A stretch of DNA of 64,000 nucleotides from assembly GCF_036322805.1 (NCBI RefSeq), contig NZ_AP027272.1, positions 3,596,001-3,660,000 of the forward strand. The letters are read 5' to 3'. Below, piece by piece: positions 1 to 64,000 of the stretch. Origin of the DNA: Planctobacterium marinum (GTDB taxonomy: Bacteria > Pseudomonadota > Gammaproteobacteria > Enterobacterales > Alteromonadaceae). Every line of letters starts with the position of its first letter. Within the stretch, counting starts at the first letter, position 1. The notes below the pieces were generated by a model. The model saw nothing but the letters and a program-made list of their open reading frames with translations. It did no database searches and was not told the origin of the DNA. A program made the position numbers and the translations under genes.

Positions 1-549
1 GCGTTAAGAGCAAATGAGGCCGGCTTTTCTCCCTACTGGCAATTTCCGGTCTGCTCTCGAGAGGTTAGGAAGCTTAGTTTGGTTGCGCTCAATTTCTCTG
101 GAGATTTACACGAAAGTTGGCGAGCTTCATTCGGCACGGAACTGAGGGATCCGACTGCTGACAGGCGCATAATAGAATATTGTTTGGCTATTCCCGATGA
201 ACAATACTTGAATCGAAAAGGTTTGCGCTGGCTGGCAACCCGGGCTTTTGCCGAACAACTACCAAAGGCAGTACTACACAATAACTTGCGTGGTACGCAA
301 GATCCGGGTTGGTATTTGCGTATGCAACAAAGCAAAAGAGAGCTTGAATTAGAATACGAACGATTGGTACAAAACACCACGGCGCAGCAAGTGCTAGATT
401 TACCAAGGATGAGACAATTGTTGAACGACTGGCCAGACAATTCTGCGAACTGGAATTCGAAACAAATAATAGGTAGATACCGGCTAGGATTGTCACGAGC
501 CATAATGGTAGGACGTTATATACGCTGGTTTGAAGGAGACAAACGTTAA
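1..549 (+). CDS. Asparagine synthetase-like lasso cyclase (C protein), C-terminal part only
   Basis: The reading frame is open from the first base of the window, so this is the 3' end of a gene that begins to the left (182 codons seen). The residues ELRDPTADRRIIEYCLAIP, then a G-x-R-x-L pair and a LP-x-x-V stretch, match the end of the ATP-dependent amidotransferase domain of asparagine synthetase B. In RiPP loci this family (lasso C protein) adenylates an Asp/Glu side chain to close the lasso ring. The link to a lasso-type pathway is inferred from the B2 protease and ABC exporter downstream; the sequence alone could also be an ordinary AsnB-like enzyme. It converges on the oxygenase remnant, leaving a gap of about 36 bases. 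A TTG at 79 is an internal codon, not the start. Confidence 0.75.
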   Translation, partial: ALRANEAGFSPYWQFPVCSREVRKLSLVALNFSGDLHESWRASFGTELRDPTADRRIIEYCLAIPDEQYLNRKGLRWLATRAFAEQLPKAVLHNNLRGTQDPGWYLRMQQSKRELELEYERLVQNTTAQQVLDLPRMRQLLNDWPDNSANWNSKQIIGRYRLGLSRAIMVGRYIRWFEGDKR

Positions 550-585
550 GGTCCAGGCAGTCCAAAGTGCCGGGCATGAACTATT

Positions 586-1566
586 TCAATAGCGCTCCAA
601 TCTAACTGGCAATCGATGCCCCCAATTTTCTTTGCGCCAAGGTCCATCGATGAAGTACGAAGACTCATGGGCAAAGTTTAAATAGCCACAAGAAGACAAA
701 ATTAAGCGTTGGTCATCTTCCACTATCGCCCTTCGACCATGCATATGTCGTGAGTTATCTAACATAAGAACATCAGACTCCTGCCAGTTAACCTCATGGG
801 TAATCTGCTCAGCCTCATCTTTGACGGTCTGTAAAAGCTCAGTTGAAACCAACGTACCATCGCCAAAGAATGGAAAGTTCTTCAGCTTATGCCTGAATCG
901 CGCGATGAGTAACAAGTTGCCAAACGCCAATTGATTTTTCCACATTGGCTTGTGTAACGCTGGTACGATGTAAGATGAGGATATTCCATCTTTTGTTTTG
1001 ATGAAATTAAAAGGACAATCACTTCTGATTGAGCTTAAATCATTCTTGTCGTTCAACCAGAAATCGAGTTCTTCTTGCGTCGCCCTGTTTTGATAGACCA
1101 AAAAATTTTTCTTCAACCGCTTTTGATCATTTACATCAAGTTTCTTGTCTAACCTTTTTACAAGCTCAATTCCATCACAAATAGTGGTTTGTCCTCCAGA
1201 GGTTGGTGGTTTTAAACAGGCAAAAAAACAGACTTCTGGCTTCCATGGGTCTTTAGCGAGTTCAGCGTTCAATGGAAATTCATCAAAGCCCAAATTAACG
1301 GTTTGAATATTATTTTTTCCATCTAATAGTTTTCGCTGTTTACTACCGTTGAATACCGAAAAATCACAAAACGATTGCGCGAAGCTTCTAAATATAGCTT
1401 GATCTGTTTTAAATCCGCGAAATAAAAGTGCACCTTTGTCAAGATAGGCTTCAATGATTTGTTGTCGATCGATGTTAGTTAAACGTTCATCTTTACAGTT
1501 AGGATTAACTTCGAGATAAATACCGAGATCTTTTAACGTGATGTAGGGGATGTCATCAGAGGGACC
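586..1566 (-). pseudogene. TauD/TfdA-like Fe(II)/2-oxoglutarate oxygenase, no start codon, probably decayed
   Basis: The frame holds 326 codons with the TauD-like order: GALLFRGF near residue 48, FPL-N-A-E where the family normally has L-H-x-E/D, CFFACLKPP-TSGGQTT-x-x-DG, and a C-terminal NSRHMHGRRAI segment carrying the distal His and Arg. Family members usually use a His-x-Asp/Glu...His triad to bind iron; here the first His is Asn (codon AAC, one base from CAC). No ATG, GTG, TTG or CTG lies in the first 90 codons, and TAG at 1567-1569 closes the frame upstream. The first usable start, TTG at 1293, would remove the N-terminal third. Missing start plus lost ligand suggest a pseudogene. Such oxygenases can hydroxylate or desaturate RiPP or amino-acid substrates; the substrate here is unknown. 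Confidence 0.6.
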
Positions 1567-2200
1567 CTATATTTCGCCAGGTTTCTAAAATGATTTGGGT
1601 GTAAGAGTACGGAAGACTTAGTATGCCACAAAGCTTGCAAAGCTACTATCGATGTGTACCGAACTTACAGGGGCATAAATTAGCTCTTGTAACACCTGTT
1701 TTTTCCCAGCAAAGAGAAGTTTTACAACGAAAACCATGCAATCCACTATGTTGCTTAACATTTTATCCCCCGGGGTAATTGCGCCAGATCCCAACTACTC
1801 TTCTTCTTATGCCTGTATAACGCTGTGTTTGAGCATTACTGAGACGTTGACACGCCATAAGCCTCTTTTCAATGCAGTTTATGTAATTCTCGAAAAGTAA
1901 CCCATTAACATCAGACTATTTCGATATCAATACTATATTTGGGTATTATATAAACATCAAAGCCCCATTTTAAATGAAGAAAAATTGCAGTGTTCTGGTA
2001 TTGGTAAGGTTATCACTTTTACTATCTGGAACAATATGTATGGCACCGGGGCAGAGCAACAGAACAAAAGCTTCTGGTTGAGTTGGATATTATTGATTTA
2101 GAGGAATAGGCTGGGGTATTTCAAGTCACTCCTAGCAATTAAAGAGGCTCAGTGATCTGCTACTAACTTGATGGCAACAACTCAAAAATACCGTTAAAAA
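1567..2200. other. Gene-poor 634-base gap in the RiPP-like locus, with three doubtful small ORFs
   Basis: No recognisable gene is present. Three short ORFs have plausible starts. Minus 1618-1761 has 47 codons starting MLSNIVDCMV, with GGGGGA five bases before the ATG. Plus 1623-1778 has 51 codons starting MPQSLQSYYR, with GGAAG seven bases before the ATG; it overlaps the first ORF antisense. Plus 1974-2081 has 35 codons starting MKKNCSVLVL, with a hydrophobic stretch ending LLLSGTIC. None shows the usual lasso leader/core pattern: penultimate leader Thr, then Gly or another small residue at core position 1, with Asp/Glu at core position 7-9. The stretch may hold remnants of the oxygenase 5' end. 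Confidence 0.4.
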
Positions 2201-2650
2201 CTAGATAAAGTGTGACACACTGACAAACTCTTGTTCAACATCACCGCCAGTTATTACCCCTTCGCAGCAAGAGAGCCACGCATGTGCAGCCATTCCCTGC
2301 CCATTATTTGAGCCGGACTTAACTCCCAGGTAAAGTTTGCTTGATTGCCCGCGAAAGCCCAGCATCCACTTTGCAGTCATTGCTTGTGGCAAACATAATG
2401 CTTGCCACGGTACATGGTAAGCCGCACTTTTCACAGCCCACGCAATCCTGAAACGCTTTTCTTGAGAGATTTTGGGCTGTTTATGAACACGACTGGTTGA
2501 CATGGACTCACCTATCAATTTAACCCAATATTTAAACGGAAATGCCCAAACCAAAAAGCGCGCGATTGCCAATAGCATACATGCCTCAATCCAAAGTAAT
2601 AATTCCGTAGATTTAATTTGTCTCAGCTTTTTAAGTGTGGTCACTTTCAT
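2201..2650 (-). CDS. Lasso peptide biosynthesis B2 protein (transglutaminase-like leader protease)
   Basis: The product has 149 residues, the usual size for stand-alone B2 proteins. The core is ALCLPQAMTAKWMLGFRG with Cys86 as the likely nucleophile, then LYLGVKSG, then AAHAWLS with His123. This is the Cys-His arrangement of the transglutaminase-like superfamily found in the leader-cleaving half of split lasso B proteins. The N-terminus carries a hydrophobic helix (about residues 17-37), as is common in this family. The ATG at 2650 is preceded by AAAGGA nine bases upstream. The B1 partner (PqqD-like recognition element) is not in the window and may lie to the left. It is divergent from the nucleotidyltransferase gene, with a 99-base gap that could hold promoters for both. 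Confidence 0.8.
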   Translation of the reverse strand: MKVTTLKKLRQIKSTELLLWIEACMLLAIARFLVWAFPFKYWVKLIGESMSTSRVHKQPKISQEKRFRIAWAVKSAAYHVPWQALCLPQAMTAKWMLGFRGQSSKLYLGVKSGSNNGQGMAAHAWLSCCEGVITGGDVEQEFVSVSHFI

Positions 2651-2749
2651 CGCTTTAATCCTTTAGATTTCAAATGAATTCACCTCGCAATAGCAGTGAT
2701 AAAATCGTAAACTAAAGCGACCAGAAAAGACACCAGGATCGCTCAACAG

Positions 2750-3945
2750 TTGCAATTGACTTCAAACTACCAACCGTCAAAAGAATTGTCACTCCTACTT
2801 ACTGCCGCTACTTTAGGCTGTCCGCTCAAGGATAGCCAACGACTAGAATTAACATGGAAGGATATTGACTGGCAAAAGACATTAAAATTAGCAAAATTTC
2901 ATGGGCTGAACTGTTGGCTGGCCGAATATGTAAAAGACGAACCAGAAATACCCAATGAGATAAGGAAAAGGTTGACATTAAGGCACCGAAAACAACTGTT
3001 ATTCCATGTTTTTACAGAGCAAAAAAAACAGAAATAGTAAACCTTCTAACACAAGCCAACATTCGTTTTGCAATCATAAAAGGAGTTGCCATAGCAAAGC
3101 CAGTATTTGGAGAGCGTTGGTATTACCGTTCGATTCTTGATCTTGATATTCTAATTGACCCCGTGCAGCTAGAAAAGGCTTTTGAACTATTGAAAAGCCA
3201 AGGCTATATCGATACTTGCAACGAGCCACTGAACTCTGCTGACTTCAAAAAAATAGCAACCGATCATCAAAAATTAGTGCTCATAGAACACACTATCGAA
3301 CTCCCTGAGCGACAATTGGAATTAGATATTCACTGGAAACTTAGACGCAACGCTCTACTACCCATCGAATATAGCGATTTATTCAATAGTATAAAATCTG
3401 ATAATACTGTCCCCCGCCTAATAGAGCCTCTTGAATTTATATATTTATGCGTTTGTGGAACTAACGATGGTTGGCAAAAATTAAAATCCGTTGTGGATAT
3501 TCTGTATTACGCCCAACTTATTGAGGATTGGACGGTAGTTAATAAATTAGCTGACAGGCTCGGATTAGCACATATTGTCAATGCATCACTTGCAGTATGT
3601 GACTATTTTTTTGGTACATGTTACGGTCCGATTCAGCTAAGTCGCAAAGAACACACCATTTGTGCATTCGTCATAAGTAGTTATCTCAAATATGGTGAAA
3701 TTCCACATGTACACGGGTATATCAATAATAGTAATCTTTACCAGTTTGCTAAATCAACCCTGTCTTGGTGGATGGCGATTAACAGTGATTTAGTTTCACC
3801 ATTAACGGTGCTCAGGGAATTAGCAACACCAAATAACGAAGATATTGCGAAGGGTACATTATCTGATGAGAGTGGTATGGTCAGTCAGCTCTTGAAACGA
3901 TTAGTCAGAATTGTTCGAAAATACTACATGGCTAAACGTGATTAG
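2750..3945 (+). pseudogene. Nucleotidyltransferase family protein (NTP_transf_5 type), split by a frameshift at an A8 run
   Basis: Two frames belong to one gene. Codons from TTG 2750 run to TAG at 3035-3037. The second frame continues the same family from about 3022 to 3945. Joined near 3021-3028 they give about 398 residues, with IRFAIIKGVAIAKP, then RSILDLDILID holding the D-x-D pair of the nucleotidyltransferase fold, then LELDIHW. This matches the uncharacterised nucleotidyltransferases often found in asparagine-synthetase/B2/ABC RiPP loci. The break lies in eight consecutive A residues; one more A would restore a single frame. It could be a true lesion, a sequencing error, or slippage at the A-tract. 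The 3' end overlaps the start of the ABC gene by eight bases when GTG 3938 is used. Confidence 0.7.
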
Positions 3946-5689
3946 AAAATATTTAGCTTTTATCGCCAATATTGTTGGCAAAGACACACTATTTGCTGCG
4001 ACAGGCTTATTTGCACTGGGATTTATGGAAGGTGTCAGCCTGATGTTGATTATTCCATTACTGGCAACTATTGGTGTAACGGAACAACAGGTGACCAGCC
4101 ACCCTATCACCCTCAAGCTTACTCAGTTTGCTGATGCTATCGGTTTACCCTTAAACATTTTTACTGTGCTATTAGCTTTTATAGTATTAATTGCGATAAG
4201 AGAATTGCTTATTAAGCGACAAACCATCCACAATAACGCCATACAACAAAAAATAGTTAATGCATTTCGACTAGAGCTTTATAAAGCGCTTATTTATAGT
4301 AACTGGTTACTTTTCACGAAAATACGCCATTCAGATATGACTCAGGCGTTGACCCAAGATATAAACCGTATTGGCTTGATGGTATTAATCTCTATCAGGA
4401 TGGCCTCTACAATAGTGATCGCCAGCGTCTATTTAATTGGTTCTTTTATTGTTTCGTTTGAGATGACCTTGCTTACTTTTTTAAGCGTTGTTCTACTGTT
4501 GTGGTTTGGACGTAAGAAGCTAAATGACGCCTATCGATTTGGTGGCATTCACACCAGCCATCACGATAAAATGTATTCATTGATCAGTGAGAGCCTCACA
4601 GGTATTAAAACAGCCAAATGTTTTAGTAGCGAAAATCGGCAAGTTGCTGATTTTGCCAGTAACATAGATGCGATTTATGAAGTTCAAAGCCAAACTTGTG
4701 CAAGCAGAGCTAATGCTAAGTTCATGTTTGGCTTAGGTACGGCAATAATTTTGGCCAGTTTTTTATTTATTGCTGTTGAGATGTTACAACTTTCGATAAT
4801 CTCAATCTTGGTATTGGTATTTTTGTTCTCTCGCCTATCACCAAAAGTATCGTTATTGCAACAAGATCTGCTCCGATTAATCAATACCCTACCAGCTTTG
4901 AGCTCCTTTGATCAATTGTTAACGCAAGCTCAGGCATGCTTTGAACAAAATGGAAAAGAAACCAAACTGGTTGCACCAGAAAGACAGATCACCCTTGAAA
5001 ATATCTGCTTTTCTTACATACCCATCGATAATGCAACTACGGTAAAAACCTTAACTGACGTCCAGCTTACTATTCCCGTTGGACAAATAATTGGGATTAT
5101 CGGCCCATCCGGCTCAGGTAAAAGTACTCTCGCAGACATTTTGATGGGTTTGATCGCACCTCAAAGTGGCGAAATCAGAATTGATGGCAATAAACTCAAA
5201 GAAGAGCAATTATTGCAGTGGCGTAGACATATCAGTTACGTGCCACAAGAGACTCACTTATTCCATGATAGCGTCAGAAACAATTTACTCTGGAGCAAGC
5301 CAGATGCTACAGAAGCACAATTGTTGACCGCGCTCAAACAGGCAAATGCGCTCGATTTTGTAATGGCACTACCCCAAGGATTGGATACGTCAGTTGGTGA
5401 AAAAGGAATCGGGTTGTCAGGTGGTCAACGTCAACGCCTTGCTCTAGCAAGAGCATTACTGCCTGACCCAACATTGCTCATTCTGGACGAAGCTACCAGT
5501 GCTTTAGATGATGAAAATCAAAGCACAATTATGAAGGTAATAAATCAATTAAAAGGGAAACTAACTACTGTCATAATCACCCATCATCTATCTAGTCTGC
5601 GAGACGTTGATCGCATATATATTATGAAGAATGGTCAAATTGAGGATTATTTGAGCTCTGAAATTACTGAAAAGAACTTTTTAACATAA
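3938..5689 (+). CDS. ABC transporter, fused membrane and ATPase domains (RiPP exporter type)
   Basis: The 583-residue half-transporter has a six-helix exporter domain (about residues 1-320) followed by an ATPase domain. Walker A is GPSGSGKST (near 390), the Q-loop follows in SYVPQETHLF, the signature is LSGGQRQRLALARA (near 493), Walker B is LLILDEATSALD (near 515), and the H-loop is ITHH. All ATP-binding residues appear intact. There is no N-terminal C39 peptidase, in line with leader removal by the separate B2 protein. Exporters of this type (McjD-like) move the mature peptide out and give self-immunity; that role is inferred from context. GTG 3938 overlaps the preceding stop and is preferred; a TTG at 3911 would add nine residues. 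Confidence 0.8.
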   Translation: MIRKYLAFIANIVGKDTLFAATGLFALGFMEGVSLMLIIPLLATIGVTEQQVTSHPITLKLTQFADAIGLPLNIFTVLLAFIVLIAIRELLIKRQTIHNNAIQQKIVNAFRLELYKALIYSNWLLFTKIRHSDMTQALTQDINRIGLMVLISIRMASTIVIASVYLIGSFIVSFEMTLLTFLSVVLLLWFGRKKLNDAYRFGGIHTSHHDKMYSLISESLTGIKTAKCFSSENRQVADFASNIDAIYEVQSQTCASRANAKFMFGLGTAIILASFLFIAVEMLQLSIISILVLVFLFSRLSPKVSLLQQDLLRLINTLPALSSFDQLLTQAQACFEQNGKETKLVAPERQITLENICFSYIPIDNATTVKTLTDVQLTIPVGQIIGIIGPSGSGKSTLADILMGLIAPQSGEIRIDGNKLKEEQLLQWRRHISYVPQETHLFHDSVRNNLLWSKPDATEAQLLTALKQANALDFVMALPQGLDTSVGEKGIGLSGGQRQRLALARALLPDPTLLILDEATSALDDENQSTIMKVINQLKGKLTTVIITHHLSSLRDVDRIYIMKNGQIEDYLSSEITEKNFLT

Positions 5690-5907
5690 ATATCTCACCA
5701 GCGACCACACTGTGAAACGTTCACGCGGATTCTGACAATCCAGTTAGATAAATTTTCCTGACTATAGCATTTGTAGCCCATTTTGATTCAACTTTTGATG
5801 AGCAATATTTGAGTGCAAGCGCAAGCTGGTACCCTCATAAATCAGTTGAATTTCGCCGTGAACTTAGACCAGATTACTAAGTATGTCTGACACATTGCAC
5901 CTATACA

Positions 5908-5936
5908 TTACAAGCGCCAGATTATAAACTTATAAT
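5908..5936 (+). promoter_or_regulatory. Possible sigma70 promoter for map-glnD-dapD
   Basis: A perfect TATAAT (5931-5936) lies 36 bases before the map start. A weak -35 match, TTACAA (5908-5913), sits at 17-base spacing. The site is in the 282-base gap after the ABC gene, which shows no other gene. Confidence 0.35.
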
Positions 5937-5971
5937 ACAAAAATTGACTAAACAGCTATCAGGAAAGAATC

Positions 5972-6766
5972 TTGACGATAACTATCAAAACCCCAGAAGA
6001 AATCGAAAAAATGCGAGTTGCTGGAAAGTTGGCATCCGAAGTACTGGAAATGATTGGTGAGCACGTCAAAAAAGGTGTCACAACCGACGAGCTTAATAGC
6101 ATTTGCCATGATTACATTGTTAACGTGCAGGGCGGTATTCCGGCACCGTTAAACTATGGTAATCCCCCCTTTCCCAAATCCATTTGTACTTCTGTAAATC
6201 ACGTTATTTGTCACGGTATTCCTTCAGACAAGAAGTTAAAAGATGGCGACATTGTGAATATCGACGTTACCGTGATCAAAGACGGCTACCACGGTGATAC
6301 CTCAAAGATGTTCGTGGTGGGCAAACCGAGTATCCTGGCGGAACGTCTTATTAAAGTGACACAAGAATGTTTGTACAAGGGTATAGAGATTGTCAAACCT
6401 GGAACGCGTGTCGGCGACATCGGCGCAGTTATTCAGCAGTACGCTGAGCAGCACAACTATTCCGTAGTCCGCGAATACTGTGGCCATGGTATTGGTGCCA
6501 GCTTCCATGAAGAGCCACAGATTTTGCACTATGGCAAAGCCGGTACTGGTGACGTACTCAAAGAAGGTATGTGCTTCACTATTGAGCCTATGATTAATGC
6601 TGGAAAACGCTTCAGTAAATTGCTACCAGATGACTGGACAGTAGTTACCAAGGATCGCAGTTTAAGTGCGCAATGGGAGCATACGCTGTTGGTTACCAGC
6701 GATGGCTGTGAGATCTTGACGCTGCGCTCAGATGAAACCATTGATCGGGTAATCAAAGCCGCCTGA
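5972..6766 (+). CDS. map: Methionine aminopeptidase, type I
   Basis: This cytoplasmic dinuclear metalloprotease removes the initiator Met from nascent proteins. The 264-residue length is that of the bacterial type I enzyme. All five metal ligands are visible: Asp98 in NIDVTV, Asp109 in YHGDTS, His172 in CGHGIG, Glu205 in TIEPM and Glu236 in WEHT; the substrate-binding His is in VICHGIP. The start is TTG preceded by AGGAAAG. It leads an apparent operon with glnD (46-base gap) and dapD, the same order as in E. coli. In many gammaproteobacteria map is divergent from rpsB; here the RiPP-like locus lies on that side instead. Confidence 0.97.
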   Translation: MTITIKTPEEIEKMRVAGKLASEVLEMIGEHVKKGVTTDELNSICHDYIVNVQGGIPAPLNYGNPPFPKSICTSVNHVICHGIPSDKKLKDGDIVNIDVTVIKDGYHGDTSKMFVVGKPSILAERLIKVTQECLYKGIEIVKPGTRVGDIGAVIQQYAEQHNYSVVREYCGHGIGASFHEEPQILHYGKAGTGDVLKEGMCFTIEPMINAGKRFSKLLPDDWTVVTKDRSLSAQWEHTLLVTSDGCEILTLRSDETIDRVIKAA

Positions 6767-6812
6767 ACCGTATATAATACCCAGAAAAATCAGTAGAACC
6801 AGGGGAATAACA

Positions 6813-9443
6813 TTGGCACTGCAAAGCTTACTTAGTCAGGTGCGCCTGATCACCAGCCCCAACAATACCAAAGCGTTTAAAGAGTGCATTAGCAACTCTT
6901 ACGACTGGCTGGAACAAGAATTTGAAACCACCGATGTTAACACCCTGGTGACTGGTCGAGCGGCATTCGTCGATGCTGTGCTCAGCCATATCTGGCGATT
7001 ACTGGAGCTGGAGCAAGTGAAGCAGCTCGCTCTGGTGGCCGTAGGTGGTTACGGTCGCGGCCATTTACAGCCTTATTCCGATGTAGATTTACTTATCCTT
7101 TCGCACAAGACTTTGGATAAAGACACTCAAGAGAAAGTAACTCAATTCATTACCCTACTTTGGGATATTGGCCTGGATATCGGACAATCCGTGCGCACTA
7201 TCAAGGAAACCATCAAACTGGCCAAAGAAGATGTCACTATCGCCACCAACCTGATTGAATCTCGAGTGCTAATTGGCAGCCACAGTGTCTTTGAAGAGTT
7301 GCATGATAAATTGCAGTCTCGCGCCTTCTGGCCAAGCAAGCTGTTCTACACCGCTAAGTTCGATGAACAACAGGTTCGCCATGCCAAGTTCAATGGCACC
7401 AGTTATAATCTTGAGCCCAATGTAAAAGAAAACCCCGGCTGTCTACGCGACATTCAATGCATCGGCTGGGTAGCCAAAAAACACTTCAGTGTTTTAAAGG
7501 GTAAAGACCTGGTGGATTACGGTTATTTCACGCGACAGGAGCTGGATGAACTCACAGAGTGTCGTAGTCATTTGTGGCGAATTCGATTCATTCTACATAT
7601 CATCGCGGGTCGCAGCGAAAACCGTTTGTTATTCGACTATCAACCAGAGGTCGCCCGCCGTCTTGGCTATGGTGATGAAGGTAAGGCCTCTGTTGAAAAA
7701 ATGATGAAGGCGTTTTTCCGGGTGGTACGCCGAGTCAGAGAGCTGAATGAAATGCTTCTTGGCCATTTTCGTCATGAAATGTTGGGGGAGCGACTGAAGG
7801 TCGAAAAAGTCATTTCTGACGACTTTGATGTTAAAGGTGGCCTGGTGCATGCGCGGCATGAAAGAGTGTTTGATGCGCCGGTAAAAATCCTCAACTTCTT
7901 CCACATCATTACTGATAATCCTGAAATCAAGGGCATGCACGCCTCTACCCTGCGCCTTCTGCGCAATGCCCGCAGAATTTATCAGGAACAAGACATCTTT
8001 TTGTGTGAGTATCCCGAGTGCCGAGAATCCTTTTTGGCTTTGGTGAAGAAGACTGATTTTTTCGAATTGAGTTGGGATTTGATGCACAAACACGGCATCA
8101 TGCAAAGCTACATACCCCAATGGAACCACATTGTTGGCATGATGCAATTCGACTTGTTCCATGCCTACACCGTGGATGAGCATACCCATCGCCTGATAAA
8201 AAACTTGGCCCGCTACAACCACAAAGAGTTTGATCACGAGTTTCCTCGTTGCGGCCGTATCATGCGCAATGCTGATAAACCAGAACTGCTATTTCTGGCG
8301 GGTATCTTCCACGATATTGCCAAGGGCAGAAACGGCGATCACTCCAAATTAGGTGCCGAAGATGTCGAGCAATTTTGTCAACTACACGACATCCCTGAGA
8401 AAGACAAAAATCTAATCAAATGGTTAGTGGCACAGCATTTAACCATGTCGGTAATTGCCCAACGCAGAGACATTTATGATCCGGAGGTTGTGCAGGATTT
8501 TGCCGCTACAGTCCGGACTCAGGAGCAACTGGAGTTACTTTACGCATTAACGCTTGCTGATATTCGCGCCACCAATAGTAACCTCTGGAATGAATGGAAA
8601 TCTTCCCTATTGCGTGAGCTTTTCCTGATGACGCAAAAAGCACTGGAGAATGGTCTTGAAAACAAATTCGACCTGCAATCCAGAGAAAAAGAACACAAAG
8701 CCAGTGCTATGCGCTCCTTATTGGAAGATTATGAAGAATCGGCGGTAGAAAAAGCATGGGAGAAGTTTCCGGCAGACTATTTTGCACGCTTCAAGCCGGA
8801 CCAAATTGCATGGCACACCCATATTATTTTGCATAACCTTTACAACGAGCATTACCCCTTGGTTGTTGCCGTTACTGATGGTACGGCAAAAAGCGGGACA
8901 GAGCTGCTAATGTATGGTGAAGACAGACCCAGGTTATTCGCGCAAGTCGCTTCCGTACTGGACAGCAGAAACTGCTCTATTCAGGACGCGCAACTAATGA
9001 TGACGCAAGATGGTTATATCTTTGATAGTTTTATTATTTTGGAACAGGACGGAAAACGCATAAGCTCACCCAGCAGACTGAAAAGTTTGCAAGATGCTAT
9101 TGTGACGCAATTACAAAAGCCCGGTGTCGAGCATGTCAACAAACGGCGTATTCCACGGCAATTAAAACAGTTGGCAGTGCCCACTAAAGTGCGCTTTTTT
9201 GGCAATCAGGATGATGTCACCATGATGGAACTGGAAGCACTGGATGCACCAGGCTTATTAGCCAAGCTTGGGCACATATTCGTGGAACAGGATTTATCGC
9301 TACACCACGCCAAAATCACCACCATAGGTGAGCGAGCAGAAGATTTATTTATCTTGAGCAATAGCGAAGGAAAATGCCTGACTAACAAACAACAGGTGCA
9401 ATTAAAACAAACAATCTCAGAAAGGCTGTCGGATAGTGACTAG
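6813..9443 (+). CDS. glnD: Bifunctional uridylyltransferase/uridylyl-removing enzyme GlnD
   Basis: GlnD senses glutamine and attaches or removes UMP on the PII proteins, controlling glutamine synthetase and nitrogen regulation. The 876-residue protein has the full domain set. The nucleotidyltransferase core is GGYGRG (78-83) followed by SDVDLL with Asp90 and Asp92. A helical linker follows. The HD hydrolase has the FHDIAKG motif near residue 499. Two ACT domains begin near 696 (EDRPRLFAQVASVL) and 804 (LDAPGLLAKLGHIF). The start is TTG after an AGGGGAA ribosome-binding site. It sits between map and dapD, as in E. coli. Confidence 0.97.
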   Translation: MALQSLLSQVRLITSPNNTKAFKECISNSYDWLEQEFETTDVNTLVTGRAAFVDAVLSHIWRLLELEQVKQLALVAVGGYGRGHLQPYSDVDLLILSHKTLDKDTQEKVTQFITLLWDIGLDIGQSVRTIKETIKLAKEDVTIATNLIESRVLIGSHSVFEELHDKLQSRAFWPSKLFYTAKFDEQQVRHAKFNGTSYNLEPNVKENPGCLRDIQCIGWVAKKHFSVLKGKDLVDYGYFTRQELDELTECRSHLWRIRFILHIIAGRSENRLLFDYQPEVARRLGYGDEGKASVEKMMKAFFRVVRRVRELNEMLLGHFRHEMLGERLKVEKVISDDFDVKGGLVHARHERVFDAPVKILNFFHIITDNPEIKGMHASTLRLLRNARRIYQEQDIFLCEYPECRESFLALVKKTDFFELSWDLMHKHGIMQSYIPQWNHIVGMMQFDLFHAYTVDEHTHRLIKNLARYNHKEFDHEFPRCGRIMRNADKPELLFLAGIFHDIAKGRNGDHSKLGAEDVEQFCQLHDIPEKDKNLIKWLVAQHLTMSVIAQRRDIYDPEVVQDFAATVRTQEQLELLYALTLADIRATNSNLWNEWKSSLLRELFLMTQKALENGLENKFDLQSREKEHKASAMRSLLEDYEESAVEKAWEKFPADYFARFKPDQIAWHTHIILHNLYNEHYPLVVAVTDGTAKSGTELLMYGEDRPRLFAQVASVLDSRNCSIQDAQLMMTQDGYIFDSFIILEQDGKRISSPSRLKSLQDAIVTQLQKPGVEHVNKRRIPRQLKQLAVPTKVRFFGNQDDVTMMELEALDAPGLLAKLGHIFVEQDLSLHHAKITTIGERAEDLFILSNSEGKCLTNKQQVQLKQTISERLSDSD

Positions 9444-9473
9444 CCAGCTAAACCTATAGGAACACAAAAACCC

Positions 9474-10307
9474 ATGACGAATTTGTCAGACCTGCAAACC
9501 ATCATTGAAACGGCTTTTGAGAACAGAGCAATCATTACTCCTGCCTCTGCTGATGAGGCGGTAAAACTCGCCGTTCAGAAATCGATAGCACTGCTTAATT
9601 CCGGTGAAGCGCGCGTAGCTGAAAAAATCGCGGGTGAATGGGTAGTACATCAGTGGCTTAAAAAAGCCGTATTGTTGTTTTTCCGCTTGCATGATAATGC
9701 GGTAATGGATGGGGCAGAGAGCCGTTTTTACGACAAAGTACCGCTCAAGTTCTCTGATTATAGTGCTGAACAGTTCCAACAGGAAGGCATGCGGGTTGTG
9801 CCACCAGCCACCGTGCGTACAGGCAGCTACATAGGCAAGAATGTGGTACTGATGCCGTCTTATGTGAATATTGGCGCCTTTGTTGATGAAGGTACTATGG
9901 TAGATACTTGGGCAACCGTAGGCTCTTGTGCTCAGATCGGTAAAAACGTGCATCTTTCAGGCGGTGTTGGAATCGGGGGTGTATTGGAGCCGTTGCAAGC
10001 TAATCCGACTATCATCGAGGATAACTGCTTTATCGGAGCTCGATCAGAAATCGTAGAGGGCGTTATCGTTGAAGAAGGCGCCGTGATTTCAATGGGGGTC
10101 TATATTGGCCAAAGCACTCGTATTTACGATCGTGAAACCGGAGAAATTCATTATGGTCGCGTTCCGGCAGGTGCTGTGGTAGTGCCCGGTAATCTGCCAT
10201 CCAAAGATGGTAAATACAGCCTTTACGCCGCTATTATCGTGAAAAAAGTGGATGCGCAAACCCGTTCGAAAGTGGGAATCAATGCTTTGTTGAGAGGCGC
10301 CGAATAA
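9474..10307 (+). CDS. dapD: 2,3,4,5-tetrahydropyridine-2,6-dicarboxylate N-succinyltransferase
   Basis: This is the succinyl-CoA-dependent step of the diaminopimelate/lysine pathway. The 277-residue product has an N-terminal helical domain and then left-handed beta-helix hexapeptide repeats (about 105-230: [21 protein letters not shown], then [20 protein letters not shown], then [12 protein letters not shown]). The C-terminus is typical of DapD. ATG at 9474 follows TAGGAACA. It is the last gene of the map-glnD-dapD unit, 30 bases after glnD, and is followed by a strong terminator. Confidence 0.97.
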
Positions 10308-10319
10308 GCTAACCGAAAT

Positions 10320-10348
10320 AAAAAAGGCTCCTGACGGAGCCTTTTTTA
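10320..10348. terminator. Rho-independent terminator, usable in both directions
   Basis: The stem GGCTCC/GGAGCC with loop TGAC is flanked by six A before and six T after. It lies between the convergent dapD (plus) and yqcA (minus) stops and can serve both. Confidence 0.9.
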
Positions 10349-10353
10349 TTTTA

Positions 10354-10797
10354 CTAGTTAACACTGAATAGTTTTGTCACCCAAGGAACAACTTCAGTTT
10401 CCGGTTCAAACGTCTCCATAGCATCGACTATGAATAAATCCGCCATTGGCTTGCCTTGTAATTCAGTTAAAATCTCGTACATAGTGTGTCCCGCACCACC
10501 AAAGGTATCGCCATAACTACTGTCCCCCAGGGCAACAACAGCAAACGATTTTCCGCCCATCAATGGCATCTGATCGCGAAGATCTTGCGCAAAAAACTCG
10601 ATGTTAGGTGGTAGGTCGCCCTGCCCTGTGGTTGAAGTGATCACCAGCACATTTTCCGCATCCTTAAAATCATCGATTTCTGGCTCGCTGAACAATGACA
10701 CATCGTGTCCTATTTCGACAAGATTTTCCTCACACTGCTCTGCAACATGCTGAGCGTTGCCATACACTGAACCGACAAAAATACTTACACTGGCCAC
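10354..10797 (-). CDS. yqcA: Flavodoxin of the YqcA/MioC family
   Basis: A 147-residue single-domain FMN protein. The phosphate loop is VGSVYGNAQHVAE (8-20); the isoalloxazine loops are STTGQGDLPPN (55-65) and the ALGDSSYGDTF segment. It probably carries electrons in the cytoplasm; its partner is not known from sequence. The gene starts with GTG and overlaps the end of truC by 13 bases, so translation is probably coupled. The yqcC-truC-yqcA order matches E. coli, which is why YqcA is preferred over MioC. Confidence 0.9.
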   Translation of the reverse strand: MASVSIFVGSVYGNAQHVAEQCEENLVEIGHDVSLFSEPEIDDFKDAENVLVITSTTGQGDLPPNIEFFAQDLRDQMPLMGGKSFAVVALGDSSYGDTFGGAGHTMYEILTELQGKPMADLFIVDAMETFEPETEVVPWVTKLFSVN

Positions 10798-11591
10798 CAG
10801 TTACTCCATAAATGCTTGATTGTTGTATTGTCTAATCCCCACTGCTGCCACAGGTCTACAAATCGTGACGGCAATTCACATTGCAACGAAATAATACGCT
10901 CGCTATAGGGATGCTTAAATTTAATTTGATGGGACCATAAGGCTAGTCCGGGGAAATTACAAGACTCACGTAAAAAACGATTGTGTTTATTGTCACCATA
11001 ATTAACGTCCCCCAGGATGGGATGACGTAAATGCGACATATGACGGCGCAACTGGTGTTTTCTGCCCGTTTTAGGATGCAGCGTGACCAGGCTATATCTT
11101 GCAGTGGGATACTTACCCACCGCAACTGGAATTTCGATTTGTTGAATACTCTTATAAAACGAGACAGCCTCCTGAGGCGGTTTGTTCTGGCGCGCTTTTT
11201 TATCCGCGATTTTGTCCAGCTTTTCTTTAAGGGGGTGATTAACCTCTCCCTGCCCGTTGAGGTGCCCCCTCACGATAGCCAGATAGCGCTTTTCAATTTG
11301 ATGATTCTCTAACTGCTCACTCATCAATCTGGCAGTTTCAGCATCGAGAGCAAAAATCAACACGCCAGCAGTGGGTTTGTCTAACCGATGTACCGGATAA
11401 ACATGCTGACCTATTTGATCTCGTACCATTTGCATTGCAAATCGGGTTTCGTGTCTATCAATCATACTGCGGTGTACGAGTAAACCTGCCGGTTTATCAA
11501 TCACCACCAGATGCTCATCTTGATACAATACAGGTAATTGCTCCGGGATAACCAATTCCGGCAACCTTTCTATATGGTTGCTTTCACACAT
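10785..11591 (-). CDS. truC: tRNA pseudouridine(65) synthase TruC
   Basis: TruC makes pseudouridine at position 65 in the T arm of certain tRNAs. The 268-residue protein has the RluA-type catalytic motif HRLDKPTAG with nucleophile Asp71, preceded by LVVIDKPAGLLVHRS and followed by TGRKHQLRRHMSHL. It lacks an S4 domain, as TruC does. It lies between yqcC (eight-base overlap) and yqcA (13-base overlap), forming a tight three-gene unit. Confidence 0.93.
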   Translation of the reverse strand: MCESNHIERLPELVIPEQLPVLYQDEHLVVIDKPAGLLVHRSMIDRHETRFAMQMVRDQIGQHVYPVHRLDKPTAGVLIFALDAETARLMSEQLENHQIEKRYLAIVRGHLNGQGEVNHPLKEKLDKIADKKARQNKPPQEAVSFYKSIQQIEIPVAVGKYPTARYSLVTLHPKTGRKHQLRRHMSHLRHPILGDVNYGDNKHNRFLRESCNFPGLALWSHQIKFKHPYSERIISLQCELPSRFVDLWQQWGLDNTTIKHLWSNWWPV

Positions 11592-11925
11592 GTGCTGTAA
11601 TACTCAAGTTATCCAATTTTTTGATGCATACAAGCAATGCTTCACGACCCTCTCCCGATGGCAATACTTCTTCGGCGTAGGGCGTTATTTCAGCTTTTGG
11701 GATGCCAACGCCCGCCCCTACTAAACTTTTCATTTTGGGCAGGTAGATAAACTGTAACCATTCAGTAAATTGAATTTGTCCAATCCCAAAAGGCGAGGTG
11801 ACTTGTTCAATGGCGATGGAATTTTGCTGCCAAAGCTTGAATTTGCGCAAAGTCGCCTCCAATTCTTGCAACAATTTTGCGAGCTCATTTAACAGCGGAT
11901 CCTGATTGTTGAGGTCAAGGCTCAG
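11584..11925 (-). CDS. yqcC: YqcC family protein (DUF446), probable CTG start
   Basis: A small protein of unknown function. The segment QFTEWLQFIYLPKMKSLV is the family hallmark. The first visible common start codon, TTG at 11874, has no ribosome-binding site and would cut the N-terminal helix that aligns with the E. coli protein. The frame stays open upstream to a TGA at 11929-11931. A perfect GGAGGT lies five bases before an in-frame CTG at 11925. That start gives 113 residues, close to the 109 of E. coli YqcC. The start choice is an inference from spacing and length. It heads the yqcC-truC-yqcA unit. Confidence 0.8.
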   Translation of the reverse strand: MSLDLNNQDPLLNELAKLLQELEATLRKFKLWQQNSIAIEQVTSPFGIGQIQFTEWLQFIYLPKMKSLVGAGVGIPKAEITPYAEEVLPSGEGREALLVCIKKLDNLSITAHV

Positions 11926-11930
11926 AAATC

Positions 11931-11936
11931 ACCTCC
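11931..11936 (-). promoter_or_regulatory. Strong Shine-Dalgarno that points to a CTG start for yqcC
   Basis: On the minus strand this reads GGAGGT and continues GATTT-CTG. It is the best ribosome-binding match near yqcC. It lies five bases from the in-frame CTG but about 56 bases from the TTG at 11874. Confidence 0.55.
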
Positions 11937-11998
11937 GAATTCATGTTAATATCTTGGGCAGCATTATAACCTTTGCAACACTGTTTTCAGAGAGCCCG

Positions 11999-13006
11999 AT
12001 GACAACAATTTCCACCATTAGTGAATTTTTATTGGAAGCCGGTACGGAATATCGCATTGTCGATATGGGACGCGGTTTCAAAATACTGGACAATCAATCC
12101 TTTCTCGAGATTGAAAATGGTTTGCAGCAAGCGCCGCGTCCGCGTCAACAGATGCTCTGGTTGGGGATATTGTTCTGGAATAAAAGCTTATCAAAGCAAC
12201 ACTTTATCTGGTTTATCAAACTACCATTGGATGAACGAGGTAATGTTGTAGGAGCGCAAAGAGATCAGTTTTTAAGTATTGTTATAGAGGCTTTGGGCAG
12301 TGAATTGCTTAACGATGATTCGGATAAGTCTCTGCCAGATAACCCGTTTTTATTCACCCCTAATCAATCGCAACTCGCTGATTTTAACAGCTATGCCAGA
12401 GTGTTACTGGGGCTGAAACCTGGACAATATTATGCTGCAGCGAAAAATTACATCGCTCGTCCCGACCTTAACGACTGGCAAGAAGTGGCACTACAGGGCC
12501 TTAGCGATATCATTTTTAACCTCAACCTTGAGCATAACCAACAACACATCGTCCAGCACTTCGATAGTTATGCGGAGCTTGTGCAAACCACCCTTTTAGC
12601 ATCGCTGGAAAACGTTACGGTTCCCGCTGAACTGGCAGAATTTCTGTTTGGCTTACTGCAAAAAACACGCCCTGAACACAAGTTGTTTATTCCTCTGCTC
12701 AGAGCGTTGAGCCAATATTCGGAAAAAAACAAACTCAGAGAAAATTTGCGGGCTTTATTAGAGAATAAACTCAGCTCAGGTGATCATCTTATCGTACTTG
12801 CGGGTCGCCACTGGGGCTTGTGTGAGGATTATGAATTTCTCACTGTATTTATGGAAGAAGCTGCCCGACTGAACTTGTTACCCGCACTGTACGCTGACCT
12901 GGTACAAATTCCTTCATTGCGAGACATTATGTTACGACGTCTGCGCGACCCACAACGCAGTGAGACTCTGGCGCAGGGCATTAATCAACTATTTGGGCGT
13001 GCCTGA
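11999..13006 (+). CDS. DUF3549 family protein
   Basis: Function unknown. The 335-residue product begins TTISTISEFLLEAG with YRIVDMGRGF and then RPRQQMLWLGILFW, the pattern of the DUF3549 family of marine gammaproteobacteria. It is largely helical, with no signal peptide or membrane helix, so probably cytoplasmic. ATG 11999 is chosen because the homologous part starts there; the frame is open further up, to a TTG at 11906 in the intergenic region. It is divergent from yqcC and overlaps the next gene as TGATG, so the two are probably coupled. Confidence 0.8.
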   Translation: MTTISTISEFLLEAGTEYRIVDMGRGFKILDNQSFLEIENGLQQAPRPRQQMLWLGILFWNKSLSKQHFIWFIKLPLDERGNVVGAQRDQFLSIVIEALGSELLNDDSDKSLPDNPFLFTPNQSQLADFNSYARVLLGLKPGQYYAAAKNYIARPDLNDWQEVALQGLSDIIFNLNLEHNQQHIVQHFDSYAELVQTTLLASLENVTVPAELAEFLFGLLQKTRPEHKLFIPLLRALSQYSEKNKLRENLRALLENKLSSGDHLIVLAGRHWGLCEDYEFLTVFMEEAARLNLLPALYADLVQIPSLRDIMLRRLRDPQRSETLAQGINQLFGRA

Positions 13007-13314
13007 TGTTTGCGCTGAGCGATATTTTGTTTATCCTGGTTACAGTCTTAGTGATTGCTCAATTTTGGCGAATTCGCGCCATTAGCGAGGCGGCAAACCG
13101 CTATCTCAATTTGTATTGTGAAAAGCAAGGGTTACAGCTCATCAGTGTCGCCCGGGACAAAACCCGATTTGGCCTGGTGCGGGGCAAGCCTGACTGGAAA
13201 ACCCAATTTGTTTTTGAATTTTCCGGTAATGGCGAAGATAAGTATCAAGGCGTTTTAGAGATGGAAGGCCATAGAGCAGTTGCCACCACAGTACCGCCCT
13301 ATCGCATGAACTGA
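13006..13314 (+). CDS. DUF3301 family small membrane-anchored protein
   Basis: A 102-residue protein. One N-terminal hydrophobic helix (about residues 3-21, LSDILFILVTVLVIAQFW) is followed by a soluble domain with NRYLNLYCEKQGLQLISVA and a Y-x-G-V-L-E-M-x-G end, typical of DUF3301. Function unknown. Its ATG overlaps the DUF3549 stop codon. The pair is probably one transcription unit. Confidence 0.8.
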   Translation: MFALSDILFILVTVLVIAQFWRIRAISEAANRYLNLYCEKQGLQLISVARDKTRFGLVRGKPDWKTQFVFEFSGNGEDKYQGVLEMEGHRAVATTVPPYRMN

Positions 13315-13334
13315 GCCCTATTCCACCGCCAAAC

Positions 13335-13976
13335 TTATTCAGGTCGTTCTCTGAACATCAAATGGCCGCTGATGTGGCCCACTTCCAGCTCTTTTACTAG
13401 CTTATAACCGGTATCTTCAAAGAAATGCATGTACTTGGGTAAGGTGGCATACACCGCGACGCCACTACTGTTTGGGTTTTCCAACATCACCGACTCCACA
13501 GCAGACATCAACAAATGCCCAAGGCCATGATGTTGCTCGTCGGGGTGAACACCGATTAACGACAATAAATGATAGTGTTCGGCCGGTACGTTCTGTTGAA
13601 TTTTCTGGTCTTTTTCCATCATTTGTTTGGTACAGAAAAAGCCAGCAGTCAGCAGCATTTTCAGACGCCAATGCCAGAATCTTCCGGGACCAAAAGCAGA
13701 ATCAGAGTGCGTTAAACAAGCAACAGCCAATAAGCGCTCCTCGTCAAATAACCCAACCATGGGTTGTTTGGCCATCCAGAATGCATTTAATTCCTCACGA
13801 ATAGCGGAGCGCAAACGCTGTTCATAGCCCTCTTTCTCAGACTGGAAAATATCGATAAAAAGCGGGTCATCATGGTAAGCCTGATATAACAAAGAGCCTG
13901 CAACTTTGAGGTCTTCGGCAGTCAGGAAAACGGCTTTTATATTTTTATTCAGTGCCTGCGCTTCGCTGGTATTCAT
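13335..13976 (-). CDS. GNAT family N-acetyltransferase
   Basis: The 213-residue protein has the acetyl-CoA binding motif A, LIGVHPDEQHHGLGHLLM (V-x-P-x-x-Q-x-x-G-x-G), near residues 142-159. The following FFEDTGYKLVKE segment is motif B. The substrate cannot be read from sequence; related proteins acetylate small molecules or protein N-termini. It is convergent with DUF3301 (20-base gap). The 224 bases to the next stop hold only the terminator of the DUF3192 gene. Confidence 0.8.
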   Translation of the reverse strand: MNTSEAQALNKNIKAVFLTAEDLKVAGSLLYQAYHDDPLFIDIFQSEKEGYEQRLRSAIREELNAFWMAKQPMVGLFDEERLLAVACLTHSDSAFGPGRFWHWRLKMLLTAGFFCTKQMMEKDQKIQQNVPAEHYHLLSLIGVHPDEQHHGLGHLLMSAVESVMLENPNSSGVAVYATLPKYMHFFEDTGYKLVKELEVGHISGHLMFRERPE

Positions 13977-14109
13977 TCTCTTCCCCGAGTCTTCTTTAGA
14001 TTTAATCTACATGAAGCGGAAGGAATTGTTAATAAAGTGTGAAAATAAAATCAGATTCATTGTAACAGGTCGGATAAGATGCCCGGAAATGGCCAATAAA
14101 ATGAGACAA

Positions 14110-14134
14110 AGAAAAAGCCGACGGCGCCGGCTTT
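14110..14134 (-). terminator. Rho-independent terminator of the DUF3192 lipoprotein gene
   Basis: On the minus strand, stem AAAGCCG/CGGCTTT with a seven-base loop is followed by a T-rich run (TTTTTCTTT). It lies 67 bases after the stop at 14201. Confidence 0.75.
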
Positions 14135-14200
14135 GTTCAGGGAGATGGGTTCACTCTACCATCAAGTGCTTTGTCCAAAATTATCGTTTAATGCAGACCG

Positions 14201-14569
14201 TTAAATACGGTTAAGGGCAGTATCTCCCCACCCAACTAAAGCGCCATTTTTAAATACCAATGGGGTACACTCGTCTTTGGTGGTTTTGCCGTCACCATGC
14301 ATACGCTGGGTGCGATAGAACAATACCGTGTAAGTTTCACCGTCGCGACGTAGTGTTTCATTGAAGTCTGGTACACCTAAGCGATCTTTTACTTGCTGAG
14401 TCCCCAGATCTAATTCCAATTCTGCGATTACCTTGCGGTTTTTGTATTCGCGATCTTCCCAGTCAACGGTATGTCCGTCCCAGCCATCACTGTCCACTGA
14501 AATAACACAACCGCTCAACCCCAACGCTAACGGACCGGCTACCAATAGTGCTAACAAATGCTTTTTCAT
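14201..14569 (-). CDS. DUF3192 family lipoprotein
   Basis: The 122-residue precursor has a lipoprotein signal peptide: positive MKKH, a hydrophobic stretch, then LGLSGC with Cys21 as the lipidated residue. The mature part has WEDREYKNRKVI, a GVPDFNE turn, LFYRTQRMHGDGKTT-x-DECTPLVF and a GWG end. This resembles the BamE/SmpA-like fold suggested for DUF3192, though the function is unknown. The serine at +2 after Cys21-Val is not reached, so inner/outer membrane sorting is uncertain. A paralogue without a lipobox is at 32491-32877. Confidence 0.85.
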   Translation of the reverse strand: MKKHLLALLVAGPLALGLSGCVISVDSDGWDGHTVDWEDREYKNRKVIAELELDLGTQQVKDRLGVPDFNETLRRDGETYTVLFYRTQRMHGDGKTTKDECTPLVFKNGALVGWGDTALNRI

Positions 14570-14813
14570 TTTTTATCTCCATAGAAATGTGTTCATCGTG
14601 GCAACGGGAATGCGAAAACTTACCACTCCCTGTTTGGCAGAAGTAATTCAATAACCACACCAAAATTATAAACCATTGATTTATATGGATTTATACACAA
14701 ACCCTATTAACGGAAGCTTAACTGAACTTAAATGTTTTGCGATTAATTAGCGATATTCACCAAAATTCAGTGAATATGCTAAATTCTGACTACAAGAAAG
14801 ACCTTTGCGCATA

Positions 14814-14840
14814 TTAAAAAGGCTGCGAGATAGCAGCCTG
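14814..14840 (-). terminator. Rho-independent terminator of the nag operon
   Basis: On the minus strand, AGGCTGC-TATCTC-GCAGCCT is followed by TTTTTAATA, about 20 bases beyond the stop of the sugar transporter gene. Confidence 0.85.
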
Positions 14841-14860
14841 GTAGCAATATCAAAATGTAT

Positions 14861-16180
14861 TTAGCCCCAGCGTCTCAGCCGATAGCCAAATACCGCGTAA
14901 TAAAGAATGAATAGATAACAAGGCAACATAATCATATAGGCTGTTTGACTGCCAGCATTGTCGGCCAGTAATCCATAGCCTAATGGCAGTACTGCACCAC
15001 CAGCGATCCCCATGATTAATACAGCTGCGCCTTTAGAGGTGAACTTGCCTAAGCCAGTGAGTGCCAGAGGCCACAGGGATGGCCATACCATGGCATTCGC
15101 CAGTCCCAATAACGCGACATAGGTGATCACATCAGGGATCTCGCTAAACCCAGCCCAACCCCACAAGAAAGATAAGCTCTGCTGCTGCGGGTCAGCGAAC
15201 ATAATCAGAGCTGTGAGTAACAGCCCTAACACGGCTGATAGCAACAAGGCCGTCTGCTGTTTGAGATACCTGGGGATCAACACCAATCCCGCCAGGTAAC
15301 CCGCTACCATACCGAACATAGTTAGCGAAGTGAGTGATGTGGCATTCTCAATACCCAATTTAGAGCCGTACAACCCGATGGTATCGCCTGCGACAACTTC
15401 TACACCCACGTAACAAAATAGCGCAATGGCACCTAATACTAATTGCGGAAACTGTAATACCGACCCCGCATCGGCAACTTCAGTGTCACTGTCATCCATG
15501 GAGATTTCGGGGAGTGATGAGAGCTTTAACGCTCCCGCCAAAAGCAACAATACCACGGCCATCCCCACATAAGGCACAACCAGACCATTGGACATGGACG
15601 CTATCTGACTGCTGCGTTCAGCTTCAGTCATGGCTGCCAATGAGGCACTGGAGATATGAGCAAAATCACCCAACACTAACGCGGTGAATAACAATGGCGC
15701 CAATACACCGGCGGCTTTATTGAGCAGGCCCATCACTGCGATACGAGCAGCGGCACTCTCCTCTGGCCCTATCTTAACGATGTAAGGGTTAGACGCCGTT
15801 TGCAAAATAGTTAGTCCTGAGCCCATGATGAACTGTGCCCCCAGAAACAGTGCAAACTCGCGAGATAAGGCGGCGGGCACGAACAATAAGGCCCCTAACG
15901 CAATCAGCGCCAACCCAATCACCATTCCCATGCGATAACCGGTTTTCTCCAACACCATCGCCGCTGGTAACGCCATCACGACATAAGCGACATAAAAACA
16001 GAACGCCACCATCAGCGCCTGCGTTTCTGTTAGCTGACACACCATTTGCAAAAACGGGATGAGTGCACCGTTAAGCCAGGTGACAAAACCGAAGACGAAA
16101 AAAAGCGCACCGATAATTAACATCGGTACCAAGCTGCTGTTTGCAGTGTTTAGAGGTCTGGATACACTATTGCTGGTCAT
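14861..16180 (-). CDS. nagP: FHS-family sugar MFS transporter, probable GlcNAc permease NagP
   Basis: A 439-residue inner-membrane transporter with about twelve hydrophobic segments. FFVFGFVTWLNGALIPFLQ near residue 30 is typical of the FHS (fucose-galactose-glucose:H+ symporter) family. It is the last gene of nagK-nagB-nagA-nagP, and its ATG overlaps the end of nagA by 14 bases. In Shewanella and Alteromonas-type regulons this family member (NagP) replaces the PTS for N-acetylglucosamine uptake. Specificity here is inferred from the operon. The sugar enters unphosphorylated, which agrees with the kinase gene upstream. Confidence 0.88.
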   Translation of the reverse strand: MTSNSVSRPLNTANSSLVPMLIIGALFFVFGFVTWLNGALIPFLQMVCQLTETQALMVAFCFYVAYVVMALPAAMVLEKTGYRMGMVIGLALIALGALLFVPAALSREFALFLGAQFIMGSGLTILQTASNPYIVKIGPEESAAARIAVMGLLNKAAGVLAPLLFTALVLGDFAHISSASLAAMTEAERSSQIASMSNGLVVPYVGMAVVLLLLAGALKLSSLPEISMDDSDTEVADAGSVLQFPQLVLGAIALFCYVGVEVVAGDTIGLYGSKLGIENATSLTSLTMFGMVAGYLAGLVLIPRYLKQQTALLLSAVLGLLLTALIMFADPQQQSLSFLWGWAGFSEIPDVITYVALLGLANAMVWPSLWPLALTGLGKFTSKGAAVLIMGIAGGAVLPLGYGLLADNAGSQTAYMIMLPCYLFILYYAVFGYRLRRWG

Positions 16181-17324
16181 GATTTATTCCTGCTTTATTA
16201 GTTTTTTGCACTCCGGCAACAAAGACAGTATCAATGTTCAATGTGGAGTCCAACAAGATATAGTCCGCGCGTTTTCCCACGGCAAGTTCGCCTAACCGAT
16301 CTGTCATGCCAAGATAGCTTGCAGGGGTATGAGAAGCCATCGCTATTGCCTGCTCCAACGGTAGAGCCAGATCTCTGTGAGCATTTAGTACTGCCTGCCT
16401 CATATCAAGACAAGACCCGGCCAAGGTGCCATCTGGAGTAGTAAGTTTATCGCCATCACGCTGGATCAGCGTATCAAAGTAAGGTAAAGATTGCTGAGCA
16501 CAACCCACATGTGCCATGGCATCCGTTACCAGAAAAACTTTATCGATACCTTTAGTTTCTATTGCCAGCTTGCTCATAGCGGGATGAACATGATGATGAT
16601 CCAAAACTAATCCGGCATAACTCGCCTTATCTGCCAAAGCGGCTCCCACCATTCCTGGCTCTCGAGAAGTCAGTGGCGACATGGCATTATAAATATGAGT
16701 GAACCCGGTCGCTCCCGCCTCAAGTGCAGTACACACCTGCTCAAAACTGGCATTGGAATGGCCCAAGCATACATGTACACCTTGCTCTACCAGGTCTTTG
16801 ATAACATCGGGAGAAACATTATCCGGCGCCAAGGTAACCAAAACTTCGCCTAAATCTTGACGGCAATACAGAGTCAGTTCAGCGTCTGATACCGGACGAA
16901 TAAACTGCTCCGGGTGGACGCCTTTTTTGTCCTTTTGCAGCAGTGGACCTTCAAAGTGGATACCTATAACTTCGTCAACCCCTTCGACTATTGCTTCGGT
17001 GACAGCATCTGCACTGCGCTGCATTGTATCAATGTTGTCGGTAATGAGCGTAGGCAACATGGCGGTAGTACCAAATTGCCGATGCGCATCTACTATCGCT
17101 TTTACCGTAGCCAGTTCTGGCTCGAGATTGAGCAACTTACCGCCACCACCATTCACCTGCAAATCAACAAAGCCCGGTATCAAAGTGCCAGAATAGTGCT
17201 GCTTTGCGACCTTGCTAGCAGCAGAGATATCAGCAATTGTTCCATTTTCAACGGTCACTTTTTGAAATAACTGCCATCCTTCAGAGGTGAGGATCTTGTC
17301 TACCGTAAAACATTGCGTAGCCAT
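16167..17324 (-). CDS. nagA: N-acetylglucosamine-6-phosphate deacetylase
   Basis: NagA converts GlcNAc-6-P to glucosamine-6-P and acetate in the cytoplasm. The 385-residue amidohydrolase has metal and catalytic residues in the expected places: Glu125 in HFEGP, His189 in CLGHSNA, His210 in THIYNAM and Asp268 in VTDAM. PGFVDLQVNG near residue 52 fits the family. ATG 17324 follows AAGGAC. It lies between the SIS-type deaminase (15-base gap) and the transporter. Confidence 0.95.
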   Translation of the reverse strand: MATQCFTVDKILTSEGWQLFQKVTVENGTIADISAASKVAKQHYSGTLIPGFVDLQVNGGGGKLLNLEPELATVKAIVDAHRQFGTTAMLPTLITDNIDTMQRSADAVTEAIVEGVDEVIGIHFEGPLLQKDKKGVHPEQFIRPVSDAELTLYCRQDLGEVLVTLAPDNVSPDVIKDLVEQGVHVCLGHSNASFEQVCTALEAGATGFTHIYNAMSPLTSREPGMVGAALADKASYAGLVLDHHHVHPAMSKLAIETKGIDKVFLVTDAMAHVGCAQQSLPYFDTLIQRDGDKLTTPDGTLAGSCLDMRQAVLNAHRDLALPLEQAIAMASHTPASYLGMTDRLGELAVGKRADYILLDSTLNIDTVFVAGVQKTNKAGINHDQQ

Positions 17325-17339
17325 GTTATTTGTCCTTCA

Positions 17340-18335
17340 TTACACCGTTTCGGTGACTTTTTTAAGTCCGGGAGGCGCATCAGGGTTCATCCCCATAGTT
17401 TGCGCCACGTGCTCCACATCCAGATAAAAGCGTAACATCACCAATAAGGGTAACAATCTGGGTGATAACCCACATTCAGGATGGCTGATGGTCAGCAGCC
17501 TGGCACCGCGATGCGCAACATCTTTTATCTGTTGTTGATGTACAACAAGGGATTCATCTTCAATAATAATATTGATGACCGCCAGCTCGCTTTCCACCAA
17601 CGTCACCGGACCATGAATAAATTCGGCACTGCTAAACGCTTCTGCATGGATACTGCACACTTCTTTCAACTTTAGAGCGATTTCGCGGGCAATAGCATAA
17701 CCAAAACCGCGACCGAGAACGACACAATGACGCAACCCACGCAAGAATTCAGCGGTTAATTGAGGTTTACCCTCGGTGATGGTGTGCAGCGCATTGGGAA
17801 GTTGATGCACGTCATCCAACAAATTGTTATCGCCTTTCCAAACTGCGGTAAGTTGTAATAGCGCCGACAGTGTTGCCATATAGCTCTTGGTAGCAGCGAC
17901 CGCCAACTCGGCTTCGGCGCGAATGGGTAAAATCGCATCGGCCAACGCCGCCAAAGGCGAATAACCATCGTTAACCAGCGCGATACACCAGGCACCTGCC
18001 GCTTGAATCGCTTTAGTCTGATTAAGTAAATCCGGGCTTTTACCCGACTGAGAGATCACAATCGCCAAGGTGTTATGCAGCTGCAACTGCTTTTCATATA
18101 CACCGCTCACAGAAGGAGCCGCAAAACAAACAGGAATACCCAACTCCACCTCAAATAGATATTTTGCAAATACGCCCGCATGGTCGGAAGACCCTCTGCC
18201 TACCATCATGATCATCTTGATGTCACGGCGTTTTATTTCTGCCACCAGGTGTTCAACCACGGGTTGATTGGCATTGAGTTGCTGCTTGATGATATCCGGC
18301 GTAGAAAGCGCTTCTCGCGCCATTAAACTGCTCAT
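17340..18335 (-). CDS. nagB-II: SIS-type glucosamine-6-phosphate deaminase (NagB-II)
   Basis: A 331-residue protein with two SIS (sugar isomerase) domains: MVGRGSSDHAGVFAKY and SQSGKSPDLL in the first, VLGRGFGYAIARE and AEFIHGPVTL in the second. The C-terminal DAPPGLKKVTETV resembles the GlmS isomerase end. It lacks the glutaminase domain of GlmS. In Shewanella and Alteromonas relatives this non-orthologous enzyme replaces classical NagB, turning glucosamine-6-P into fructose-6-P and ammonia. It sits between nagK and nagA in the same operon. Confidence 0.93.
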   Translation of the reverse strand: MSSLMAREALSTPDIIKQQLNANQPVVEHLVAEIKRRDIKMIMMVGRGSSDHAGVFAKYLFEVELGIPVCFAAPSVSGVYEKQLQLHNTLAIVISQSGKSPDLLNQTKAIQAAGAWCIALVNDGYSPLAALADAILPIRAEAELAVAATKSYMATLSALLQLTAVWKGDNNLLDDVHQLPNALHTITEGKPQLTAEFLRGLRHCVVLGRGFGYAIAREIALKLKEVCSIHAEAFSSAEFIHGPVTLVESELAVINIIIEDESLVVHQQQIKDVAHRGARLLTISHPECGLSPRLLPLLVMLRFYLDVEHVAQTMGMNPDAPPGLKKVTETV

Positions 18336-18349
18336 AATAAAACCTCTTA

Positions 18350-19288
18350 TCAGGTTACTGAATGCGCTTCGTTTGCAGAAGCAACATCATGAATATTAAA
18401 AGATTGCGCACATTGGCGTGCGTACAAAACAGCCCCCTCTTCAGGCTCACTCAAAGGGGGCGAAATTTGTTTTGCCAGTTCGCTGGGCAGGTGCTCGGCA
18501 ATAAGTGGAGCAAGGCCGCCAATCAGACTAAACCTGGGTGGTGCCTTGCTCAAAAGCTTGGTGCACAAGGATGCTATATAACCGACGCCGCTTTGAATAA
18601 TGTTTGCAGCTGCCCTGTCACCACGCTCTGCCTGTAAAAAAACTAAGGGCGCCAATGCGGCAAACTCCTTAGGTGCCGCGTCAGCGAACCGCGTAATTAA
18701 TGCCTGTTCGTTTTCACACCCTGTAAATTCCTGAATGGCAGCGACCAGTTTAGAGTCAGGCTGCAGGCCACTTAGTGCCTCAAGGCAGTATTGCACGGCC
18801 GACAGTCCAAACCAGGCTCCACTGCCTTTATCCCCTAACAAAAATCCGTGCCCGCCCAAGGTCAAAGAGCCGTTGTCTGAAGCTACCAGGCCACAACTTC
18901 CGGTACCGATAATAATCACACCGCCCGCTTTACCCTTATGTGCTCCGAGACAGGCAATTTCTAAATCTGTGGTGAGATATGCCGCCTTAAAGGGATGCTG
19001 CCACGTGGTGATGAATTCTTCACTCAGTGTTTCCAGGTTAGCTCCCGCCAGGCCTAATCCAGCAATGACTCGACTGTCGTCAGACTTATCCAAGCCAGCT
19101 TCTTCGCGCGCTTGTAAATAAGCTGCCAGTACCGATTCTTGCGCTTTTTGTGTACCTCTCAGTAGATTTGCAGCTCCAGACAGACCTGTTCCAAGTGTTT
19201 TTCCCTGAGCATCCTGGATAATGGCGCGACACTTACTTCCACCACCATCCACCCCCAAATAAAGCGTTGGCCTATTTGTCAATTTCAC
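18350..19288 (-). CDS. nagK: N-acetylglucosamine kinase (BadF/BcrA ATPase family)
   Basis: A 312-residue ASKHA-fold kinase that phosphorylates GlcNAc at O6. The ATP phosphate-1 loop is LGVDGGGSKCRA (12-23), then IAGLGLAGAN, IIIGTGSCGLVA and GGHGFLLGDKGSGAW. It is the first gene of the nagK-nagB-nagA-nagP operon, with an operator just upstream. The start is not settled: GTG at 19288 lies only one base after GGGAG, while an in-frame TTG at 19282 lies seven bases after it, so TTG 19282 may be the real start. Confidence 0.93.
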   Translation of the reverse strand: MKLTNRPTLYLGVDGGGSKCRAIIQDAQGKTLGTGLSGAANLLRGTQKAQESVLAAYLQAREEAGLDKSDDSRVIAGLGLAGANLETLSEEFITTWQHPFKAAYLTTDLEIACLGAHKGKAGGVIIIGTGSCGLVASDNGSLTLGGHGFLLGDKGSGAWFGLSAVQYCLEALSGLQPDSKLVAAIQEFTGCENEQALITRFADAAPKEFAALAPLVFLQAERGDRAAANIIQSGVGYIASLCTKLLSKAPPRFSLIGGLAPLIAEHLPSELAKQISPPLSEPEEGAVLYARQCAQSFNIHDVASANEAHSVT

Positions 19289-19340
19289 TCTCCCGCTTGC
19301 TGATATCTATATTAAAAACAATCAAATCCTTCAAACCAGA

Positions 19341-19354
19341 TGACAACGCTGTCA
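19341..19354. promoter_or_regulatory. NagR-type operator before nagK
   Basis: TGACAACGCTGTCA, one base off the perfect palindrome found twice before the regulator gene. It lies 53 bases upstream of nagK, in the short gap after the hexosaminidase stop. Confidence 0.85.
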
Positions 19355-19375
19355 TTTTTGGACATAAAAAGAGCA

Positions 19376-21976
19376 TCATATCGCTCTCAAATCCAGTACT
19401 GTAATCGGACTGACTTTCATAATTTTCATTGCGTCCGCGCCTTGCTCGGCATCGGACTTTTGAACCGTGCGGCAACTTAATTGACTGGCCTTGCTTTCTT
19501 TTACCAGTCTTCCGGATACTTCAAACCAAGGCTGCTCGTCCAATCGACACTGTACCCCTAAACCTTGCCACAAGGTGTTCACTTTGATCCCCTCTGTCGA
19601 TTTACGCATTCCCGGCGGTGGTAGTCTGTAATTACCTCTGAACAACTTTTGCTCACTCATGTAGCCTGCAAGGGCAGCACTAAATCCCTGCCAGTCACGC
19701 AACTGCTGTTTGGATTGCGGCGTTTTATCTTGATAACTAAAGGTTTGAGCATCGCCGTACTGCACTTCCCAGTCCGCCTTGTGCCAGGCGCGCTCGGCAA
19801 AGGTTTGCAATCTCGGATACATTAAATACTCAAAGGTTTCAGGAGAACGCACTGCCTCGCTCCAGATTTGGCTTTGCATTCCGGCGATACCAGGTTGCGT
19901 ACCTTGGTTACTGGCGGTGTAACTGTGGCCCATACGGTCTGTCCACTGGCTGGCGTTAGCGGCCAGGTTGTCCGGCATAAACTGGAAGACTTTGACACTA
20001 TCGGTATTTTTCGATGCCCAATAATAACCGGTTTCTTTGGGGTGATTGGCATAAGGAAAATCGAAGTACAATACATCTGGATGAGAAAGCACGGTTTTCC
20101 ATCCTTGTTCATCAAAGGCTTTAACCAGTTCGTGTCCGTTCCAATAGAGGGTATCCCAAACATTCACCTGATGCTGCTTACCTGCTTCCAGCTCCAGAAC
20201 CTTGTGCATTCCATCACTCCAGCCGGCAGCGATAAGACCGTGCTTTTCAATAATGTCGATTACCCGAGTCAAAAACATCGGTTTTAAATCTTGAACACTA
20301 TTAATAGTGTCATCGGTTTCAATCAGAGTTTGACACACCGGCGAGTTCACCCAGGCCCCGGCGGTTTCATCAGCGCCTATGTGATAAGTGGACAGCGGCG
20401 CATTAACGGCTTTATGCATGGCTTTTACTTTGCCAATTACGGTGTCAATAAAGTGATAGGTAGACTCCTGGCAGGGGTTCACCGTATTGTCATGGTAAAA
20501 CTGTACTGAGCTGTATTGGGTGTCATCGGCAAAATCACTGAGCAAAAACTCTTCTGCAGCGGCGAGGTTTTCCTGCTTTTTGTATTTGCGATATCGCGCT
20601 TCCATAGCTTTGACAGCGGCTCGTGCATGGCCAGGTAGATCAAAGGAAGGAATTATTTCAATATGACGCTCATGGGCATATTGCAATAAGGCCTGATATT
20701 CTGAGACTGTTAAATAACCATTTACTGCACTATTTTTGTGGGGGCCACTGCCTAGTTGCGGTAAAAGACAGCTGTCTTCTTGTGGGTCAAAACATCTGAA
20801 GCCACCGATTTCAGTCAACTCGGGAAGACCCGGGATCTGTAAACGCCAACCTTCGTCATCGGCAAGGTGCAGGTGTAACTTGTTTAACTTCAAATAAAAC
20901 ATCTGATCCAGCAAGCGATACAGTACCTGTTTACCCAAAAAATTTCGGGATAAATCCACATGCACGCCGCGGAACTCGTAACGCGGCTCATCCTGAATAT
21001 CAACCAGAGGCAGCACCGAGCCTTGTTTTGCCAATAACTGGTAAAATGACACCATACCGTGTTGCAGCCCTTTTCTGTCGGCCGCTTCAATATTGATGCC
21101 CTTATTTTCAATCTGTAAACGGTAGGCAGATTCAGCTAACTCATTATTGAGCTTCAAGGTTAAAGGCACACCATTTTGAGTGGTTGCTATGTTCGCTTTT
21201 TGAAATAGTTCCTGTATTACCCTGTCTTCAGTAAACTCTTGCCAATTTACCTTTATGCCAGTGTCGAGAGATAGCGTTTCAGCGGTATTCCACTCGGCCT
21301 TTTTAACCTGCGGGATGATTCTTGGCGTCACGCTGCTGTGCGGTGTCTCAGCTTTTTCCGGCTCAGCTTGAAGCGTTTGATAATGTTGATATAACCAGGT
21401 GGCATCTGCCAGCGGCAAGTTATCTTCAGGGTTTCGGCGCCATTGCTGCTCGCTTTCAAAAGGCAGCAAATGTGGCATCACTTGCAAGCCAGTGTATTTA
21501 TCGATTTCCGGTATCGTAGATTGCACCACCAGCGGCCCTTCAGTATCAGACACCAAAAAATAGTTGGGCATAACATCAGAATGTGCGGCATGCCAGAAAG
21601 CCGCCTTAAATTGGATATCAACTGCGGTGCCATCGGAAAACTCATTACCTCTGAACAAGACCTGGTGCAAATCACCATTGATATGTTCTATATCAAGCTG
21701 CGGATGGTTGTCCCATTTTATGGGCGCAATATGGCTGAAATACAGTGCAAAGGGTTCACTGGTGACAGACTCCGGCAAAGAAAAACGCAATTTACCGGTA
21801 AAACAATCGCCAGAAAACAAGGCTTTACAGTCCTGGTTGTCGAGATTAGACAACACCTGGTAGTTAACCTGAATAGCATCTGCAAGCTGAGTTAATGACA
21901 TGGCTTTGGCATTCACTTCGTTGCCCAGAATGGCCAGAATCCCAAATAAACTAATAGCTAAACCGCGCAATCTCAT
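19376..21976 (-). CDS. hex: Exported beta-N-acetylhexosaminidase, GH20 family
   Basis: This enzyme removes terminal GlcNAc from chitin oligomers, using the substrate acetamido group as nucleophile. The 866-residue protein has an N-terminal signal-like segment (1-25), a chitobiase-type carbohydrate-binding N-terminal domain, a GH20b domain (about 215-330), and the catalytic barrel from FRGVHVDLSRNF at 335. The catalytic pair is Asp536-Glu537 in HIGADET. The C-terminal part (about 770-866) is a beta-sandwich typical of chitobiases. It is probably periplasmic or outer-membrane associated. It lies between the TonB receptor and nagK; no own operator was seen upstream. Confidence 0.93.
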   Translation of the reverse strand: MRLRGLAISLFGILAILGNEVNAKAMSLTQLADAIQVNYQVLSNLDNQDCKALFSGDCFTGKLRFSLPESVTSEPFALYFSHIAPIKWDNHPQLDIEHINGDLHQVLFRGNEFSDGTAVDIQFKAAFWHAAHSDVMPNYFLVSDTEGPLVVQSTIPEIDKYTGLQVMPHLLPFESEQQWRRNPEDNLPLADATWLYQHYQTLQAEPEKAETPHSSVTPRIIPQVKKAEWNTAETLSLDTGIKVNWQEFTEDRVIQELFQKANIATTQNGVPLTLKLNNELAESAYRLQIENKGINIEAADRKGLQHGMVSFYQLLAKQGSVLPLVDIQDEPRYEFRGVHVDLSRNFLGKQVLYRLLDQMFYLKLNKLHLHLADDEGWRLQIPGLPELTEIGGFRCFDPQEDSCLLPQLGSGPHKNSAVNGYLTVSEYQALLQYAHERHIEIIPSFDLPGHARAAVKAMEARYRKYKKQENLAAAEEFLLSDFADDTQYSSVQFYHDNTVNPCQESTYHFIDTVIGKVKAMHKAVNAPLSTYHIGADETAGAWVNSPVCQTLIETDDTINSVQDLKPMFLTRVIDIIEKHGLIAAGWSDGMHKVLELEAGKQHQVNVWDTLYWNGHELVKAFDEQGWKTVLSHPDVLYFDFPYANHPKETGYYWASKNTDSVKVFQFMPDNLAANASQWTDRMGHSYTASNQGTQPGIAGMQSQIWSEAVRSPETFEYLMYPRLQTFAERAWHKADWEVQYGDAQTFSYQDKTPQSKQQLRDWQGFSAALAGYMSEQKLFRGNYRLPPPGMRKSTEGIKVNTLWQGLGVQCRLDEQPWFEVSGRLVKESKASQLSCRTVQKSDAEQGADAMKIMKVSPITVLDLRAI

Positions 21977-22009
21977 TAACTGTAACCTTTAAATATTCAA
22001 AACTTACTT

Positions 22010-22046
22010 TAAAAATCTGGCCCAACAACCCCCGCTGCCGGGCCAG
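22010..22046 (-). terminator. Probable terminator after the TonB receptor gene
   Basis: On the minus strand, stem TGGCCC/GGGCCA with a 16-base loop is followed by GATTTTTAAA. The long loop makes this weaker than the other terminators; partial read-through into the hexosaminidase gene is possible. Confidence 0.5.
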
Positions 22047-22103
22047 CAACACACAATGTCAGTGTCATTTATATCCCTATAAAATCAACCAGACAGACAC
22101 ACT

Positions 22104-24779
22104 TTAGAACTTAAAGCTGGCTCCTGCGTAAAAGCGTCGGCCATTGGCACTTTGGGTACCACCCACGCGATGACCATCTGTGGCACGCTCGTAGTAGTTC
22201 TCCCAAATTTCATCGGTGATATTTAACGCTTCAAATTTCAGGCTGATCTCTTCTGTCACGTTCCAGCTGAACTGAGCGTCTAACTGGGATTGATCATCGC
22301 GATAGCGATTGCCAAATTCAGTGACGGCAAGGAAGTACTCTGAACGATAGGTATAGTTCAAACGCGCACTATAAATGTCGTTTTCATAATAAACGCCAGC
22401 GTTATAGGACTCTCTGGAGTTAAACGGCAAGCCAATCAGGTTGCCGCCGTCTTTAATATCACTTACATCATTGTAGGTGAAGTTAACGTAACCACCGAAG
22501 CCATTGTCCCAGGCGTGCTGCAGTTGTACTTCAATACCTTCAACTGTCGCCGTACCGGCATTGATTGGCGTGTTAAGCTGGTTGATTTGAACACCATTGA
22601 CCTCTGCAGCGACAATTTTAGATATCACGATATCTGATAAGTCTTTGGCGAACATGGTGGCAGAGAACAACGAAGCATCGCTGAAATACCACTCAAGACC
22701 AAACTCAAAGCTTGTAGCACGTTCAGGTTTCAAATCTGGATTACCCGCCGAACCTGAGCTGGTTTCAGGCGTCAGGTTGTAAGATGCAGACAACTGGAAC
22801 GGTGTAGGACGAGCAATAGACTTGCCTGCCGCAGCCCGCAATACCAGATCATCGGTGAGGTCATAAGACAAGTTCAAGCTGGGTAACCAGGCGGAGTAAT
22901 CACCAGAGCGAGTTAGCGCTGAGCCATCGGCCAGATCATAACCGTTAGAGTCTTGATCAGTACTCACGTAACGCAAACCGACATTACCACGTAGATTTTC
23001 ATCTTCGAAATTTGCCATGGTATAAAGCGCAGTGATGTCTTCTTTCACCTCGTACGACGCGTCACTTAAGAACACATCATTATTACGGCACAGTCCAGTT
23101 TCGCCACCAGTACACTCAGCAACGGCATATAGTGCGTTATACATTGCATCTCTGTCTGGCATGAAATAAGAAGCGGCAACACCATTAGTATTGCTGTGAG
23201 AAACATTTACCATGTCACCTGACCAAAACTGACTTGCAGGACCTAAGCTGCCCTCTCCTACTGCCGCCAGATTATTAAGACTGGTGCGGTAACGGTCTTG
23301 TGTGAAAGAACGGTCGCGTAACTTAATACCAGACTTGATGCTGGTAACGGCGCCCAAATTGACTTCATGAGTGTAATCCAACTGCAGATAGTTCTCTTTA
23401 TCTTCAGAGATATTGGCCTGGTCGAAAATACCACCCAACCACATTTCGTCGCCCGGATTTTGCAACCAGGGGCTAGGGCCGGTGAAATCAATGTAAGGAT
23501 TAGTACCACCCGGATTATAAAAATCAAAGGCAGCGCGTGGATCAGTGTGATCTACCCAGAACTCGGTAAAGAAGTCATTGTTAGTACCTTCACCTACAGT
23601 ACGACCGATTTGCCAATGCAACTTGCCTGACTCAGTGTTGTAATTACCTTCAAAATCCAACAATTCAGTAGAGGCTTCTGAGCCATCACGGAAGATATTA
23701 TCGTAAGCGATGTGACGGGCCCAACCTAGACGGTTATCCACGCCAAATACTTGTAAACTCTCAACAACAGCGTCGCTGTTTACTGTACCTGGGTTAGGAT
23801 TATCTCCCATTGCAAACAAGCCCCGGAAAGGAATACCAATTAAGTTTGAATTCACGTTATCAGCTTTCAGCGTCGAGCTAAGATAATGTAGAGTTAAATC
23901 CAGGTCGTCACTTGGTGCCCATTGAGCGGTAATATCGTAACCAATGCGCTCGCGGTCTTGTTCAAACAATGCTGAGCCCATACCCCAAGGTAAAGCGCCT
24001 TTTTGCGATGCCCCCGCAGGTGCTTCAAGAGCGGGTTCGATGCGGTCAACCGTTGGACCAAACCAACCGAAGTCTTCGTTAGTTTCACGACGAACCGAAC
24101 GCTCCTGGAAAGAAGCGGAAACTAATACACCAAAAGTCTCTGCGTCGTTTTTCCAGCTGTATAGCCCAGAAAAAGAAGGATCTGTATCCTCAGATAAATC
24201 ATTGTACTGTGCTTCAACGGAGGCTTGCATGGTACCAGACTCCAGGTCCAAAGGCTTACGAGTGCGCAGAATAACAGTACCGCCAATCGCACCTTCATCA
24301 ATGTCAGCTTGTGCTGATTTGTACACTTCTAATCCGGCTACCATCTCAGAAGCCAGCATTTCAAAGTTGAAGTTACGGCCTGCGGTATCCAGAACAAACC
24401 ATTGAGCAGTGCCCACAGCCTGACCGTTGATCAAGGTCAGGTTTTGATCTGGTCTTGAACCACGAATGGTAACACTCTGTCCTTCACCAAAGTCGCGATC
24501 AATAGTGATACCGGGAATACGAGACAATGACTCTGCCACGTTTTTATCAGGGAACTTACCAATGTCTTCGGCATTGATCGCATCAACAATGGCGTTAGAA
24601 AAGCGCTTGGCATTGATATTGGCTTTTTGACTACCGCGGATACCGGTAACCTGGATAGTTTCGACATTATCGGCCGCTTCTTCCTGCGCAAATGCAGGTT
24701 GGGCCACCAGACTCAAGGAGCCAGCAGCAAGCGCCACCTTAATGCCATAAGACAGCCTGTTAAGATTGGTTGTGTTCAT
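22104..24779 (-). CDS. TonB-dependent outer-membrane receptor of the GlcNAc/chitin-oligomer regulon
   Basis: An 891-residue outer-membrane barrel. The signal peptide ends AQPAFAQ (about residue 31); a TonB box follows as ETIQVTGI. The plug has NVAESLSRIPGITIDRDFGEG and VTIRGSRPDQNLTLINGQAV. The barrel ends in aromatic FYAGASFKF, the usual assembly signal. Its placement, flanked by the nag operators and the hexosaminidase, suggests uptake of chito-oligosaccharides or GlcNAc; that is inference. ATG 24779 follows GAGGAACGGGGAA. Two perfect operators lie between it and the divergent regulator gene. Confidence 0.93.
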   Translation of the reverse strand: MNTTNLNRLSYGIKVALAAGSLSLVAQPAFAQEEAADNVETIQVTGIRGSQKANINAKRFSNAIVDAINAEDIGKFPDKNVAESLSRIPGITIDRDFGEGQSVTIRGSRPDQNLTLINGQAVGTAQWFVLDTAGRNFNFEMLASEMVAGLEVYKSAQADIDEGAIGGTVILRTRKPLDLESGTMQASVEAQYNDLSEDTDPSFSGLYSWKNDAETFGVLVSASFQERSVRRETNEDFGWFGPTVDRIEPALEAPAGASQKGALPWGMGSALFEQDRERIGYDITAQWAPSDDLDLTLHYLSSTLKADNVNSNLIGIPFRGLFAMGDNPNPGTVNSDAVVESLQVFGVDNRLGWARHIAYDNIFRDGSEASTELLDFEGNYNTESGKLHWQIGRTVGEGTNNDFFTEFWVDHTDPRAAFDFYNPGGTNPYIDFTGPSPWLQNPGDEMWLGGIFDQANISEDKENYLQLDYTHEVNLGAVTSIKSGIKLRDRSFTQDRYRTSLNNLAAVGEGSLGPASQFWSGDMVNVSHSNTNGVAASYFMPDRDAMYNALYAVAECTGGETGLCRNNDVFLSDASYEVKEDITALYTMANFEDENLRGNVGLRYVSTDQDSNGYDLADGSALTRSGDYSAWLPSLNLSYDLTDDLVLRAAAGKSIARPTPFQLSASYNLTPETSSGSAGNPDLKPERATSFEFGLEWYFSDASLFSATMFAKDLSDIVISKIVAAEVNGVQINQLNTPINAGTATVEGIEVQLQHAWDNGFGGYVNFTYNDVSDIKDGGNLIGLPFNSRESYNAGVYYENDIYSARLNYTYRSEYFLAVTEFGNRYRDDQSQLDAQFSWNVTEEISLKFEALNITDEIWENYYERATDGHRVGGTQSANGRRFYAGASFKF

Positions 24780-24804
24780 TTCCCCGTTCCTCTGTTTATC
24801 ATTT

Positions 24805-24818
24805 TGACAACGTTGTCA
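24805..24818. promoter_or_regulatory. NagR-type operator, proximal to the TonB receptor
   Basis: TGACAACGTTGTCA, a perfect 14-base palindrome, 26 bases from the receptor start codon. The same palindrome recurs 78 bases away. The central CG fits LacI-family operators. Confidence 0.88.
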
Positions 24819-24882
24819 TTTCGATTTAAAAAATTATGACTCGGTCGTCTCTTGGCTTCCTGTTAAAACTGCTAAAAAGGAA

Positions 24883-24896
24883 TGACAACGTTGTCA
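24883..24896. promoter_or_regulatory. NagR-type operator, second copy in the divergent region
   Basis: TGACAACGTTGTCA, identical to the copy at 24805-24818 and 148 bases before the regulator start. The 78-base centre distance would allow looping or separate control of the two directions. Confidence 0.88.
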
Positions 24897-25043
24897 ATTT
24901 CCCGTAACATTAATCTAACATTTTTAGCTTTGCAACCATTTAATTGCTTTTTTTTTAGCTAAGTCGTTACAATCCGTTTACAAAACTGCTGTAACAGTAG
25001 TACCTATAAGCATTGCAAAGCGAATACGCATTCAGGGGATTTT

Positions 25044-26072
25044 TTGAAAGCTACAATAAAAGACGTCGCAAAACTGGCCGGCGTATCCATAAAAACAGTA
25101 TCCCGAGTTATCAATAAGGAAGATTCAGTTAAGCCTGATACCGAAAGTAAGGTTCAGGCTGCGATTGCAGAGTTGAACTATCAACCCAATAGCTCGGCCC
25201 GAAATCTCGCCGCCACACAATCTTTTGCTATTGGTTATATCTACGATAACCCCAACGCCTATTATGTAATTGATATGCAAAATGGCATACTGAAAGAGTG
25301 CCTCAGCAATGGTTTTGAATTGATTATTCACCCCTGCGACGCTTCCAATGAGCATATCGTGAATGAAGTCAAAGACATGGTGCGTCGCTCGCAGCTTGCG
25401 GGTTTAGTGCTGTCACCGCCCCTCTCAGAAATGCCGGAAGTTCTTTCTGCGCTGGATGAGATTAACATGCAATACGTGCGAATTTTGTCTGGCGCCAATG
25501 ACAAAAAAACCGGCGGGCCTTGCGTGCTGATAAATGACCGAAGTGCCAGTGAAAAGATCACAGAGCATCTCATCAGCGTTGCCCACAAACGCATCGGTTT
25601 TATAACCGGGGACAAGGATCACCAATCCACGGATGAACGATTGCAAGGTTATAAATCGGCATTGAATAAACACCAACTGAAAGCAGATAAATCCCTCATT
25701 ATTGATGGCAGATATTCTTTTGAAGCGGGCGTAGAAGGCGCTAAACAGCTGTTATCGTTAAAGCAGCCACCGAGTGCGATCTTTGCCTGTAATGATGAAA
25801 TTGCGGCCGGCGCCTTGTTCGCAGCGAGACTGATGAATTTTGATGTACCAAAAGACGTGGCTATCGCTGGTTTTGAGGACAACCCATTTTCTCGCCAAAC
25901 CTGGCCCAAGCTCACTACTGCAGCCCAGCCCACCAGTCTGATAGCAAGGCAGGCCACTTCCCTGCTAATTCGCACTATAAAAAACAAGCGCAAGGGCGAT
26001 AAAGAAAAAATAGACAATCAATATTTCGAACCAGAACTTGTGGTAAGGGAATCGACAAAAATAAGCGAATAA
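25044..26072 (+). CDS. nagR: LacI-family transcription regulator, probable NagR
   Basis: A 342-residue repressor. The N-terminal helix-turn-helix is ATIKDVAKLAGVSIKTVSRV (3-22), followed by the hinge helix NSSARNLA, then a periplasmic-binding-protein-like ligand domain (about 60-335) with IAGFEDNPFSRQTWPKLTT near the end. The start is TTG after CAGGGGAT. Two perfect palindromic operators lie upstream and a third lies before nagK, so it probably represses both units and may regulate itself. Known NagR proteins of this type respond to GlcNAc-6-P or GlcN-6-P; the effector here is not shown by sequence. Confidence 0.9.
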   Translation: MKATIKDVAKLAGVSIKTVSRVINKEDSVKPDTESKVQAAIAELNYQPNSSARNLAATQSFAIGYIYDNPNAYYVIDMQNGILKECLSNGFELIIHPCDASNEHIVNEVKDMVRRSQLAGLVLSPPLSEMPEVLSALDEINMQYVRILSGANDKKTGGPCVLINDRSASEKITEHLISVAHKRIGFITGDKDHQSTDERLQGYKSALNKHQLKADKSLIIDGRYSFEAGVEGAKQLLSLKQPPSAIFACNDEIAAGALFAARLMNFDVPKDVAIAGFEDNPFSRQTWPKLTTAAQPTSLIARQATSLLIRTIKNKRKGDKEKIDNQYFEPELVVRESTKISE

Positions 26073-26084
26073 CGGCGAAAAACT

Positions 26085-27563
26085 ATGATCAATTCAATTC
26101 TCATTGTAGGTGGCGGCACTGCCGGATGGATGACAGCCCTCTATCTGTCTTCCAGACTACCTACTGGTGTTAGTATCTCATTGGTGGAATCACAGGATAT
26201 CGGCACGGTGGGCGTCGGTGAAGGCTCCACGCCGTATCTCAAACAGTTTTTTGATAGTTTGGATATCCCGGAAAAAGAATGGATGGCGCAAACCGACGCT
26301 ACATATAAGTCGGGGATCCGCTTTGATGACTGGAGCCATGAATCTGGTTATGAAAGCTACTTTCACCCCTTTTTCAATGAGTTTGATAAAAAGCCTGCTG
26401 AAATGTTTTTCTATAACTGCGGGTTACGACGACGTGGTTTCGAAGCTAACGCCAACCCCGATAATTATTTTACGGCAGCATACATAGCCGAACGCTTCAA
26501 AAGCCCTGTATTGGCACAAGCGCCAGATATACAGGTAGATTATGCCTATCATTTTGATGCCACTAAATTAGGGCACTTTCTGAGAGACAAGGCCAAGTCC
26601 AATGGGGTGAAACACCATGTGGCCAATGTCACCAGTGTCGGAACCGACAGCAAGGGAAAATTGAAAAGTGTAATGACAGATACCGGGCTTAAACTGGTAG
26701 CCAACTTCTTTGTGGACTGTTCGGGATTTCAATCTCTGTTGGCACAAAAAACCTTGAAGCGAAAATTTGTCAGTTATAGCGACGTGTTATTTAATGACGC
26801 AGCGGTAGCTATTCAAACGCCGACGAAATCGCCCCATAAGTTCAAAGCACAAACTCGCTCGCTGGCATTGAAAAATGGCTGGATGTGGCAAATTCCCCTT
26901 ACCTCGCGTTGGGGAAATGGTTATGTATATAGTTCGCGACATACCACAGCAAAAGACGCGGAAGATGAGCTAAAACAGACATTGGGACTCTCGCCAAATG
27001 CCGAAGTTGAAGCACGGCATTTGAAAATGAAGGTAGGTCGCCTGGAGGAGCATTGGGGCGGAAACTGTGTGGCTATCGGACTCTCTCAGGGATTTATCGA
27101 ACCTCTGGAGGCTACCGCCTTAATGTTGGTACAGTTCGCCATTCAAAATCTATCTTTGATTCTGGAGTCAGGTAGCTTCTCTGGCCACGACATGATGCGC
27201 TACAACAAAGAGATGAATCGCTTGTTTGACGGCGTAAAGGACTATGTGTCCTTGCATTACATATTAAATTCCCGAAAAGACTCTCAATACTGGGTTGACG
27301 CGCGGGAAGAAACGATTGTGTCAGACAATATTAAGTACCTGTTGAAAGCCTGGGATAGAGGTGAAGACTTTGAGGCTGCGTTGAAAGTCATCGAAGAAGA
27401 CCTGGTTTATTTGCGCCCCTCTTGGTATTGCATTTTATCGGGTATGGGCCGTCATCCTGAACGACTGCAGCCCACGGTAAAAGCCGGGCCGGTTAAAGTA
27501 TCTATGGATTATTGTCAGCGTATCACAGATAAGTATTTTCCGGATTATTCTATAACCCCGTGA
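26085..27563 (+). CDS. Flavin-dependent tryptophan halogenase family protein
   Basis: A 492-residue FAD enzyme. The dinucleotide loop is GGGTAGW (9-15); GVGEGSTP follows at 43-50. Lys75 in TYKSGIRF is the expected catalytic lysine that forms the halogenating species, and the hallmark W-x-W-x-I-P appears as GWMWQIPL near 264-271. These features suggest a working halogenase. The substrate is unknown; homologues often stand next to TonB-receptor and sugar-uptake genes, away from any antibiotic pathway. It starts 13 bases after the regulator stop, so the two are probably co-transcribed. No flavin reductase gene is nearby. Confidence 0.88.
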   Translation: MINSILIVGGGTAGWMTALYLSSRLPTGVSISLVESQDIGTVGVGEGSTPYLKQFFDSLDIPEKEWMAQTDATYKSGIRFDDWSHESGYESYFHPFFNEFDKKPAEMFFYNCGLRRRGFEANANPDNYFTAAYIAERFKSPVLAQAPDIQVDYAYHFDATKLGHFLRDKAKSNGVKHHVANVTSVGTDSKGKLKSVMTDTGLKLVANFFVDCSGFQSLLAQKTLKRKFVSYSDVLFNDAAVAIQTPTKSPHKFKAQTRSLALKNGWMWQIPLTSRWGNGYVYSSRHTTAKDAEDELKQTLGLSPNAEVEARHLKMKVGRLEEHWGGNCVAIGLSQGFIEPLEATALMLVQFAIQNLSLILESGSFSGHDMMRYNKEMNRLFDGVKDYVSLHYILNSRKDSQYWVDAREETIVSDNIKYLLKAWDRGEDFEAALKVIEEDLVYLRPSWYCILSGMGRHPERLQPTVKAGPVKVSMDYCQRITDKYFPDYSITP

Positions 27564-27621
27564 ACATGATAATATGCCTGCAGTGTTAGTTTATGCAGTA
27601 TCAATTTAATTGGAGTAAAAT

Positions 27622-27909
27622 GTGTCCCCCGAGGTGCTTGCTGTTTGTCAGCAATTGATAAAAAGTGGTAAACCGGTCTCGGTTGGTATGCTAAAAGCCC
27701 GCTTGCCGGTAAAAACGCCGTTACCTGCAATTATTCAGGCAGTGCAATATTGCAAACAACAACCACAGGCAGTGGTAGATGCGCCCCCGGCTAATACGGA
27801 AAGCGTTACGAAACCCAACGAATCATCGGAAGCACAAAAAATAATGGAGTTGGAAACAAGAATTGAGGCGCTTGAAAAGCGCCTTGCTGTGCTTGAGCAA
27901 AAAGATTAA
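27622..27909 (+). CDS. Small protein with helix-turn-helix-like N-terminus and coiled-coil C-terminus
   Basis: Family not recognised. The 95 residues have three parts. The N-terminus (1-50) reads like a small winged-helix or KfrA-like fold, with GKPVSVGMLKARLPV and PLPAIIQAVQ. A Pro/Ser/Asn-rich linker follows (50-68). A heptad-patterned C-terminal coiled coil follows (70-93, LETRIEALEKRLAVLEQ). GTG 27622 lies six bases after GGAG. It is convergent with syd and overlaps it by four bases. Confidence 0.7.
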   Translation: MSPEVLAVCQQLIKSGKPVSVGMLKARLPVKTPLPAIIQAVQYCKQQPQAVVDAPPANTESVTKPNESSEAQKIMELETRIEALEKRLAVLEQKD

Positions 27910-28469
27910 GCAACGCTCCGGTAAGGCAATGGTCTTAGCTGAGTAAAAAACTCGCTAAGACTACCAGCCAAAACCTCTTTTGGCTCTTTACCTACCTGTT
28001 CCAGCACCACTTCACCAGTTTGGTTTAACACCGAAATGATGAAATCTTCTTCATCGGTGACCGCAAAAAACAGCGTCTCTTGTTGTCGCAAACGACGTTT
28101 CATCATCACGTGAGCAATCAGGTTTTGTTGTAAGCGCACAAAATCATCTTGGTTCCAGGGCATTAACAATTGCAACCTACCCCGCTCGGTTTCAGCATCC
28201 AGGTTATCACTAAAATAACGCGTAAAATAAGCTTCCAGTTCAGGATTTGGGGTAACTTCCAGACCGTCCACCAGCGCCTGAAGGTTGTTAGATGGTGGCT
28301 GCAGTGCAGGCCCCCAGATCACTTCGCCATCGCTGTTAGCTGAACCTTGTTCTGCGGGAGAAATCCATTCAGGATCCTGTTCTATTAGCAAGTCATGATG
28401 ATGGGCTTGTTGAAATTCACACCAGTGGATTACGAATTGATCAATTCGAGAGAGGATGTTGGTTGTCAT
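27906..28469 (-). CDS. syd: SecY-interacting protein Syd
   Basis: A 187-residue cytoplasmic protein that binds SecY and is thought to monitor the SecY complex. Family signatures include the DPEW-x-SP segment, GEVIWGPALQ near 48, ELEAYFTRYFSDNLDAE and LLMPWNQDDFVRLQQNLIAHV. The length is that of E. coli Syd. In E. coli syd is next to queF, as here (52-base divergent gap). On the yqcC side of syd the E. coli block is interrupted here by some 16 kb. Confidence 0.92.
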   Translation of the reverse strand: MTTNILSRIDQFVIHWCEFQQAHHHDLLIEQDPEWISPAEQGSANSDGEVIWGPALQPPSNNLQALVDGLEVTPNPELEAYFTRYFSDNLDAETERGRLQLLMPWNQDDFVRLQQNLIAHVMMKRRLRQQETLFFAVTDEEDFIISVLNQTGEVVLEQVGKEPKEVLAGSLSEFFTQLRPLPYRSVA

Positions 28470-28521
28470 ATCTGGCCAGCAAATTTAAAATTAAATGAGT
28501 ATCCATACAGATTAACAAATA

Positions 28522-29358
28522 ATGACTAAAGACCTCTACCAGGAATCGCTAAATGCCCTAGCCCTCGGCAAAACCGTTGATTATCCCAGCACCTACGACC
28601 CCAGCGTTTTGGAGGCAGTGCCCAGAAGCTTAAACAGAAATCCTCTTGGGATTGGTGATACGGTGCCTTTCAAAGGTGAAGATCTGTGGAATGCTTACGA
28701 GTTCTCTTGGTTAAACCACAAAGGCAAGCCCATGGTGGCCCTGTTAGAATGCAAGGTGCCTGCCACCACCCCCAATATTATTGAGTCGAAGTCCTTCAAG
28801 CTGTATCTGAATAGCTTTAACCAATCTCGATTCCATTCGAGTGAAGAAGTTCATCAAAAACTCATTAAAGACCTAAGTCTGGTTGCTGGCGGCGACGTAT
28901 CTGTCACTATGCAAGACTTATCTGCCAGCAATTTACCCGTAGTAGAGCTTCCGGGTGAATGCATTGATGATTTAGACATCGAAGTCACCCATTATCAACC
29001 TGATGCAAGTCTGCTCAAGGTCGACTCTGAACAAACAGTAGAAAAAACACTGGTGAGCCATTTATTGAAATCAAATTGCCTGATCACCAATCAGCCAGAT
29101 TGGGGAAGCTTATACATCAGTTATCAAGGCCCGTTAATTGATGAAGCAGCATTGCTGGAATATATTATCTCCTTCCGGGAGCATAATGAATTTCACGAGC
29201 AATGTGTCGAGCGTATTTTCTGTGATTTAATGGCGCAGTGTCGGCCGCAAAAGCTAACCGTATTGGCACGCTACACTCGCCGGGGTGGTCTGGATATCAA
29301 CCCTATACGTAGCACCGAGACGGAATCTATGGCTAATCTGAGACTGATCAGACAATAA
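28522..29358 (+). CDS. queF: NADPH-dependent 7-cyano-7-deazaguanine reductase
   Basis: QueF reduces preQ0 to preQ1 in queuosine biosynthesis. The 278-residue length marks the long, two-domain type. The QueF motif is ESKSFKLYL (88-96), and the catalytic residues are Cys186 in SNCLITNQPDW with Asp193. FREHNEFHEQC (219-229) carries the His/Glu pair that recognises the substrate. It is divergent from syd. In E. coli ppnN follows directly; here a diguanylate cyclase gene lies between. Confidence 0.95.
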   Translation: MTKDLYQESLNALALGKTVDYPSTYDPSVLEAVPRSLNRNPLGIGDTVPFKGEDLWNAYEFSWLNHKGKPMVALLECKVPATTPNIIESKSFKLYLNSFNQSRFHSSEEVHQKLIKDLSLVAGGDVSVTMQDLSASNLPVVELPGECIDDLDIEVTHYQPDASLLKVDSEQTVEKTLVSHLLKSNCLITNQPDWGSLYISYQGPLIDEAALLEYIISFREHNEFHEQCVERIFCDLMAQCRPQKLTVLARYTRRGGLDINPIRSTETESMANLRLIRQ

Positions 29359-29432
29359 TCTTTAATTCGGCAAGGTAATCTTTGCACTACACTGTCAAGA
29401 TAGCCAGAATTATGCTAACAATAGCATTGTGA

Positions 29433-31022
29433 ATGGACCCCTCCCGCAAAGCAGAACCATTGAGGAGCAAAGCAAGCATGGAGGGCGCGAGAAGTGGTAC
29501 AGGAAATCTAGTGGAAAACCAGCAAAAGCAAATCAGACTGCTGAAACATCAAGTTGCAAATCTCAGTGAGTTTATTATTCGGCTAACCAAAGTCTATGAC
29601 GGCGGCTTTCCGGAGATTGATACAAAACTGCACACGTTGAGAAATCAGCTAAAGTCTTCTAGCCATTGGTTGCAGGCTGAAGCCTCTATCAGTGAATTAA
29701 CAGGTCCGATACTGAAACATGCCGATGCACTTCGCTCATTCAATCACGAGGCTGTTAGTGGCCTTGAGACGTTGGCCAACCAGGTGTTAAACAGCGGCAC
29801 TGCCGATGTTGAATTCAAGCAGCTATTAAACGACTACATCATTGAATTGAACAGCAGCTCTATGTCCCTGGGGGCTGTTTCTCATCATTTTCGCAAAGGG
29901 GCAGAATTATTATTTGCACTTATTGAAGCCCATCCTCTCAATAATAGTGAAGCCGCAGACAATGCCGGCATTACCCAAGAGCTACATGAGCAAATTACTC
30001 GAGAATTTAAAGAACTCATTGCCCAGTTGATAGCCTCTTCGCCGCAGGAGCAAGCACTTAAAGATATTGCCGAGCAATTAGAAGGTGGATTAAGTCGTCA
30101 AGAATTGATGCAATGCTGTCTGGTAGTATTGCGTACTCTAACTGATGAGTTGCTGCAGGAGCGCAAGCAAGCGGAGCGCTACGTCCACAAACTGCAAAAA
30201 TCCCTCACGGGAGTGGGGCAAAAAGTAGAAGCTTCCATAAAATCTTCTGAGCAACAATACCAGATAAAATTAGACAACTCCAAAGCGCTGCGCTCACAAA
30301 TAGATGATTTTGGTATTGAGGTTCACAACGCTATAGATTTGGCCATTTTAAAGCAACAAGCCAACGAAATGTTGGATAAAATGGCAACCACCTTAACCTC
30401 CAGAGAAATGCAGGACAAAGAAGAGCAGGTATCAGTAATGGAACTGTTGTCCAGCATGAAGGCACAACTGGCAACGTTAGAGAGGGAAACTGAAGCCTAC
30501 AAACAACGCTTATTAGAGCAAAAGTACCACAGTTATCGAGACTCTCTTACGCAAGTACCAAACCGCAATGCATACAACGAACGCGTAGAACTGGAATATC
30601 GCCGCTGGAAGCGCCATAAGCATCCGATTTGTCTGGCGGTCGTCGATATCGACCACTTTAAGAAAATCAATGATAATTTTGGTCATGCCGCAGGTGACAA
30701 AACCTTACAGGTCATAGCTCAAAACATAAGTAAGTGCTTACGTAATACAGACTTTTTTGCCCGCTGGGGCGGTGAGGAGTTTGTGGTGCTGTTACCGCAA
30801 ACACCGATAGCTCAGGTGAAAAAACCACTGGAAACCATTCGTAAACAGATTCAAAAGATCCCATTCAAATTTAAAGATCGCAATGTCAGTATCACCGCCT
30901 CAATCGGTGCCACAGAATTTACCCAAGGTGATACCATTGCTACAGCGTTTGAACGCGCAGACAAAGCGCTTTACGAGGCCAAAAATAGTGGTCGGAATCG
31001 CTGTATCATCATTCAAGGATAA
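29433..31022 (+). CDS. Diguanylate cyclase with coiled-coil N-terminal region
   Basis: This 529-residue cytoplasmic protein probably makes cyclic di-GMP. The C-terminal GGDEF domain (about 365-525) has the active site GGEEF (446-450) and an inhibitory-site RxxD as RNTD (437-440), exactly five residues upstream. The N-terminal 360 residues are helical, with [19 protein letters not shown] near 40 and long heptad-rich stretches; no membrane helix or PAS/GAF domain was recognised. ATG 29433 has no clear ribosome site; an in-frame ATG at 29478 follows GAGGAG and may be the true start. It ends two bases before ppnN. Confidence 0.9.
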
Positions 31023-31024
31023 CA

Positions 31025-32383
31025 ATGACATCAGTCCAATTAAATGCACTTGGCCCTATGAGCCAACTTTCTCAGCTTGAAGTTGATCGCCTGAACTTTA
31101 CTAATAATAGAGAATTGCACACCTTATTCAGAAACTGCTGTCTCGCTGTACTCAACAGTGGTGCAGAAATTGATGACTTCAAACAAATGTTTGAGCCCTA
31201 TCAAGACTTTGAAGTCAATCTGATACGCCGAGAACGCGGTGTCAAAATTGAATTGATCAACCCACCACAACTGGCATTTGTTGATGGCCAGCTGATTCAG
31301 GGCGTGCACGAACACCTGTTTGCAGTATTACGCGACTTGATTTACATGGGTGTTAAACTGGAAAGCCATGAACTGGACTTTACAGACTCCAGCCATGTCA
31401 CCCATGCAGTCTTTGATATGTTGCGCAATGCCCGCGCTTTGGCGTCACAAAATGAGCCCAATATGGTAGTCTGCTGGGGTGGTCACTCTATCGGTGATAT
31501 CGAATACAAATACACAAAGGAAGTGGGCTATCAATTAGGCCTAAGAGGCCAGAATATTTGTACCGGATGTGGTCCCGGAGCAATGAAAGGGCCTATGAAA
31601 GGCGCTACGATTGGTCACGCAAAACAACGCATCACTACGGGGCGTTATCTCGGACTTACCGAGCCCAGCATCATAGCAGCAGAGCCACCCAACCCCATAG
31701 TGGACGAGTTGGTGATCATGCCTGATATTGAAAAACGCTTAGAAGCCTTTGTGCGAATGGCCCATGCCATTGTCATTTTCCCCGGAGGCGTCGGTACATC
31801 AGAAGAGTTACTGTATTTATTGGGTATCATGTTGCATGAAAAAAACCAGCAACAAGTACTGCCTATCGTATTAACTGGCCCCAAAGAAAGCGCCGGCTAT
31901 TTCGAAGCCATCGACAACTTTGTTGCCAAAACCCTTGGGCCAGAGGCACAATCTCTTTACCGCATCATCGTGGATGATCCCGTAGAGGTAGCACGCTATA
32001 TTAAGGCACAGCAGAACGAAGTTAAGGAATTCCGCAAAAATATCGGCGATTCATACCACTTTAACTGGGCGTTGAGAATTGAGCCCGAGTTTCAACAGCC
32101 TTTTGCACCTAATCACGCCAATATGGCAGCTTTGGACTTGCACTTTGACCAACCAAAAGCTTCGCTGGCAGCGGCTTTGCGCCGGGCTTTTTCAGGCATT
32201 GTTGCTGGTAATGTAAAAGCTGAAGGGGTTGCCGAAATTGAGCGTCATGGCCCCTTCAAGCTCAACGGCGATAAAACGCTAATGGCTATGATGGATGATT
32301 TGTTGGTTTCTTTTGTGGCACAAGACCGCATGAAAATCCCCGGTGGTGAACCTTATGTTCCCTGCTACCAGGTGGTTTCCTGA
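31025..32383 (+). CDS. ppnN: Pyrimidine/purine nucleotide 5'-monophosphate nucleosidase PpnN
   Basis: PpnN (YgdH) cleaves the glycosidic bond of nucleoside monophosphates and is bound by (p)ppGpp in E. coli. The 452-residue length matches. The LOG-type core is [24 protein letters not shown] and [19 protein letters not shown], flanked by PpnN-type N- and C-terminal domains (DUF4478/DUF3412). The start is two bases after the diguanylate cyclase, so both are probably on one transcript. Confidence 0.95.
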
Positions 32384-32490
32384 GCAAATGCTGAGTTTAA
32401 CGACCTGAATTGCGCGATTAACAGCGTTCAATTGCCAGGCTATTTTGGTTAAAATTTCCGCTGAGTTAAAGACGAGAATTATCGCTATCT

Positions 32491-32877
32491 ATGAAGATCA
32501 TCAAAGGCATTGCCATTGCGTTGGCCCTATACATCGCATTTTTTGTTGGCGTATTTAATTACTTTCCGGATAAACCGGAGACAATGGGCTGGGAAGATCG
32601 CCAGGATTACAATAAGGTCCAAATCGAAAAAATATCAGAGATCGCTATGGAAAAGGATTTTTATCACAAAGACATACTGACCATGTTAGGTGGTCCAGAC
32701 ATTAGCGAAGCAAAAATGTCCGGAGAGGACAAAATTCAAGTTATGTATTACCGCACCCAACACAAACGGGCAGATGGTATTACTTCTCAAGATGAATGCA
32801 CACCACTCTTGTTTAAAAATGACAAGTTGGTAGCCTTAGGAGAAAAGGCTGAAAAACAATTTGAGAATGCGTTCTGA
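32491..32877 (+). CDS. DUF3192 family protein, membrane-anchored
   Basis: A 128-residue protein with an N-terminal hydrophobic segment (about 5-25, IKGIAIALALYIAFFVGVF) but no lipobox, so probably an uncleaved anchor. The rest matches the lipoprotein at 14201-14569: GWEDRQDYNKVQI, MLGGPDISEA, VMYYRTQHKRADG and DECTPLLFKND. The two are clear paralogues. Function unknown. Its stop codon overlaps the start of the next gene. Confidence 0.8.
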   Translation: MKIIKGIAIALALYIAFFVGVFNYFPDKPETMGWEDRQDYNKVQIEKISEIAMEKDFYHKDILTMLGGPDISEAKMSGEDKIQVMYYRTQHKRADGITSQDECTPLLFKNDKLVALGEKAEKQFENAF

Positions 32878-34678
32878 TCCGGTAACCAATAGTTCCACAA
32901 CGACTCACAAGATACCAAGCTCAGCGCGCATTGCTGAGCTTTACAAAACGCTGATAAAGCTGGATATCCGTTTTGAAAAACAAGATGTAAGCGCCAGTCA
33001 TGTGGAACAAACCGAGTTGTTTTGCGAACGCTTTCTGGAAACCTTAATCAATTATCCGGCCCCTTTGCTGGCTCAACTACACTACAACAAATCTAATTTA
33101 AATTACTTTTATAATTTTCAATTTAACAGCCTGGTATTCTGTGGCTTGTTGCTGTTGCGCAATAACTTCAATCTCACCACAGCCCAGCAAATACTATCCG
33201 GCGTTCTTACCTGGTGCATTACAGCAAAACCCGAGATTGAAGCCCGTGCCGGGCAAAAAAGTGAAGATTCTGAATGCAATTTTAGCAAGATTAAGACGCA
33301 ACTCATTCGAGCCTTAAGCCACTATCAACGGCAAATCTGGGTGGAGCTACTCACACACACCAGTGCCAAAGCGATGAGCCAGTTACAGAGGTTGGTAACA
33401 TGCCGCAACACAGTATCGCCCAACAATGATTATTTGAGCGTCACATTGTATATGGCGTCACTTGTTACCCGCGCACCAGATAAGGCTGCTATTAGCTATA
33501 GTAAAGCAATGGTCAAAATAACTCAGACCTGCCATTGCTTCGCCCTATCCCTGATAGAACCATTAATGGACTACCCTGGTACAATACTTCCAGGATCGAC
33601 CCTATTGTTGAGCGATAACCAAAGGGCATTATATTTAGGACGCCACCAGAGTGAGCTCTATTGCCTGACCTATTCAGCCTCGTTAAAAAATTATGATGAA
33701 GAGATTAGCGCCATCACTGAGTCTCAAATTCGTAAAGTTGCAGCCCCTGGCATCCTGAATAATATCAAGCTCGCTGATAAGTGGTGGGGACAAGCATGGC
33801 AAGAATTGCAAACCATTAATAAGGTATCAGACAGCCAAAAAATCTATGCCCGTGGCTTCAGGCTGGACAAGCCACCGGAATCCCTTGTGGCAGTGATTGA
33901 ACATTTAAGCGCTCAAGACATTGATATTGATCAGTTGATTGCGCTGATAGAGTCCGAGCCCAGTTTTGCTGATCACTTACAGCTAACAGCCAGCCAACAA
34001 TCGAGGGCTAATTTGCGCATTAACAATGTAAAACATGGATTGTTAATGCATGGCTTTGAGCGAACCCAAAGCGTTTTAGTAGAAAAAGCCTTAACCAGCC
34101 GCTTGAGTCAGCATCGGTTTCCGATGCAAGATATTATTTATCAATTCGTTAAATTATGGTCGAGCTTTGCACACGCCATCGCTTTGCGCCACCCCAAGTT
34201 TATACCAGAACAGGCCAGTTGTTGGGTGTACTTCGCAGCAGCGGGACTGTTCACCCATGGGGAATTAAAGTTAAAACAACATTGGCAATACAGTAATACC
34301 GACAGCACCAGAGACAGTCACAAAATCCAGCTTAAACAACCTCAAATGTTGTGGCAACACGCCTACAAACTTGCTTGCAGTTGGGCACAAGATAAGGCAA
34401 TAAGAGATGCCCTACGAGACGGACTGGCGAAACAATCCCTGCCACCGACAGCCAAACGCTCCCTACCCCATGTCTTGTTGAACTTGAGTCTCAATTTGGC
34501 TTCTTCACTATTTTTCGAAGGTGAAGCTCCGGAGTTCGATTCTGATGAATATTTACAACAATATTGTCAAAGACTCGCGATAGACAGGGGAAGCTACCGT
34601 GACATTTGCCAAGAAACGGTGAAAAATTCCCACAATTATTGGCCTATTCACAACAAGTGCTTGTTTGGAAATGGCTAA
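32867..34678 (+). CDS. Large protein with a divergent HDOD-like domain
   Basis: A 603-residue protein of unknown function. The middle region (about 345-410, PESLVAVIEHLSAQDIDIDQ, then LIESEPSFADHLQLTASQQSR, then VKHGLLMHGFERTQSVLVEKAL) follows the HDOD pattern of an 'I-x-x-D/E-P-x-x' helix, a small-residue turn and an 'A-I-x-x-L-G' helix, but with substitutions. No metal-binding HD pair is visible, so catalysis is unlikely. No signal peptide or membrane helix is seen. ATG 32867 overlaps the end of the DUF3192 gene. HDOD proteins generally act in signalling; a role here is inference. Confidence 0.6.
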   Translation: MRSDPVTNSSTTTHKIPSSARIAELYKTLIKLDIRFEKQDVSASHVEQTELFCERFLETLINYPAPLLAQLHYNKSNLNYFYNFQFNSLVFCGLLLLRNNFNLTTAQQILSGVLTWCITAKPEIEARAGQKSEDSECNFSKIKTQLIRALSHYQRQIWVELLTHTSAKAMSQLQRLVTCRNTVSPNNDYLSVTLYMASLVTRAPDKAAISYSKAMVKITQTCHCFALSLIEPLMDYPGTILPGSTLLLSDNQRALYLGRHQSELYCLTYSASLKNYDEEISAITESQIRKVAAPGILNNIKLADKWWGQAWQELQTINKVSDSQKIYARGFRLDKPPESLVAVIEHLSAQDIDIDQLIALIESEPSFADHLQLTASQQSRANLRINNVKHGLLMHGFERTQSVLVEKALTSRLSQHRFPMQDIIYQFVKLWSSFAHAIALRHPKFIPEQASCWVYFAAAGLFTHGELKLKQHWQYSNTDSTRDSHKIQLKQPQMLWQHAYKLACSWAQDKAIRDALRDGLAKQSLPPTAKRSLPHVLLNLSLNLASSLFFEGEAPEFDSDEYLQQYCQRLAIDRGSYRDICQETVKNSHNYWPIHNKCLFGNG

Positions 34679-34794
34679 ACAAGCAAAAAAGTGGTATAAA
34701 GTGCGCGAATTATTCATTTCAAAATTCGTCGGAATTAAGACTACACTTTAAGAGCGTGTTGGTCGCTTAACCTAAGTTAATCGGGAAAATTTAA

Positions 34795-35799
34795 ATGACG
34801 CAACGAATTACTGTTATTCGCGGTGACGGTATTGGTCCGGACATCGTAGATGCCACAATTCAGGTTTTAGAAAAACTGGGCTGTGATTTTGCCTATGACT
34901 ATGCTGATGCAGGTTTAATGGCTTTGGAAAACCACGGTGAATTATTACCGCAAGAAACCCTGGATTTGATCGCCAAAAACAAGGTTACCTTGAAAGGGCC
35001 ATTAACCACCCCGGTAGGTGAAGGTTTTACTTCGATCAACGTAAGCTTGCGCAAGCAATTTAACTTATACGCCAATGTTCGCCCCGTGCGCTCTTTTAAA
35101 GGCACCAAGGCGCGCTACGAAGATATCGATATTATCACCATTCGCGAAAATACTGAGGGCATGTACTCAGGTCTTGGCCAAGTGGTTTCACCCGATGGCT
35201 CAGAAGCTGAAGCCATGAGTAAAATCACCCGCAAAGGCGCTGAGCAGATCGTGCGCTTTGCCTACGAATTGGCGCGACGCGAAGGTCGCAAGAAGGTAAC
35301 TGCGGTTCACAAAGCCAATATTTTGAAATCTACTTCTGGTTTGTTCCTTAAAGTGGCAAGAGAAATTGGTGAACAATATCCTGATATTGAATCAGCCGAA
35401 ATGATTGTTGATAACACCTGTATGCAACTGGTAATGAATCCACACCAATTTGACGTGATGGTAACCACTAACCTGTTTGGAGATATTCTGTCAGATTTAT
35501 GTGCCGGTCTTGTGGGCGGTTTAGGTATGGCGCCAGGTGCTAATATTGGTCAGGACTGTGCAATTTTCGAAGCCGTGCACGGTTCTGCACCAGATATCGC
35601 CGGCAAGAACCTGGCAAACCCCACTTCTGTGATGCTGGCTGCAGCACAAATGCTGGATTACCTGGAAATGGGTGACAAAGCTGAGAAACTGCGCAATGCG
35701 CTCAGAGAAGTGATTGAGACGGGTGATCGTACTACTCGTGATTTAGGTGGCAGCCATGGCACCACTGAATTCACCCAAGCGGTATTGGACAGAGTCTAA
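34795..35799 (+). CDS. Isocitrate/isopropylmalate dehydrogenase family enzyme, probable NAD-type isocitrate dehydrogenase
   Basis: The 334-residue enzyme is shorter than E. coli Icd (416) and matches the NAD-dependent type. Substrate residues appear in [19 protein letters not shown], with [11 protein letters not shown] following; the metal Asp residues lie in [11 protein letters not shown]. The nucleotide site [19 protein letters not shown] is typical of NAD use. Leu-type versus isocitrate specificity is judged from the S-x-N-x-x-L-R-K motif, which fits isocitrate. It has its own 116-base upstream gap and a strong terminator after it, so probably a single-gene unit. Confidence 0.88.
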
Positions 35800-35814
35800 G
35801 CGCCCCGCAAGTTT

Positions 35815-35848
35815 AAACGGCCGGCATTTTGTCGGCCGTTTTTGTTTT
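35815..35848 (+). terminator. Rho-independent terminator of the isocitrate dehydrogenase gene
   Basis: Stem AAACGGCCG/CGGCCGTTT with a nine-base loop (GCATTTTGT), followed by TTGTTTTT. Confidence 0.92.
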
Positions 35849-35866
35849 TATAGGCCTCTGCTTAAA

Positions 35867-35886
35867 AACTGTACTTTGGTACAGTT
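35867..35886. promoter_or_regulatory. LexA-like SOS box upstream of the ComEA-like gene
   Basis: AACTGTAC-TTTG-GTACAGTT is a perfect inverted repeat with eight-base arms. It fits the gammaproteobacterial LexA pattern CTGT-N8-ACAG. It lies after the isocitrate dehydrogenase terminator and 90 bases before the next start codon, so the ComEA-like gene is the only downstream candidate. Its function as a LexA site is inferred. Confidence 0.6.
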
Positions 35887-35976
35887 GTATGCAATCGCGA
35901 TTCGAGTTGTAATTTTCTCCGAAGTGAAAGCAATTATGCCACTTCATCATGGAATCTAAATATTAAGGAGAAAATT

Positions 35977-36288
35977 ATGAAAGACATGTTTAAACAAGCC
36001 AGTATCGCATTTTTACTCGCTGGCGCATTACTATCCCAACCTACCCTGGCAAATACCGAAGCTAATTCAGAAACGGCCGATACAGTGCAGACCATCAGTA
36101 GACTCAACCTCAATACGGCAACGGTTGAACAGCTCACAAACCTGCCGGGCATTGGTCCCAAAAAAGCACAAGCCATTGTTGAATATCGCAATCAGTACGG
36201 CGACTTTCTGATTGTTGAGGATATTCAGAATGTTAAAGGCATCGGCCAAAAAGCATTTGTGCGTCTTGAGTCGTTGATCAAAGTCTAA
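35977..36288 (+). CDS. Exported ComEA-family helix-hairpin-helix DNA-binding protein
   Basis: A 103-residue protein. A signal peptide (1-25, ending QPTLA) is followed by one ComEA-type double helix-hairpin-helix domain (43-103): LNLNTATVEQLTNLPGIGPKKA, then NVKGIGQKAF. ComEA proteins bind incoming DNA in the periplasm during natural transformation; small stand-alone forms like this occur in many non-competent bacteria too. ATG follows a good AAGGAG site. It ends 88 bases before galU, with a shared terminator between, and is preceded by a LexA-like box. Confidence 0.85.
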   Translation: MKDMFKQASIAFLLAGALLSQPTLANTEANSETADTVQTISRLNLNTATVEQLTNLPGIGPKKAQAIVEYRNQYGDFLIVEDIQNVKGIGQKAFVRLESLIKV

Positions 36289-36327
36289 TTATCAACTTCA
36301 TTGAATGACTATTAATGGGATAGATAT

Positions 36328-36353
36328 AAAAAACGCGCCTGATGGCGCGTTTT
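36328..36353. terminator. Rho-independent terminator between comEA-like gene and galU
   Basis: Stem AAAACGCGCC/GGCGCGTTTT with loop TGAT. The A-run on the left gives a T-run for the minus-strand galU transcript, and the T-run on the right serves the plus strand. Confidence 0.88.
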
Positions 36354-36375
36354 GATGGTTATCTTTGACGGCAAG

Positions 36376-37266
36376 TCAATTTAGAGAGGCAAGAAATGCC
36401 TTAAAGTCTTTGGCCAATTCCGGATGACGCAATGCATATTCAACATTGGCTTTCATGTACCCCAATTTACTGCCACAGTCATGACTCTTACCCTTCATAA
36501 AGTAAGCTTCTACGGTTTGCTTATCCATCAAAGCAGCAATGGCATCTGTTAATTGTATTTCATCACCAGCGCCCGGTGCGGTGCGCTCTAGCTGTTTCCA
36601 AATATCGGCAGTCAATACGTAACGACCAACAATGGCCAGATTAGAAGGCTCCTCTCCTTTAGGTGGCTTTTCTACCATCTGAGTGATTTCTGCGGTTTCG
36701 CCTTCGTGCAGCTCTACCCCATTGAGATCAACCACACCAAACTTATGCACAAGCTCTATGGGGACCGCCTCTACCATAATCTGGCTAGCGCCTGTTTTGT
36801 CAAAACGCTTTACCATATCAGCTAGATTGTCTTTCGTCAGATCACTCGTGCCATCATCAATAATTACATCAGGTAATACAACAGCAAAAGGGGCATCTCC
36901 CACTAAAGGTTTTGCACATAATATGGCATGTCCAAGACCTTTGGCATGCCCTTGACGCACGTGCATAATGGTTACGCCCGGTGGACAGATAGCCTGCACA
37001 TCTTCCAATAACTGACGTTTAACGCGCTTTTCCAGCGTAGCTTCTAACTCAAAACTGGTATCAAAATGGTTTTCGATACTGTTTTTACTGGCATGGGTTA
37101 CCAGGACAATATCTTTGATACCCGCTTTTACACATTCACTAACAACGTATTGGATAAGAGGCTTGTCGACAATCGGCAGCATTTCTTTGGGAATGGCTTT
37201 CGTGGCTGGCAACATTCTGGTGCCCAGACCGGCTACAGGTATTACTGCTTTGGTTACTTTCGTCAT
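36376..37266 (-). CDS. galU: UTP-glucose-1-phosphate uridylyltransferase
   Basis: GalU makes UDP-glucose from UTP and glucose-1-phosphate. The 296-residue protein has the nucleotide-binding [19 protein letters not shown], the VLPDVIID metal region and [11 protein letters not shown]. The ATG at 37266 is chosen because the conserved [13 protein letters not shown] begins there and AAGG precedes it; a frame extension to 37308 overlaps ugd and is not conserved-looking. It is the last gene of the polysaccharide locus, one base after the ugd stop, and feeds Ugd with substrate. Confidence 0.95.
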
Positions 37267-37267
37267 A

Positions 37268-38611
37268 TCAATCGAACCTTTTAACTGATTTTCCTCTACC
37301 GATGGCATAATAATCGATACCGAGTTCAGTCATTGTTTCAGGGTCGTACAAGTTTCGCCCATCAAAAATGACTGGATGATTCAGACTTTGTTTAATCTGA
37401 TTAAAGTCCGGAGCCTTAAACATCTTCCATTCTGTGCATATCATTAAGCCATCAGAGCCAGTGAGCGCTTCCATTGGATCGTCGAGCGTAAACAGGTTGT
37501 CTGGATTGCCCAACTTTGCACATAATGCTTCATTGGCAATCGGATCGAAAAGTCTGATTGTTGCTCCTTTTTCCAATAATGCACTCATAGCCACTAAACT
37601 TGGTGCTTCTCTGATATCGTCAGTGTTGGGTTTAAAGGTCCCTCCCCATACAGCAATCACCGTGCCAGCCAGGTTTGTCCCATAATGGCGGTAAACCATT
37701 TCTTCCAACTTTATCTTTTGAGCAGCGTTTACCGACTCAACGCTTTGTAAGATTTGCGGCGTATGGCCGTGATCCAGAGAAGTTTTAATTAAGGCGTTAA
37801 CGTCTTTAGGAAAGCAAGAGCCACCGTAGCCGCAACCAGGGTAAATAAAATGATAACCAATGCGAGGATCAGAGCCAATGCCGTTGCGTACCATTTCAAT
37901 ATCCGCTCCAACTTGCTCAGCAATATTGGCCATTTCATTCATAAAACTGATCTTAGTAGCTAACATGCAGTTTGCAGCATATTTGGTCAACTCTGCACTA
38001 CGACGATCCATTACAATGGTTCTTTTGTGATTTCGGTTAAATGGTGCATAAAGATTGTGCATAACCCCTAATGCTTTTGCACTATTTGAGCCCAATATGA
38101 TTCGGTCAGGCTTAGAGCAATCTGCAATTGCTGCACCTTCTTTTAGGAATTCAGGATTTGATACCACATCAAAGTCAATGTCTGAACCTCGTATGTCAAT
38201 CTGCTCTTTAATCACCGCTTCAACTTTGTCACCCGTTCCCACAGGAACCGTAGATTTGTTGACTACAACAGAGTAATTAGTAAGATTTTGTCCAATGGTC
38301 TCAGCGACTTTTAACACATACTGTAAATCAGCAGAGCCGTCTTGATCCATTGGTGTTCCTACAGCAATAAATATGACCTCGGCATTATCAACGGCAGTTT
38401 TTGCATCGGTAGTAAACAAAAGTCGTTTTCCACGATAATTGTTCTTCACCATCGGCTCAAGGCCTGGCTCAAATATAGGAATGTGCCCCTCTTTCAGTGC
38501 ATCTACCTTAGACTGTTCAATATCCACACAGGTTACTGTATTACCCAAATCCGCCAGCACTGCAGCCTGAACCAGTCCCACATAGCCGATACCAAAAACC
38601 GTGACTCTCAT
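37268..38611 (-). CDS. ugd: UDP-glucose 6-dehydrogenase
   Basis: This enzyme oxidises UDP-glucose to UDP-glucuronate with two NAD+. The 447-residue protein has the N-terminal Rossmann motif FGIGYVGL (residues 5-12), [25 protein letters not shown] and the catalytic cysteine in [12 protein letters not shown] (near 260). The C-terminal domain has [17 protein letters not shown]. It is coupled to galU. Together they supply glucuronic acid, in keeping with an acidic polysaccharide. Confidence 0.96.
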
Positions 38612-38626
38612 TTAGAATCCTTAATT

Positions 38627-39685
38627 TTATACATCTACTTTTAAACTACTCACCGTTTTCTTACTGGAAAACGGTATCATACCGTCGCCGTCACCATAGC
38701 CTACGGCAATAAGCATGATAACTCGTTGATCACATTGTAGTTTAAGTTTATTAATAATTTGTTTCTCTCTAACTTCTACATCAGGCCAATTAATTGGGCA
38801 AGTGCTCAACCCCAATGTTTCAAACGCCAGCATTAATTGCATAGCGGCTAATGAGCCATCAATGTAGATCAAGTGACGATCTCGTTCAAATGGATAGGCA
38901 GATAAATCCCCCACAACGGCAATTAATACAGGTATATTTTCAGCGAAGCCGCCGGTTCCCCCTGCCATTTTTGCAATCTCAACAGCATCCTTTTGATCCT
39001 GAGCGACATAAAAACTAAATGGCTGGCGATTGCAAGCACTAGGTGCCAGAGACGCTAACTCAATGGCTTTATCTACTTTCTCTTGCTCAACATTATCTGG
39101 TTTAAACCAGCGTGTTGAACGTCTTTGCAAAAACAGGTTATGCAATTGCTCAGTGGAGATATCCGTTTTAGTCTTGTCGGAGTGGGAATAAGGAATATAG
39201 GCTTTTAACTCCAGTGACTCTATTCTTTGAAAAGTCTCTCGCGCCCTTTTAATTGGCGGAGTATCTTTCACTACGTTAAAATAGGCATTTAGCACGTCGT
39301 GAGCCCAACTGCGTTCTTCACCACAAAACTCACTACTGCTGCACATTCCCTCATAAGCACGAACAGTTTCTTCAATATAGTTGGCAGCAAAAGATGGCTT
39401 CCTGGGCTGCATAATCAGACCTTTTTCGAGGCGATGAACATTGCGCCGCAACAGGGCACTATTACCCATGTCATATGAGCGATGAGACTCGTGATAGCGG
39501 ATCTTACCCTGTAAAACTGACTGGCATTCACGGCCAAATTCGGAAGAGAAAAGGCCATAATAAAGTCGGCTAAGCCAGCGTTGAGAACCAAAGAACCGAT
39601 AAATCAACAGTTTTAGGGAAAGAATGTAAGATTTTATGGTGAAAATGTGATGAGGTGATAAGATTTTTCTAAGTAGCGCTTTCAT
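38627..39685 (-). CDS. Nitroreductase-family protein in the polysaccharide locus
   Basis: The C-terminal 180 residues are a nitroreductase (FMN) fold: RRSTRWFK, APSACNRQPFSFY, AGGTGGFAENIPVLIAV and AFETLGLSTCPINWPD. About 170 extra N-terminal residues (352 in all) precede it, with LRRNVHRLEKGLIMQPRKPSF, a segment seen in polysaccharide-linked members. The substrate is unknown. ATG 39685 is preferred; a TTG at 39718 would add eleven residues and overlap the upstream gene. The neighbour two genes up is a pyruvyl transferase, a pairing that recurs in exopolysaccharide loci. Confidence 0.8.
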   Translation of the reverse strand: MKALLRKILSPHHIFTIKSYILSLKLLIYRFFGSQRWLSRLYYGLFSSEFGRECQSVLQGKIRYHESHRSYDMGNSALLRRNVHRLEKGLIMQPRKPSFAANYIEETVRAYEGMCSSSEFCGEERSWAHDVLNAYFNVVKDTPPIKRARETFQRIESLELKAYIPYSHSDKTKTDISTEQLHNLFLQRRSTRWFKPDNVEQEKVDKAIELASLAPSACNRQPFSFYVAQDQKDAVEIAKMAGGTGGFAENIPVLIAVVGDLSAYPFERDRHLIYIDGSLAAMQLMLAFETLGLSTCPINWPDVEVREKQIINKLKLQCDQRVIMLIAVGYGDGDGMIPFSSKKTVSSLKVDV

Positions 39686-39710
39686 AGCATGTAAATTCCA
39701 GGGACGACTC

Positions 39711-40649
39711 TCAGGCAAAACGTTTTTTCAGATTGATCAGGAGCCTAAAAATAAAAGTAAGGTTCATTTGAGCAAGCACTAATTTAAATCTGGACTTTTT
39801 ATCTGGTTGACCACAATGGGCTAATTTGCGATAAGCTTGCAAAGCCGCCGCTGCATTACCGAGCATCATATTGTAATCCCCTAATGCAGAATACAATACT
39901 CTTTTACCCGATTGCGCAGCAGTTGTCTCGTCGTTCAGGTAGAACTTATCCAGAATTCTCTGTGCACCGGCAACCTTCTTCGCAAAATTGAAGGTTATAC
40001 CTGTATCCGACAATTGATATTCAAGTAAAACCTCAGACAGGACATCGGCTTTACAAGCACCAGACATTCGCAACATGAGATCTAAATCTTGATAGCTTGC
40101 TAAGTCTGGATCAAAGCCCCCAACCCGCATAAAAAGAGATTTACGAACGATGATAGCAGAACAGGATACTCCAGCCGCTGCGGCGAGAAAGTGATTGTAG
40201 AAATTGCCATCTACATGATATTCAAAACAAGTAACCCTATCTCGGTACACCTGTTTAATGTTGTGGATTAACAATCCCAGTTCTGAGTCTTGTTGAAACG
40301 TCGCTATACAATGTTGTAATTTGTCTTTTCGCCAGACGTCATCATCGTCCAAAAAAGCCACTAGTTCAGCGCGACTTTCTTGTACACCTTGATTCCTCGC
40401 AATACAGGCGCCTGAGTTTTTAGCGAGGGCAACATATTTGATACGCGGGTCGTCAAATTGTTGCAGTAATTGAGCCGTCGCAGCCCGGTGCTCAGATGAT
40501 GGATCATTGTCATCAACAATGATCATCTCCCAATCCTCACGTGACTGTTGCCTGACTGTATTTATCGACACCAGTAATTTATCGGGTCTGCCAAAGGTAG
40601 GAATAACAACTGATACAGAGGGTGAATTAGACAACAGAGAACGCCTCAT
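39711..40649 (-). CDS. Family 2 glycosyltransferase
   Basis: A 312-residue GT-A transferase. VSVVIPTFGRPDKL starts the domain, IIVDDNDP follows, and the nucleotide-sugar/metal site is VAFLDDDDVW (near 95). GGFDPDLASYQDLDLMLR carries the likely catalytic ED-like segment. The donor and acceptor are unknown. ATG 40649 is chosen over the TTG one codon before it. It overlaps the pyruvyl transferase by about 23 bases. Confidence 0.9.
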   Translation of the reverse strand: MRRSLLSNSPSVSVVIPTFGRPDKLLVSINTVRQQSREDWEMIIVDDNDPSSEHRAATAQLLQQFDDPRIKYVALAKNSGACIARNQGVQESRAELVAFLDDDDVWRKDKLQHCIATFQQDSELGLLIHNIKQVYRDRVTCFEYHVDGNFYNHFLAAAAGVSCSAIIVRKSLFMRVGGFDPDLASYQDLDLMLRMSGACKADVLSEVLLEYQLSDTGITFNFAKKVAGAQRILDKFYLNDETTAAQSGKRVLYSALGDYNMMLGNAAAALQAYRKLAHCGQPDKKSRFKLVLAQMNLTFIFRLLINLKKRFA

Positions 40650-41814
40650 CAAACAAGGTACCGAGTTTCAATCGCTGTGCACATGTGTTCAGCTTGTCTG
40701 ACTCTGCCTGATAATGTTCTAGCAAGAACGCTAAAGCTTTATCAATTTGCTCAACAGCCATATTTTCCCGAACGTCAAAACAGTACTGCTGTTGTTCAAA
40801 ATGTTGTGTTAGCTCTTGATATTTGACCGCCCAACCTAAGACAAGGCAGGGTTTTCTGCACTTGTAAGCATGCACGACAGCATGGTAACGAGAAGCAATC
40901 AGGAACTGCGATTGGTTGATGATCGCGGTTAACTCTAAGGCATTAAAATCGTTTCCGAGAGTGACTACTCTATCATCATCGGCAAACAGCGCTTTGAGTT
41001 GGGTAATGATGTCCAAATCTTCAAAAGAGTGGCGTAGAAGATAAACCGTTTTGCCTGCTGCAAGCAATTGCTCAATCAAACCTTGATAAAGTGCAGTCAG
41101 GGAGTTGCCTTTATTTTTTACATAAACTTTTTGGTTCGGCACAATACACACCGAGTTATTTGCCAACTCCGGTAGTTTATTCTGAGGAATATCGTTAAAA
41201 ACAAGCTCGTTCTCAAGCTTTGACGTCTGTAACACGGTGTCTAAAGCGACTGAAACATTTTTCTCTATTCCCAGCAGTTTCAGGTGTTTTTGTCCATCAA
41301 CCTCACGGGCGAAAATCTTATCAGGGTATTGCATTAATTTTTTGGTGTAACGGATCAATAAACCAGCAAACTTTCCCTGAAAAGCGAATGGCCCAAATGA
41401 TTGAGGGAATAAAACTGTCTTAACACCCGACTTTTTGAAAAAGAATAAATTCGTCAAATAGTCCACAATCCGCGCCGTACCAAACTGCGAAGACAAGCAA
41501 AAGCCACTGACATCGATGGCCAAATCTGCCTGTTCAACAGTTTGCCACATGCGTTTTTCTTGTTCAGCGCTAAAGTATTTATTTTTAATAAATAATCCAG
41601 CTAAGGGAAACTTTCTTAGCTTCATGCGCAAATCCCAAGGGAGCACTGAGAAACGATAAGATTGGAGCTCCGTTGCAGAGCGTCTTGCGTCGGGGGCAGA
41701 CAACAGTGCTATTTCTGCATCTGGATAGCGTTTACGAACTTCACTAACCACTGACAGCGTCATGGACTGTGCGCCCTTATTGAATAATTCTCCGCCTGAG
41801 ATAATTACTTTCAT
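40627..41814 (-). CDS. Polysaccharide pyruvyl transferase family protein
   Basis: A 395-residue protein of the CsaB/WcaK family, which adds ketal-linked pyruvate to glycans from phosphoenolpyruvate. SGGELFNKGAQSMTLSVV begins the N-terminal domain, VLFPQSFGPF follows, and the C-terminal half has ASRYHAVVHAYKCRKPCLVLGW, with the conserved R-x-H. It faces a nitroreductase and a glycosyltransferase in one unit. Pyruvylation would add negative charge to the polymer. Confidence 0.88.
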   Translation of the reverse strand: MKVIISGGELFNKGAQSMTLSVVSEVRKRYPDAEIALLSAPDARRSATELQSYRFSVLPWDLRMKLRKFPLAGLFIKNKYFSAEQEKRMWQTVEQADLAIDVSGFCLSSQFGTARIVDYLTNLFFFKKSGVKTVLFPQSFGPFAFQGKFAGLLIRYTKKLMQYPDKIFAREVDGQKHLKLLGIEKNVSVALDTVLQTSKLENELVFNDIPQNKLPELANNSVCIVPNQKVYVKNKGNSLTALYQGLIEQLLAAGKTVYLLRHSFEDLDIITQLKALFADDDRVVTLGNDFNALELTAIINQSQFLIASRYHAVVHAYKCRKPCLVLGWAVKYQELTQHFEQQQYCFDVRENMAVEQIDKALAFLLEHYQAESDKLNTCAQRLKLGTLFDEAFSVV

Positions 41815-41909
41815 GAATCTAAAGAGTTCCTGTCTTGTAGAGGGAAAAGCGCGCTATTTTAAAGCCAGCGCTTCAAATTGTCATGAAGTAAGTGCATTAA
41901 TGACAAAGT

Positions 41910-42383
41910 TTATTGCAATGAGGGAAAACAGGCATTGAGGATATTGCTATTTAACTGCTCCTGAAAAAAGAATAGCTCTTTGTGATAGCTCGCTGGGGTA
42001 AATGACGGTAGTTGATTTATCGCTGTTTGCAGGGCATCGATCTGCAGCACCCCCAAGGCCAGTTCACTTTGTGCAACATAGCGAGCCAGTTCAATTTGGT
42101 GATTGTCTTTACGCTCAAGATTAGCTACAACAATTGCCGGTTTAGCCAATTCCAGTAGACTAAAAACCGTACCAGCACCAGCGTGGCTAATAACAGCATC
42201 CGCTGCCATGAGCTTCTGCGCAAAATCATCAGAAAACCGAAAATAGCTAAATTTTCGTGGCACATAGGTACCCTCTGCGATTTGACATTCCAGTTCCAGG
42301 CCTTCAGGAATATCGCAATTTTCCAATGCTTCAAACAACGAATTAAAGGGAGTTGTCCCAACCGTTACCAGAACTTTTTTCAT
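41910..42383 (-). CDS. pssE: PssE/Cps14G-like glycosyltransferase subunit (Alg13-like)
   Basis: A 157-residue protein with the Alg13-type catalytic C-domain of family 28: KKVLVTVGTTPFNSLFEAL, ADAVISHAGAGTVFSLLEL and KPAIVVANLERKDNHQIELA. It works as a pair with the PssD/Alg14-like membrane partner encoded just upstream. Its ATG overlaps the pssD stop as ATGA, so 42383 is preferred to an earlier start. Related pairs transfer glucuronic acid or galactose to a lipid-linked sugar; with ugd in the locus glucuronate is a reasonable guess. Confidence 0.88.
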   Translation of the reverse strand: MKKVLVTVGTTPFNSLFEALENCDIPEGLELECQIAEGTYVPRKFSYFRFSDDFAQKLMAADAVISHAGAGTVFSLLELAKPAIVVANLERKDNHQIELARYVAQSELALGVLQIDALQTAINQLPSFTPASYHKELFFFQEQLNSNILNACFPSLQ

Positions 42384-42877
42384 AATCTGCCACAATATTT
42401 AGCTTTGGGGTACAAAGTCAAAAGTTCTTCATTTTGCACCCAAAATTCACTAGCCAATAGCGCCATAAATCTACCCGTGATAGACTTTGAATAAAAACGA
42501 CAACAGGTCTCAACATGTAAAACCTTTATCCCTCTAAGTCTTGCGAATAAGGCAACAGGAATCGCCAAGCCAGGACCAGTTGTCAGTACGTATCGAACAT
42601 CATTGGCCGAAAAAACATGTATAGTTTGCTTTAACAAACTGTTTAAACTTCGGAGCAAGCCAACGAGGTTGATACCACTTTGTTTATCCCGAACTTCATT
42701 CACATTGTAGCGAACCACCCGAGGATCAATATTTTTAGCTCCTGCTTCAGTAATAGCCACCAAAGCTAACCTCGCCACAAGACTCTCAGATACTGCAGCT
42801 AATAAGCGTCGCATTTCTTCTGCATGGCCGCCCTCACCATAGACTAACAATAACGCTGGCTTTTTGGACTTAACCAT
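42380..42877 (-). CDS. pssD: PssD/Cps14F-like glycosyltransferase partner (Alg14-like)
   Basis: A 165-residue protein of the Alg14 family, the membrane-anchoring and acceptor-binding partner of PssE. ALLLVYGEGGHAEEMRRLL is the N-terminal nucleotide-domain loop; VLTTGPGLAIPVALFARL and VLHVETCCRFYSKSITGRF are the acceptor-side motifs. Its start overlaps the stop of the family-4 glycosyltransferase by one base. Together with PssE it forms one split transferase. Confidence 0.88.
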   Translation of the reverse strand: MVKSKKPALLLVYGEGGHAEEMRRLLAAVSESLVARLALVAITEAGAKNIDPRVVRYNVNEVRDKQSGINLVGLLRSLNSLLKQTIHVFSANDVRYVLTTGPGLAIPVALFARLRGIKVLHVETCCRFYSKSITGRFMALLASEFWVQNEELLTLYPKAKYCGRL

Positions 42878-43953
42878 CAGTGCAGAATTTCCATTAAATG
42901 AGTGTTGCTGGTTTGTGCATCATATTGCAATGCTGTCTTTCTTGCACAATGACAGAGTTCCAGATACTCCTCTGCTGTCAACGAGCAGCTGTACATAATC
43001 CGGTTTACAAGAGAATCAACACTACCAGATGAAAAACCGATACCGTTTTGCTGATCCACCAAATAGTCAGCCATACCCGCGTTCATAGTTCCAATTACTG
43101 GTACGCCGCAAGCCATTGCCTCTAATCCAACCAAACCGAGACTTTCCTGCATTTCAGAAGGAAAAACAAGGTAATCAAATTTCGTATAAAACTCGGGTAA
43201 TTGAGCTTGCGGCACCGCACCATGAAATATGACTTTATCTGCCAATTCGAGGGTTTTGGTCAACTTTTTGAAATCCTCACCACGGACCCCGGTACCAACA
43301 AAATGACAACAAAAGTCAACATCGAGCTTTTTTAACGCAGCGATCAGAGTCTCAATCCCCTTTCCTGAATCTAACCTACCAACATAGCCAAGGATCAGTC
43401 GGTTTTCGGCAGCAAATGAAGGCTGCTTGCTCTCTCGCGGCTTAAACTTTTTAGTATCAACACCACCAGACGGGTTTACTTCTATTATTTCACTTGGAAT
43501 ATCAAATTTTTCTATCAAAAGTTGACAAAAATACTTCGAGGGGACGATGATTTTGCCGGCCTTTTTTAGCGCTCTTCGTGAGATGCTCAGTTTTATATTC
43601 CTTACCCACTCTGGTTCATATTCTGCTGGTAAAACATCCCCTCCATGGACATGCGCCACGATTGACAAATTGCGAAACAGTGAAGCGATTAACACCGGAA
43701 TTGAAGAATGAGCAACATAATGCAAATAAACAATCCGGCGGGTAAAAAGTAATCTGATGAAAGCCTGTATTATGTATTTCAAATAAAAAAATGCTTTAAG
43801 CACATAACTATCGTGTCTACCTGCTAACACAACTCTCTCTACATCCATACCCGAAGACTGTAATGCCATTTCTATGTTTTTAACAAAAACCCCTTGTGTT
43901 GGGGTCTTTGTTGTAGGGTACATGTTCGACAAAATAAGAAATTGTTTGGCCAT
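42877..43953 (-). CDS. Family 4 glycosyltransferase
   Basis: A 358-residue GT-B retaining transferase. The N-domain starts LILSNMYPTTKTPTQGVFV; the C-domain has LILGYVGRLDSGKGIETLI and the E-x7-E motif as ESLGLVGLEAM (near 274-284) followed by CGVPVIGT. The sugar is unknown. It is the first gene of the unit running to galU; a 165-base divergent gap separates it from the plus-strand sulfotransferase and may hold promoters. Confidence 0.92.
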   Translation of the reverse strand: MAKQFLILSNMYPTTKTPTQGVFVKNIEMALQSSGMDVERVVLAGRHDSYVLKAFFYLKYIIQAFIRLLFTRRIVYLHYVAHSSIPVLIASLFRNLSIVAHVHGGDVLPAEYEPEWVRNIKLSISRRALKKAGKIIVPSKYFCQLLIEKFDIPSEIIEVNPSGGVDTKKFKPRESKQPSFAAENRLILGYVGRLDSGKGIETLIAALKKLDVDFCCHFVGTGVRGEDFKKLTKTLELADKVIFHGAVPQAQLPEFYTKFDYLVFPSEMQESLGLVGLEAMACGVPVIGTMNAGMADYLVDQQNGIGFSSGSVDSLVNRIMYSCSLTAEEYLELCHCARKTALQYDAQTSNTHLMEILH

Positions 43954-44118
43954 AAAAGAAATCTAGCAACCATTCTAAAAGTTCAGAGGATAACTGTTTT
44001 TGCTATCTCCTGCTTGAGCATCTTTAAAACCGCGCTATTTAGCCTTTTTCCCTGCAAATTGTCAATTGAGACAATTTCACATAAAATCCCCTCCCCCAAG
44101 GAACAATGACAAAAAACC

Positions 44119-44892
44119 ATGATTGAAACCTTAAAAAAATCACTGAAAAATCCGGCAAAAGCCAAACGAGTATTGAAGCATCGCCTGTTAAGCCAAATTC
44201 AGCGTAATACTAACTTTAAAAAGGTCATTGTTATCGGTAGAGCGCGGACGGGCTCCAACTTACTTTTATCCTTTATGAATTCGCACCCAGAGTTACATAT
44301 GGAAGGCGAAATTTTTGCTTATCAAAAGAGTAAGCCGTCACAGACGATAATAGACCGAGTGTACAAATTTCAACCCGATGGCATAAAAGCAGCAGGTTTT
44401 AAAATATTTTATCATCACCCCATGGACGACAAAGATAGTGATATATGGGAACTTCTCCGAGCAGACAAATCAATCCACGTGATTCAACTTCGTCGGGAAA
44501 ATATGTTGAGAATGCATATTTCCAGAAAAGTGGCTATGCAATCTGATGTCTGGACCGCCGCTTCTAAAAAAGAAGTGGATAAAGTCAGGAACAGAAAGGT
44601 GTCTTTTACCAAGGAAGAGTTGGAAGAGGGATTTAACAAAACGAAACGCTGGGAGGCTAATGCAATTGAGGACTTTTCTGAGCACCCTTTCATTGAGATT
44701 TGCTATGAAAGAATGATATCAGATCCTGAAAACGAGTTCGCTAAACTGACAAGTTTCCTTGCTGTCGAGCCAATGGCTCCCAAAACCAACCTCAGGAAAC
44801 AAAATCCCGGGAAGCTGCAAGATCTAATAGAGAACTACGAATCGCTAAAAGCCGAGTTTGCTGATACAGAATGGCAAAAATTTTTCGACTAA
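44119..44892 (+). CDS. Sulfotransferase family protein (Stf0/NodH-like)
   Basis: The 257-residue protein has a 5'-phosphosulfate-binding loop in VIVIGRARTGSNLLLSF (36-52, R-x-R-x-G-S-N) and a 3'-phosphate segment in VIQLRRENMLRMHIS (near 120-134). These are the PAPS-binding features of bacterial carbohydrate sulfotransferases. It would add sulfate to a sugar in the cytoplasm, before or during repeat-unit assembly. It is the first of only two plus-strand genes in an otherwise minus-strand locus, a sign of separate insertion. The target sugar is unknown. Confidence 0.8.
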   Translation: MIETLKKSLKNPAKAKRVLKHRLLSQIQRNTNFKKVIVIGRARTGSNLLLSFMNSHPELHMEGEIFAYQKSKPSQTIIDRVYKFQPDGIKAAGFKIFYHHPMDDKDSDIWELLRADKSIHVIQLRRENMLRMHISRKVAMQSDVWTAASKKEVDKVRNRKVSFTKEELEEGFNKTKRWEANAIEDFSEHPFIEICYERMISDPENEFAKLTSFLAVEPMAPKTNLRKQNPGKLQDLIENYESLKAEFADTEWQKFFD

Positions 44893-44931
44893 AAATTGAT
44901 ATTTCAGTGATCTGCCCAAAGTAGACACCTG

Positions 44932-46242
44932 CTAGTTCCTTTTATTAAATCCAGCAGCTATAAAACGCACTGGATAGATTAAGCTTTTAGTCATAACGAT
45001 GCCCATTGGCCTTGTAGTGGCTGAGACAAATAACGCAAAATAAGAGGCAACAGCATAAGAAAACACAGATGCCCACGCAGCGCCTACACCTCCATATTCA
45101 GGAATTAACAGGAAGTTTGCACCTATGTTACAAATAGCTCCGATGCCGTGAGTAACCAGTGAAAACTTTAGTATGCCCTCGGCGATCAACCATTTGCTTA
45201 AAAGAGTTCGCATGAAAATAAAAATGCCACCAAAAATATGAATATTGAGCATGTAGGCAGCAGCGCGGTATTCCTCTCCAAACAACAATACGATTAAAAA
45301 CTCTGAGAATAATAAAGTAGGAACGATTATAGCCACTGCCATTGCCAGAAGTATGTCGTTAAGTGTTTGCAGACTGCGTTTATACTGCTCGAGGTTGTGG
45401 CTTTTTTTCTTCAATAATATCGGGAAATAAGACGCAGTAATTGCAATGGGAATAAAGAACCACACCTCAGATATTCTTGCTGCAACTGAGTAAATCCCTG
45501 CTTCGGCAGAAGAACTCAGGTGTTGCAACATTACGATATCTATCTTCAAATTAATAACTGTGGCAACACTAGACATGATCAGCCATTTTGATTGGCCAAT
45601 CATTGAAAATAATCGGTCCTTTTCAACCACTAAAGGCTTTTCCACATCTTTATCGCGGAGATAAAAAATCAAATTGAATATAGCGACAAATAGAAAGTCT
45701 AAGCTGTACAGCAAGATCAGTACCTGAATGCCCATATCGTAATAGACCGCTAGCAGTTTCAAGCTCAATCCTATTAACAAGGCAAGCAATCGAGAAAAGA
45801 CAGCGTGATTGTTTCGCATCTTTGCCTGAAACCAAAAATTAAATACAGTGAAGGCGCTGAATATCTGTCCGGCCGCCAAACACAGAAGCAAATATTTATT
45901 CGAAGGACTATCCCAAAACGCGATCCCCACCAGCACCAGTGCCCCTAAACCGGTACCAATGAAGCGTCCTGCCAGAGCAGTTCCCATGATTTGGTGTTGC
46001 TTATCTGGTTGGTTCACCAACTCTCGGGTAATGATTGCATTGAGTCCAAGCGCGGCAAGTGGAACAATAATGAGCACCAATGCAACTAAGTAACTATAAT
46101 TTCCAAATGCATCAGTACCTAAGTATCTTGCCAATACAATACTCAGAAGCAGGCCACATGGAGCAGAGATAACTTTTTCAAATAATAACCAGTTAGTATT
46201 TTTGATTACTGCAATATTGGCAGGTGAGAGCTTTTTAAGCAT
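44932..46242 (-). CDS. wzx: Wzx-type polysaccharide flippase
   Basis: A 436-residue membrane protein of the polysaccharide-export MOP family with about 12-14 hydrophobic segments. The N-terminus NWLLFEKVISAPCGLLLSIVLARYLG and FGNYSYLVALVLIIVPLAALGLNAIITREL are typical. It would flip an undecaprenyl-linked repeat unit across the inner membrane. It pairs with the polymerase-like gene that precedes it on the minus strand. A second flippase gene is at 49639-50835. Confidence 0.88.
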   Translation of the reverse strand: MLKKLSPANIAVIKNTNWLLFEKVISAPCGLLLSIVLARYLGTDAFGNYSYLVALVLIIVPLAALGLNAIITRELVNQPDKQHQIMGTALAGRFIGTGLGALVLVGIAFWDSPSNKYLLLCLAAGQIFSAFTVFNFWFQAKMRNNHAVFSRLLALLIGLSLKLLAVYYDMGIQVLILLYSLDFLFVAIFNLIFYLRDKDVEKPLVVEKDRLFSMIGQSKWLIMSSVATVINLKIDIVMLQHLSSSAEAGIYSVAARISEVWFFIPIAITASYFPILLKKKSHNLEQYKRSLQTLNDILLAMAVAIIVPTLLFSEFLIVLLFGEEYRAAAYMLNIHIFGGIFIFMRTLLSKWLIAEGILKFSLVTHGIGAICNIGANFLLIPEYGGVGAAWASVFSYAVASYFALFVSATTRPMGIVMTKSLIYPVRFIAAGFNKRN

Positions 46243-46266
46243 TAATAACCCAAAACCTTATGTTCA

Positions 46267-47550
46267 TTAATGTGTTGGCTCATTAACTTGAGCCCCTTTA
46301 GCTCCTTTGAGCAATCTATTATTTAGGGCAGCAGCAGTAAGTACCGCCCACAAAGGCGTAACCATTCCATTGTAAAGCACATGCCCGGCGATAGCAGAAA
46401 TCATAATCAATACCACAAAAGCAATGATGGCTGAAGAAACCACACTATTTTTAGGTTGCGTCAATAATCGACCGAACAAGGCGATATAACCAAGGTAAAC
46501 CAACAATGACAGTAAAATACCAAAATTAATTTGCATATCTGCCCAGTCAAACTCCACGCGCCATACTCCGGCGCGCTGCATAGCCTGCATATCCAGCCCC
46601 AACATTAGCTGCCAAAAATCAGCCCTTTCAAACAAAGGCCAAATTTCTATCAGCTTCACGTCCCGTCCGGAAAACAGCACCCGGGTCAGGCCGCCATTGT
46701 CATAGAAAAATAGCACTCGCTGAAATAGAGGTTGCTCCAGTAACTGCTCGCCAAATATCAATAAACCGAGCGCCGTCAGGAATAGCAAAAGCACCCCATA
46801 AGCGAGCGCCCGTGCATCGAGATGCAAGGCAATCACGATCAAAGCACAGAGTAAAACGCCAAGAAAACCACTTTTAGTACCTATGAGCAGTGCCACTGCA
46901 GAGAGAAAAAGAATCAAGAACAAAAATTGGATAATGGAACGCTTAAACGCCTTAGTTAAAAACCACGCAGAGCTAATTACAATGACACCGGATACTGCGT
47001 TTCCCGAGTAAAAAAAACCTTTAGCCCCAAAGTTCCCATAGGTGGATTGACCTATCCCCACCAATGCGAACACGACATTGAGTACCACAACACTCAAACT
47101 AAACAATAACATCAGATTCAGTTTGTTACTGGTGAAGTGTCGAAACGAACTCAATACAAGCACCATCACAAACAAGTATATAACTTTGATGGCTTCCTGA
47201 AACGCCAAAGTGAACCAAATATTGTCCACCAGGTAAAACCGGGCCATTGCCCAAATAAAGGTTATGGCAACACACAACAAGCACCAAAAGAAGCGTCTCG
47301 GTTCAAATTGAAAGGCAAACAAAAGCATCAGCAGGAACAAACCTTGCTTATAACCCGCAGAGAGAAAATTAGGCAAACCAAGGGTTTTTACAAACAATCC
47401 ATTGACCGTATCTATAAACAGATAAACACCAAGGAGTATTAATAATACATTTTCGAACAGTTGCCGCCTTTGCAGTTCAATCTGTTGAAAACTGCCAAAT
47501 GAATCCCCCATGGCGATTTTCGCAGCAAAAAAGGTGTTCAGATGTTTCAT
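46267..47550 (-). CDS. wzy: Wzy-like O-antigen/capsule polymerase
   Basis: A 427-residue multi-pass membrane protein with about eleven hydrophobic segments and a large periplasmic loop (about 265-345) containing RVLFFYDNGGLTRVLFSGRDVKL. This is the Wzy pattern; such proteins share little sequence, so the call rests on topology and position between wzx and wzz genes. It would join repeat units in the periplasm. The start is ATG 47550. Confidence 0.75.
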   Translation of the reverse strand: MKHLNTFFAAKIAMGDSFGSFQQIELQRRQLFENVLLILLGVYLFIDTVNGLFVKTLGLPNFLSAGYKQGLFLLMLLFAFQFEPRRFFWCLLCVAITFIWAMARFYLVDNIWFTLAFQEAIKVIYLFVMVLVLSSFRHFTSNKLNLMLLFSLSVVVLNVVFALVGIGQSTYGNFGAKGFFYSGNAVSGVIVISSAWFLTKAFKRSIIQFLFLILFLSAVALLIGTKSGFLGVLLCALIVIALHLDARALAYGVLLLFLTALGLLIFGEQLLEQPLFQRVLFFYDNGGLTRVLFSGRDVKLIEIWPLFERADFWQLMLGLDMQAMQRAGVWRVEFDWADMQINFGILLSLLVYLGYIALFGRLLTQPKNSVVSSAIIAFVVLIMISAIAGHVLYNGMVTPLWAVLTAAALNNRLLKGAKGAQVNEPTH

Positions 47551-47568
47551 TTAGAAAACAGCTTCAGC

Positions 47569-48486
47569 TCAAACGCGACGCGGTGTAACCAAAAACACTA
47601 AAGTAAACCAGGCCATCACTAAAAACCCAGTTAAAAAACCAGCCGCGATGCAAATTAATGCGCGGCGCGGAGCATGTTTAAGCTCTGGTGTATACGGTGG
47701 ATCGATAATAGTAAAAACAAAATCGGACCTCACCTCCGCTAGCATTAGCTGTTTGGTTTGCTCTTGGATCAACTGATAGAAAACCGATTTCATTTCAATG
47801 TCGCCAATCTGCTGTACTTTTGCCTCAAGGTATTCAATATTTTCTTTAGTAGATTGAATTTCCCTGCTGCGCATATCACTATTTAACTGATTGACCAAAA
47901 GTGACAACCACTCTTTTGACAACCTAGGAGAAAAAAACTCCACTGAAATCTTAATCAAACCTGTTGTCGCATCTTTTTCCACGGTAAGTAATTGCATGAA
48001 CTTTTCATACACTTCCAAAGCGGTAGGTTCTGGAGGTCTGCCATTGCTCAATGTACGCGTCCAGGTGTTACTAATGGCATCGTATATATCTTCATCTAGT
48101 AACAGCTCACCCGAGTTGTCATCCCATCCAGTAGAAGCCATCAGCTGAGGTTTAATTTGATATTTTTCAACAAAATTGCTCAAAAACTGTCGGGATTTGA
48201 TGATTTCCAATGCAACGGTGACTTGGTCGGTGGAATCACCACCAATGGAAATCCCGGCTAATGAGGCCAGGCCGCCAAGTTGTCCAGAAAGATTATTCAA
48301 CCCCCCACCACTAGCTTCTTCTGTGGGGGATAATGTCGTTTCACTGAGGTAAGTATTGGGAATAGTTAACGTCCATATCGCTGTCACAAGCACTACTAGC
48401 AACGGAATTAAAAAAATAAAAAGCTTTTTATCAAAAAGGTATTTAAACAGGCTGTGCAAGCTGTAATCTAAATGATGGTGTTCCAT
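47569..48486 (-). CDS. wzz: Wzz-type chain-length regulator
   Basis: A 305-residue inner-membrane protein with the two-helix Wzz layout: TM1 near 24-45 (KLFIFLIPLLVVLVTAIWTL) and TM2 near 275-298, after the proline-rich DPPYTPELKHAPRRA. The periplasmic part has a coiled coil (about 195-245). There is no cytoplasmic tyrosine-kinase domain, so it regulates length as an O-antigen-type PCP1 protein. The DUF2304 gene follows seven bases upstream on the strand. Confidence 0.9.
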   Translation of the reverse strand: MEHHHLDYSLHSLFKYLFDKKLFIFLIPLLVVLVTAIWTLTIPNTYLSETTLSPTEEASGGGLNNLSGQLGGLASLAGISIGGDSTDQVTVALEIIKSRQFLSNFVEKYQIKPQLMASTGWDDNSGELLLDEDIYDAISNTWTRTLSNGRPPEPTALEVYEKFMQLLTVEKDATTGLIKISVEFFSPRLSKEWLSLLVNQLNSDMRSREIQSTKENIEYLEAKVQQIGDIEMKSVFYQLIQEQTKQLMLAEVRSDFVFTIIDPPYTPELKHAPRRALICIAAGFLTGFLVMAWFTLVFLVTPRRV

Positions 48487-48492
48487 TAACTG

Positions 48493-48855
48493 TTATTCCT
48501 TTAAATGCTGATTATTGTCATCAATCTTAGCCTCAAGGATTGCGACTTTTTGTATTAATCTCGTAACTGACATTTGTAACCTTGCTCTTTCGATGTCGGC
48601 TAACAATAACTTGATCAGTACAACTGCAAAACCGATTAAAAGTGGAATAATTGGTGGATACGAGATTCCAAGTTCAAAACCAATGATGTCGTTCAGACCG
48701 GGATTTAATCCATAAAGCAATATAGCTAAAGCAAGCAACAACCACTTTACTGCGTCTCTCTGGATTAGATAGTCTCTTCTCACCAACAACAAGATACAGC
48801 CTGCAATAACAGTCGCTAGAACTGCGGAAACAATTTGGGGATTACTAAATGGCAT
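48493..48855 (-). CDS. DUF2304 family membrane protein
   Basis: A 120-residue protein with three hydrophobic segments and a C-terminal coiled coil (about 85-118, ADIERARLQMSVTRLIQKVAI). DUF2304 proteins stand beside dolichyl-phosphate-mannose-synthase-like transferases in many polysaccharide loci, as here, and probably anchor or assist them. The precise role is unknown. Confidence 0.8.
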   Translation of the reverse strand: MPFSNPQIVSAVLATVIAGCILLLVRRDYLIQRDAVKWLLLALAILLYGLNPGLNDIIGFELGISYPPIIPLLIGFAVVLIKLLLADIERARLQMSVTRLIQKVAILEAKIDDNNQHLKE

Positions 48856-48860
48856 ACAAA

Positions 48861-49574
48861 TTACTTTAATCTTTTAATGAGTTTAGAACGGTTTTCCGGT
48901 GCTGCTTTCGCCAAGCTGATTATCACAGTCGACAACATATAAAAAGCAATTTTAAGCCAAGAAGAAAAAATCCGAGATTCGCCATCGACTCTCTCGTTTA
49001 TTTCCACTTCGACTTCTTTGTATTTCAATCCAGCTGACTTCAGCATCAAAAGTACACCGACATCCTGATACTCCAGAAGACAAGCTTGCTCACTGGTAAG
49101 GATGGCCATTGCCGCGCGGTTGTAGGCTCTAAAACCAGACGTTAAATCAGCTATTTGTATTCCACCAATAGTGCGAAACAGGCGCCAAGCAATCTTCTTG
49201 AAGAGCGTGCCTCGCTCAACACAAGAACCCACAATAAAATCGACTTCAGGATTTAAAGCCATAGAATCTAACAGTTTGACTATCTGCGTTGCCAAGTGCT
49301 GACCATCGGCATCCATAGAAATTGCCAGATCAAATCCTGTATTATAGGCATGCAACAAGCCTGTCTGGGTAGCTCTCCAGGCGCCCCGGCTTTCAACGTG
49401 GTTTAACACGCAAACATCATAACCAGCAAGAATTTCTTGGGTATCATCATCACTGCAATCATTGACAACGATCACGAACGCATCTGGACATTGATGCTTT
49501 ATGCTGTCAATGACAACACCAATCGTTTTTTGCTCATTTTTCGCAGGAATAACAATTGCTAGTGACTGCTTCAC
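48861..49574 (-). CDS. Family 2 glycosyltransferase (polyprenyl-phosphate-sugar synthase type)
   Basis: A 237-residue transferase. SLAIVIPAKNEQKTIG and VNDCSDDDT give the nucleotide-sugar site; MDADGQH is the metal-binding D-x-D equivalent, and ADLTSGFRAYNR matches DPM1-type enzymes. Together with DUF2304 it probably loads a sugar onto undecaprenyl phosphate for periplasmic transfer. GTG 49574 is chosen, with GGGAG five bases upstream; an ATG at 49619 would add 15 residues. Confidence 0.85.
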   Translation of the reverse strand: MKQSLAIVIPAKNEQKTIGVVIDSIKHQCPDAFVIVVNDCSDDDTQEILAGYDVCVLNHVESRGAWRATQTGLLHAYNTGFDLAISMDADGQHLATQIVKLLDSMALNPEVDFIVGSCVERGTLFKKIAWRLFRTIGGIQIADLTSGFRAYNRAAMAILTSEQACLLEYQDVGVLLMLKSAGLKYKEVEVEINERVDGESRIFSSWLKIAFYMLSTVIISLAKAAPENRSKLIKRLK

Positions 49575-49638
49575 ACACGCTCCCAAAACAACCCAAGCGC
49601 GAATTATACAGGGATACATTCACAAGGCTACCTATGCT

Positions 49639-50835
49639 TCAATAATTGTTTTTAGATCTTCGGAGCATAGCAATGACATAAGTTAACAGAATAACTGCGA
49701 TACCAAACTCACTAATGAGCCTTGCCCAAGCTGCCCCCCGAATACTAAAAGCAGGGATCGCAAATAAATTAATACAAAACAACAATAAAAGCCCCAGTAC
49801 AGATACCCAAATAAAAATATTTTCTTTGTGATTAGCAATAAGATAAGCAGAGAAAAGTGCGTTAAATGCATTGGGTAATAATGCGATAGTTAAGATTAAA
49901 ATCGTTTCAAATGCATTGCTATATCCGGGAAACAGATTGGACAGGATAAAATTGCCTAAAAAACACCATGTCATTAGCCCAAGACTAAATACAATGCTCA
50001 AAATTAAAGCACTTTTCTTCAGCAAAGATTGACCTGATTGGCTGTCACGCTTTTGGTTAAATCGGTTAAAAAATAAAAAAGTCACAGGCATAAGCATTAA
50101 AATCGCAGCTTCAAACACCTGAACTGAGAAAAAATATTCTGCAAGGTGCTGATAGTTGGTATCAAAATATCTAAGTAGCAGAACATCAACTTTCATAAAT
50201 GATACTGTCACCAGCTCAATGATAAAGAAACCTCTCACTATGGGGTCAGAAAGCGCATTTTTTACAGATGCAAAGGTAACCTCACTGATACCAAAAAACT
50301 TACGGCCCCCCATAAGAAAAAAAGTAACGATGCTCGCGACAATCCCTGTCCAAAACACAGAAATCTCCGAGACACTTGTTAAAGTGAGGGCCAAAAAAGC
50401 AAACATGGATAACCATAGCCATCGATAGAGCAAGATTACTGAAACATCTCGGGCATACATGCCCCTGCCCCTGTAATGCGTGGCAAGAATTGTAATTATC
50501 TGTAGTCCGGTTGCCGCACACAAAGCCAGGGTCAATGTGTTGTCACTAACAATCCAAAATGCCAAAAAAAAGATAGTGAGTGAAAAGCAAATCACCAAGG
50601 AAGAACCGATTACCGAAGCTGCCTTAGTTGTATTGTTTTGACTTGTATATTTGAATAGAGCGTCTTTATGACCAAGGTTGATAAGCAGTAATAACAGAGT
50701 CGAAGCAGTCCACAAAACACCATATTCAGCGTATGCGACTTTATTCAGAAAAGTGACGAAACCAAATAGCAACAACAGGCTGACAGCAATATTCAGTGCA
50801 GTAAGTATCAAATATTGCAGATAGTCCTTTGCCAA
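49639..50835 (-). CDS. Second Wzx-type polysaccharide flippase
   Basis: A 398-residue membrane protein with about twelve hydrophobic segments. AEYGVLWTASTLLLLLINLGHKDALFKYTS near 36 resembles the MOP-family substrate region. It shares no obvious similarity with the other flippase at 44932. Presence of two suggests two substrates or two assembled loci. It lies 20 bases before the PglF-like dehydratase gene. Confidence 0.8.
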   Translation of the reverse strand: MAKDYLQYLILTALNIAVSLLLLFGFVTFLNKVAYAEYGVLWTASTLLLLLINLGHKDALFKYTSQNNTTKAASVIGSSLVICFSLTIFFLAFWIVSDNTLTLALCAATGLQIITILATHYRGRGMYARDVSVILLYRWLWLSMFAFLALTLTSVSEISVFWTGIVASIVTFFLMGGRKFFGISEVTFASVKNALSDPIVRGFFIIELVTVSFMKVDVLLLRYFDTNYQHLAEYFFSVQVFEAAILMLMPVTFLFFNRFNQKRDSQSGQSLLKKSALILSIVFSLGLMTWCFLGNFILSNLFPGYSNAFETILILTIALLPNAFNALFSAYLIANHKENIFIWVSVLGLLLLFCINLFAIPAFSIRGAAWARLISEFGIAVILLTYVIAMLRRSKNNY

Positions 50836-50855
50836 CTAATATCCCTTTAAAATAT

Positions 50856-52817
50856 TTATAACGATGATTTGGTGCGGGGCAGAACGTGAATGTTATCGTA
50901 CTTTAACTCGTCGTTTGAATTCTTAATTTTAGAGGAAACTGAATTAAGTATATCGCATATTGGCGTAGAAGGATTAAACCCCGTTGGTGCATCAATGAGC
51001 AACTGACGCAATTGTTCTACATCGTTAAGCTCAATTGCATTTTTCAGTTTTTCTAACAACATCGCCAAGTCTGAGTCAGCGAGTTTGATTTCGTTTGCCC
51101 TCATGATTCTTGGATGTCGCGTTTTGAATACGTCGCCACCAATGAGTAATTCCTCATACAGCTTCTCGCCTGGCCGCAATCCAGAATAAACAATTTCTAT
51201 ATCGCCATCTGAATATTTATCTGGCTTGAATGTATATCCCATCAACTGAATCATGTTTTTAGCCAAATCGGCAATTTTAACTGGTTTGCCCATATCCAGC
51301 ACAAACACATCACCGCCTTCCGCCATCGCACCGGCTTGGATTACCAAAGAGGCAGCTTCAGGAATTGTCATGAAATAACGATTAATCTCCGGGTGAGTAA
51401 CGGTAACCGGACCACCTGCTTCTATTTGCTTTCTAAAGAAAGGAATAACAGATCCTGACGACCCCAATACGTTACCGAAACGCACCATCGAAAATATGGT
51501 TTTATTGCTTTTTTCAGCTTTGTTTTGCACTACCAATTCAGCGAGACGTTTTGAGGTGCCCATCACATTGGTTGGCCGCACAGCCTTATCGGTGGATACA
51601 AGTACAAAGTGTGAGACCTGATGTTTTAATACGGCCTCTGCAACGATTTTCGTCCCCCAGATATTGTTCCATAGTCCGGCCCCCATATTGAATTCAACAA
51701 GAGGGACATGTTTATAAGCGGCAGCATGGTAGACTGTATCTATTTTAAAGGAAGAAAAAATCCGCTCGACCAACTGTTCATCTGTAACTGAACCTAATAT
51801 GGGCTTAACAGCAACTTCAGGTGCGATGGAGCATAGTTCCTTTTCTATCGCGTACAAATTATATTCCGAGATTTCAAAAATGATCAGTTCTTTAGGACTA
51901 ATCTCGACAATTTTCCGACAAATTTCAGAGCCAATCGATCCCCCGGCTCCAGTCACTAAAACGGTTTTGCCCGATAAACATTTTGATAATAAGTCTTCAA
52001 AAGGCCTAACTTCATCTCTTCCGAGAAGTTCCTCAATTTGTACAGACCTGAGCTGAGAAACGCTAACTTTTCCACTCACTAGATCAGCAGTTCCGGGAAT
52101 AGTCAGCATATCTACATTCATTTTTTTAACACTGTTGAAGATTTCCCTCTTTTTGTCTTTGGAAATACTTGGGATTGCAAACAGGACCGTATGAACTTTA
52201 TAAACGTCTATAAGAAATTGTAGTCTGGAGGGATGATAAACTTCTACGTTTGCTATGGAGGTGCTTTGTAGCGATACTTCATCGTCCACAAAAGCGACTG
52301 GTTCATATTCATTGCCGTTTTGTAGGGATAGGCACAACTGTCGACCAGAGGCGCCTGCGCCATAAATAATAACAGGTTGTTTTTCTTTATTCTTCCTTGT
52401 GTTTATGAGGCCTCTAATTGTAAGTCTGGAACCTGCCACAAATACCAAAATCAATGCAGAATAAATAAAAGGGACAGACCTTGGCAGTGATGCACCGGCC
52501 ATGAACAGAAAAAAACACAACATTGCAGTTGATAACACACATCCCCAAAAGATATTTATTAAAACTTTAACATCCAGATATCTAATCACCGCCCTGTAAA
52601 GCCCAAGCTTTACCCATATGGCAACAGAAATAGCAGACGTCGCCACCAGCACCAATATCAAATTTTGTGTTAACCATTGACTGGTTTCACCTGCTACCCT
52701 AATCCACAACGAAGACCAAAAGGCGATTCCAACAAAAATAAAATCTACAGCAACTGTAACAAGGCGTTTGAATGCTCGAGGCATCTCAAGAAAGAAATCA
52801 AGCCATTGGACAAACAC
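50856..52817 (-). CDS. Membrane-bound UDP-sugar 4,6-dehydratase (PglF/WbpM/CapD type)
   Basis: A 653-residue enzyme. Four N-terminal membrane helices (1-130) are followed by a CoA-binding-like domain and the SDR catalytic domain from about 280 with GAGGSIGSEICRKI. The active-site stretch is LVSTDKAVRPTNVMGTSKR, with Met in place of the usual Tyr in the Y-x-x-x-K motif, as in WbpM and PglF. It converts UDP-GlcNAc to the 4-keto-6-deoxy sugar. The DegT enzyme downstream would then aminate C4. It is divergent from the ligase gene. Confidence 0.93.
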   Translation of the reverse strand: MFVQWLDFFLEMPRAFKRLVTVAVDFIFVGIAFWSSLWIRVAGETSQWLTQNLILVLVATSAISVAIWVKLGLYRAVIRYLDVKVLINIFWGCVLSTAMLCFFLFMAGASLPRSVPFIYSALILVFVAGSRLTIRGLINTRKNKEKQPVIIYGAGASGRQLCLSLQNGNEYEPVAFVDDEVSLQSTSIANVEVYHPSRLQFLIDVYKVHTVLFAIPSISKDKKREIFNSVKKMNVDMLTIPGTADLVSGKVSVSQLRSVQIEELLGRDEVRPFEDLLSKCLSGKTVLVTGAGGSIGSEICRKIVEISPKELIIFEISEYNLYAIEKELCSIAPEVAVKPILGSVTDEQLVERIFSSFKIDTVYHAAAYKHVPLVEFNMGAGLWNNIWGTKIVAEAVLKHQVSHFVLVSTDKAVRPTNVMGTSKRLAELVVQNKAEKSNKTIFSMVRFGNVLGSSGSVIPFFRKQIEAGGPVTVTHPEINRYFMTIPEAASLVIQAGAMAEGGDVFVLDMGKPVKIADLAKNMIQLMGYTFKPDKYSDGDIEIVYSGLRPGEKLYEELLIGGDVFKTRHPRIMRANEIKLADSDLAMLLEKLKNAIELNDVEQLRQLLIDAPTGFNPSTPICDILNSVSSKIKNSNDELKYDNIHVLPRTKSSL

Positions 52818-53178
52818 AGAAAACTCCTAATTTCAGAGGATAACTAAACCATGGTTTAAAAAGACAATATCTATTGTAACAAACTTTTATCATTGGCTCT
52901 CTATCATCATCATGCTTTAATAGCATAACTGACTAATATTTGAAGCACTCCCTACTGTAATTTAAATAAGAACCTCCAGCACCAGTCGAACGATACTAAG
53001 GACTTTTTCGATTGGATGACCTGATTTCAAAGATGCTGGAGATAAATATTATTGGCCTCAGTCCAGCTCTATAGCTAAATTAGAGGACATCAGTATACAA
53101 TAAAACCAGCAGAACACACCAAAAGTCATTGAATGTTTCAAGCTAATTCCGTAACCCACCCCAAGTAATTTTGTAGAT
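52818..53178. other. 361-base divergent intergenic region, no gene seen
   Basis: AT-rich gap between the PglF-like dehydratase (minus) and the ligase-like gene (plus). It probably holds divergent promoters, but no convincing -35/-10 pair, operator or RNA gene was picked out. Confidence 0.5.
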
Positions 53179-55320
53179 ATGAATAATTCTCATTATTTTA
53201 AAGACAACAATGATATTCAAGTTAAACATGTCGGCAGTTTTACGCTATTGTTTTTCCTCTCAGTTCTCCGCCCAGCAGCATTATGGCCTGAAATCCACAT
53301 CCCAATGGTACCCATTACGTTGCTGGTATTAGCCTTTTTATTACTCTTTAAAATCCATCTTACGTTAGGCTTTAAAACGTTTTGTCTTAAATATAGAACA
53401 CCACTTATACTTATCATCATTTACCAAACCCTATGCCTTATATCACTGGTTGTTAACCGCGATAGATATGCAGATACAACGGACTTTATACACTGGGGAT
53501 TGATACTTGTTGTGGTTCAAGGTGCACTACCTACTGCGGTATTTCTGTTTCTTTTACCACAGAATCGGTCCGGACTCTCATTCACTCGCTGGAGATATAA
53601 TTGGATTTTACCCCTAGTAATTGCAGCACTGATACCTGCAGTAGCAATTTGGCAAAAGATAGATAACCAAAGTGCTTTCCAGTTTTATCAATATTTTATT
53701 GCAGGAAATGTTGGATATTCAAATAACGTTAGAAGCATCTTGGCTATTAGCACAGATTTAGGCTCCGTTGTTGCAGTAGTTTGGTTTGTACTCTCCCTGC
53801 TTGCTATTTCTTTTTTCCAAAAAGAAAAAAAAAGAATAGCTTTTTTATTAATATTTATATCACTCTTAAACATCATCGCAGGAATCAATAGTGGAGCAAG
53901 AAACTTTTTATTGATGAGTGTTATTGGAATACTATTATGGGCATTTTACTTTCTGAGACACAATCGAGCATCGCTTGTTTTCGCATTAGTAATTCTTTTT
54001 CTTGCCGGCATTGCTGCTACGCAGTGGATGCCCACAAGCGTAGCTTATAAGCTATCCAATTTAGCGCCTTTAATTCTGCCGCTTAACTTAGGGACACAAC
54101 TTATTCCCAGTGATTTTCTACCAAATGTATCTATTGATGTATTTGGATATGATCGACTCACGCTTTGGCAGAATGCTCTAAACCAAATTAGACAAAATCC
54201 TTTAATAGGCATCAGCAACGGTGGCTTTAGACTATTGATGGAATCAAATGGTGGCTCGCGCGTAAACAATGTCCATAATGCATTACTGCAAAGCGCAATA
54301 GACGCAGGGGTATTAGGCACCATTATTTTTATATCAATAGTTTTAGACATTTTAAAACGCACTTATAAGCAGCCCGTTGGTATAATTATCTTGATTTGTG
54401 CATCAGGCTTGTTAGTTGATAACTTTATCGAACATAGTTTGCCATGGATAATACTGGTCGCATTCTCAATAGCAACAATAAATCATCAAAAAAACATACG
54501 AGATGAGATAAAGCCAAGTTTAATCAAAAGGTCACTTGCCATCCCGGCTATTTTATGTTTTGTCGCATTGATGACGGCTATTCTGGTAAAATATCATTCT
54601 AGTAGGGCAAAACTTATCGCAGCACCGACAGAGAAATTGATAGAAATAATATATCCAATATTTTCAGACTCACACTGGAGTAACTCCCCAACAATCGTCT
54701 CAAAAAATTTCATTAATTATTCCAAATTTGAAGCGCAAAAAGGTCTTGGAACCTTGTTTCCTATTATGCATTATCCAATTCCATGTCACTACAGCTATCC
54801 ACATTCTTACTTTCTCGGAATGATAAATGAAATTTCAAAAAACAATTCAGGTCACAAAATAGGCAGCAATTGGGGAATATTTAAAACCAGTGAGTTACCT
54901 TGCGATTTGACTGATGAAACTAGTATGGAGCCTCAAGATTGGATCAGTAATAACAATAGATACTTTCAGCGTGCTGGGTTAATGAAGGACAATACTGAAC
55001 TGAGAGTTATGTATGGTACACCTTCGGTTTTTTCCCCCATTTTTAAAGCCCGAAGTTATGAAAAAATTACTTTCAATGCTAGGGGAGTTAAAGTCAGAAA
55101 TGTAGCTCCAGAGCTGATAATAGAGTTAATAGATGGAGACTCAGGTGAAGTTGCATATAAAAAATTTACTAAAGTCCCCAGAGTAGAAACTAAAATTATT
55201 ATACCGACTACATCAGTTGCCAATCGTGCGTATGTAAAGTTAAAGCTCAACAACTATCAATATGATAGGGCTACAAAAGAATACCACCAGATCATAATTA
55301 AAAACATTAAATTTGAATAA
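53179..55320 (+). CDS. O-antigen ligase/polymerase family membrane protein with C-terminal domain
   Basis: A 713-residue protein. About eleven hydrophobic segments (residues 15-470) include NPLIGISNGGFRLLMESNGGSRVNNVHNALLQ, the loop and His typical of Wzy_C/WaaL ligases. The last 230 residues are soluble and probably beta-rich (FNARGVKVRN, then VAPELIIELIDGDSG), unusual for this family. It would either ligate glycan to a lipid or protein, or polymerise. It is one of two plus-strand genes in the locus. Membrane topology is the main evidence, and the function is uncertain. Confidence 0.8.
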   Translation: MNNSHYFKDNNDIQVKHVGSFTLLFFLSVLRPAALWPEIHIPMVPITLLVLAFLLLFKIHLTLGFKTFCLKYRTPLILIIIYQTLCLISLVVNRDRYADTTDFIHWGLILVVVQGALPTAVFLFLLPQNRSGLSFTRWRYNWILPLVIAALIPAVAIWQKIDNQSAFQFYQYFIAGNVGYSNNVRSILAISTDLGSVVAVVWFVLSLLAISFFQKEKKRIAFLLIFISLLNIIAGINSGARNFLLMSVIGILLWAFYFLRHNRASLVFALVILFLAGIAATQWMPTSVAYKLSNLAPLILPLNLGTQLIPSDFLPNVSIDVFGYDRLTLWQNALNQIRQNPLIGISNGGFRLLMESNGGSRVNNVHNALLQSAIDAGVLGTIIFISIVLDILKRTYKQPVGIIILICASGLLVDNFIEHSLPWIILVAFSIATINHQKNIRDEIKPSLIKRSLAIPAILCFVALMTAILVKYHSSRAKLIAAPTEKLIEIIYPIFSDSHWSNSPTIVSKNFINYSKFEAQKGLGTLFPIMHYPIPCHYSYPHSYFLGMINEISKNNSGHKIGSNWGIFKTSELPCDLTDETSMEPQDWISNNNRYFQRAGLMKDNTELRVMYGTPSVFSPIFKARSYEKITFNARGVKVRNVAPELIIELIDGDSGEVAYKKFTKVPRVETKIIIPTTSVANRAYVKLKLNNYQYDRATKEYHQIIIKNIKFE

Positions 55321-55397
55321 GCAACTAAACGCAAATTTGCTCCTTACTACCAACTTACCTCAGCCAGCATCAATAGCTCATGGGGAATAAGTGGGGC

Positions 55398-56555
55398 TTA
55401 TAATACCTCTAATGAATTCTTAAGGCTTGATATGACGTACTCAGCCTGACTAACTGTCATCTCAGGATAAATAGGGAGACTTAAGCAGCTTTTCCAGATT
55501 GCTTCAGTATTTGGGAATCGTTCAGGCTGCAATCCATAAGTGTTTTTATAGTAGGACAAACGATGAATAGGTTTGTAATGTACAGAAACCCCCACATTGC
55601 GCTTTGCTAGTTCTTCAATAAGCAAGTTTCTATCATGCCCTGCTTCAATTAAGATTGGAAAAAGGTGCCAAGCATGTTGATGATGGGGAACTCTGGATTT
55701 AAACATTTTTACGCTCGGCTCAGTCTGCAATGCGCCAATATAGTATTCAGCAATGTCCTGACGTTGTTGTCTGAATATTTCTGCTTTTTTGAACTGCGCT
55801 AATCCAATGGCTGCATTAACATCGGGCATATTGTATTTATAACCCGGCGCTACAACGTCGTATTCCCAAGATGCTCCTTTTTTTGTAAACCGATCCCACA
55901 CATCACGATCAATGCCATGCAGTCTCATCACCTTTATTCGTTTTGCCAGCGAAGAATCATTAGTGACTACCATTCCACCTTCGCCGGTTGTAATTGTTTT
56001 ATTTGCATAGAAAGAAAAACAGGTTACGTCGCCAACACTACCTACAGGTCCGTACTGATCAAAAGCTGGAAAAGCATGAGCGGCATCCACCAACACTTTA
56101 ATTTCCTGCTTAGTACAGTAATCGCATATACCATCCAGCCCTGTCATCTCTGCAGACTGCCCAGCATAATGCACAACAATCACTGCATCAATTTTACCGT
56201 GTTCTGCGACTGCCTTAGCAATTAACTCTTTTGTGATTAGACCTGTCTCTTTGTCAACATCCACGATAACAGGCTCTGCATCTAAATAGCGAACTACCTC
56301 AGCTGAGGCGGTAAATGTAAGAGAAGGGACTATAACCTTCGAATCTTTTTTGACCCCCAAAGCCTCCAGAGATAGGTGTAAACCAGCAGTGCATGAATTA
56401 ACTGCTAATGCATGTTCAACCTTACAAAACTCTCGAAATTTCGCTTCGAATTCCGTAGTCTTTGAAGCAGTTGTTAACCAACCACTTTTTAACACTTCAT
56501 TGACCAATTGGATTTCTTCATCAACCGAACTCAACTTAAAAAAAGGTACTTTCAA
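55398..56555 (-). CDS. DegT/DnrJ/EryC1/StrS sugar aminotransferase
   Basis: A 385-residue PLP enzyme. VNSCTAGLHLSLEALGV is the cofactor-phosphate loop; VDAAHAFPAF holds the pyridine-ring Asp; FYANKTITTGEGG (near 186) has the Schiff-base Lys. It aminates the 4-keto sugar made by the PglF-like dehydratase to a UDP-4-amino-4,6-dideoxy sugar. No N-acetyltransferase (PglD) gene is in this window. The gene order dehydratase, aminotransferase, phosphoglycosyl transferase is like campylobacter-type loci. Confidence 0.93.
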   Translation of the reverse strand: MKVPFFKLSSVDEEIQLVNEVLKSGWLTTASKTTEFEAKFREFCKVEHALAVNSCTAGLHLSLEALGVKKDSKVIVPSLTFTASAEVVRYLDAEPVIVDVDKETGLITKELIAKAVAEHGKIDAVIVVHYAGQSAEMTGLDGICDYCTKQEIKVLVDAAHAFPAFDQYGPVGSVGDVTCFSFYANKTITTGEGGMVVTNDSSLAKRIKVMRLHGIDRDVWDRFTKKGASWEYDVVAPGYKYNMPDVNAAIGLAQFKKAEIFRQQRQDIAEYYIGALQTEPSVKMFKSRVPHHQHAWHLFPILIEAGHDRNLLIEELAKRNVGVSVHYKPIHRLSYYKNTYGLQPERFPNTEAIWKSCLSLPIYPEMTVSQAEYVISSLKNSLEVL

Positions 56556-56701
56556 GATTTCTCCTCAAGAAATATTAGGATTAATGTCGTCATTTTGATG
56601 ACACTAACATGGAAATGTCTTTTGATCGTGTTCCCCGTACAACTCATCGTAAACAAAAATATATTAGCAGTACTTAACCACGAAACGCCGCCGAGTTTTC
56701 C

Positions 56702-57283
56702 TCATTTAACTATTACTGAGTAAAAGGTACGAAGAATTATTTTCGTATCAACAAGCAAGCTTTTATGTTTTATGTAATTTAGGTACATTCCAAGCTTCCT
56801 CGGTAATATATCATCCTTATAGGTAGCTTCGGGGTCAGAGCTTGAATTTAAAATCTCTTCCTCGTTCCTAAATTCAATTGAGGCTGGGTCTGTTATGCCT
56901 GGTTTCATTTGATGTACTTTCTTCCATTCACTAGGATACACACCAACCCACTTCTCAACTTCCGGTCGAGGCCCTACGAAATTCATGCTTCCATTCAGAA
57001 CATTAATTATTTGCGGTAATTCATCTAGCTTTGTTTTTCTTAATACCTTTCCCACTTTTGTAACTCTTGTAACACAACCAGCATCAAAAGAACCTTTTTC
57101 AGCTCCCGCTACATTGGTCATTGTTCTAAACTTGTATATATCAAACGCCTTTCCTTGAAAACCAATCCGTCGCTGCTTAAAAAAAACCGGGAAGCCATCA
57201 GTTAGAATTATGGCAATTGGAACAATCAATAAAACAGGCATTAAAACCATTAAAATAGCGAAAGCTATCATTTTCTGGATCAT
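56702..57283 (-). CDS. Initiating phosphoglycosyl transferase (PglC-like sugar transferase)
   Basis: A 193-residue monotopic enzyme that moves a phospho-sugar from UDP-sugar to undecaprenyl phosphate, starting repeat-unit synthesis. One N-terminal re-entrant hydrophobic helix (about 5-28) is followed by FFKQRRIGFQGKAFDIYKFRTM, then LRKTKLDELPQIINVLNGSMNFVGPRPE with the Asp-Glu catalytic pair and the P-R-P site. The small size marks the PglC type rather than WbaP. ATG 57283 has no good ribosome site. Confidence 0.92.
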   Translation of the reverse strand: MIQKMIAFAILMVLMPVLLIVPIAIILTDGFPVFFKQRRIGFQGKAFDIYKFRTMTNVAGAEKGSFDAGCVTRVTKVGKVLRKTKLDELPQIINVLNGSMNFVGPRPEVEKWVGVYPSEWKKVHQMKPGITDPASIEFRNEEEILNSSSDPEATYKDDILPRKLGMYLNYIKHKSLLVDTKIILRTFYSVIVK

Positions 57284-57595
57284 AGGAGACTCGCACCGTT
57301 TGATAATCTTTCTAATCTGTCCCGCATCTTCTCTCCCGTCACCCTGCCTAACTTAAACTTCAAAAACGAAAAGCTCTTAAAATTTTACAAAAGTGGGGCT
57401 TATGTTCCTAATTGAAATTGCATATATTAGAGATGCTCATGAATCTTTATGAGTGTCTACGATATTTACACAAGGAACACAAACCTTAATCTTATACCCA
57501 CTGCTTAGAAAGGCTTATTCTTCATCATAATTACCATAATTTTATCAATTATGTTGTTCGCTTAGAAATTCAAGAAGTAAAGCTCCGTTAAACCA
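57284..57595. other. 312-base intergenic region, no gene seen
   Basis: Between the PglC-like gene and the second sulfotransferase, both minus. Nothing coding was recognised. Positions 57391-57403 (AAGTGGGGCTTAT) repeat exactly at 55389-55401, just after the DegT stop; this may be chance or a recombination scar. Confidence 0.45.
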
Positions 57596-58474
57596 CTACT
57601 TACTTTGAGACAACTTTCCTTGTTTCATCAGTTTTTCTATGGTTCCCGCAACCTCTCCGTTCACTTCTTCCAGTTGCCCTTTGGTTAAAGAGCGTCGCCA
57701 CTTGTCTTTGTTTGTAGGCTGCACGGTAATTTTAAACCTTTCCAGCACCTGCTCAGCGTCTTCAAGCCCAATGAAATCAACCAATTCCCTGATGACTGAT
57801 TCATCTTCCATCATTTTGTCGTAATTGATATCGAACACTTGTGATTTAGGAACAACTTTTAACTGCTCTTCTGCAATCTCAATACACTTACGCCATTGCC
57901 TTGCACAAACCAACTCAACTGTTAGAGCCCTTGCGTCTTCATCTATACCGTTATATCTTGGCCCCCATGTCATTTGCCCCCGTTTTAAGAAGATCCCCTT
58001 GAGCATATTGACTATGTACCAAATAGCGTACCGGTAATTTTTCAACGGGAAATATCTGAGCTTTTTAAGCAAATACCCGCGTTCAGGTGAGCTTTTCCAC
58101 TGTCTTATAGATGACTCAGTAACCGCCCTGCCATCTCGAACTAAGTGAATAAACTTTGCTTCAGGGTAGATTTCGTATAAAAAAGCGGGGCGTAAAGAAT
58201 TTGGCACCGACTTTTCCAATAAAAATAGCGGTTTCTTAGTGCTGGCTGAGTCTACCAATTTAGGCAGTTCATTGCGAATGTATTTTTTAATACTAGCATT
58301 TACATGAGAAGGCAATAATTCATCATGAGGGACACTCTCATTTCCATATCGCCATACGTATCCAACATCGTATGGTACAGAAACAACATACCTCGACGCT
58401 GATAAAACGCTCCTTAGAAATTTAGTACCGGAACGTCCGGCACCAATCAAAAAAACAGGCGTTAAACCACTCAC
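57596..58474 (-). CDS. Sulfotransferase family protein
   Basis: The 292-residue protein begins with the 5'-phosphosulfate loop VFLIGAGRSGTKFLRSVL (7-24); the 3'-phosphate motif is FIHLVRDGRAVTESS near 122-136. Both PAPS-binding elements are classical, unlike the more divergent sulfotransferase at 44119. The target sugar is unknown. It overlaps the WbuB-like gene by four bases, so it is co-translated with the L-FucNAc cassette and might sulfate a sugar in that repeat unit. Confidence 0.88.
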   Translation of the reverse strand: MSGLTPVFLIGAGRSGTKFLRSVLSASRYVVSVPYDVGYVWRYGNESVPHDELLPSHVNASIKKYIRNELPKLVDSASTKKPLFLLEKSVPNSLRPAFLYEIYPEAKFIHLVRDGRAVTESSIRQWKSSPERGYLLKKLRYFPLKNYRYAIWYIVNMLKGIFLKRGQMTWGPRYNGIDEDARALTVELVCARQWRKCIEIAEEQLKVVPKSQVFDINYDKMMEDESVIRELVDFIGLEDAEQVLERFKITVQPTNKDKWRRSLTKGQLEEVNGEVAGTIEKLMKQGKLSQSK

Positions 58475-59658
58475 TTCACTACCTTTTTAAACTTGCTTAA
58501 TATTGCACGCTTCCCAAAATCGTGTTCTGCTTGTGTCTTGATCGCCATCCGCATGGCCGGGTCTTTGGTAAAGCTCGTCAAAAACGCGTTGAATTTTTCG
58601 TATGCCTGTTGTTGACATGTATTTGATACGGCGACCCCGAGTTCGTTTTGCTCAAGATAATTTACTAATTCTGAATCTTGTTCAACCAGCGCCAAAACGG
58701 CTAGACCAGTTGATAAATACATCATTGTTTTAGACGGGTAAGCGACGCGGATTATACCTTCGCTTAGTGGTACGATTCCGATATCACAACGGGCCATAGT
58801 AAGTAAGGCTTCTTCCAATGGTACCTGACCATAAAATTTCACATTGGTCTGTGAGTTACCTTGTATGTCAGCCTCTAATTGGCTTTTTAAAACTCCGTCG
58901 CCAAGAATGTGAAACTCAACAATTTCACTGTTTCGATATTTTTTTATTAATTCGAACAGAAAAGGCAAATTTTGCAACCGACCAAGAGAACCTGCAAAAA
59001 CCAACCGAATGATATTATCGGTTGTCTCTGTCTGCAAGCCAAACCCTTGCTCTAGTTGTTTAAAAATAAAATTATTAATCAAATGAATGTTGTTGGGGCT
59101 GGCCCCTCTTTGTACTAAAGTTCGCTTCATATCTTCAGACAAAGTTATCACCTCTTTCGCATCGCAAACATTGGCCTTATCAATACTGCTAAGCCACTTG
59201 AACAAGACTGGAACCTTAGCCAGCAAACTTTTTTTTGAGGCTTCTGGGTGAATATCCTGACAATGGTAAATATAATCGTATCCCCTAATTTTGCTCATAA
59301 ACCTGACTACAAATGCAGTTAGAATGGGTGGTGTGGTAGCCACCATCACGACATCAGCTCGAGTTCGGCTCAACACCCAGCAAAGCCAGATGCAATATCG
59401 CAGCATAATGAAGACTTTACCCGCCACGTTCATTCCCTTTTCAGAGCGCATTTTTAGGGTTTTTAGTGAGTACCCATGTTCAACCGCCCACTTTTTCCTC
59501 GCTTCAAGTTCAGAACAATGATGCACTGATGACGCTATGGATACTTGCTCAAAATTATCAGCAACTTGCTCGACAATGTCTTTCAACATGACAGCATAAG
59601 GATAATTTTGAGGCCAGAAATAGCGGTGGATTACAAGTAAGTTGCCTTTACCAGTCAT
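58471..59658 (-). CDS. wbuB: WbuB-like family 4 glycosyltransferase, probable L-FucNAc transferase
   Basis: A 395-residue GT-B enzyme. NLLVIHRYFWPQNYPYAVML opens the N-domain; YIYHCQDIHPEASKK is typical of WbuB-type transferases; LVFAGSLGRLQNLPFLFELI opens the C-domain. In E. coli O26 and related loci WbuB lies beside fnlA-fnlB-fnlC and transfers L-FucNAc. The same order here supports that role. It overlaps fnlC by eleven bases and the sulfotransferase by four. Confidence 0.85.
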   Translation of the reverse strand: MTGKGNLLVIHRYFWPQNYPYAVMLKDIVEQVADNFEQVSIASSVHHCSELEARKKWAVEHGYSLKTLKMRSEKGMNVAGKVFIMLRYCIWLCWVLSRTRADVVMVATTPPILTAFVVRFMSKIRGYDYIYHCQDIHPEASKKSLLAKVPVLFKWLSSIDKANVCDAKEVITLSEDMKRTLVQRGASPNNIHLINNFIFKQLEQGFGLQTETTDNIIRLVFAGSLGRLQNLPFLFELIKKYRNSEIVEFHILGDGVLKSQLEADIQGNSQTNVKFYGQVPLEEALLTMARCDIGIVPLSEGIIRVAYPSKTMMYLSTGLAVLALVEQDSELVNYLEQNELGVAVSNTCQQQAYEKFNAFLTSFTKDPAMRMAIKTQAEHDFGKRAILSKFKKVVK

Positions 59659-60796
59659 ATCTTGAAAATTCTTCTACATTACGCCAGCGGTTTGTGAGTT
59701 TTGCCATTCCCATTATAATCTTTAAAACTCTTAGCGATGTGTTGTTTACTTGATATTCTGCAGGAATTTCTCGTTTGGAATATAAGCTACCTTCTTGCGT
59801 TACAAGGTTGATAGCATTACAAAGTACTTCGGGGTTCAACCCAGTCAGAACAATTGAACCCGAATCCAACGCTTCGGGGCGCTCAATAGACTGCCTAAGA
59901 GTCACTGCTGGAAAATCAAGCATGGCGGATTCCTCACTAATGGTCCCACTGTCAGAAATGGCACAAAATGCTTCTTGCTGCAACTTGTTGTAGTCAAAGA
60001 AGCCAAAAGGCTTAAGAAACCTGATATCTCGTGCACCAAAATCAAGTTCGAGCTTTTCAAGACGGTTTTTGGTTCTGGGATGCGTGGAAACCACTACCGG
60101 CATTTGATAATGGTCGTGAACCGCATTAAGGCACTGGACAACTCTGGTCAAGTTTTGAGGACTATCCACATTTTCTTCGCGATGAACACTAACAATGAAA
60201 TAGCCCTGATTGTTGAGTTCCAAGTGTGAAAGAATATTGCTAGCTTTAATTTGCTCCATTTTAGCAGTCAGTACTTCAAGCATTGGTGACCCTGTCACAT
60301 AAATATGGCGATGGGGTAATCCCTCAGCTATCAAGTGACGACGAGCATTTTCCGTGTAAACCAGATTGAAATCAGCTAAATGATCTACCAATTTTCGATT
60401 TATTTCTTCCGGTACATTTGCGTCAAAACTGCGATTACCCGCTTCCATATGAAATGTTGGTATTTTCATTCGTTTTGCCATCATCACCGAAATGGCACTA
60501 TTGGTGTCACCTAGAACTAATACTGCATCAGGCTTCTCTTTGAGGATGACTTCTTCAGTTTTAATCAGTATTTCACCGAGTACTTTGCCCAAAGACGAGG
60601 TATCAACGTTAAGAAAATAGTCAGGCTCCTTTACACCTAACTCATCAAAAAAAACCTGATTTAACTCATAATCGTAATTTTGTCCGGTGTGGACCAATAC
60701 GTGATCTGTAAACTGCTCCAGTTTTTCCATGACTGCAGCGAGGCGTATTATCTCCGGACGGGTGCCCAGAATCGTCATAACTTTTAATTTTCTCAT
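59648..60796 (-). CDS. fnlC: UDP-N-acetylglucosamine 2-epimerase family, FnlC/WbjD-like
   Basis: A 382-residue non-hydrolysing 2-epimerase. LGTRPEIIRLAAVM is the N-terminal motif; FHMEAGNRSFDANVPEE and DSGTISEESAML are family sites. In this context it would epimerise C2 in the last step to UDP-L-FucNAc rather than make ManNAc. This is inferred from fnlA and fnlB next to it. It starts two bases after the fnlB stop. Confidence 0.92.
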   Translation of the reverse strand: MRKLKVMTILGTRPEIIRLAAVMEKLEQFTDHVLVHTGQNYDYELNQVFFDELGVKEPDYFLNVDTSSLGKVLGEILIKTEEVILKEKPDAVLVLGDTNSAISVMMAKRMKIPTFHMEAGNRSFDANVPEEINRKLVDHLADFNLVYTENARRHLIAEGLPHRHIYVTGSPMLEVLTAKMEQIKASNILSHLELNNQGYFIVSVHREENVDSPQNLTRVVQCLNAVHDHYQMPVVVSTHPRTKNRLEKLELDFGARDIRFLKPFGFFDYNKLQQEAFCAISDSGTISEESAMLDFPAVTLRQSIERPEALDSGSIVLTGLNPEVLCNAINLVTQEGSLYSKREIPAEYQVNNTSLRVLKIIMGMAKLTNRWRNVEEFSRYDW

Positions 60797-60798
60797 TT

Positions 60799-61911
60799 TT
60801 ATACTTTATAACTTACTGTATCAGGTGCATCAGGATTAAAATTCTCGTTAGCCCACAGCATTACAATCAACTCTTCTTCGCCGACATTGGTAATGTCATG
60901 AGACCATCCCGGCACTGTTTCAACGACTTCAGCATTTTCACCATCTATAAAGATCTCAATGTACTCTCCAGAGGTAATGTGTCGGAAACCGAACTTTGCT
61001 TCTCCCTTGATAACCAAAAATTTTTCTGTTTTAACATGGTGATAATGACCACCACGGGTAACACCGGGAAGAGCGGTGAAATAGGAAAACTGTCCGGAAT
61101 CTTTAGTCTTCAACATCTCGACGAACACCCCCCTCGGATCTGCGTGTTTCTTCAAACTGTAACTAAATGAGGACGGGGAAATGTAACTGACATAAGTTGC
61201 ATACAGTACTCTTAGAAAACTCTCTCCCACCTGAGGAATGATTAGGGTTTCTCTTGCCTGTTTGAAGCTCTTTATTGTCTCCGCCAATTCTCCTAAAGAG
61301 GTTTCATACACCGGCTCCACATTGACATAAAGCTGATTCTGAGGCTGATTTGACAGCACTGACAAAAAGGAGGTGATAACTGCACCGATATGCACTAGAT
61401 TTAACTTGGTTGCCGGATTGTGTATTTCGATCGGTATATCATGGCTAATGTTATGGCAAAATGTAGCGACTACTGAGTTGTAATTAGGTTTGCTCCATTT
61501 ACCAAAAACATTGGGCAGCCTGTATATGTAAATCGGATTGCCACTTTCCATATACAAGTTTAGCAAATGAGTTTCAGCTTTTAACTTACTCAAACCGTAA
61601 GGATTATTTCTCTCCACTTGTGTTGATGAGCTAAACACAATGGGGATGGTTTTTCCGCAGGCTTGCACTGCTTTACAAAGTATTTCAGTGAGATCTGAGT
61701 TCCCGACATAAAACTCAGTGTCATCTTTGGGTCTGTTAACGCCCGCTAGATGAAAAATAAAATCGGCATTTTGAACTAACATTGGCAGTTCTTTCAATGA
61801 GTCGCCTCGGCAAAAGCGCTGTAGGTTGACTGTGCCCATTTTTTCTAGAGAAACGCATAGGTTTTTACCGATAAAGCCGTCAGCCCCAGTGATCAATACA
61901 TTCTTATTCAT
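60799..61911 (-). CDS. fnlB: UDP-2-acetamido-2,6-dideoxy-hexulose epimerase/reductase with cupin domain, FnlB/CapF-like
   Basis: A 370-residue two-domain enzyme. The N-terminal Rossmann SDR has NVLITGADGFIGKNL, FHLAGVNRP and NPYGLSKLKAET (Y-x-x-x-K). The C-terminal cupin (about 250-370) has GVTRGGHYHHVKTEKFLVIKG with metal-binding His residues. CapF-type enzymes do C3 epimerisation in the cupin, then NADPH reduction of C4. The start overlaps the fnlA stop as ATGA. Confidence 0.95.
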   Translation of the reverse strand: MNKNVLITGADGFIGKNLCVSLEKMGTVNLQRFCRGDSLKELPMLVQNADFIFHLAGVNRPKDDTEFYVGNSDLTEILCKAVQACGKTIPIVFSSSTQVERNNPYGLSKLKAETHLLNLYMESGNPIYIYRLPNVFGKWSKPNYNSVVATFCHNISHDIPIEIHNPATKLNLVHIGAVITSFLSVLSNQPQNQLYVNVEPVYETSLGELAETIKSFKQARETLIIPQVGESFLRVLYATYVSYISPSSFSYSLKKHADPRGVFVEMLKTKDSGQFSYFTALPGVTRGGHYHHVKTEKFLVIKGEAKFGFRHITSGEYIEIFIDGENAEVVETVPGWSHDITNVGEEELIVMLWANENFNPDAPDTVSYKV

Positions 61912-62909
61912 AAATGAAGTTCCTCGCGTACCTCAGTAAGTGTAAGCAGCAACTTTTTGACCTGTTCAACATTTAATCTTTGCGTATTATGAGAATGGTA
62001 GTCTTCCTGTATCGCGTTGTTGCTATTACCATCTGATACATATTTCTCATAGTTTAGATCTCTTGAGTCCATTGAAACACGAATGAACCCCCCCAAATCT
62101 TCGGAACGAACAAGCTCCTCAGCAGAGGCAAGTGTTTCATAGAGCTTCTCACCATGGCGTGTACCAATCACGTTCACTTCAACATCAGACGCAAATAACT
62201 CTTTGAGCGCGATGGCCAGATCTTCAACCGTGCAAGCCGGCGCCTTCTTAACAAAAATATCCCCCTGTTTTGCATGTTCAAAGGCATATTGCACCAGCTG
62301 CACCGATTCACTTAATGCCATTAGGAACCGGGTCATGTCGGGATTAGTCAGAGTCAAAGGCTGATTATTTTTAATTTGTTCAATAAAACGAGGGATGACC
62401 GAACCTCTTGAATACATTACGTTTCCATAGCGCACACACGATATTTGAGTGCCTGGATTTTGTCTCGCATAAGATTGTGCGATCTTTTCCATCACAGCTT
62501 TAGTCATTCCCATTGCATTGACCGGCATAACCGCTTTGTCTGTGCTCAGGCAGACAACTTTTTTTACTCCCTGTGCAATAGCAGCTTTAAGGACATTGTC
62601 ACTACCGATAACGTTGGTTGCCACAGCCTGCATGGGAAAAAACTCGCAAGAAGGAACCTGCTTTAATGCAGCTGCATGAAAAACATAATCAATATCATTA
62701 AGAGCATGGTATATGGAATCATAATCGCGGATATCGCCAATGTAGAACTTAATACGCGAATCATTCATATATTTTGTACGCATTAAATCTTGTTTAGCTT
62801 CATCTCTGCTAAATACCCTAATTTCCTTTACATCTTTGTTTGATAACAAATATTCGGTAACAGTCTTTCCAAATGAGCCTGTCCCTCCCGTAATTAAGTA
62901 ACAACTCAT
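61908..62909 (-). CDS. fnlA: UDP-GlcNAc 4,6-dehydratase/5-epimerase, FnlA/CapE-like
   Basis: A 333-residue cytoplasmic SDR enzyme that opens the UDP-L-FucNAc pathway. TGGTGSFGKTVTEYL is the NAD(P) loop; LKQVPSCEF and LSTDKAVMPVNAMGMTKAVMEK hold the active site, with Met in the place of the usual catalytic Tyr, as in CapE. It lacks the membrane domain of the PglF-like paralogue at 50856. It is the first gene of the fnlA-fnlB-fnlC-wbuB-sulfotransferase unit. Confidence 0.95.
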   Translation of the reverse strand: MSCYLITGGTGSFGKTVTEYLLSNKDVKEIRVFSRDEAKQDLMRTKYMNDSRIKFYIGDIRDYDSIYHALNDIDYVFHAAALKQVPSCEFFPMQAVATNVIGSDNVLKAAIAQGVKKVVCLSTDKAVMPVNAMGMTKAVMEKIAQSYARQNPGTQISCVRYGNVMYSRGSVIPRFIEQIKNNQPLTLTNPDMTRFLMALSESVQLVQYAFEHAKQGDIFVKKAPACTVEDLAIALKELFASDVEVNVIGTRHGEKLYETLASAEELVRSEDLGGFIRVSMDSRDLNYEKYVSDGNSNNAIQEDYHSHNTQRLNVEQVKKLLLTLTEVREELHL

Positions 62910-63023
62910 AAAAATATCTCTATTTTGGGTCCATTTTCAGTGACGGTTTCTGTTTAGTTAGGAAAACCTAACTTTCGTTCTAATCTTAACAATTATGGAA
63001 GTAGCGTTAATTGAATCAGTTCG

Positions 63024-64000
63024 CTACCCTGAATTCGTTGGGCGAATATAATAGCGACCAAATACCCATATAGGAATAAAAAGCTTCAGAAAAAATATAA
63101 GTCCACCCTGTAGGTCAACACCAAAAAGGGAAAATAACGAAATTAAATAAACGGTATATAAAACGGCAACCAATGGGTTATTGTTTGACTTTTTCAAACT
63201 ATTCCACATCACCCTTGAAAAAGCACCTGTGAGGAACATCCCTATCGTAATCCCAATCCAAGAGAAGTTAATGAATAACTCGCCAATAAAGCCTGGAGGT
63301 GTTCCAGACATACTATCTTCCTTTCCATATATTTCTCTGGTTACAAACAGCCTGCTCTCCATTGCAGGCTTGTCCTCCCATAATACCCTAGGTATTGGCA
63401 TTACTAAGATGTTTGCAAAGGTTTCACCATACAAATACAACTCTTTTTCAGAAACTTTTCCAACAATCAACGCTAGCTTATCTATAGCAAGTAAATATGG
63501 CTTTGTCATGACATGATTGTATGTGGTTTGATATACGCTCACGTTTGCCGTATCTTCACCGCGACTAGACTCTCGTAGTAAGCCCAATCCACCTATTACG
63601 AAAACGGAGGTTACTACAAACATCTTTACCGGAAATTTTTTTTCACTCACCAAGCTTCTAACAATTAGAGCTGCAACTATATAGAGCAAAACTGATAACC
63701 TAGCATTCAAAACAACTGCTCCGGACAGCGCCAGTAAAAACATAAGCCAATGTACTACGCCGACGCCTTTACCGCCTCTCTGGGCAAATTTCAGAAGGAA
63801 GGCAACTAATAATATATCCGCCCCCCACCCTAGAAAAGCATATGATGTTCTTATTCCATCTTCTGTTACAAAAAACCTTGCCCCTAAAGCACCGGCGCTC
63901 TGCATATAGACAGCTATTAACAACGTGGCGGATATAATTGTAAATTTATGAATAAAGCGCGAACGCTTTAAGAAAGATTTTCTAACCGTGTTGAGAGAAA
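63024..64000 (-). CDS. Wzy-like polysaccharide polymerase, 5' end outside the window
   Basis: The frame is open to the last base, so the start lies to the right; a TTG at 63923 is only an internal codon. At least 325 codons are present. The visible part has about seven hydrophobic segments and a loop with LVMPIPRVLWEDKPAMESRLFV and SGTPPGFIGELFINFSW, typical of EpsG/Wzy-type repeat-unit polymerases that contain a 'P-R-x-x-W-x-x-K-P' element. It would polymerise the FucNAc-containing repeat unit. Confidence 0.75.
   Translation of the reverse strand, partial: SLNTVRKSFLKRSRFIHKFTIISATLLIAVYMQSAGALGARFFVTEDGIRTSYAFLGWGADILLVAFLLKFAQRGGKGVGVVHWLMFLLALSGAVVLNARLSVLLYIVAALIVRSLVSEKKFPVKMFVVTSVFVIGGLGLLRESSRGEDTANVSVYQTTYNHVMTKPYLLAIDKLALIVGKVSEKELYLYGETFANILVMPIPRVLWEDKPAMESRLFVTREIYGKEDSMSGTPPGFIGELFINFSWIGITIGMFLTGAFSRVMWNSLKKSNNNPLVAVLYTVYLISLFSLFGVDLQGGLIFFLKLFIPIWVFGRYYIRPTNSG

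Follow-up and report, generated by a model that had tools for sequence, protein, structure and literature searches.

Gene content and genomic setting

The window, that is, the whole stretch of 64,000 nucleotides from Planctobacterium marinum that was analysed, corresponds to bases 3596001-3660000 of one 4.87-Mb contig, and the sequence could be extended to the left. Features outside the window on its left carry genome coordinates (C1), and those inside it carry window positions. The gene cluster at its left edge contains the following features, in their order from left to right.

C1 3591314-3591445, plus strand: precursor of 43 residues, 4.7 kb left of the window (pattern search, NCBIfam match)
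C1 3591447-3591737, plus strand: B1, PqqD-type (NF033536, 94 bits, cut-off 80)
C1 3591752-3592618, minus strand: sulfotransferase (PF00685, 100.9 bits)
C1 3592615-3593559, minus strand: HPr-kinase-like protein 1 (26.6% identity to the kinase of locus L015)
C1 3593544-3594461, minus strand: HPr-kinase-like protein 2 (Hpr_kinase_C, 25.9 bits, below the cut-off of 33.3)
Start C1 3594594, window 1-549 (last 182 residues), plus strand: C, lasso macrolactam synthetase, AsnB-like, 651 residues (NF033535)
586 to about 1560, minus strand: TauD/TfdA-type oxygenase frame with no usual start (PF02668, 62 bits, cut-off 27; 85 bits over a longer frame)
2201-2650, minus strand: B2, leader protease, transglutaminase-like (NF033537, lasso_biosyn_B2, 83.1 bits, cut-off 33; PF13471, 73.4 bits)
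2750-3037, plus strand: nucleotidyltransferase, N-terminal part (profile positions 11-89, weak, 12.5 bits, E 0.011)
3019-3945, plus strand, other frame: nucleotidyltransferase, catalytic part (profile positions 101-346, 94 bits; NTP_transf_5, 48.7 bits, cut-off 31.2)
3938-5689, plus strand: ABC exporter, putative GTG start at 3938 (ABC_tran, 128 bits; ABC_membrane, 32.6 bits)

For this lasso locus, a precursor and the full gene order, which are invisible from the window alone, are now given. Two genus-conserved genes, which we take to be map and glnD, follow to the right of the ABC exporter end (5689). The gap between map and the gene that we take to be rpsB measures 41.3 kb here, as against 306 and 335 bases in the same-genus genomes (two of the two searched), and holds a stretch that has no counterpart in them.

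C1 3560684-3601971: 41 kb between rpsB and map, right end at window position 5971

This stretch was probably acquired. G+C is 40.8% in the cluster and 43.5% in the remaining window, the lower value being a weak sign of foreign origin. C was found in one of 147 genomes of the family, namely the source genome itself (E 1e-80), and no second genome carrying the whole locus was found in this sample; searching 84,980 species genomes with the cyclase returned no relative. Beside the lasso cluster, the 41-kb stretch also encodes Wzz-like, DsbH-like, FG-GAP/ASPIC, TPR-cytochrome and giant repeat proteins. A Peptidase_S74-type protein lies directly left of the precursor.

Precursor and core enzymes

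An earlier note on the window had named a cyclase end, a TauD-like oxygenase, B2, a nucleotidyltransferase and an ABC exporter, all of which are present with scores above curated cut-offs (for the cyclase end, Asn_synthase at 1-549, 47 bits, cut-off 21). Its reading as a lasso-like RiPP locus was borne out, as precursor and B1 were found 4.3-4.7 kb left of the window, both inside the distance of about 10 kb that had been named beforehand. A relaxed precursor pattern was run over 101 kb (the window plus 37 kb to the left) and gave two matches, the true precursor to the left and a second match in an unrelated frame; it identified no precursor inside the window, in agreement with the same note.

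The precursor open frame, MDTENKLSEQSKAEWEKPELEICELNQTQAAGGSGPDGLGQTT, is preceded by a Shine-Dalgarno-like sequence and ends one base before the B1 gene. Its leader ends in ...WEKPELEICELNQTQ. Thr at leader position -2 is given as a known rule for lasso precursors in PMC10368454, and following this rule the predicted core was placed at AAGGSGPDGLGQTT, with Asp8 as putative ring acceptor; Thr at -2 and Asp at core position 8 are both present (NQTQ/AAGGSGPD, with the slash at the predicted cleavage site). The sole NCBIfam match of the precursor was the paeninodin family NF033524 (24.6 bits, E 1.5e-5). Because this score lies under the cut-off of 27, the precursor was named paeninodin-like and not a family member. 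The score counts against the lasso reading, as does the predicted core, which has no bulky residue for holding the thread.

The C gene starts 1407 bases left of window position 1. Its product begins with MSAIAG, keeps SGGIDS and has no Cys2, and among NCBIfam models it scores best with the lasso cyclase NF033535 (333.8 bits), although below the cut-off of 525, which also counts against the lasso reading. An ordinary AsnB, which would have refuted the earlier note, was ruled out for this partial gene, since Cys2 is missing, the lasso model is best and B1, B2 and the precursor adjoin. In B2 the conserved Cys and His (AHAW) are present, and the core enzymes look intact from their sequences.

Survey of B1-anchored loci

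B1-anchored places in other genomes were collected from samples of the class (20 places in 13 genomes of 369), the order (2 places in 2 genomes of 247) and the phylum (28 places in 26 genomes of 398). Among these 50 loci, 32 also have a C-like gene by sequence search, and 12 have a sulfotransferase that matches the present one in type (E below 1e-40). Kinase, sulfotransferase and nucleotidyltransferase genes recur across the proteobacterial lasso loci surveyed.

The best match in gene content was L101 (genome G951), which has B1, B2, a sulfotransferase, two kinase-like genes, a nucleotidyltransferase and C. It differs in having two precursors, one of which ends in WEKPEMTKIKMDQTLSNVGSVADGGLGSTP, and in having no TauD; no ABC gene was detected in its 20-kb stretch with phmmer. 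W..P, T at -2 and D8 of the precursor described here recur in both of its precursors. From the survey counts and L101, the combination of kinase and sulfotransferase genes is an established one.

Tailoring genes

The sulfotransferase looks intact at the sequence level. For the kinase-like proteins, PMC9266682 states that the HPrK-like kinase acting on a C-terminal Ser of lasso peptides requires His-Lys-Asp-Asp, and neither of the two carries this full set. Kinase-like protein 1, for which no Pfam family scored above its cut-off, has K, S, D and E at these positions, the conserved His being replaced by Lys and the Walker Lys by Ser. Kinase-like protein 2 has H, K, E and D, so that His and Lys are kept and Glu-Asp replaces Asp-Asp. 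Across 25 aligned kinase-like proteins, a selection from the loci and a subset of those found, the Walker Lys is kept in 24 and the His in 22; the remaining two proteins that have lost the His (L101, L102) likewise come from loci that carry two kinase-like genes.

The TauD-like protein belongs to its family by sequence and fold: it matches TauD-family structures, and its closest solved chains include At3g21360. Its structure model has a mean pLDDT of 73.5 (54.7-60.1 for the other four models); this moderate model speaks only to the fold, and the claim on the iron site draws on the sequence alignment. In that alignment the first iron-ligand His is replaced by Asn (PLNAE), where His is found in eight of eight relatives and three of three solved chains, and the triad HxD/E...H accordingly reads NxE...H. 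The Asn codon, AAC, is one base away from a His codon, and the distal MHGR motif is retained. No ATG, GTG or TTG was found in the frame ahead of the domain. A ribosome-binding-like AGGG stands ahead of an ATG that is shifted by one base from this frame; read from that ATG, a stop follows after seven codons. The relative G1018 (45% identity) starts at roughly the corresponding position. The frame runs for 324 codons with no stops, a point against a reading by decay, since so many open codons would mean that decay set in recently or that the gene still has some use.

With these lesions in iron ligand and start codon, the protein is probably not a working hydroxylase and most likely leaves the peptide unhydroxylated. 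The hydroxylated peptide that the earlier note had proposed on account of this gene was not supported, and an oxygenase gene adjoining a lasso cluster need not imply a hydroxylated peptide. We consider it very unlikely that the protein is expressed from a non-standard start, holds iron by Asn, Glu and His, and hydroxylates the peptide in the manner of canucin A by CanE. The stop-free frame, the MHGR motif, other 2-oxoglutarate oxygenases adjoining lasso genes in L015, L044, L089 and L093, and a known 2-oxoglutarate enzyme that hydroxylates a lasso peptide (described in PMC9266682) are in line with such activity, whereas the His conserved in all relatives and solved chains and the missing in-frame start argue against it.

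Using a nine-sequence profile with which every one of the eight control TauD loci is recovered (leave-one-out E at most 7.1e-42), TauD was found in none of the 50 other B1-anchored loci, some of them represented by short contigs (3 to 11 kb). The oxygenase is therefore unusual, as had been noted earlier, and TauD as hallmark of a lasso subtype was rejected. The nearest relatives (G1018, G350 and HyVt-581; top identities 45% and 36%) lie outside lasso loci. A TauD-pair search of 84,980 species genomes gave two loci, one of which is apparently the G350 locus, and a plasmid search with TauD gave 22 records, all below 60% identity. No description of TauD in a lasso cluster was found in the literature searched, to which little weight is given because coverage of subscription papers was thin. 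That the gene is a bystander with no relation to the peptide is rather unlikely: its absence from the other loci and the placement of its nearest relatives are what such a gene would show, but it sits inside the cluster between C and B2, in the same orientation as B2.

The loci of the three closest TauD relatives each carry a divergent neighbour of 351-368 residues, and the three neighbours are alike by eye; no Pfam match was found for those in L014 and L075.

L014 10642-11697: divergent neighbour of TauD relative
L021 7798-8853: divergent neighbour of TauD relative
L075 8924-10030: divergent neighbour of TauD relative

The nucleotidyltransferase was compared with a local profile built on eight lasso-locus nucleotidyltransferases, all of them unsplit. 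Its NTP_transf_5 domain is present, yet the protein is not encoded in a single open frame: it consists of two collinear parts in two frames, with the junction at an A8 run (3021-3028). The catalytic motifs KG and DxD are retained. This split and the TauD frame with no usual start codon go beyond what the earlier note had described.

An in-frame A_AAA_AAA is a slippery pattern. The run at the junction (CAA AAA AAA) reads in this way and the required shift is -1, so that a functional protein made by -1 frameshifting or transcript slippage would fit, also with the retained KG and DxD; given that the eight relatives in the profile are unsplit, we regard this as unlikely. Somewhat less doubtful is a sequencing or assembly error behind each of the frameshifts in TauD and the nucleotidyltransferase, with both proteins full length, as the nucleotidyltransferase break falls in an A8 homopolymer and both frames are otherwise open. 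Against this, a simple ORF map gave long intact genes across the other 58 kb of the window, with no comparable split there; several further A8 and A9 runs occur, and the His to Asn change in TauD would persist in any case. The long intact genes indicate that such splits are not general to the assembly, with single errors still possible. An assembly error as possible source of the frameshifts, together with the lack of a second genome with the locus, counts against reading the tailoring set as eroded.

Comparison with known systems

The locus resembles the paeninodin and pseudomycoidin clusters of Bacillota (kinase, nucleotidyltransferase, split B1/B2, ABC) in its B1, B2, C, ABC, HPr-kinase-like and NTP_transf_5 genes and in a leader pattern near the paeninodin family. 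Sulfotransferase and nucleotidyltransferase genes are reported in such clusters in the review PMC8498205. Unlike those clusters, in which a C-terminal Ser is modified by the kinases, the core here ends in Thr-Thr, and the locus has a sulfotransferase, two kinase-like proteins of which one is catalytically degenerate, a split nucleotidyltransferase and a TauD gene.

Canucin A and CanE of Streptomyces likewise combine a lasso cluster with an iron/2-oxoglutarate-type oxygenase gene (PMC8498205 and PMC9266682), a likeness in enzyme type as given in the literature. In contrast to that system, the TauD protein described here has neither the first iron-ligand His nor a usual start, and the core has no C-terminal Asp. 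Judged by gene content, the locus would join an already known type, with TauD as its unusual element.

Proposed biosynthesis

With precursor, B1, C, B2 and ABC within one stretch, we consider it highly probable that the locus is a lasso cluster of the B1/B2-split kinase-sulfotransferase-nucleotidyltransferase kind, whose tailoring set is partly eroded and whose exported peptide is probably sulfated and may also be phosphorylated. By family membership, B1 would bind the leader of the 43-residue precursor and B2 would cleave after ...NQTQ. C would then couple the Ala1 amine to the Asp8 side chain, giving an eight-residue ring threaded by the tail GLGQTT, and the ABC protein would export the peptide.

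Given an apparently intact sulfotransferase, and His and Lys both retained in kinase-like protein 2, sulfation and perhaps phosphorylation are the likely decorations, with Ser5, Thr13 or Thr14 as candidate sites. It is speculation that a modified Thr holds the thread in this core with no bulky residue. The lesions in kinase-like protein 1, the nucleotidyltransferase and TauD are observed, and crippled function would be expected from them. A joint reading in which TauD and kinase-like protein 1 are not decaying but selected pseudoenzyme scaffolds, which either hold the precursor or act as partners of the active sulfotransferase and kinase-like protein 2, while a sulfate or phosphate on Thr-Thr locks the plug-less core, appears highly improbable.

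Other oxygenases and neighbouring genes in the surveyed loci

PF05118 aspartyl/asparaginyl beta-hydroxylase domains adjoin lasso genes in three loci with a sulfotransferase and a kinase. As a source of hydroxylated lasso peptides, these oxygenases look more promising than the TauD protein.

L044 10563-12461: PF05118 domain protein, the domain fused to a second sulfotransferase
L089 13342-13923: PF05118 domain protein
L093 8080-8907: PF05118 domain protein

A genome of the same order carries a lasso locus (L015 4437-13005) with a different 2-oxoglutarate oxygenase, PF13640, and a weak sulfotransferase match; its precursor ends in QTQGGSVSSDELASSKVGS. Near lasso genes and a sulfotransferase, L047 (genome G288) encodes a tryptophan-halogenase family protein at 4059-5546 (PF04820, 317 bits). 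Two loci from a single genus have phage tail-collar-like proteins next to their lasso genes, at L044 4572-5102 (PF07484) and, by eye, at L047 3393-3908.

What the first reader, a model, noticed from the sequence alone, without database searches (positions are those of the whole stretch)
26085..27563. Flavin-dependent halogenase inside the GlcNAc regulon
The gene follows nagR by 13 bases, keeps the GxGxxG, Lys75 and WxWxIP features of a working halogenase, and has no antibiotic genes around it. Related enzymes recur beside TonB receptor genes without a known substrate. A role in chitin-linked aromatic or indole chemistry, or signalling, is possible.
Basis: partly seen in the sequence, partly recalled or inferred. 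Interest (0 to 1): 0.6.

Follow-up and report, generated by a model that had tools for sequence, protein, structure and literature searches.

The report
Sugar-controlled halogenase paired with outer-membrane receptor
A marine bacterium keeps an intact halogen-adding enzyme under the control switch of its chitin-sugar (GlcNAc) genes; the same arrangement recurs across its relatives, where the enzyme type follows the type of the outer-membrane sugar receptor beside it, so the enzyme is probably an accessory of sugar uptake rather than an antibiotic-making enzyme, although its target is still unknown.

Summary
Window 26085-27563 encodes a full-length flavin-dependent halogenase (PF04820) with both catalytic residues, 12 nt after a LacI-type nagR in a complete GlcNAc/chitin locus. 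In 63 nagR loci from the family, 42 hold a halogenase; in 8 of 8 cases where a halogenase stands apart from the TBDT operon it has its own NagR site 62-128 bp upstream. New finding: halogenase phylogeny tracks the locus's TBDT (rank correlation 0.68), not nagR (0.13) or the adjacent GH20 hexosaminidase (0.21). SapC and Cupin_8/JmjC genes share the slot. The pocket lacks the free-tryptophan clamp motif, as BrvH/Xcc4156 do. Best reading: a NagR-induced, TBDT-coupled accessory halogenase whose target is more likely a peptide or protein aromatic side chain than free tryptophan. The target is not shown, and no TBDT tryptophan depending on the halogenase was found. The enzyme family is known; regulon membership and receptor-tracking were not found in the open literature searched.

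The parts
26085..27563 (+). Flavin-dependent halogenase (492 aa), second gene of the nagR operon; K75 and E342 catalytic
   Evidence: PF04820 E 2e-128; residues invariant in 131 relatives; AF2 model, mean pLDDT 78, best PDB match PyrH 2wet TM 0.82
25044..26072 (+). nagR, LacI-family repressor (342 aa, TTG start)
   Evidence: PF00356/PF13377; orthologues in 163 of 295 family genomes at E<=1e-85
24805..24818 (.). NagR operator 1, TGACAACGTTGTCA (exact), between the TBDT and nagR genes
   Evidence: conserved position in relatives
24883..24896 (.). NagR operator 2, TGACAACGTTGTCA (exact)
   Evidence: conserved position in relatives
19341..19354 (.). NagR operator 3, TGACAACGCTGTCA (1 mismatch), between the nagK start (19288) and the hexosaminidase (19376)
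   Evidence: same place in L094 and L095
22104..24779 (-). TonB-dependent receptor, TIGR01782 type, divergent from nagR; proposed partner of the halogenase
   Evidence: NCBIfam TIGR01782, 657 bits vs cut-off 310; co-variation with the halogenase
19376..21976 (-). GH20 beta-N-acetylhexosaminidase
   Evidence: PF00728 E 2e-86
18350..19288 (-). nagK, GlcNAc kinase
   Evidence: PF01869; NF046058 348 bits, cut-off 370
17340..18335 (-). nagB-II, GlcN-6-P deaminase
   Evidence: NF046059 502 bits, cut-off 430
16167..17324 (-). nagA, GlcNAc-6-P deacetylase
   Evidence: PF01979 E 1e-20 and position
14861..16180 (-). nagP, GlcNAc MFS permease
   Evidence: PF07690 and position

Best explanation
This is a working flavin-dependent halogenase (variant-A fold) that belongs to the NagR (GlcNAc/chitin) regulon and serves as an accessory of the TonB-dependent receptor system that takes up chito-oligosaccharides. 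SHOWN by computation: intact catalytic site; co-directional with nagR at 12 nt with two perfect operators upstream; recurrence in the nag loci of many relatives; own operators when relocated; phylogenetic tracking of the TBDT and not of the regulator or hexosaminidase. INFERRED: GlcNAc-6-P or a related inducer releases NagR; the cytoplasmic enzyme then uses FADH2 (from a general flavin reductase), O2 and a halide (bromide is plausible, by analogy with BrvH and Xcc4156) to make a hypohalous/Lys75-haloamine species that halogenates an electron-rich aromatic ring. The ring is probably not free tryptophan, because the Trp clamp is missing. The most economical candidate, given tracking of the TBDT and slot-sharing with a JmjC-type Cupin_8 enzyme (a family that includes protein hydroxylases), is an aromatic side chain in a peptide or protein of the uptake system, perhaps the TBDT before export. 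Component confidences: regulon 0.9; catalytically competent 0.85; functional coupling to the TBDT 0.75; peptide/protein target 0.35.
For: Active site: K75 and E342 invariant in 131 of 131 and in all 11 members of the nag clade. Regulation: in the whole genome only 3 exact and 5 one-mismatch palindromes exist: 3 at this locus, 1 before an HGSNAT/NagX-like gene, 2 before an MCP gene, 2 at adjacent GH18 chitinase genes. In 63 nagR loci there are 102 sites at <=1 mismatch against 0 for the reversed control pattern; 60 of 63 loci have a site (<=2 mismatches) at the nagR/TBDT start; all 8 halogenases transcribed apart from the TBDT operon have an operator 62-128 bp upstream. Recurrence: 42 of 63 nagR loci in the family and 12 of 20 in other families of the order. 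TBDT coupling: 42 of 54 loci with a TBDT have a halogenase, 0 of 9 without a TBDT (Fisher p about 1e-5, my arithmetic). Mirror tree: FDH-TBDT 0.68 (partial on nagR 0.68, permutation p 0.001), FDH-nagR 0.13; in 24 loci with GH20, FDH-TBDT 0.72, FDH-GH20 0.21, TBDT-GH20 0.07. All 6 own-genome halogenases lie at TIGR01782-TBDT loci. Slot-sharing: Cupin_8 in 5 of 12 halogenase-free TBDT loci and 0 of 42 with one. Pocket: the YPYYHG Trp-clamp segment is replaced by a conserved YLRPSWY motif.
Against: No substrate or induction data. No tryptophan in the window-type TBDT is lost in the halogenase-free relative L127, so there is no direct support for TBDT modification. Tracking of the TBDT could partly reflect co-transfer as a block, although the adjacent GH20 gene does not follow. 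Closely related loci are not independent, so the permutation p-value is optimistic. 21 of 63 nagR loci in the family lack a halogenase, so it is not essential to GlcNAc use. The AF2 model is of medium confidence (pLDDT 50-70 in the 430-470 region that bounds the pocket).
Confidence: 0.55

Rival explanations
1. The enzyme halogenates a free small aromatic (indole or a related metabolite) and the product acts as a signal or deterrent while the cell feeds on chitin; co-occurrence with TBDTs reflects shared use on particulate chitin.
For: BrvH and the Xanthomonas enzymes, the nearest characterised functional analogues, brominate free indole in vitro and not free Trp (PMC5945002; PMC7336383). The Trp clamp is missing here too.
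Against: BrvH turnover of indole is very low and its authors doubt that indole is the natural substrate. A small-molecule role does not predict tracking of the TBDT phylogeny rather than the regulator's, nor two or three different halogenases in one nag locus.
Confidence: 0.3
2. Halogenase and TBDT simply travel together as a mobile block; the enzyme has a generic function unrelated to the receptor.
For: TBDT-halogenase-SapC blocks occur in many unrelated loci and TBDT and nagR phylogenies in nag loci are uncorrelated (0.05), so blocks have been exchanged.
Against: Halogenases relocated behind nagR or into their own transcription unit keep a NagR operator (8 of 8 of the latter), and the window-type ones keep the pairing with the matching TBDT type wherever they sit in the locus; passengers should lose both.
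Confidence: 0.12
3. An ordinary free-tryptophan halogenase feeding an unseen natural-product pathway.
For: Best structural and sequence matches are the Trp 5/6-halogenases PyrH, AbeH, Tar14 and SttH.
Against: The segment that holds the amino-acid backbone in Trp halogenases (YPYYHG) is absent, there is no biosynthetic cluster beside it, and the gene is in a sugar regulon.
Confidence: 0.05
4. Tailoring enzyme for the lasso-peptide-like cluster at the window's left edge.
For: The cluster is about 20 kb away and peptide Trp halogenases such as MibH exist (cited in PMC5945002).
Against: It is separated by unrelated housekeeping genes, and the halogenase keeps its nag and TBDT neighbourhood in relatives.
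Confidence: 0.03

Closest known systems
BrvH (PDB 6frl) and Xcc4156 (PDB 6y1w), 'indole' flavin-dependent halogenases of unknown native substrate
   Same: Same PF04820 fold, catalytic Lys/Glu, no free-Trp clamp, not known to sit in an antibiotic cluster; BrvH also sits beside a second halogenase gene (PMC5945002). A paralogue in this very genome (L092) is close to Xcc4156 (E 2e-175).
   Different: The window enzyme is a different subfamily with a conserved YLRPSWY pocket motif; its best PDB matches are Trp halogenases, not BrvH. NagR control is not described for BrvH or Xcc4156 in the passages of the two papers read.
PyrH / AbeH / SttH / Tar14 tryptophan 5/6-halogenases
   Same: Closest solved sequences and folds (E 1e-87 to 6e-91, TM about 0.8); same catalytic machinery, K75 aligns with K75 of PyrH.
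   Different: Lacks the YPYYHG Trp-binding segment; in a sugar-catabolic regulon, not a natural-product cluster.
Shewanella NagR regulon (PMC2996990, PMC5343134)
   Same: LacI-type NagR, nagP, nagB-II, nagK, an outer-membrane receptor, nagX and an MCP are named there and found here; palindromic operator.
   Different: Neither paper's main text mentions a halogenase; the RegPrecise entries themselves could not be read.
TBDT carbohydrate utilisation (CUT) loci of Xanthomonas and Caulobacter (PMC1790865)
   Same: TBDT, regulator, glycoside hydrolase and inner-membrane permease in one locus (the general CUT idea).
   Different: The word halogenase does not occur in that paper.

Membership tests
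Flavin-dependent halogenase, variant A (PF04820) | Full-length PF04820 match with GxGxxG flavin site and WxWxIP | tested here: met
   E 2e-128 over residues 5-467; motifs at 9-14 and 266-271
Flavin-dependent halogenase, variant A (PF04820) | Catalytic Lys and Glu (K79/E346 in PrnA) | tested here: met
   K75 and E342, invariant in 131 of 131 relatives and aligned to PyrH
Flavin-dependent halogenase, variant A (PF04820) | Halogenation activity in vitro with FADH2, O2 and halide | not testable with these tools
   No assay possible
Free-tryptophan halogenase | Substrate loop that holds the Trp amino and carboxyl groups (YY...E region; YPYYHG in PyrH-like enzymes) | tested here: not met
   Replaced by ...LVYLRPSWY-type sequence in all nag-clade members; similar loss described for BrvH
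BrvH/Xcc4156 indole-halogenase subfamily | Closest sequence relationship to 6frl / 6y1w | tested here: not met
   Best PDB matches are 8fov, 6nsd, 5hy5, 2wet (E 6e-91 to 8e-88), against 3e-72 for 6frl; may work like them but is another subfamily
NagR regulon member | NagR palindrome upstream of its transcription unit, conserved in relatives | tested here: met
   Two exact operators; 60 of 63 loci, control pattern 0
NagR regulon member | Induction by GlcNAc / derepression without NagR | not testable with these tools
   Needs RT-qPCR or RNA-seq
TBDT-linked accessory gene | Recurrent linkage and co-variation with the TBDT | tested here: met
   42 of 54 against 0 of 9 loci; rank correlation 0.68 against 0.13 for nagR and 0.21 for GH20
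Post-translational modifier of the TBDT | A target aromatic residue present in the TBDT when the halogenase is present and lost when it is absent | tested here: inconclusive
   No such Trp in the window-type TBDTs (one halogenase-free comparison, L127); other halogenase-free TBDTs share many differences at once, so history confounds

The most novel reading that the evidence does not exclude
A sugar-induced post-translational halogenation system of the outer membrane: NagR switches on a halogenase that brominates or chlorinates aromatic residues of the TonB-dependent receptor (or a partner protein) before export, tuning the receptor or masking it from phages and toxins; the same would hold for the other TBDT-halogenase-SapC-Cupin_8 loci of marine proteobacteria.
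Probability: 0.2. Interest if true: 0.9.

Novelty: new variant of a known kind. Interest (0 to 1): 0.6.

Why it matters
Many flavin-dependent halogenases in bacterial genomes lie outside antibiotic clusters and have no known natural substrate; BrvH and the Xanthomonas enzymes are the characterised examples. This locus gives a condition (GlcNAc/chitin, through NagR) and a partner (a particular TonB-receptor type) under which such an enzyme should act, so the question of the natural substrate becomes directly testable in culturable marine bacteria. If the target is a protein, it would be a new kind of regulated envelope modification.

Tried and rejected
(1) Tryptophan of the TBDT that depends on the halogenase: none found; most halogenase-free TBDTs share many extra Trp and look like one lineage, so the test is confounded. 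(2) Two-mismatch NagR sites genome-wide: as frequent as the reversed control pattern, so only <=1-mismatch sites were used for the regulon within the genome. (3) Filing as a BrvH-type enzyme: rejected, another paralogue (L092) is of that type. (4) Filing as a free-Trp halogenase: rejected on the pocket alignment. (5) Literature for halogenase with TBDT, SapC, NagR, Caulobacter or polysaccharide loci: no paper found that describes the link; only open-licence PMC papers were searchable, so prior mention elsewhere, including RegPrecise, is possible. (7) Neighbourhoods outside the order were not surveyed. (8) NagR sites were assigned to genes by position only; no binding was tested.

Full report
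WHAT IS THERE. The ORF at 26085-27563 is real and full length. It is a PF04820 flavin-dependent halogenase (E 2e-128). GxGxxG, K75, WxWxIP and the catalytic Glu E342 are present; K75 and E342 are invariant in all 131 halogenases collected from relatives, which argues for a working enzyme. The gene starts 12 nt after the stop codon of a LacI-type repressor, so no separate promoter fits between them. To the left lies a divergent TBDT (TIGR01782 type), then a GH20 hexosaminidase, nagK, nagB-II, nagA and an MFS permease, nagP. The window is part of a closed 4.87-Mb genome; the nearest named relative holding the same pair is Planctobacterium marinum K7 (halogenase 81% identical; the matching whole genome is listed as same genus), so the genus is probably Planctobacterium.

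IS IT IN THE GlcNAc REGULON. The palindrome TGACAACGTTGTCA occurs exactly at 24805 and 24883, in the interval between the TBDT and nagR starts, and with one mismatch at 19341, next to nagK and the hexosaminidase. Genome-wide there are only three exact and five one-mismatch copies. Besides the three here they lie directly before an HGSNAT/NagX-like gene, before an MCP gene (two copies) and at a pair of GH18 chitinase genes (two copies), as expected of the NagR regulon described in Shewanella (PMC2996990, PMC5343134). In 63 nagR loci from the family, 102 sites with <=1 mismatch were found against none for the reversed control pattern, and 60 of 63 loci have a site (<=2 mismatches) at the nagR or TBDT start. 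In all eight cases where a halogenase is transcribed apart from the TBDT operon (L112, L114, L124, L131, L132, L133, L138, L157) an operator lies 62-128 bp upstream of the halogenase itself. Control by NagR is therefore probably selected for; actual induction remains untested.

HOW WIDESPREAD. nagR orthologues occur in 163 of 295 sampled genomes of the family. Of 63 distinct nagR loci read, 42 contain at least one halogenase, usually between the TBDT and the hexosaminidase. The window's arrangement, a window-type halogenase directly behind nagR, recurs in seven other genomes of five genera, counting its own genus (L094, L095, L058, L136, L100, L143, L149). In other families of the order 12 of 20 nagR loci have a halogenase, most with SapC.

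THE PARTNER IS THE TBDT. Of 54 family nag loci with a TBDT, 42 have a halogenase; of 9 without, none. Distances between halogenases follow distances between TBDTs (rank correlation 0.68 over 42 loci) and hardly follow nagR (0.13), although TBDT and nagR are themselves uncorrelated (0.05). In the 24 loci with a hexosaminidase, a gene normally adjacent on the other side, halogenase-TBDT is 0.72 but halogenase-hexosaminidase only 0.21 and TBDT-hexosaminidase 0.07. Linkage alone should have affected the hexosaminidase as well. The window case is telling: its halogenase sits behind nagR, away from the TBDT, yet clades with halogenases from loci with the same TBDT type, including L104, L142 and L153 where it lies behind the TBDT. 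nagR genes that score closer to the window's nagR than those of L058, L136 or L149 do (for example L108, L113, L114, L132, L133) come with other TBDT types and other halogenases. Outside nag loci, 40 of 55 halogenases read had a TBDT within three genes, among them loci with alpha-amylase, GH31 and MFS genes. In the own genome all six halogenases lie at four loci with TIGR01782 TBDTs.

OTHER GENES IN THE SLOT. SapC (PF07277) and Cupin_8/JmjC (PF13621) proteins occupy the same position. In the family nag loci Cupin_8 occurs in 5 of 12 TBDT loci without a halogenase and in none of 42 with one, whereas elsewhere both occur together (for example L065). Cupin_8/JmjC includes protein hydroxylases (general knowledge), so one oxidative side-chain modifier may stand in for another. 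This is inference.

SUBSTRATE. The best PDB relatives are Trp 5/6-halogenases, and the AlphaFold2 model matches PyrH (TM 0.82; mean pLDDT 78, lower at the pocket edge). But the YPYYHG segment of the Trp halogenases is absent and replaced by a YLRPSWY motif conserved through the nag clade. BrvH and Xcc4156 also lack the Trp clamp; they act on indole but not on free Trp, and their authors suggest a peptide-like substrate (PMC5945002; PMC7336383). A search for a TBDT tryptophan that depends on the halogenase found none, so the protein-target reading stays a hypothesis.

VERDICT. The indole/signalling idea is unproven; the evidence moves the emphasis from chitin chemistry to the outer-membrane receptor. 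The enzyme family is known; a halogenase as a recurrent NagR-regulon member that tracks its TBDT was not found in the searchable literature. Statistics are from related, non-independent loci and the permutation p-values are optimistic; the contrast between TBDT, nagR and hexosaminidase is the stronger argument.

Noticed in passing
window 1-5689 and L216 2909-13190: Lasso-peptide-like cluster: full Asn synthetase (651 aa, L216 6095-8050), TauD-type oxygenase, Transglut_core3/lasso-B2 (PF13471, window 2201-2650), NTP_transf_5, ABC transporter, and further left a PqqD-like 109-aa ORF, two HPr-kinase-like ORFs and a sulfotransferase-like ORF (these four named by eye only).
   Followed up: partly
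L210:7946, L211:8218 and 8304, L212:8068 and 8836: The remaining NagR operators of the genome, at an HGSNAT/NagX-like gene, an MCP gene and a pair of GH18 chitinase genes.
   Followed up: yes
phage records H1-H20: Halogenases about 35% identical occur in 70 phage records, mostly cyanophages of Synechococcus and Prochlorococcus, also Pelagibacter and Campylobacter phages; their role is unknown.
   Followed up: no
window 27622-27909 (+): 95-aa ORF with no Pfam match behind the halogenase; an ORF of similar size lies in the same place in P. marinum K7 (L094), not in most other loci; it could be a third gene of the operon.
   Followed up: no
window 24805/24883 and relatives: The paired NagR operators are spaced 77-79 bp in this genus and mostly 53-67 bp in other genera, which might matter for looping or for divergent control.
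   Followed up: no
L213:7538-8260 (-): A second SapC gene of this genome stands alone, without a halogenase beside it.
   Followed up: no
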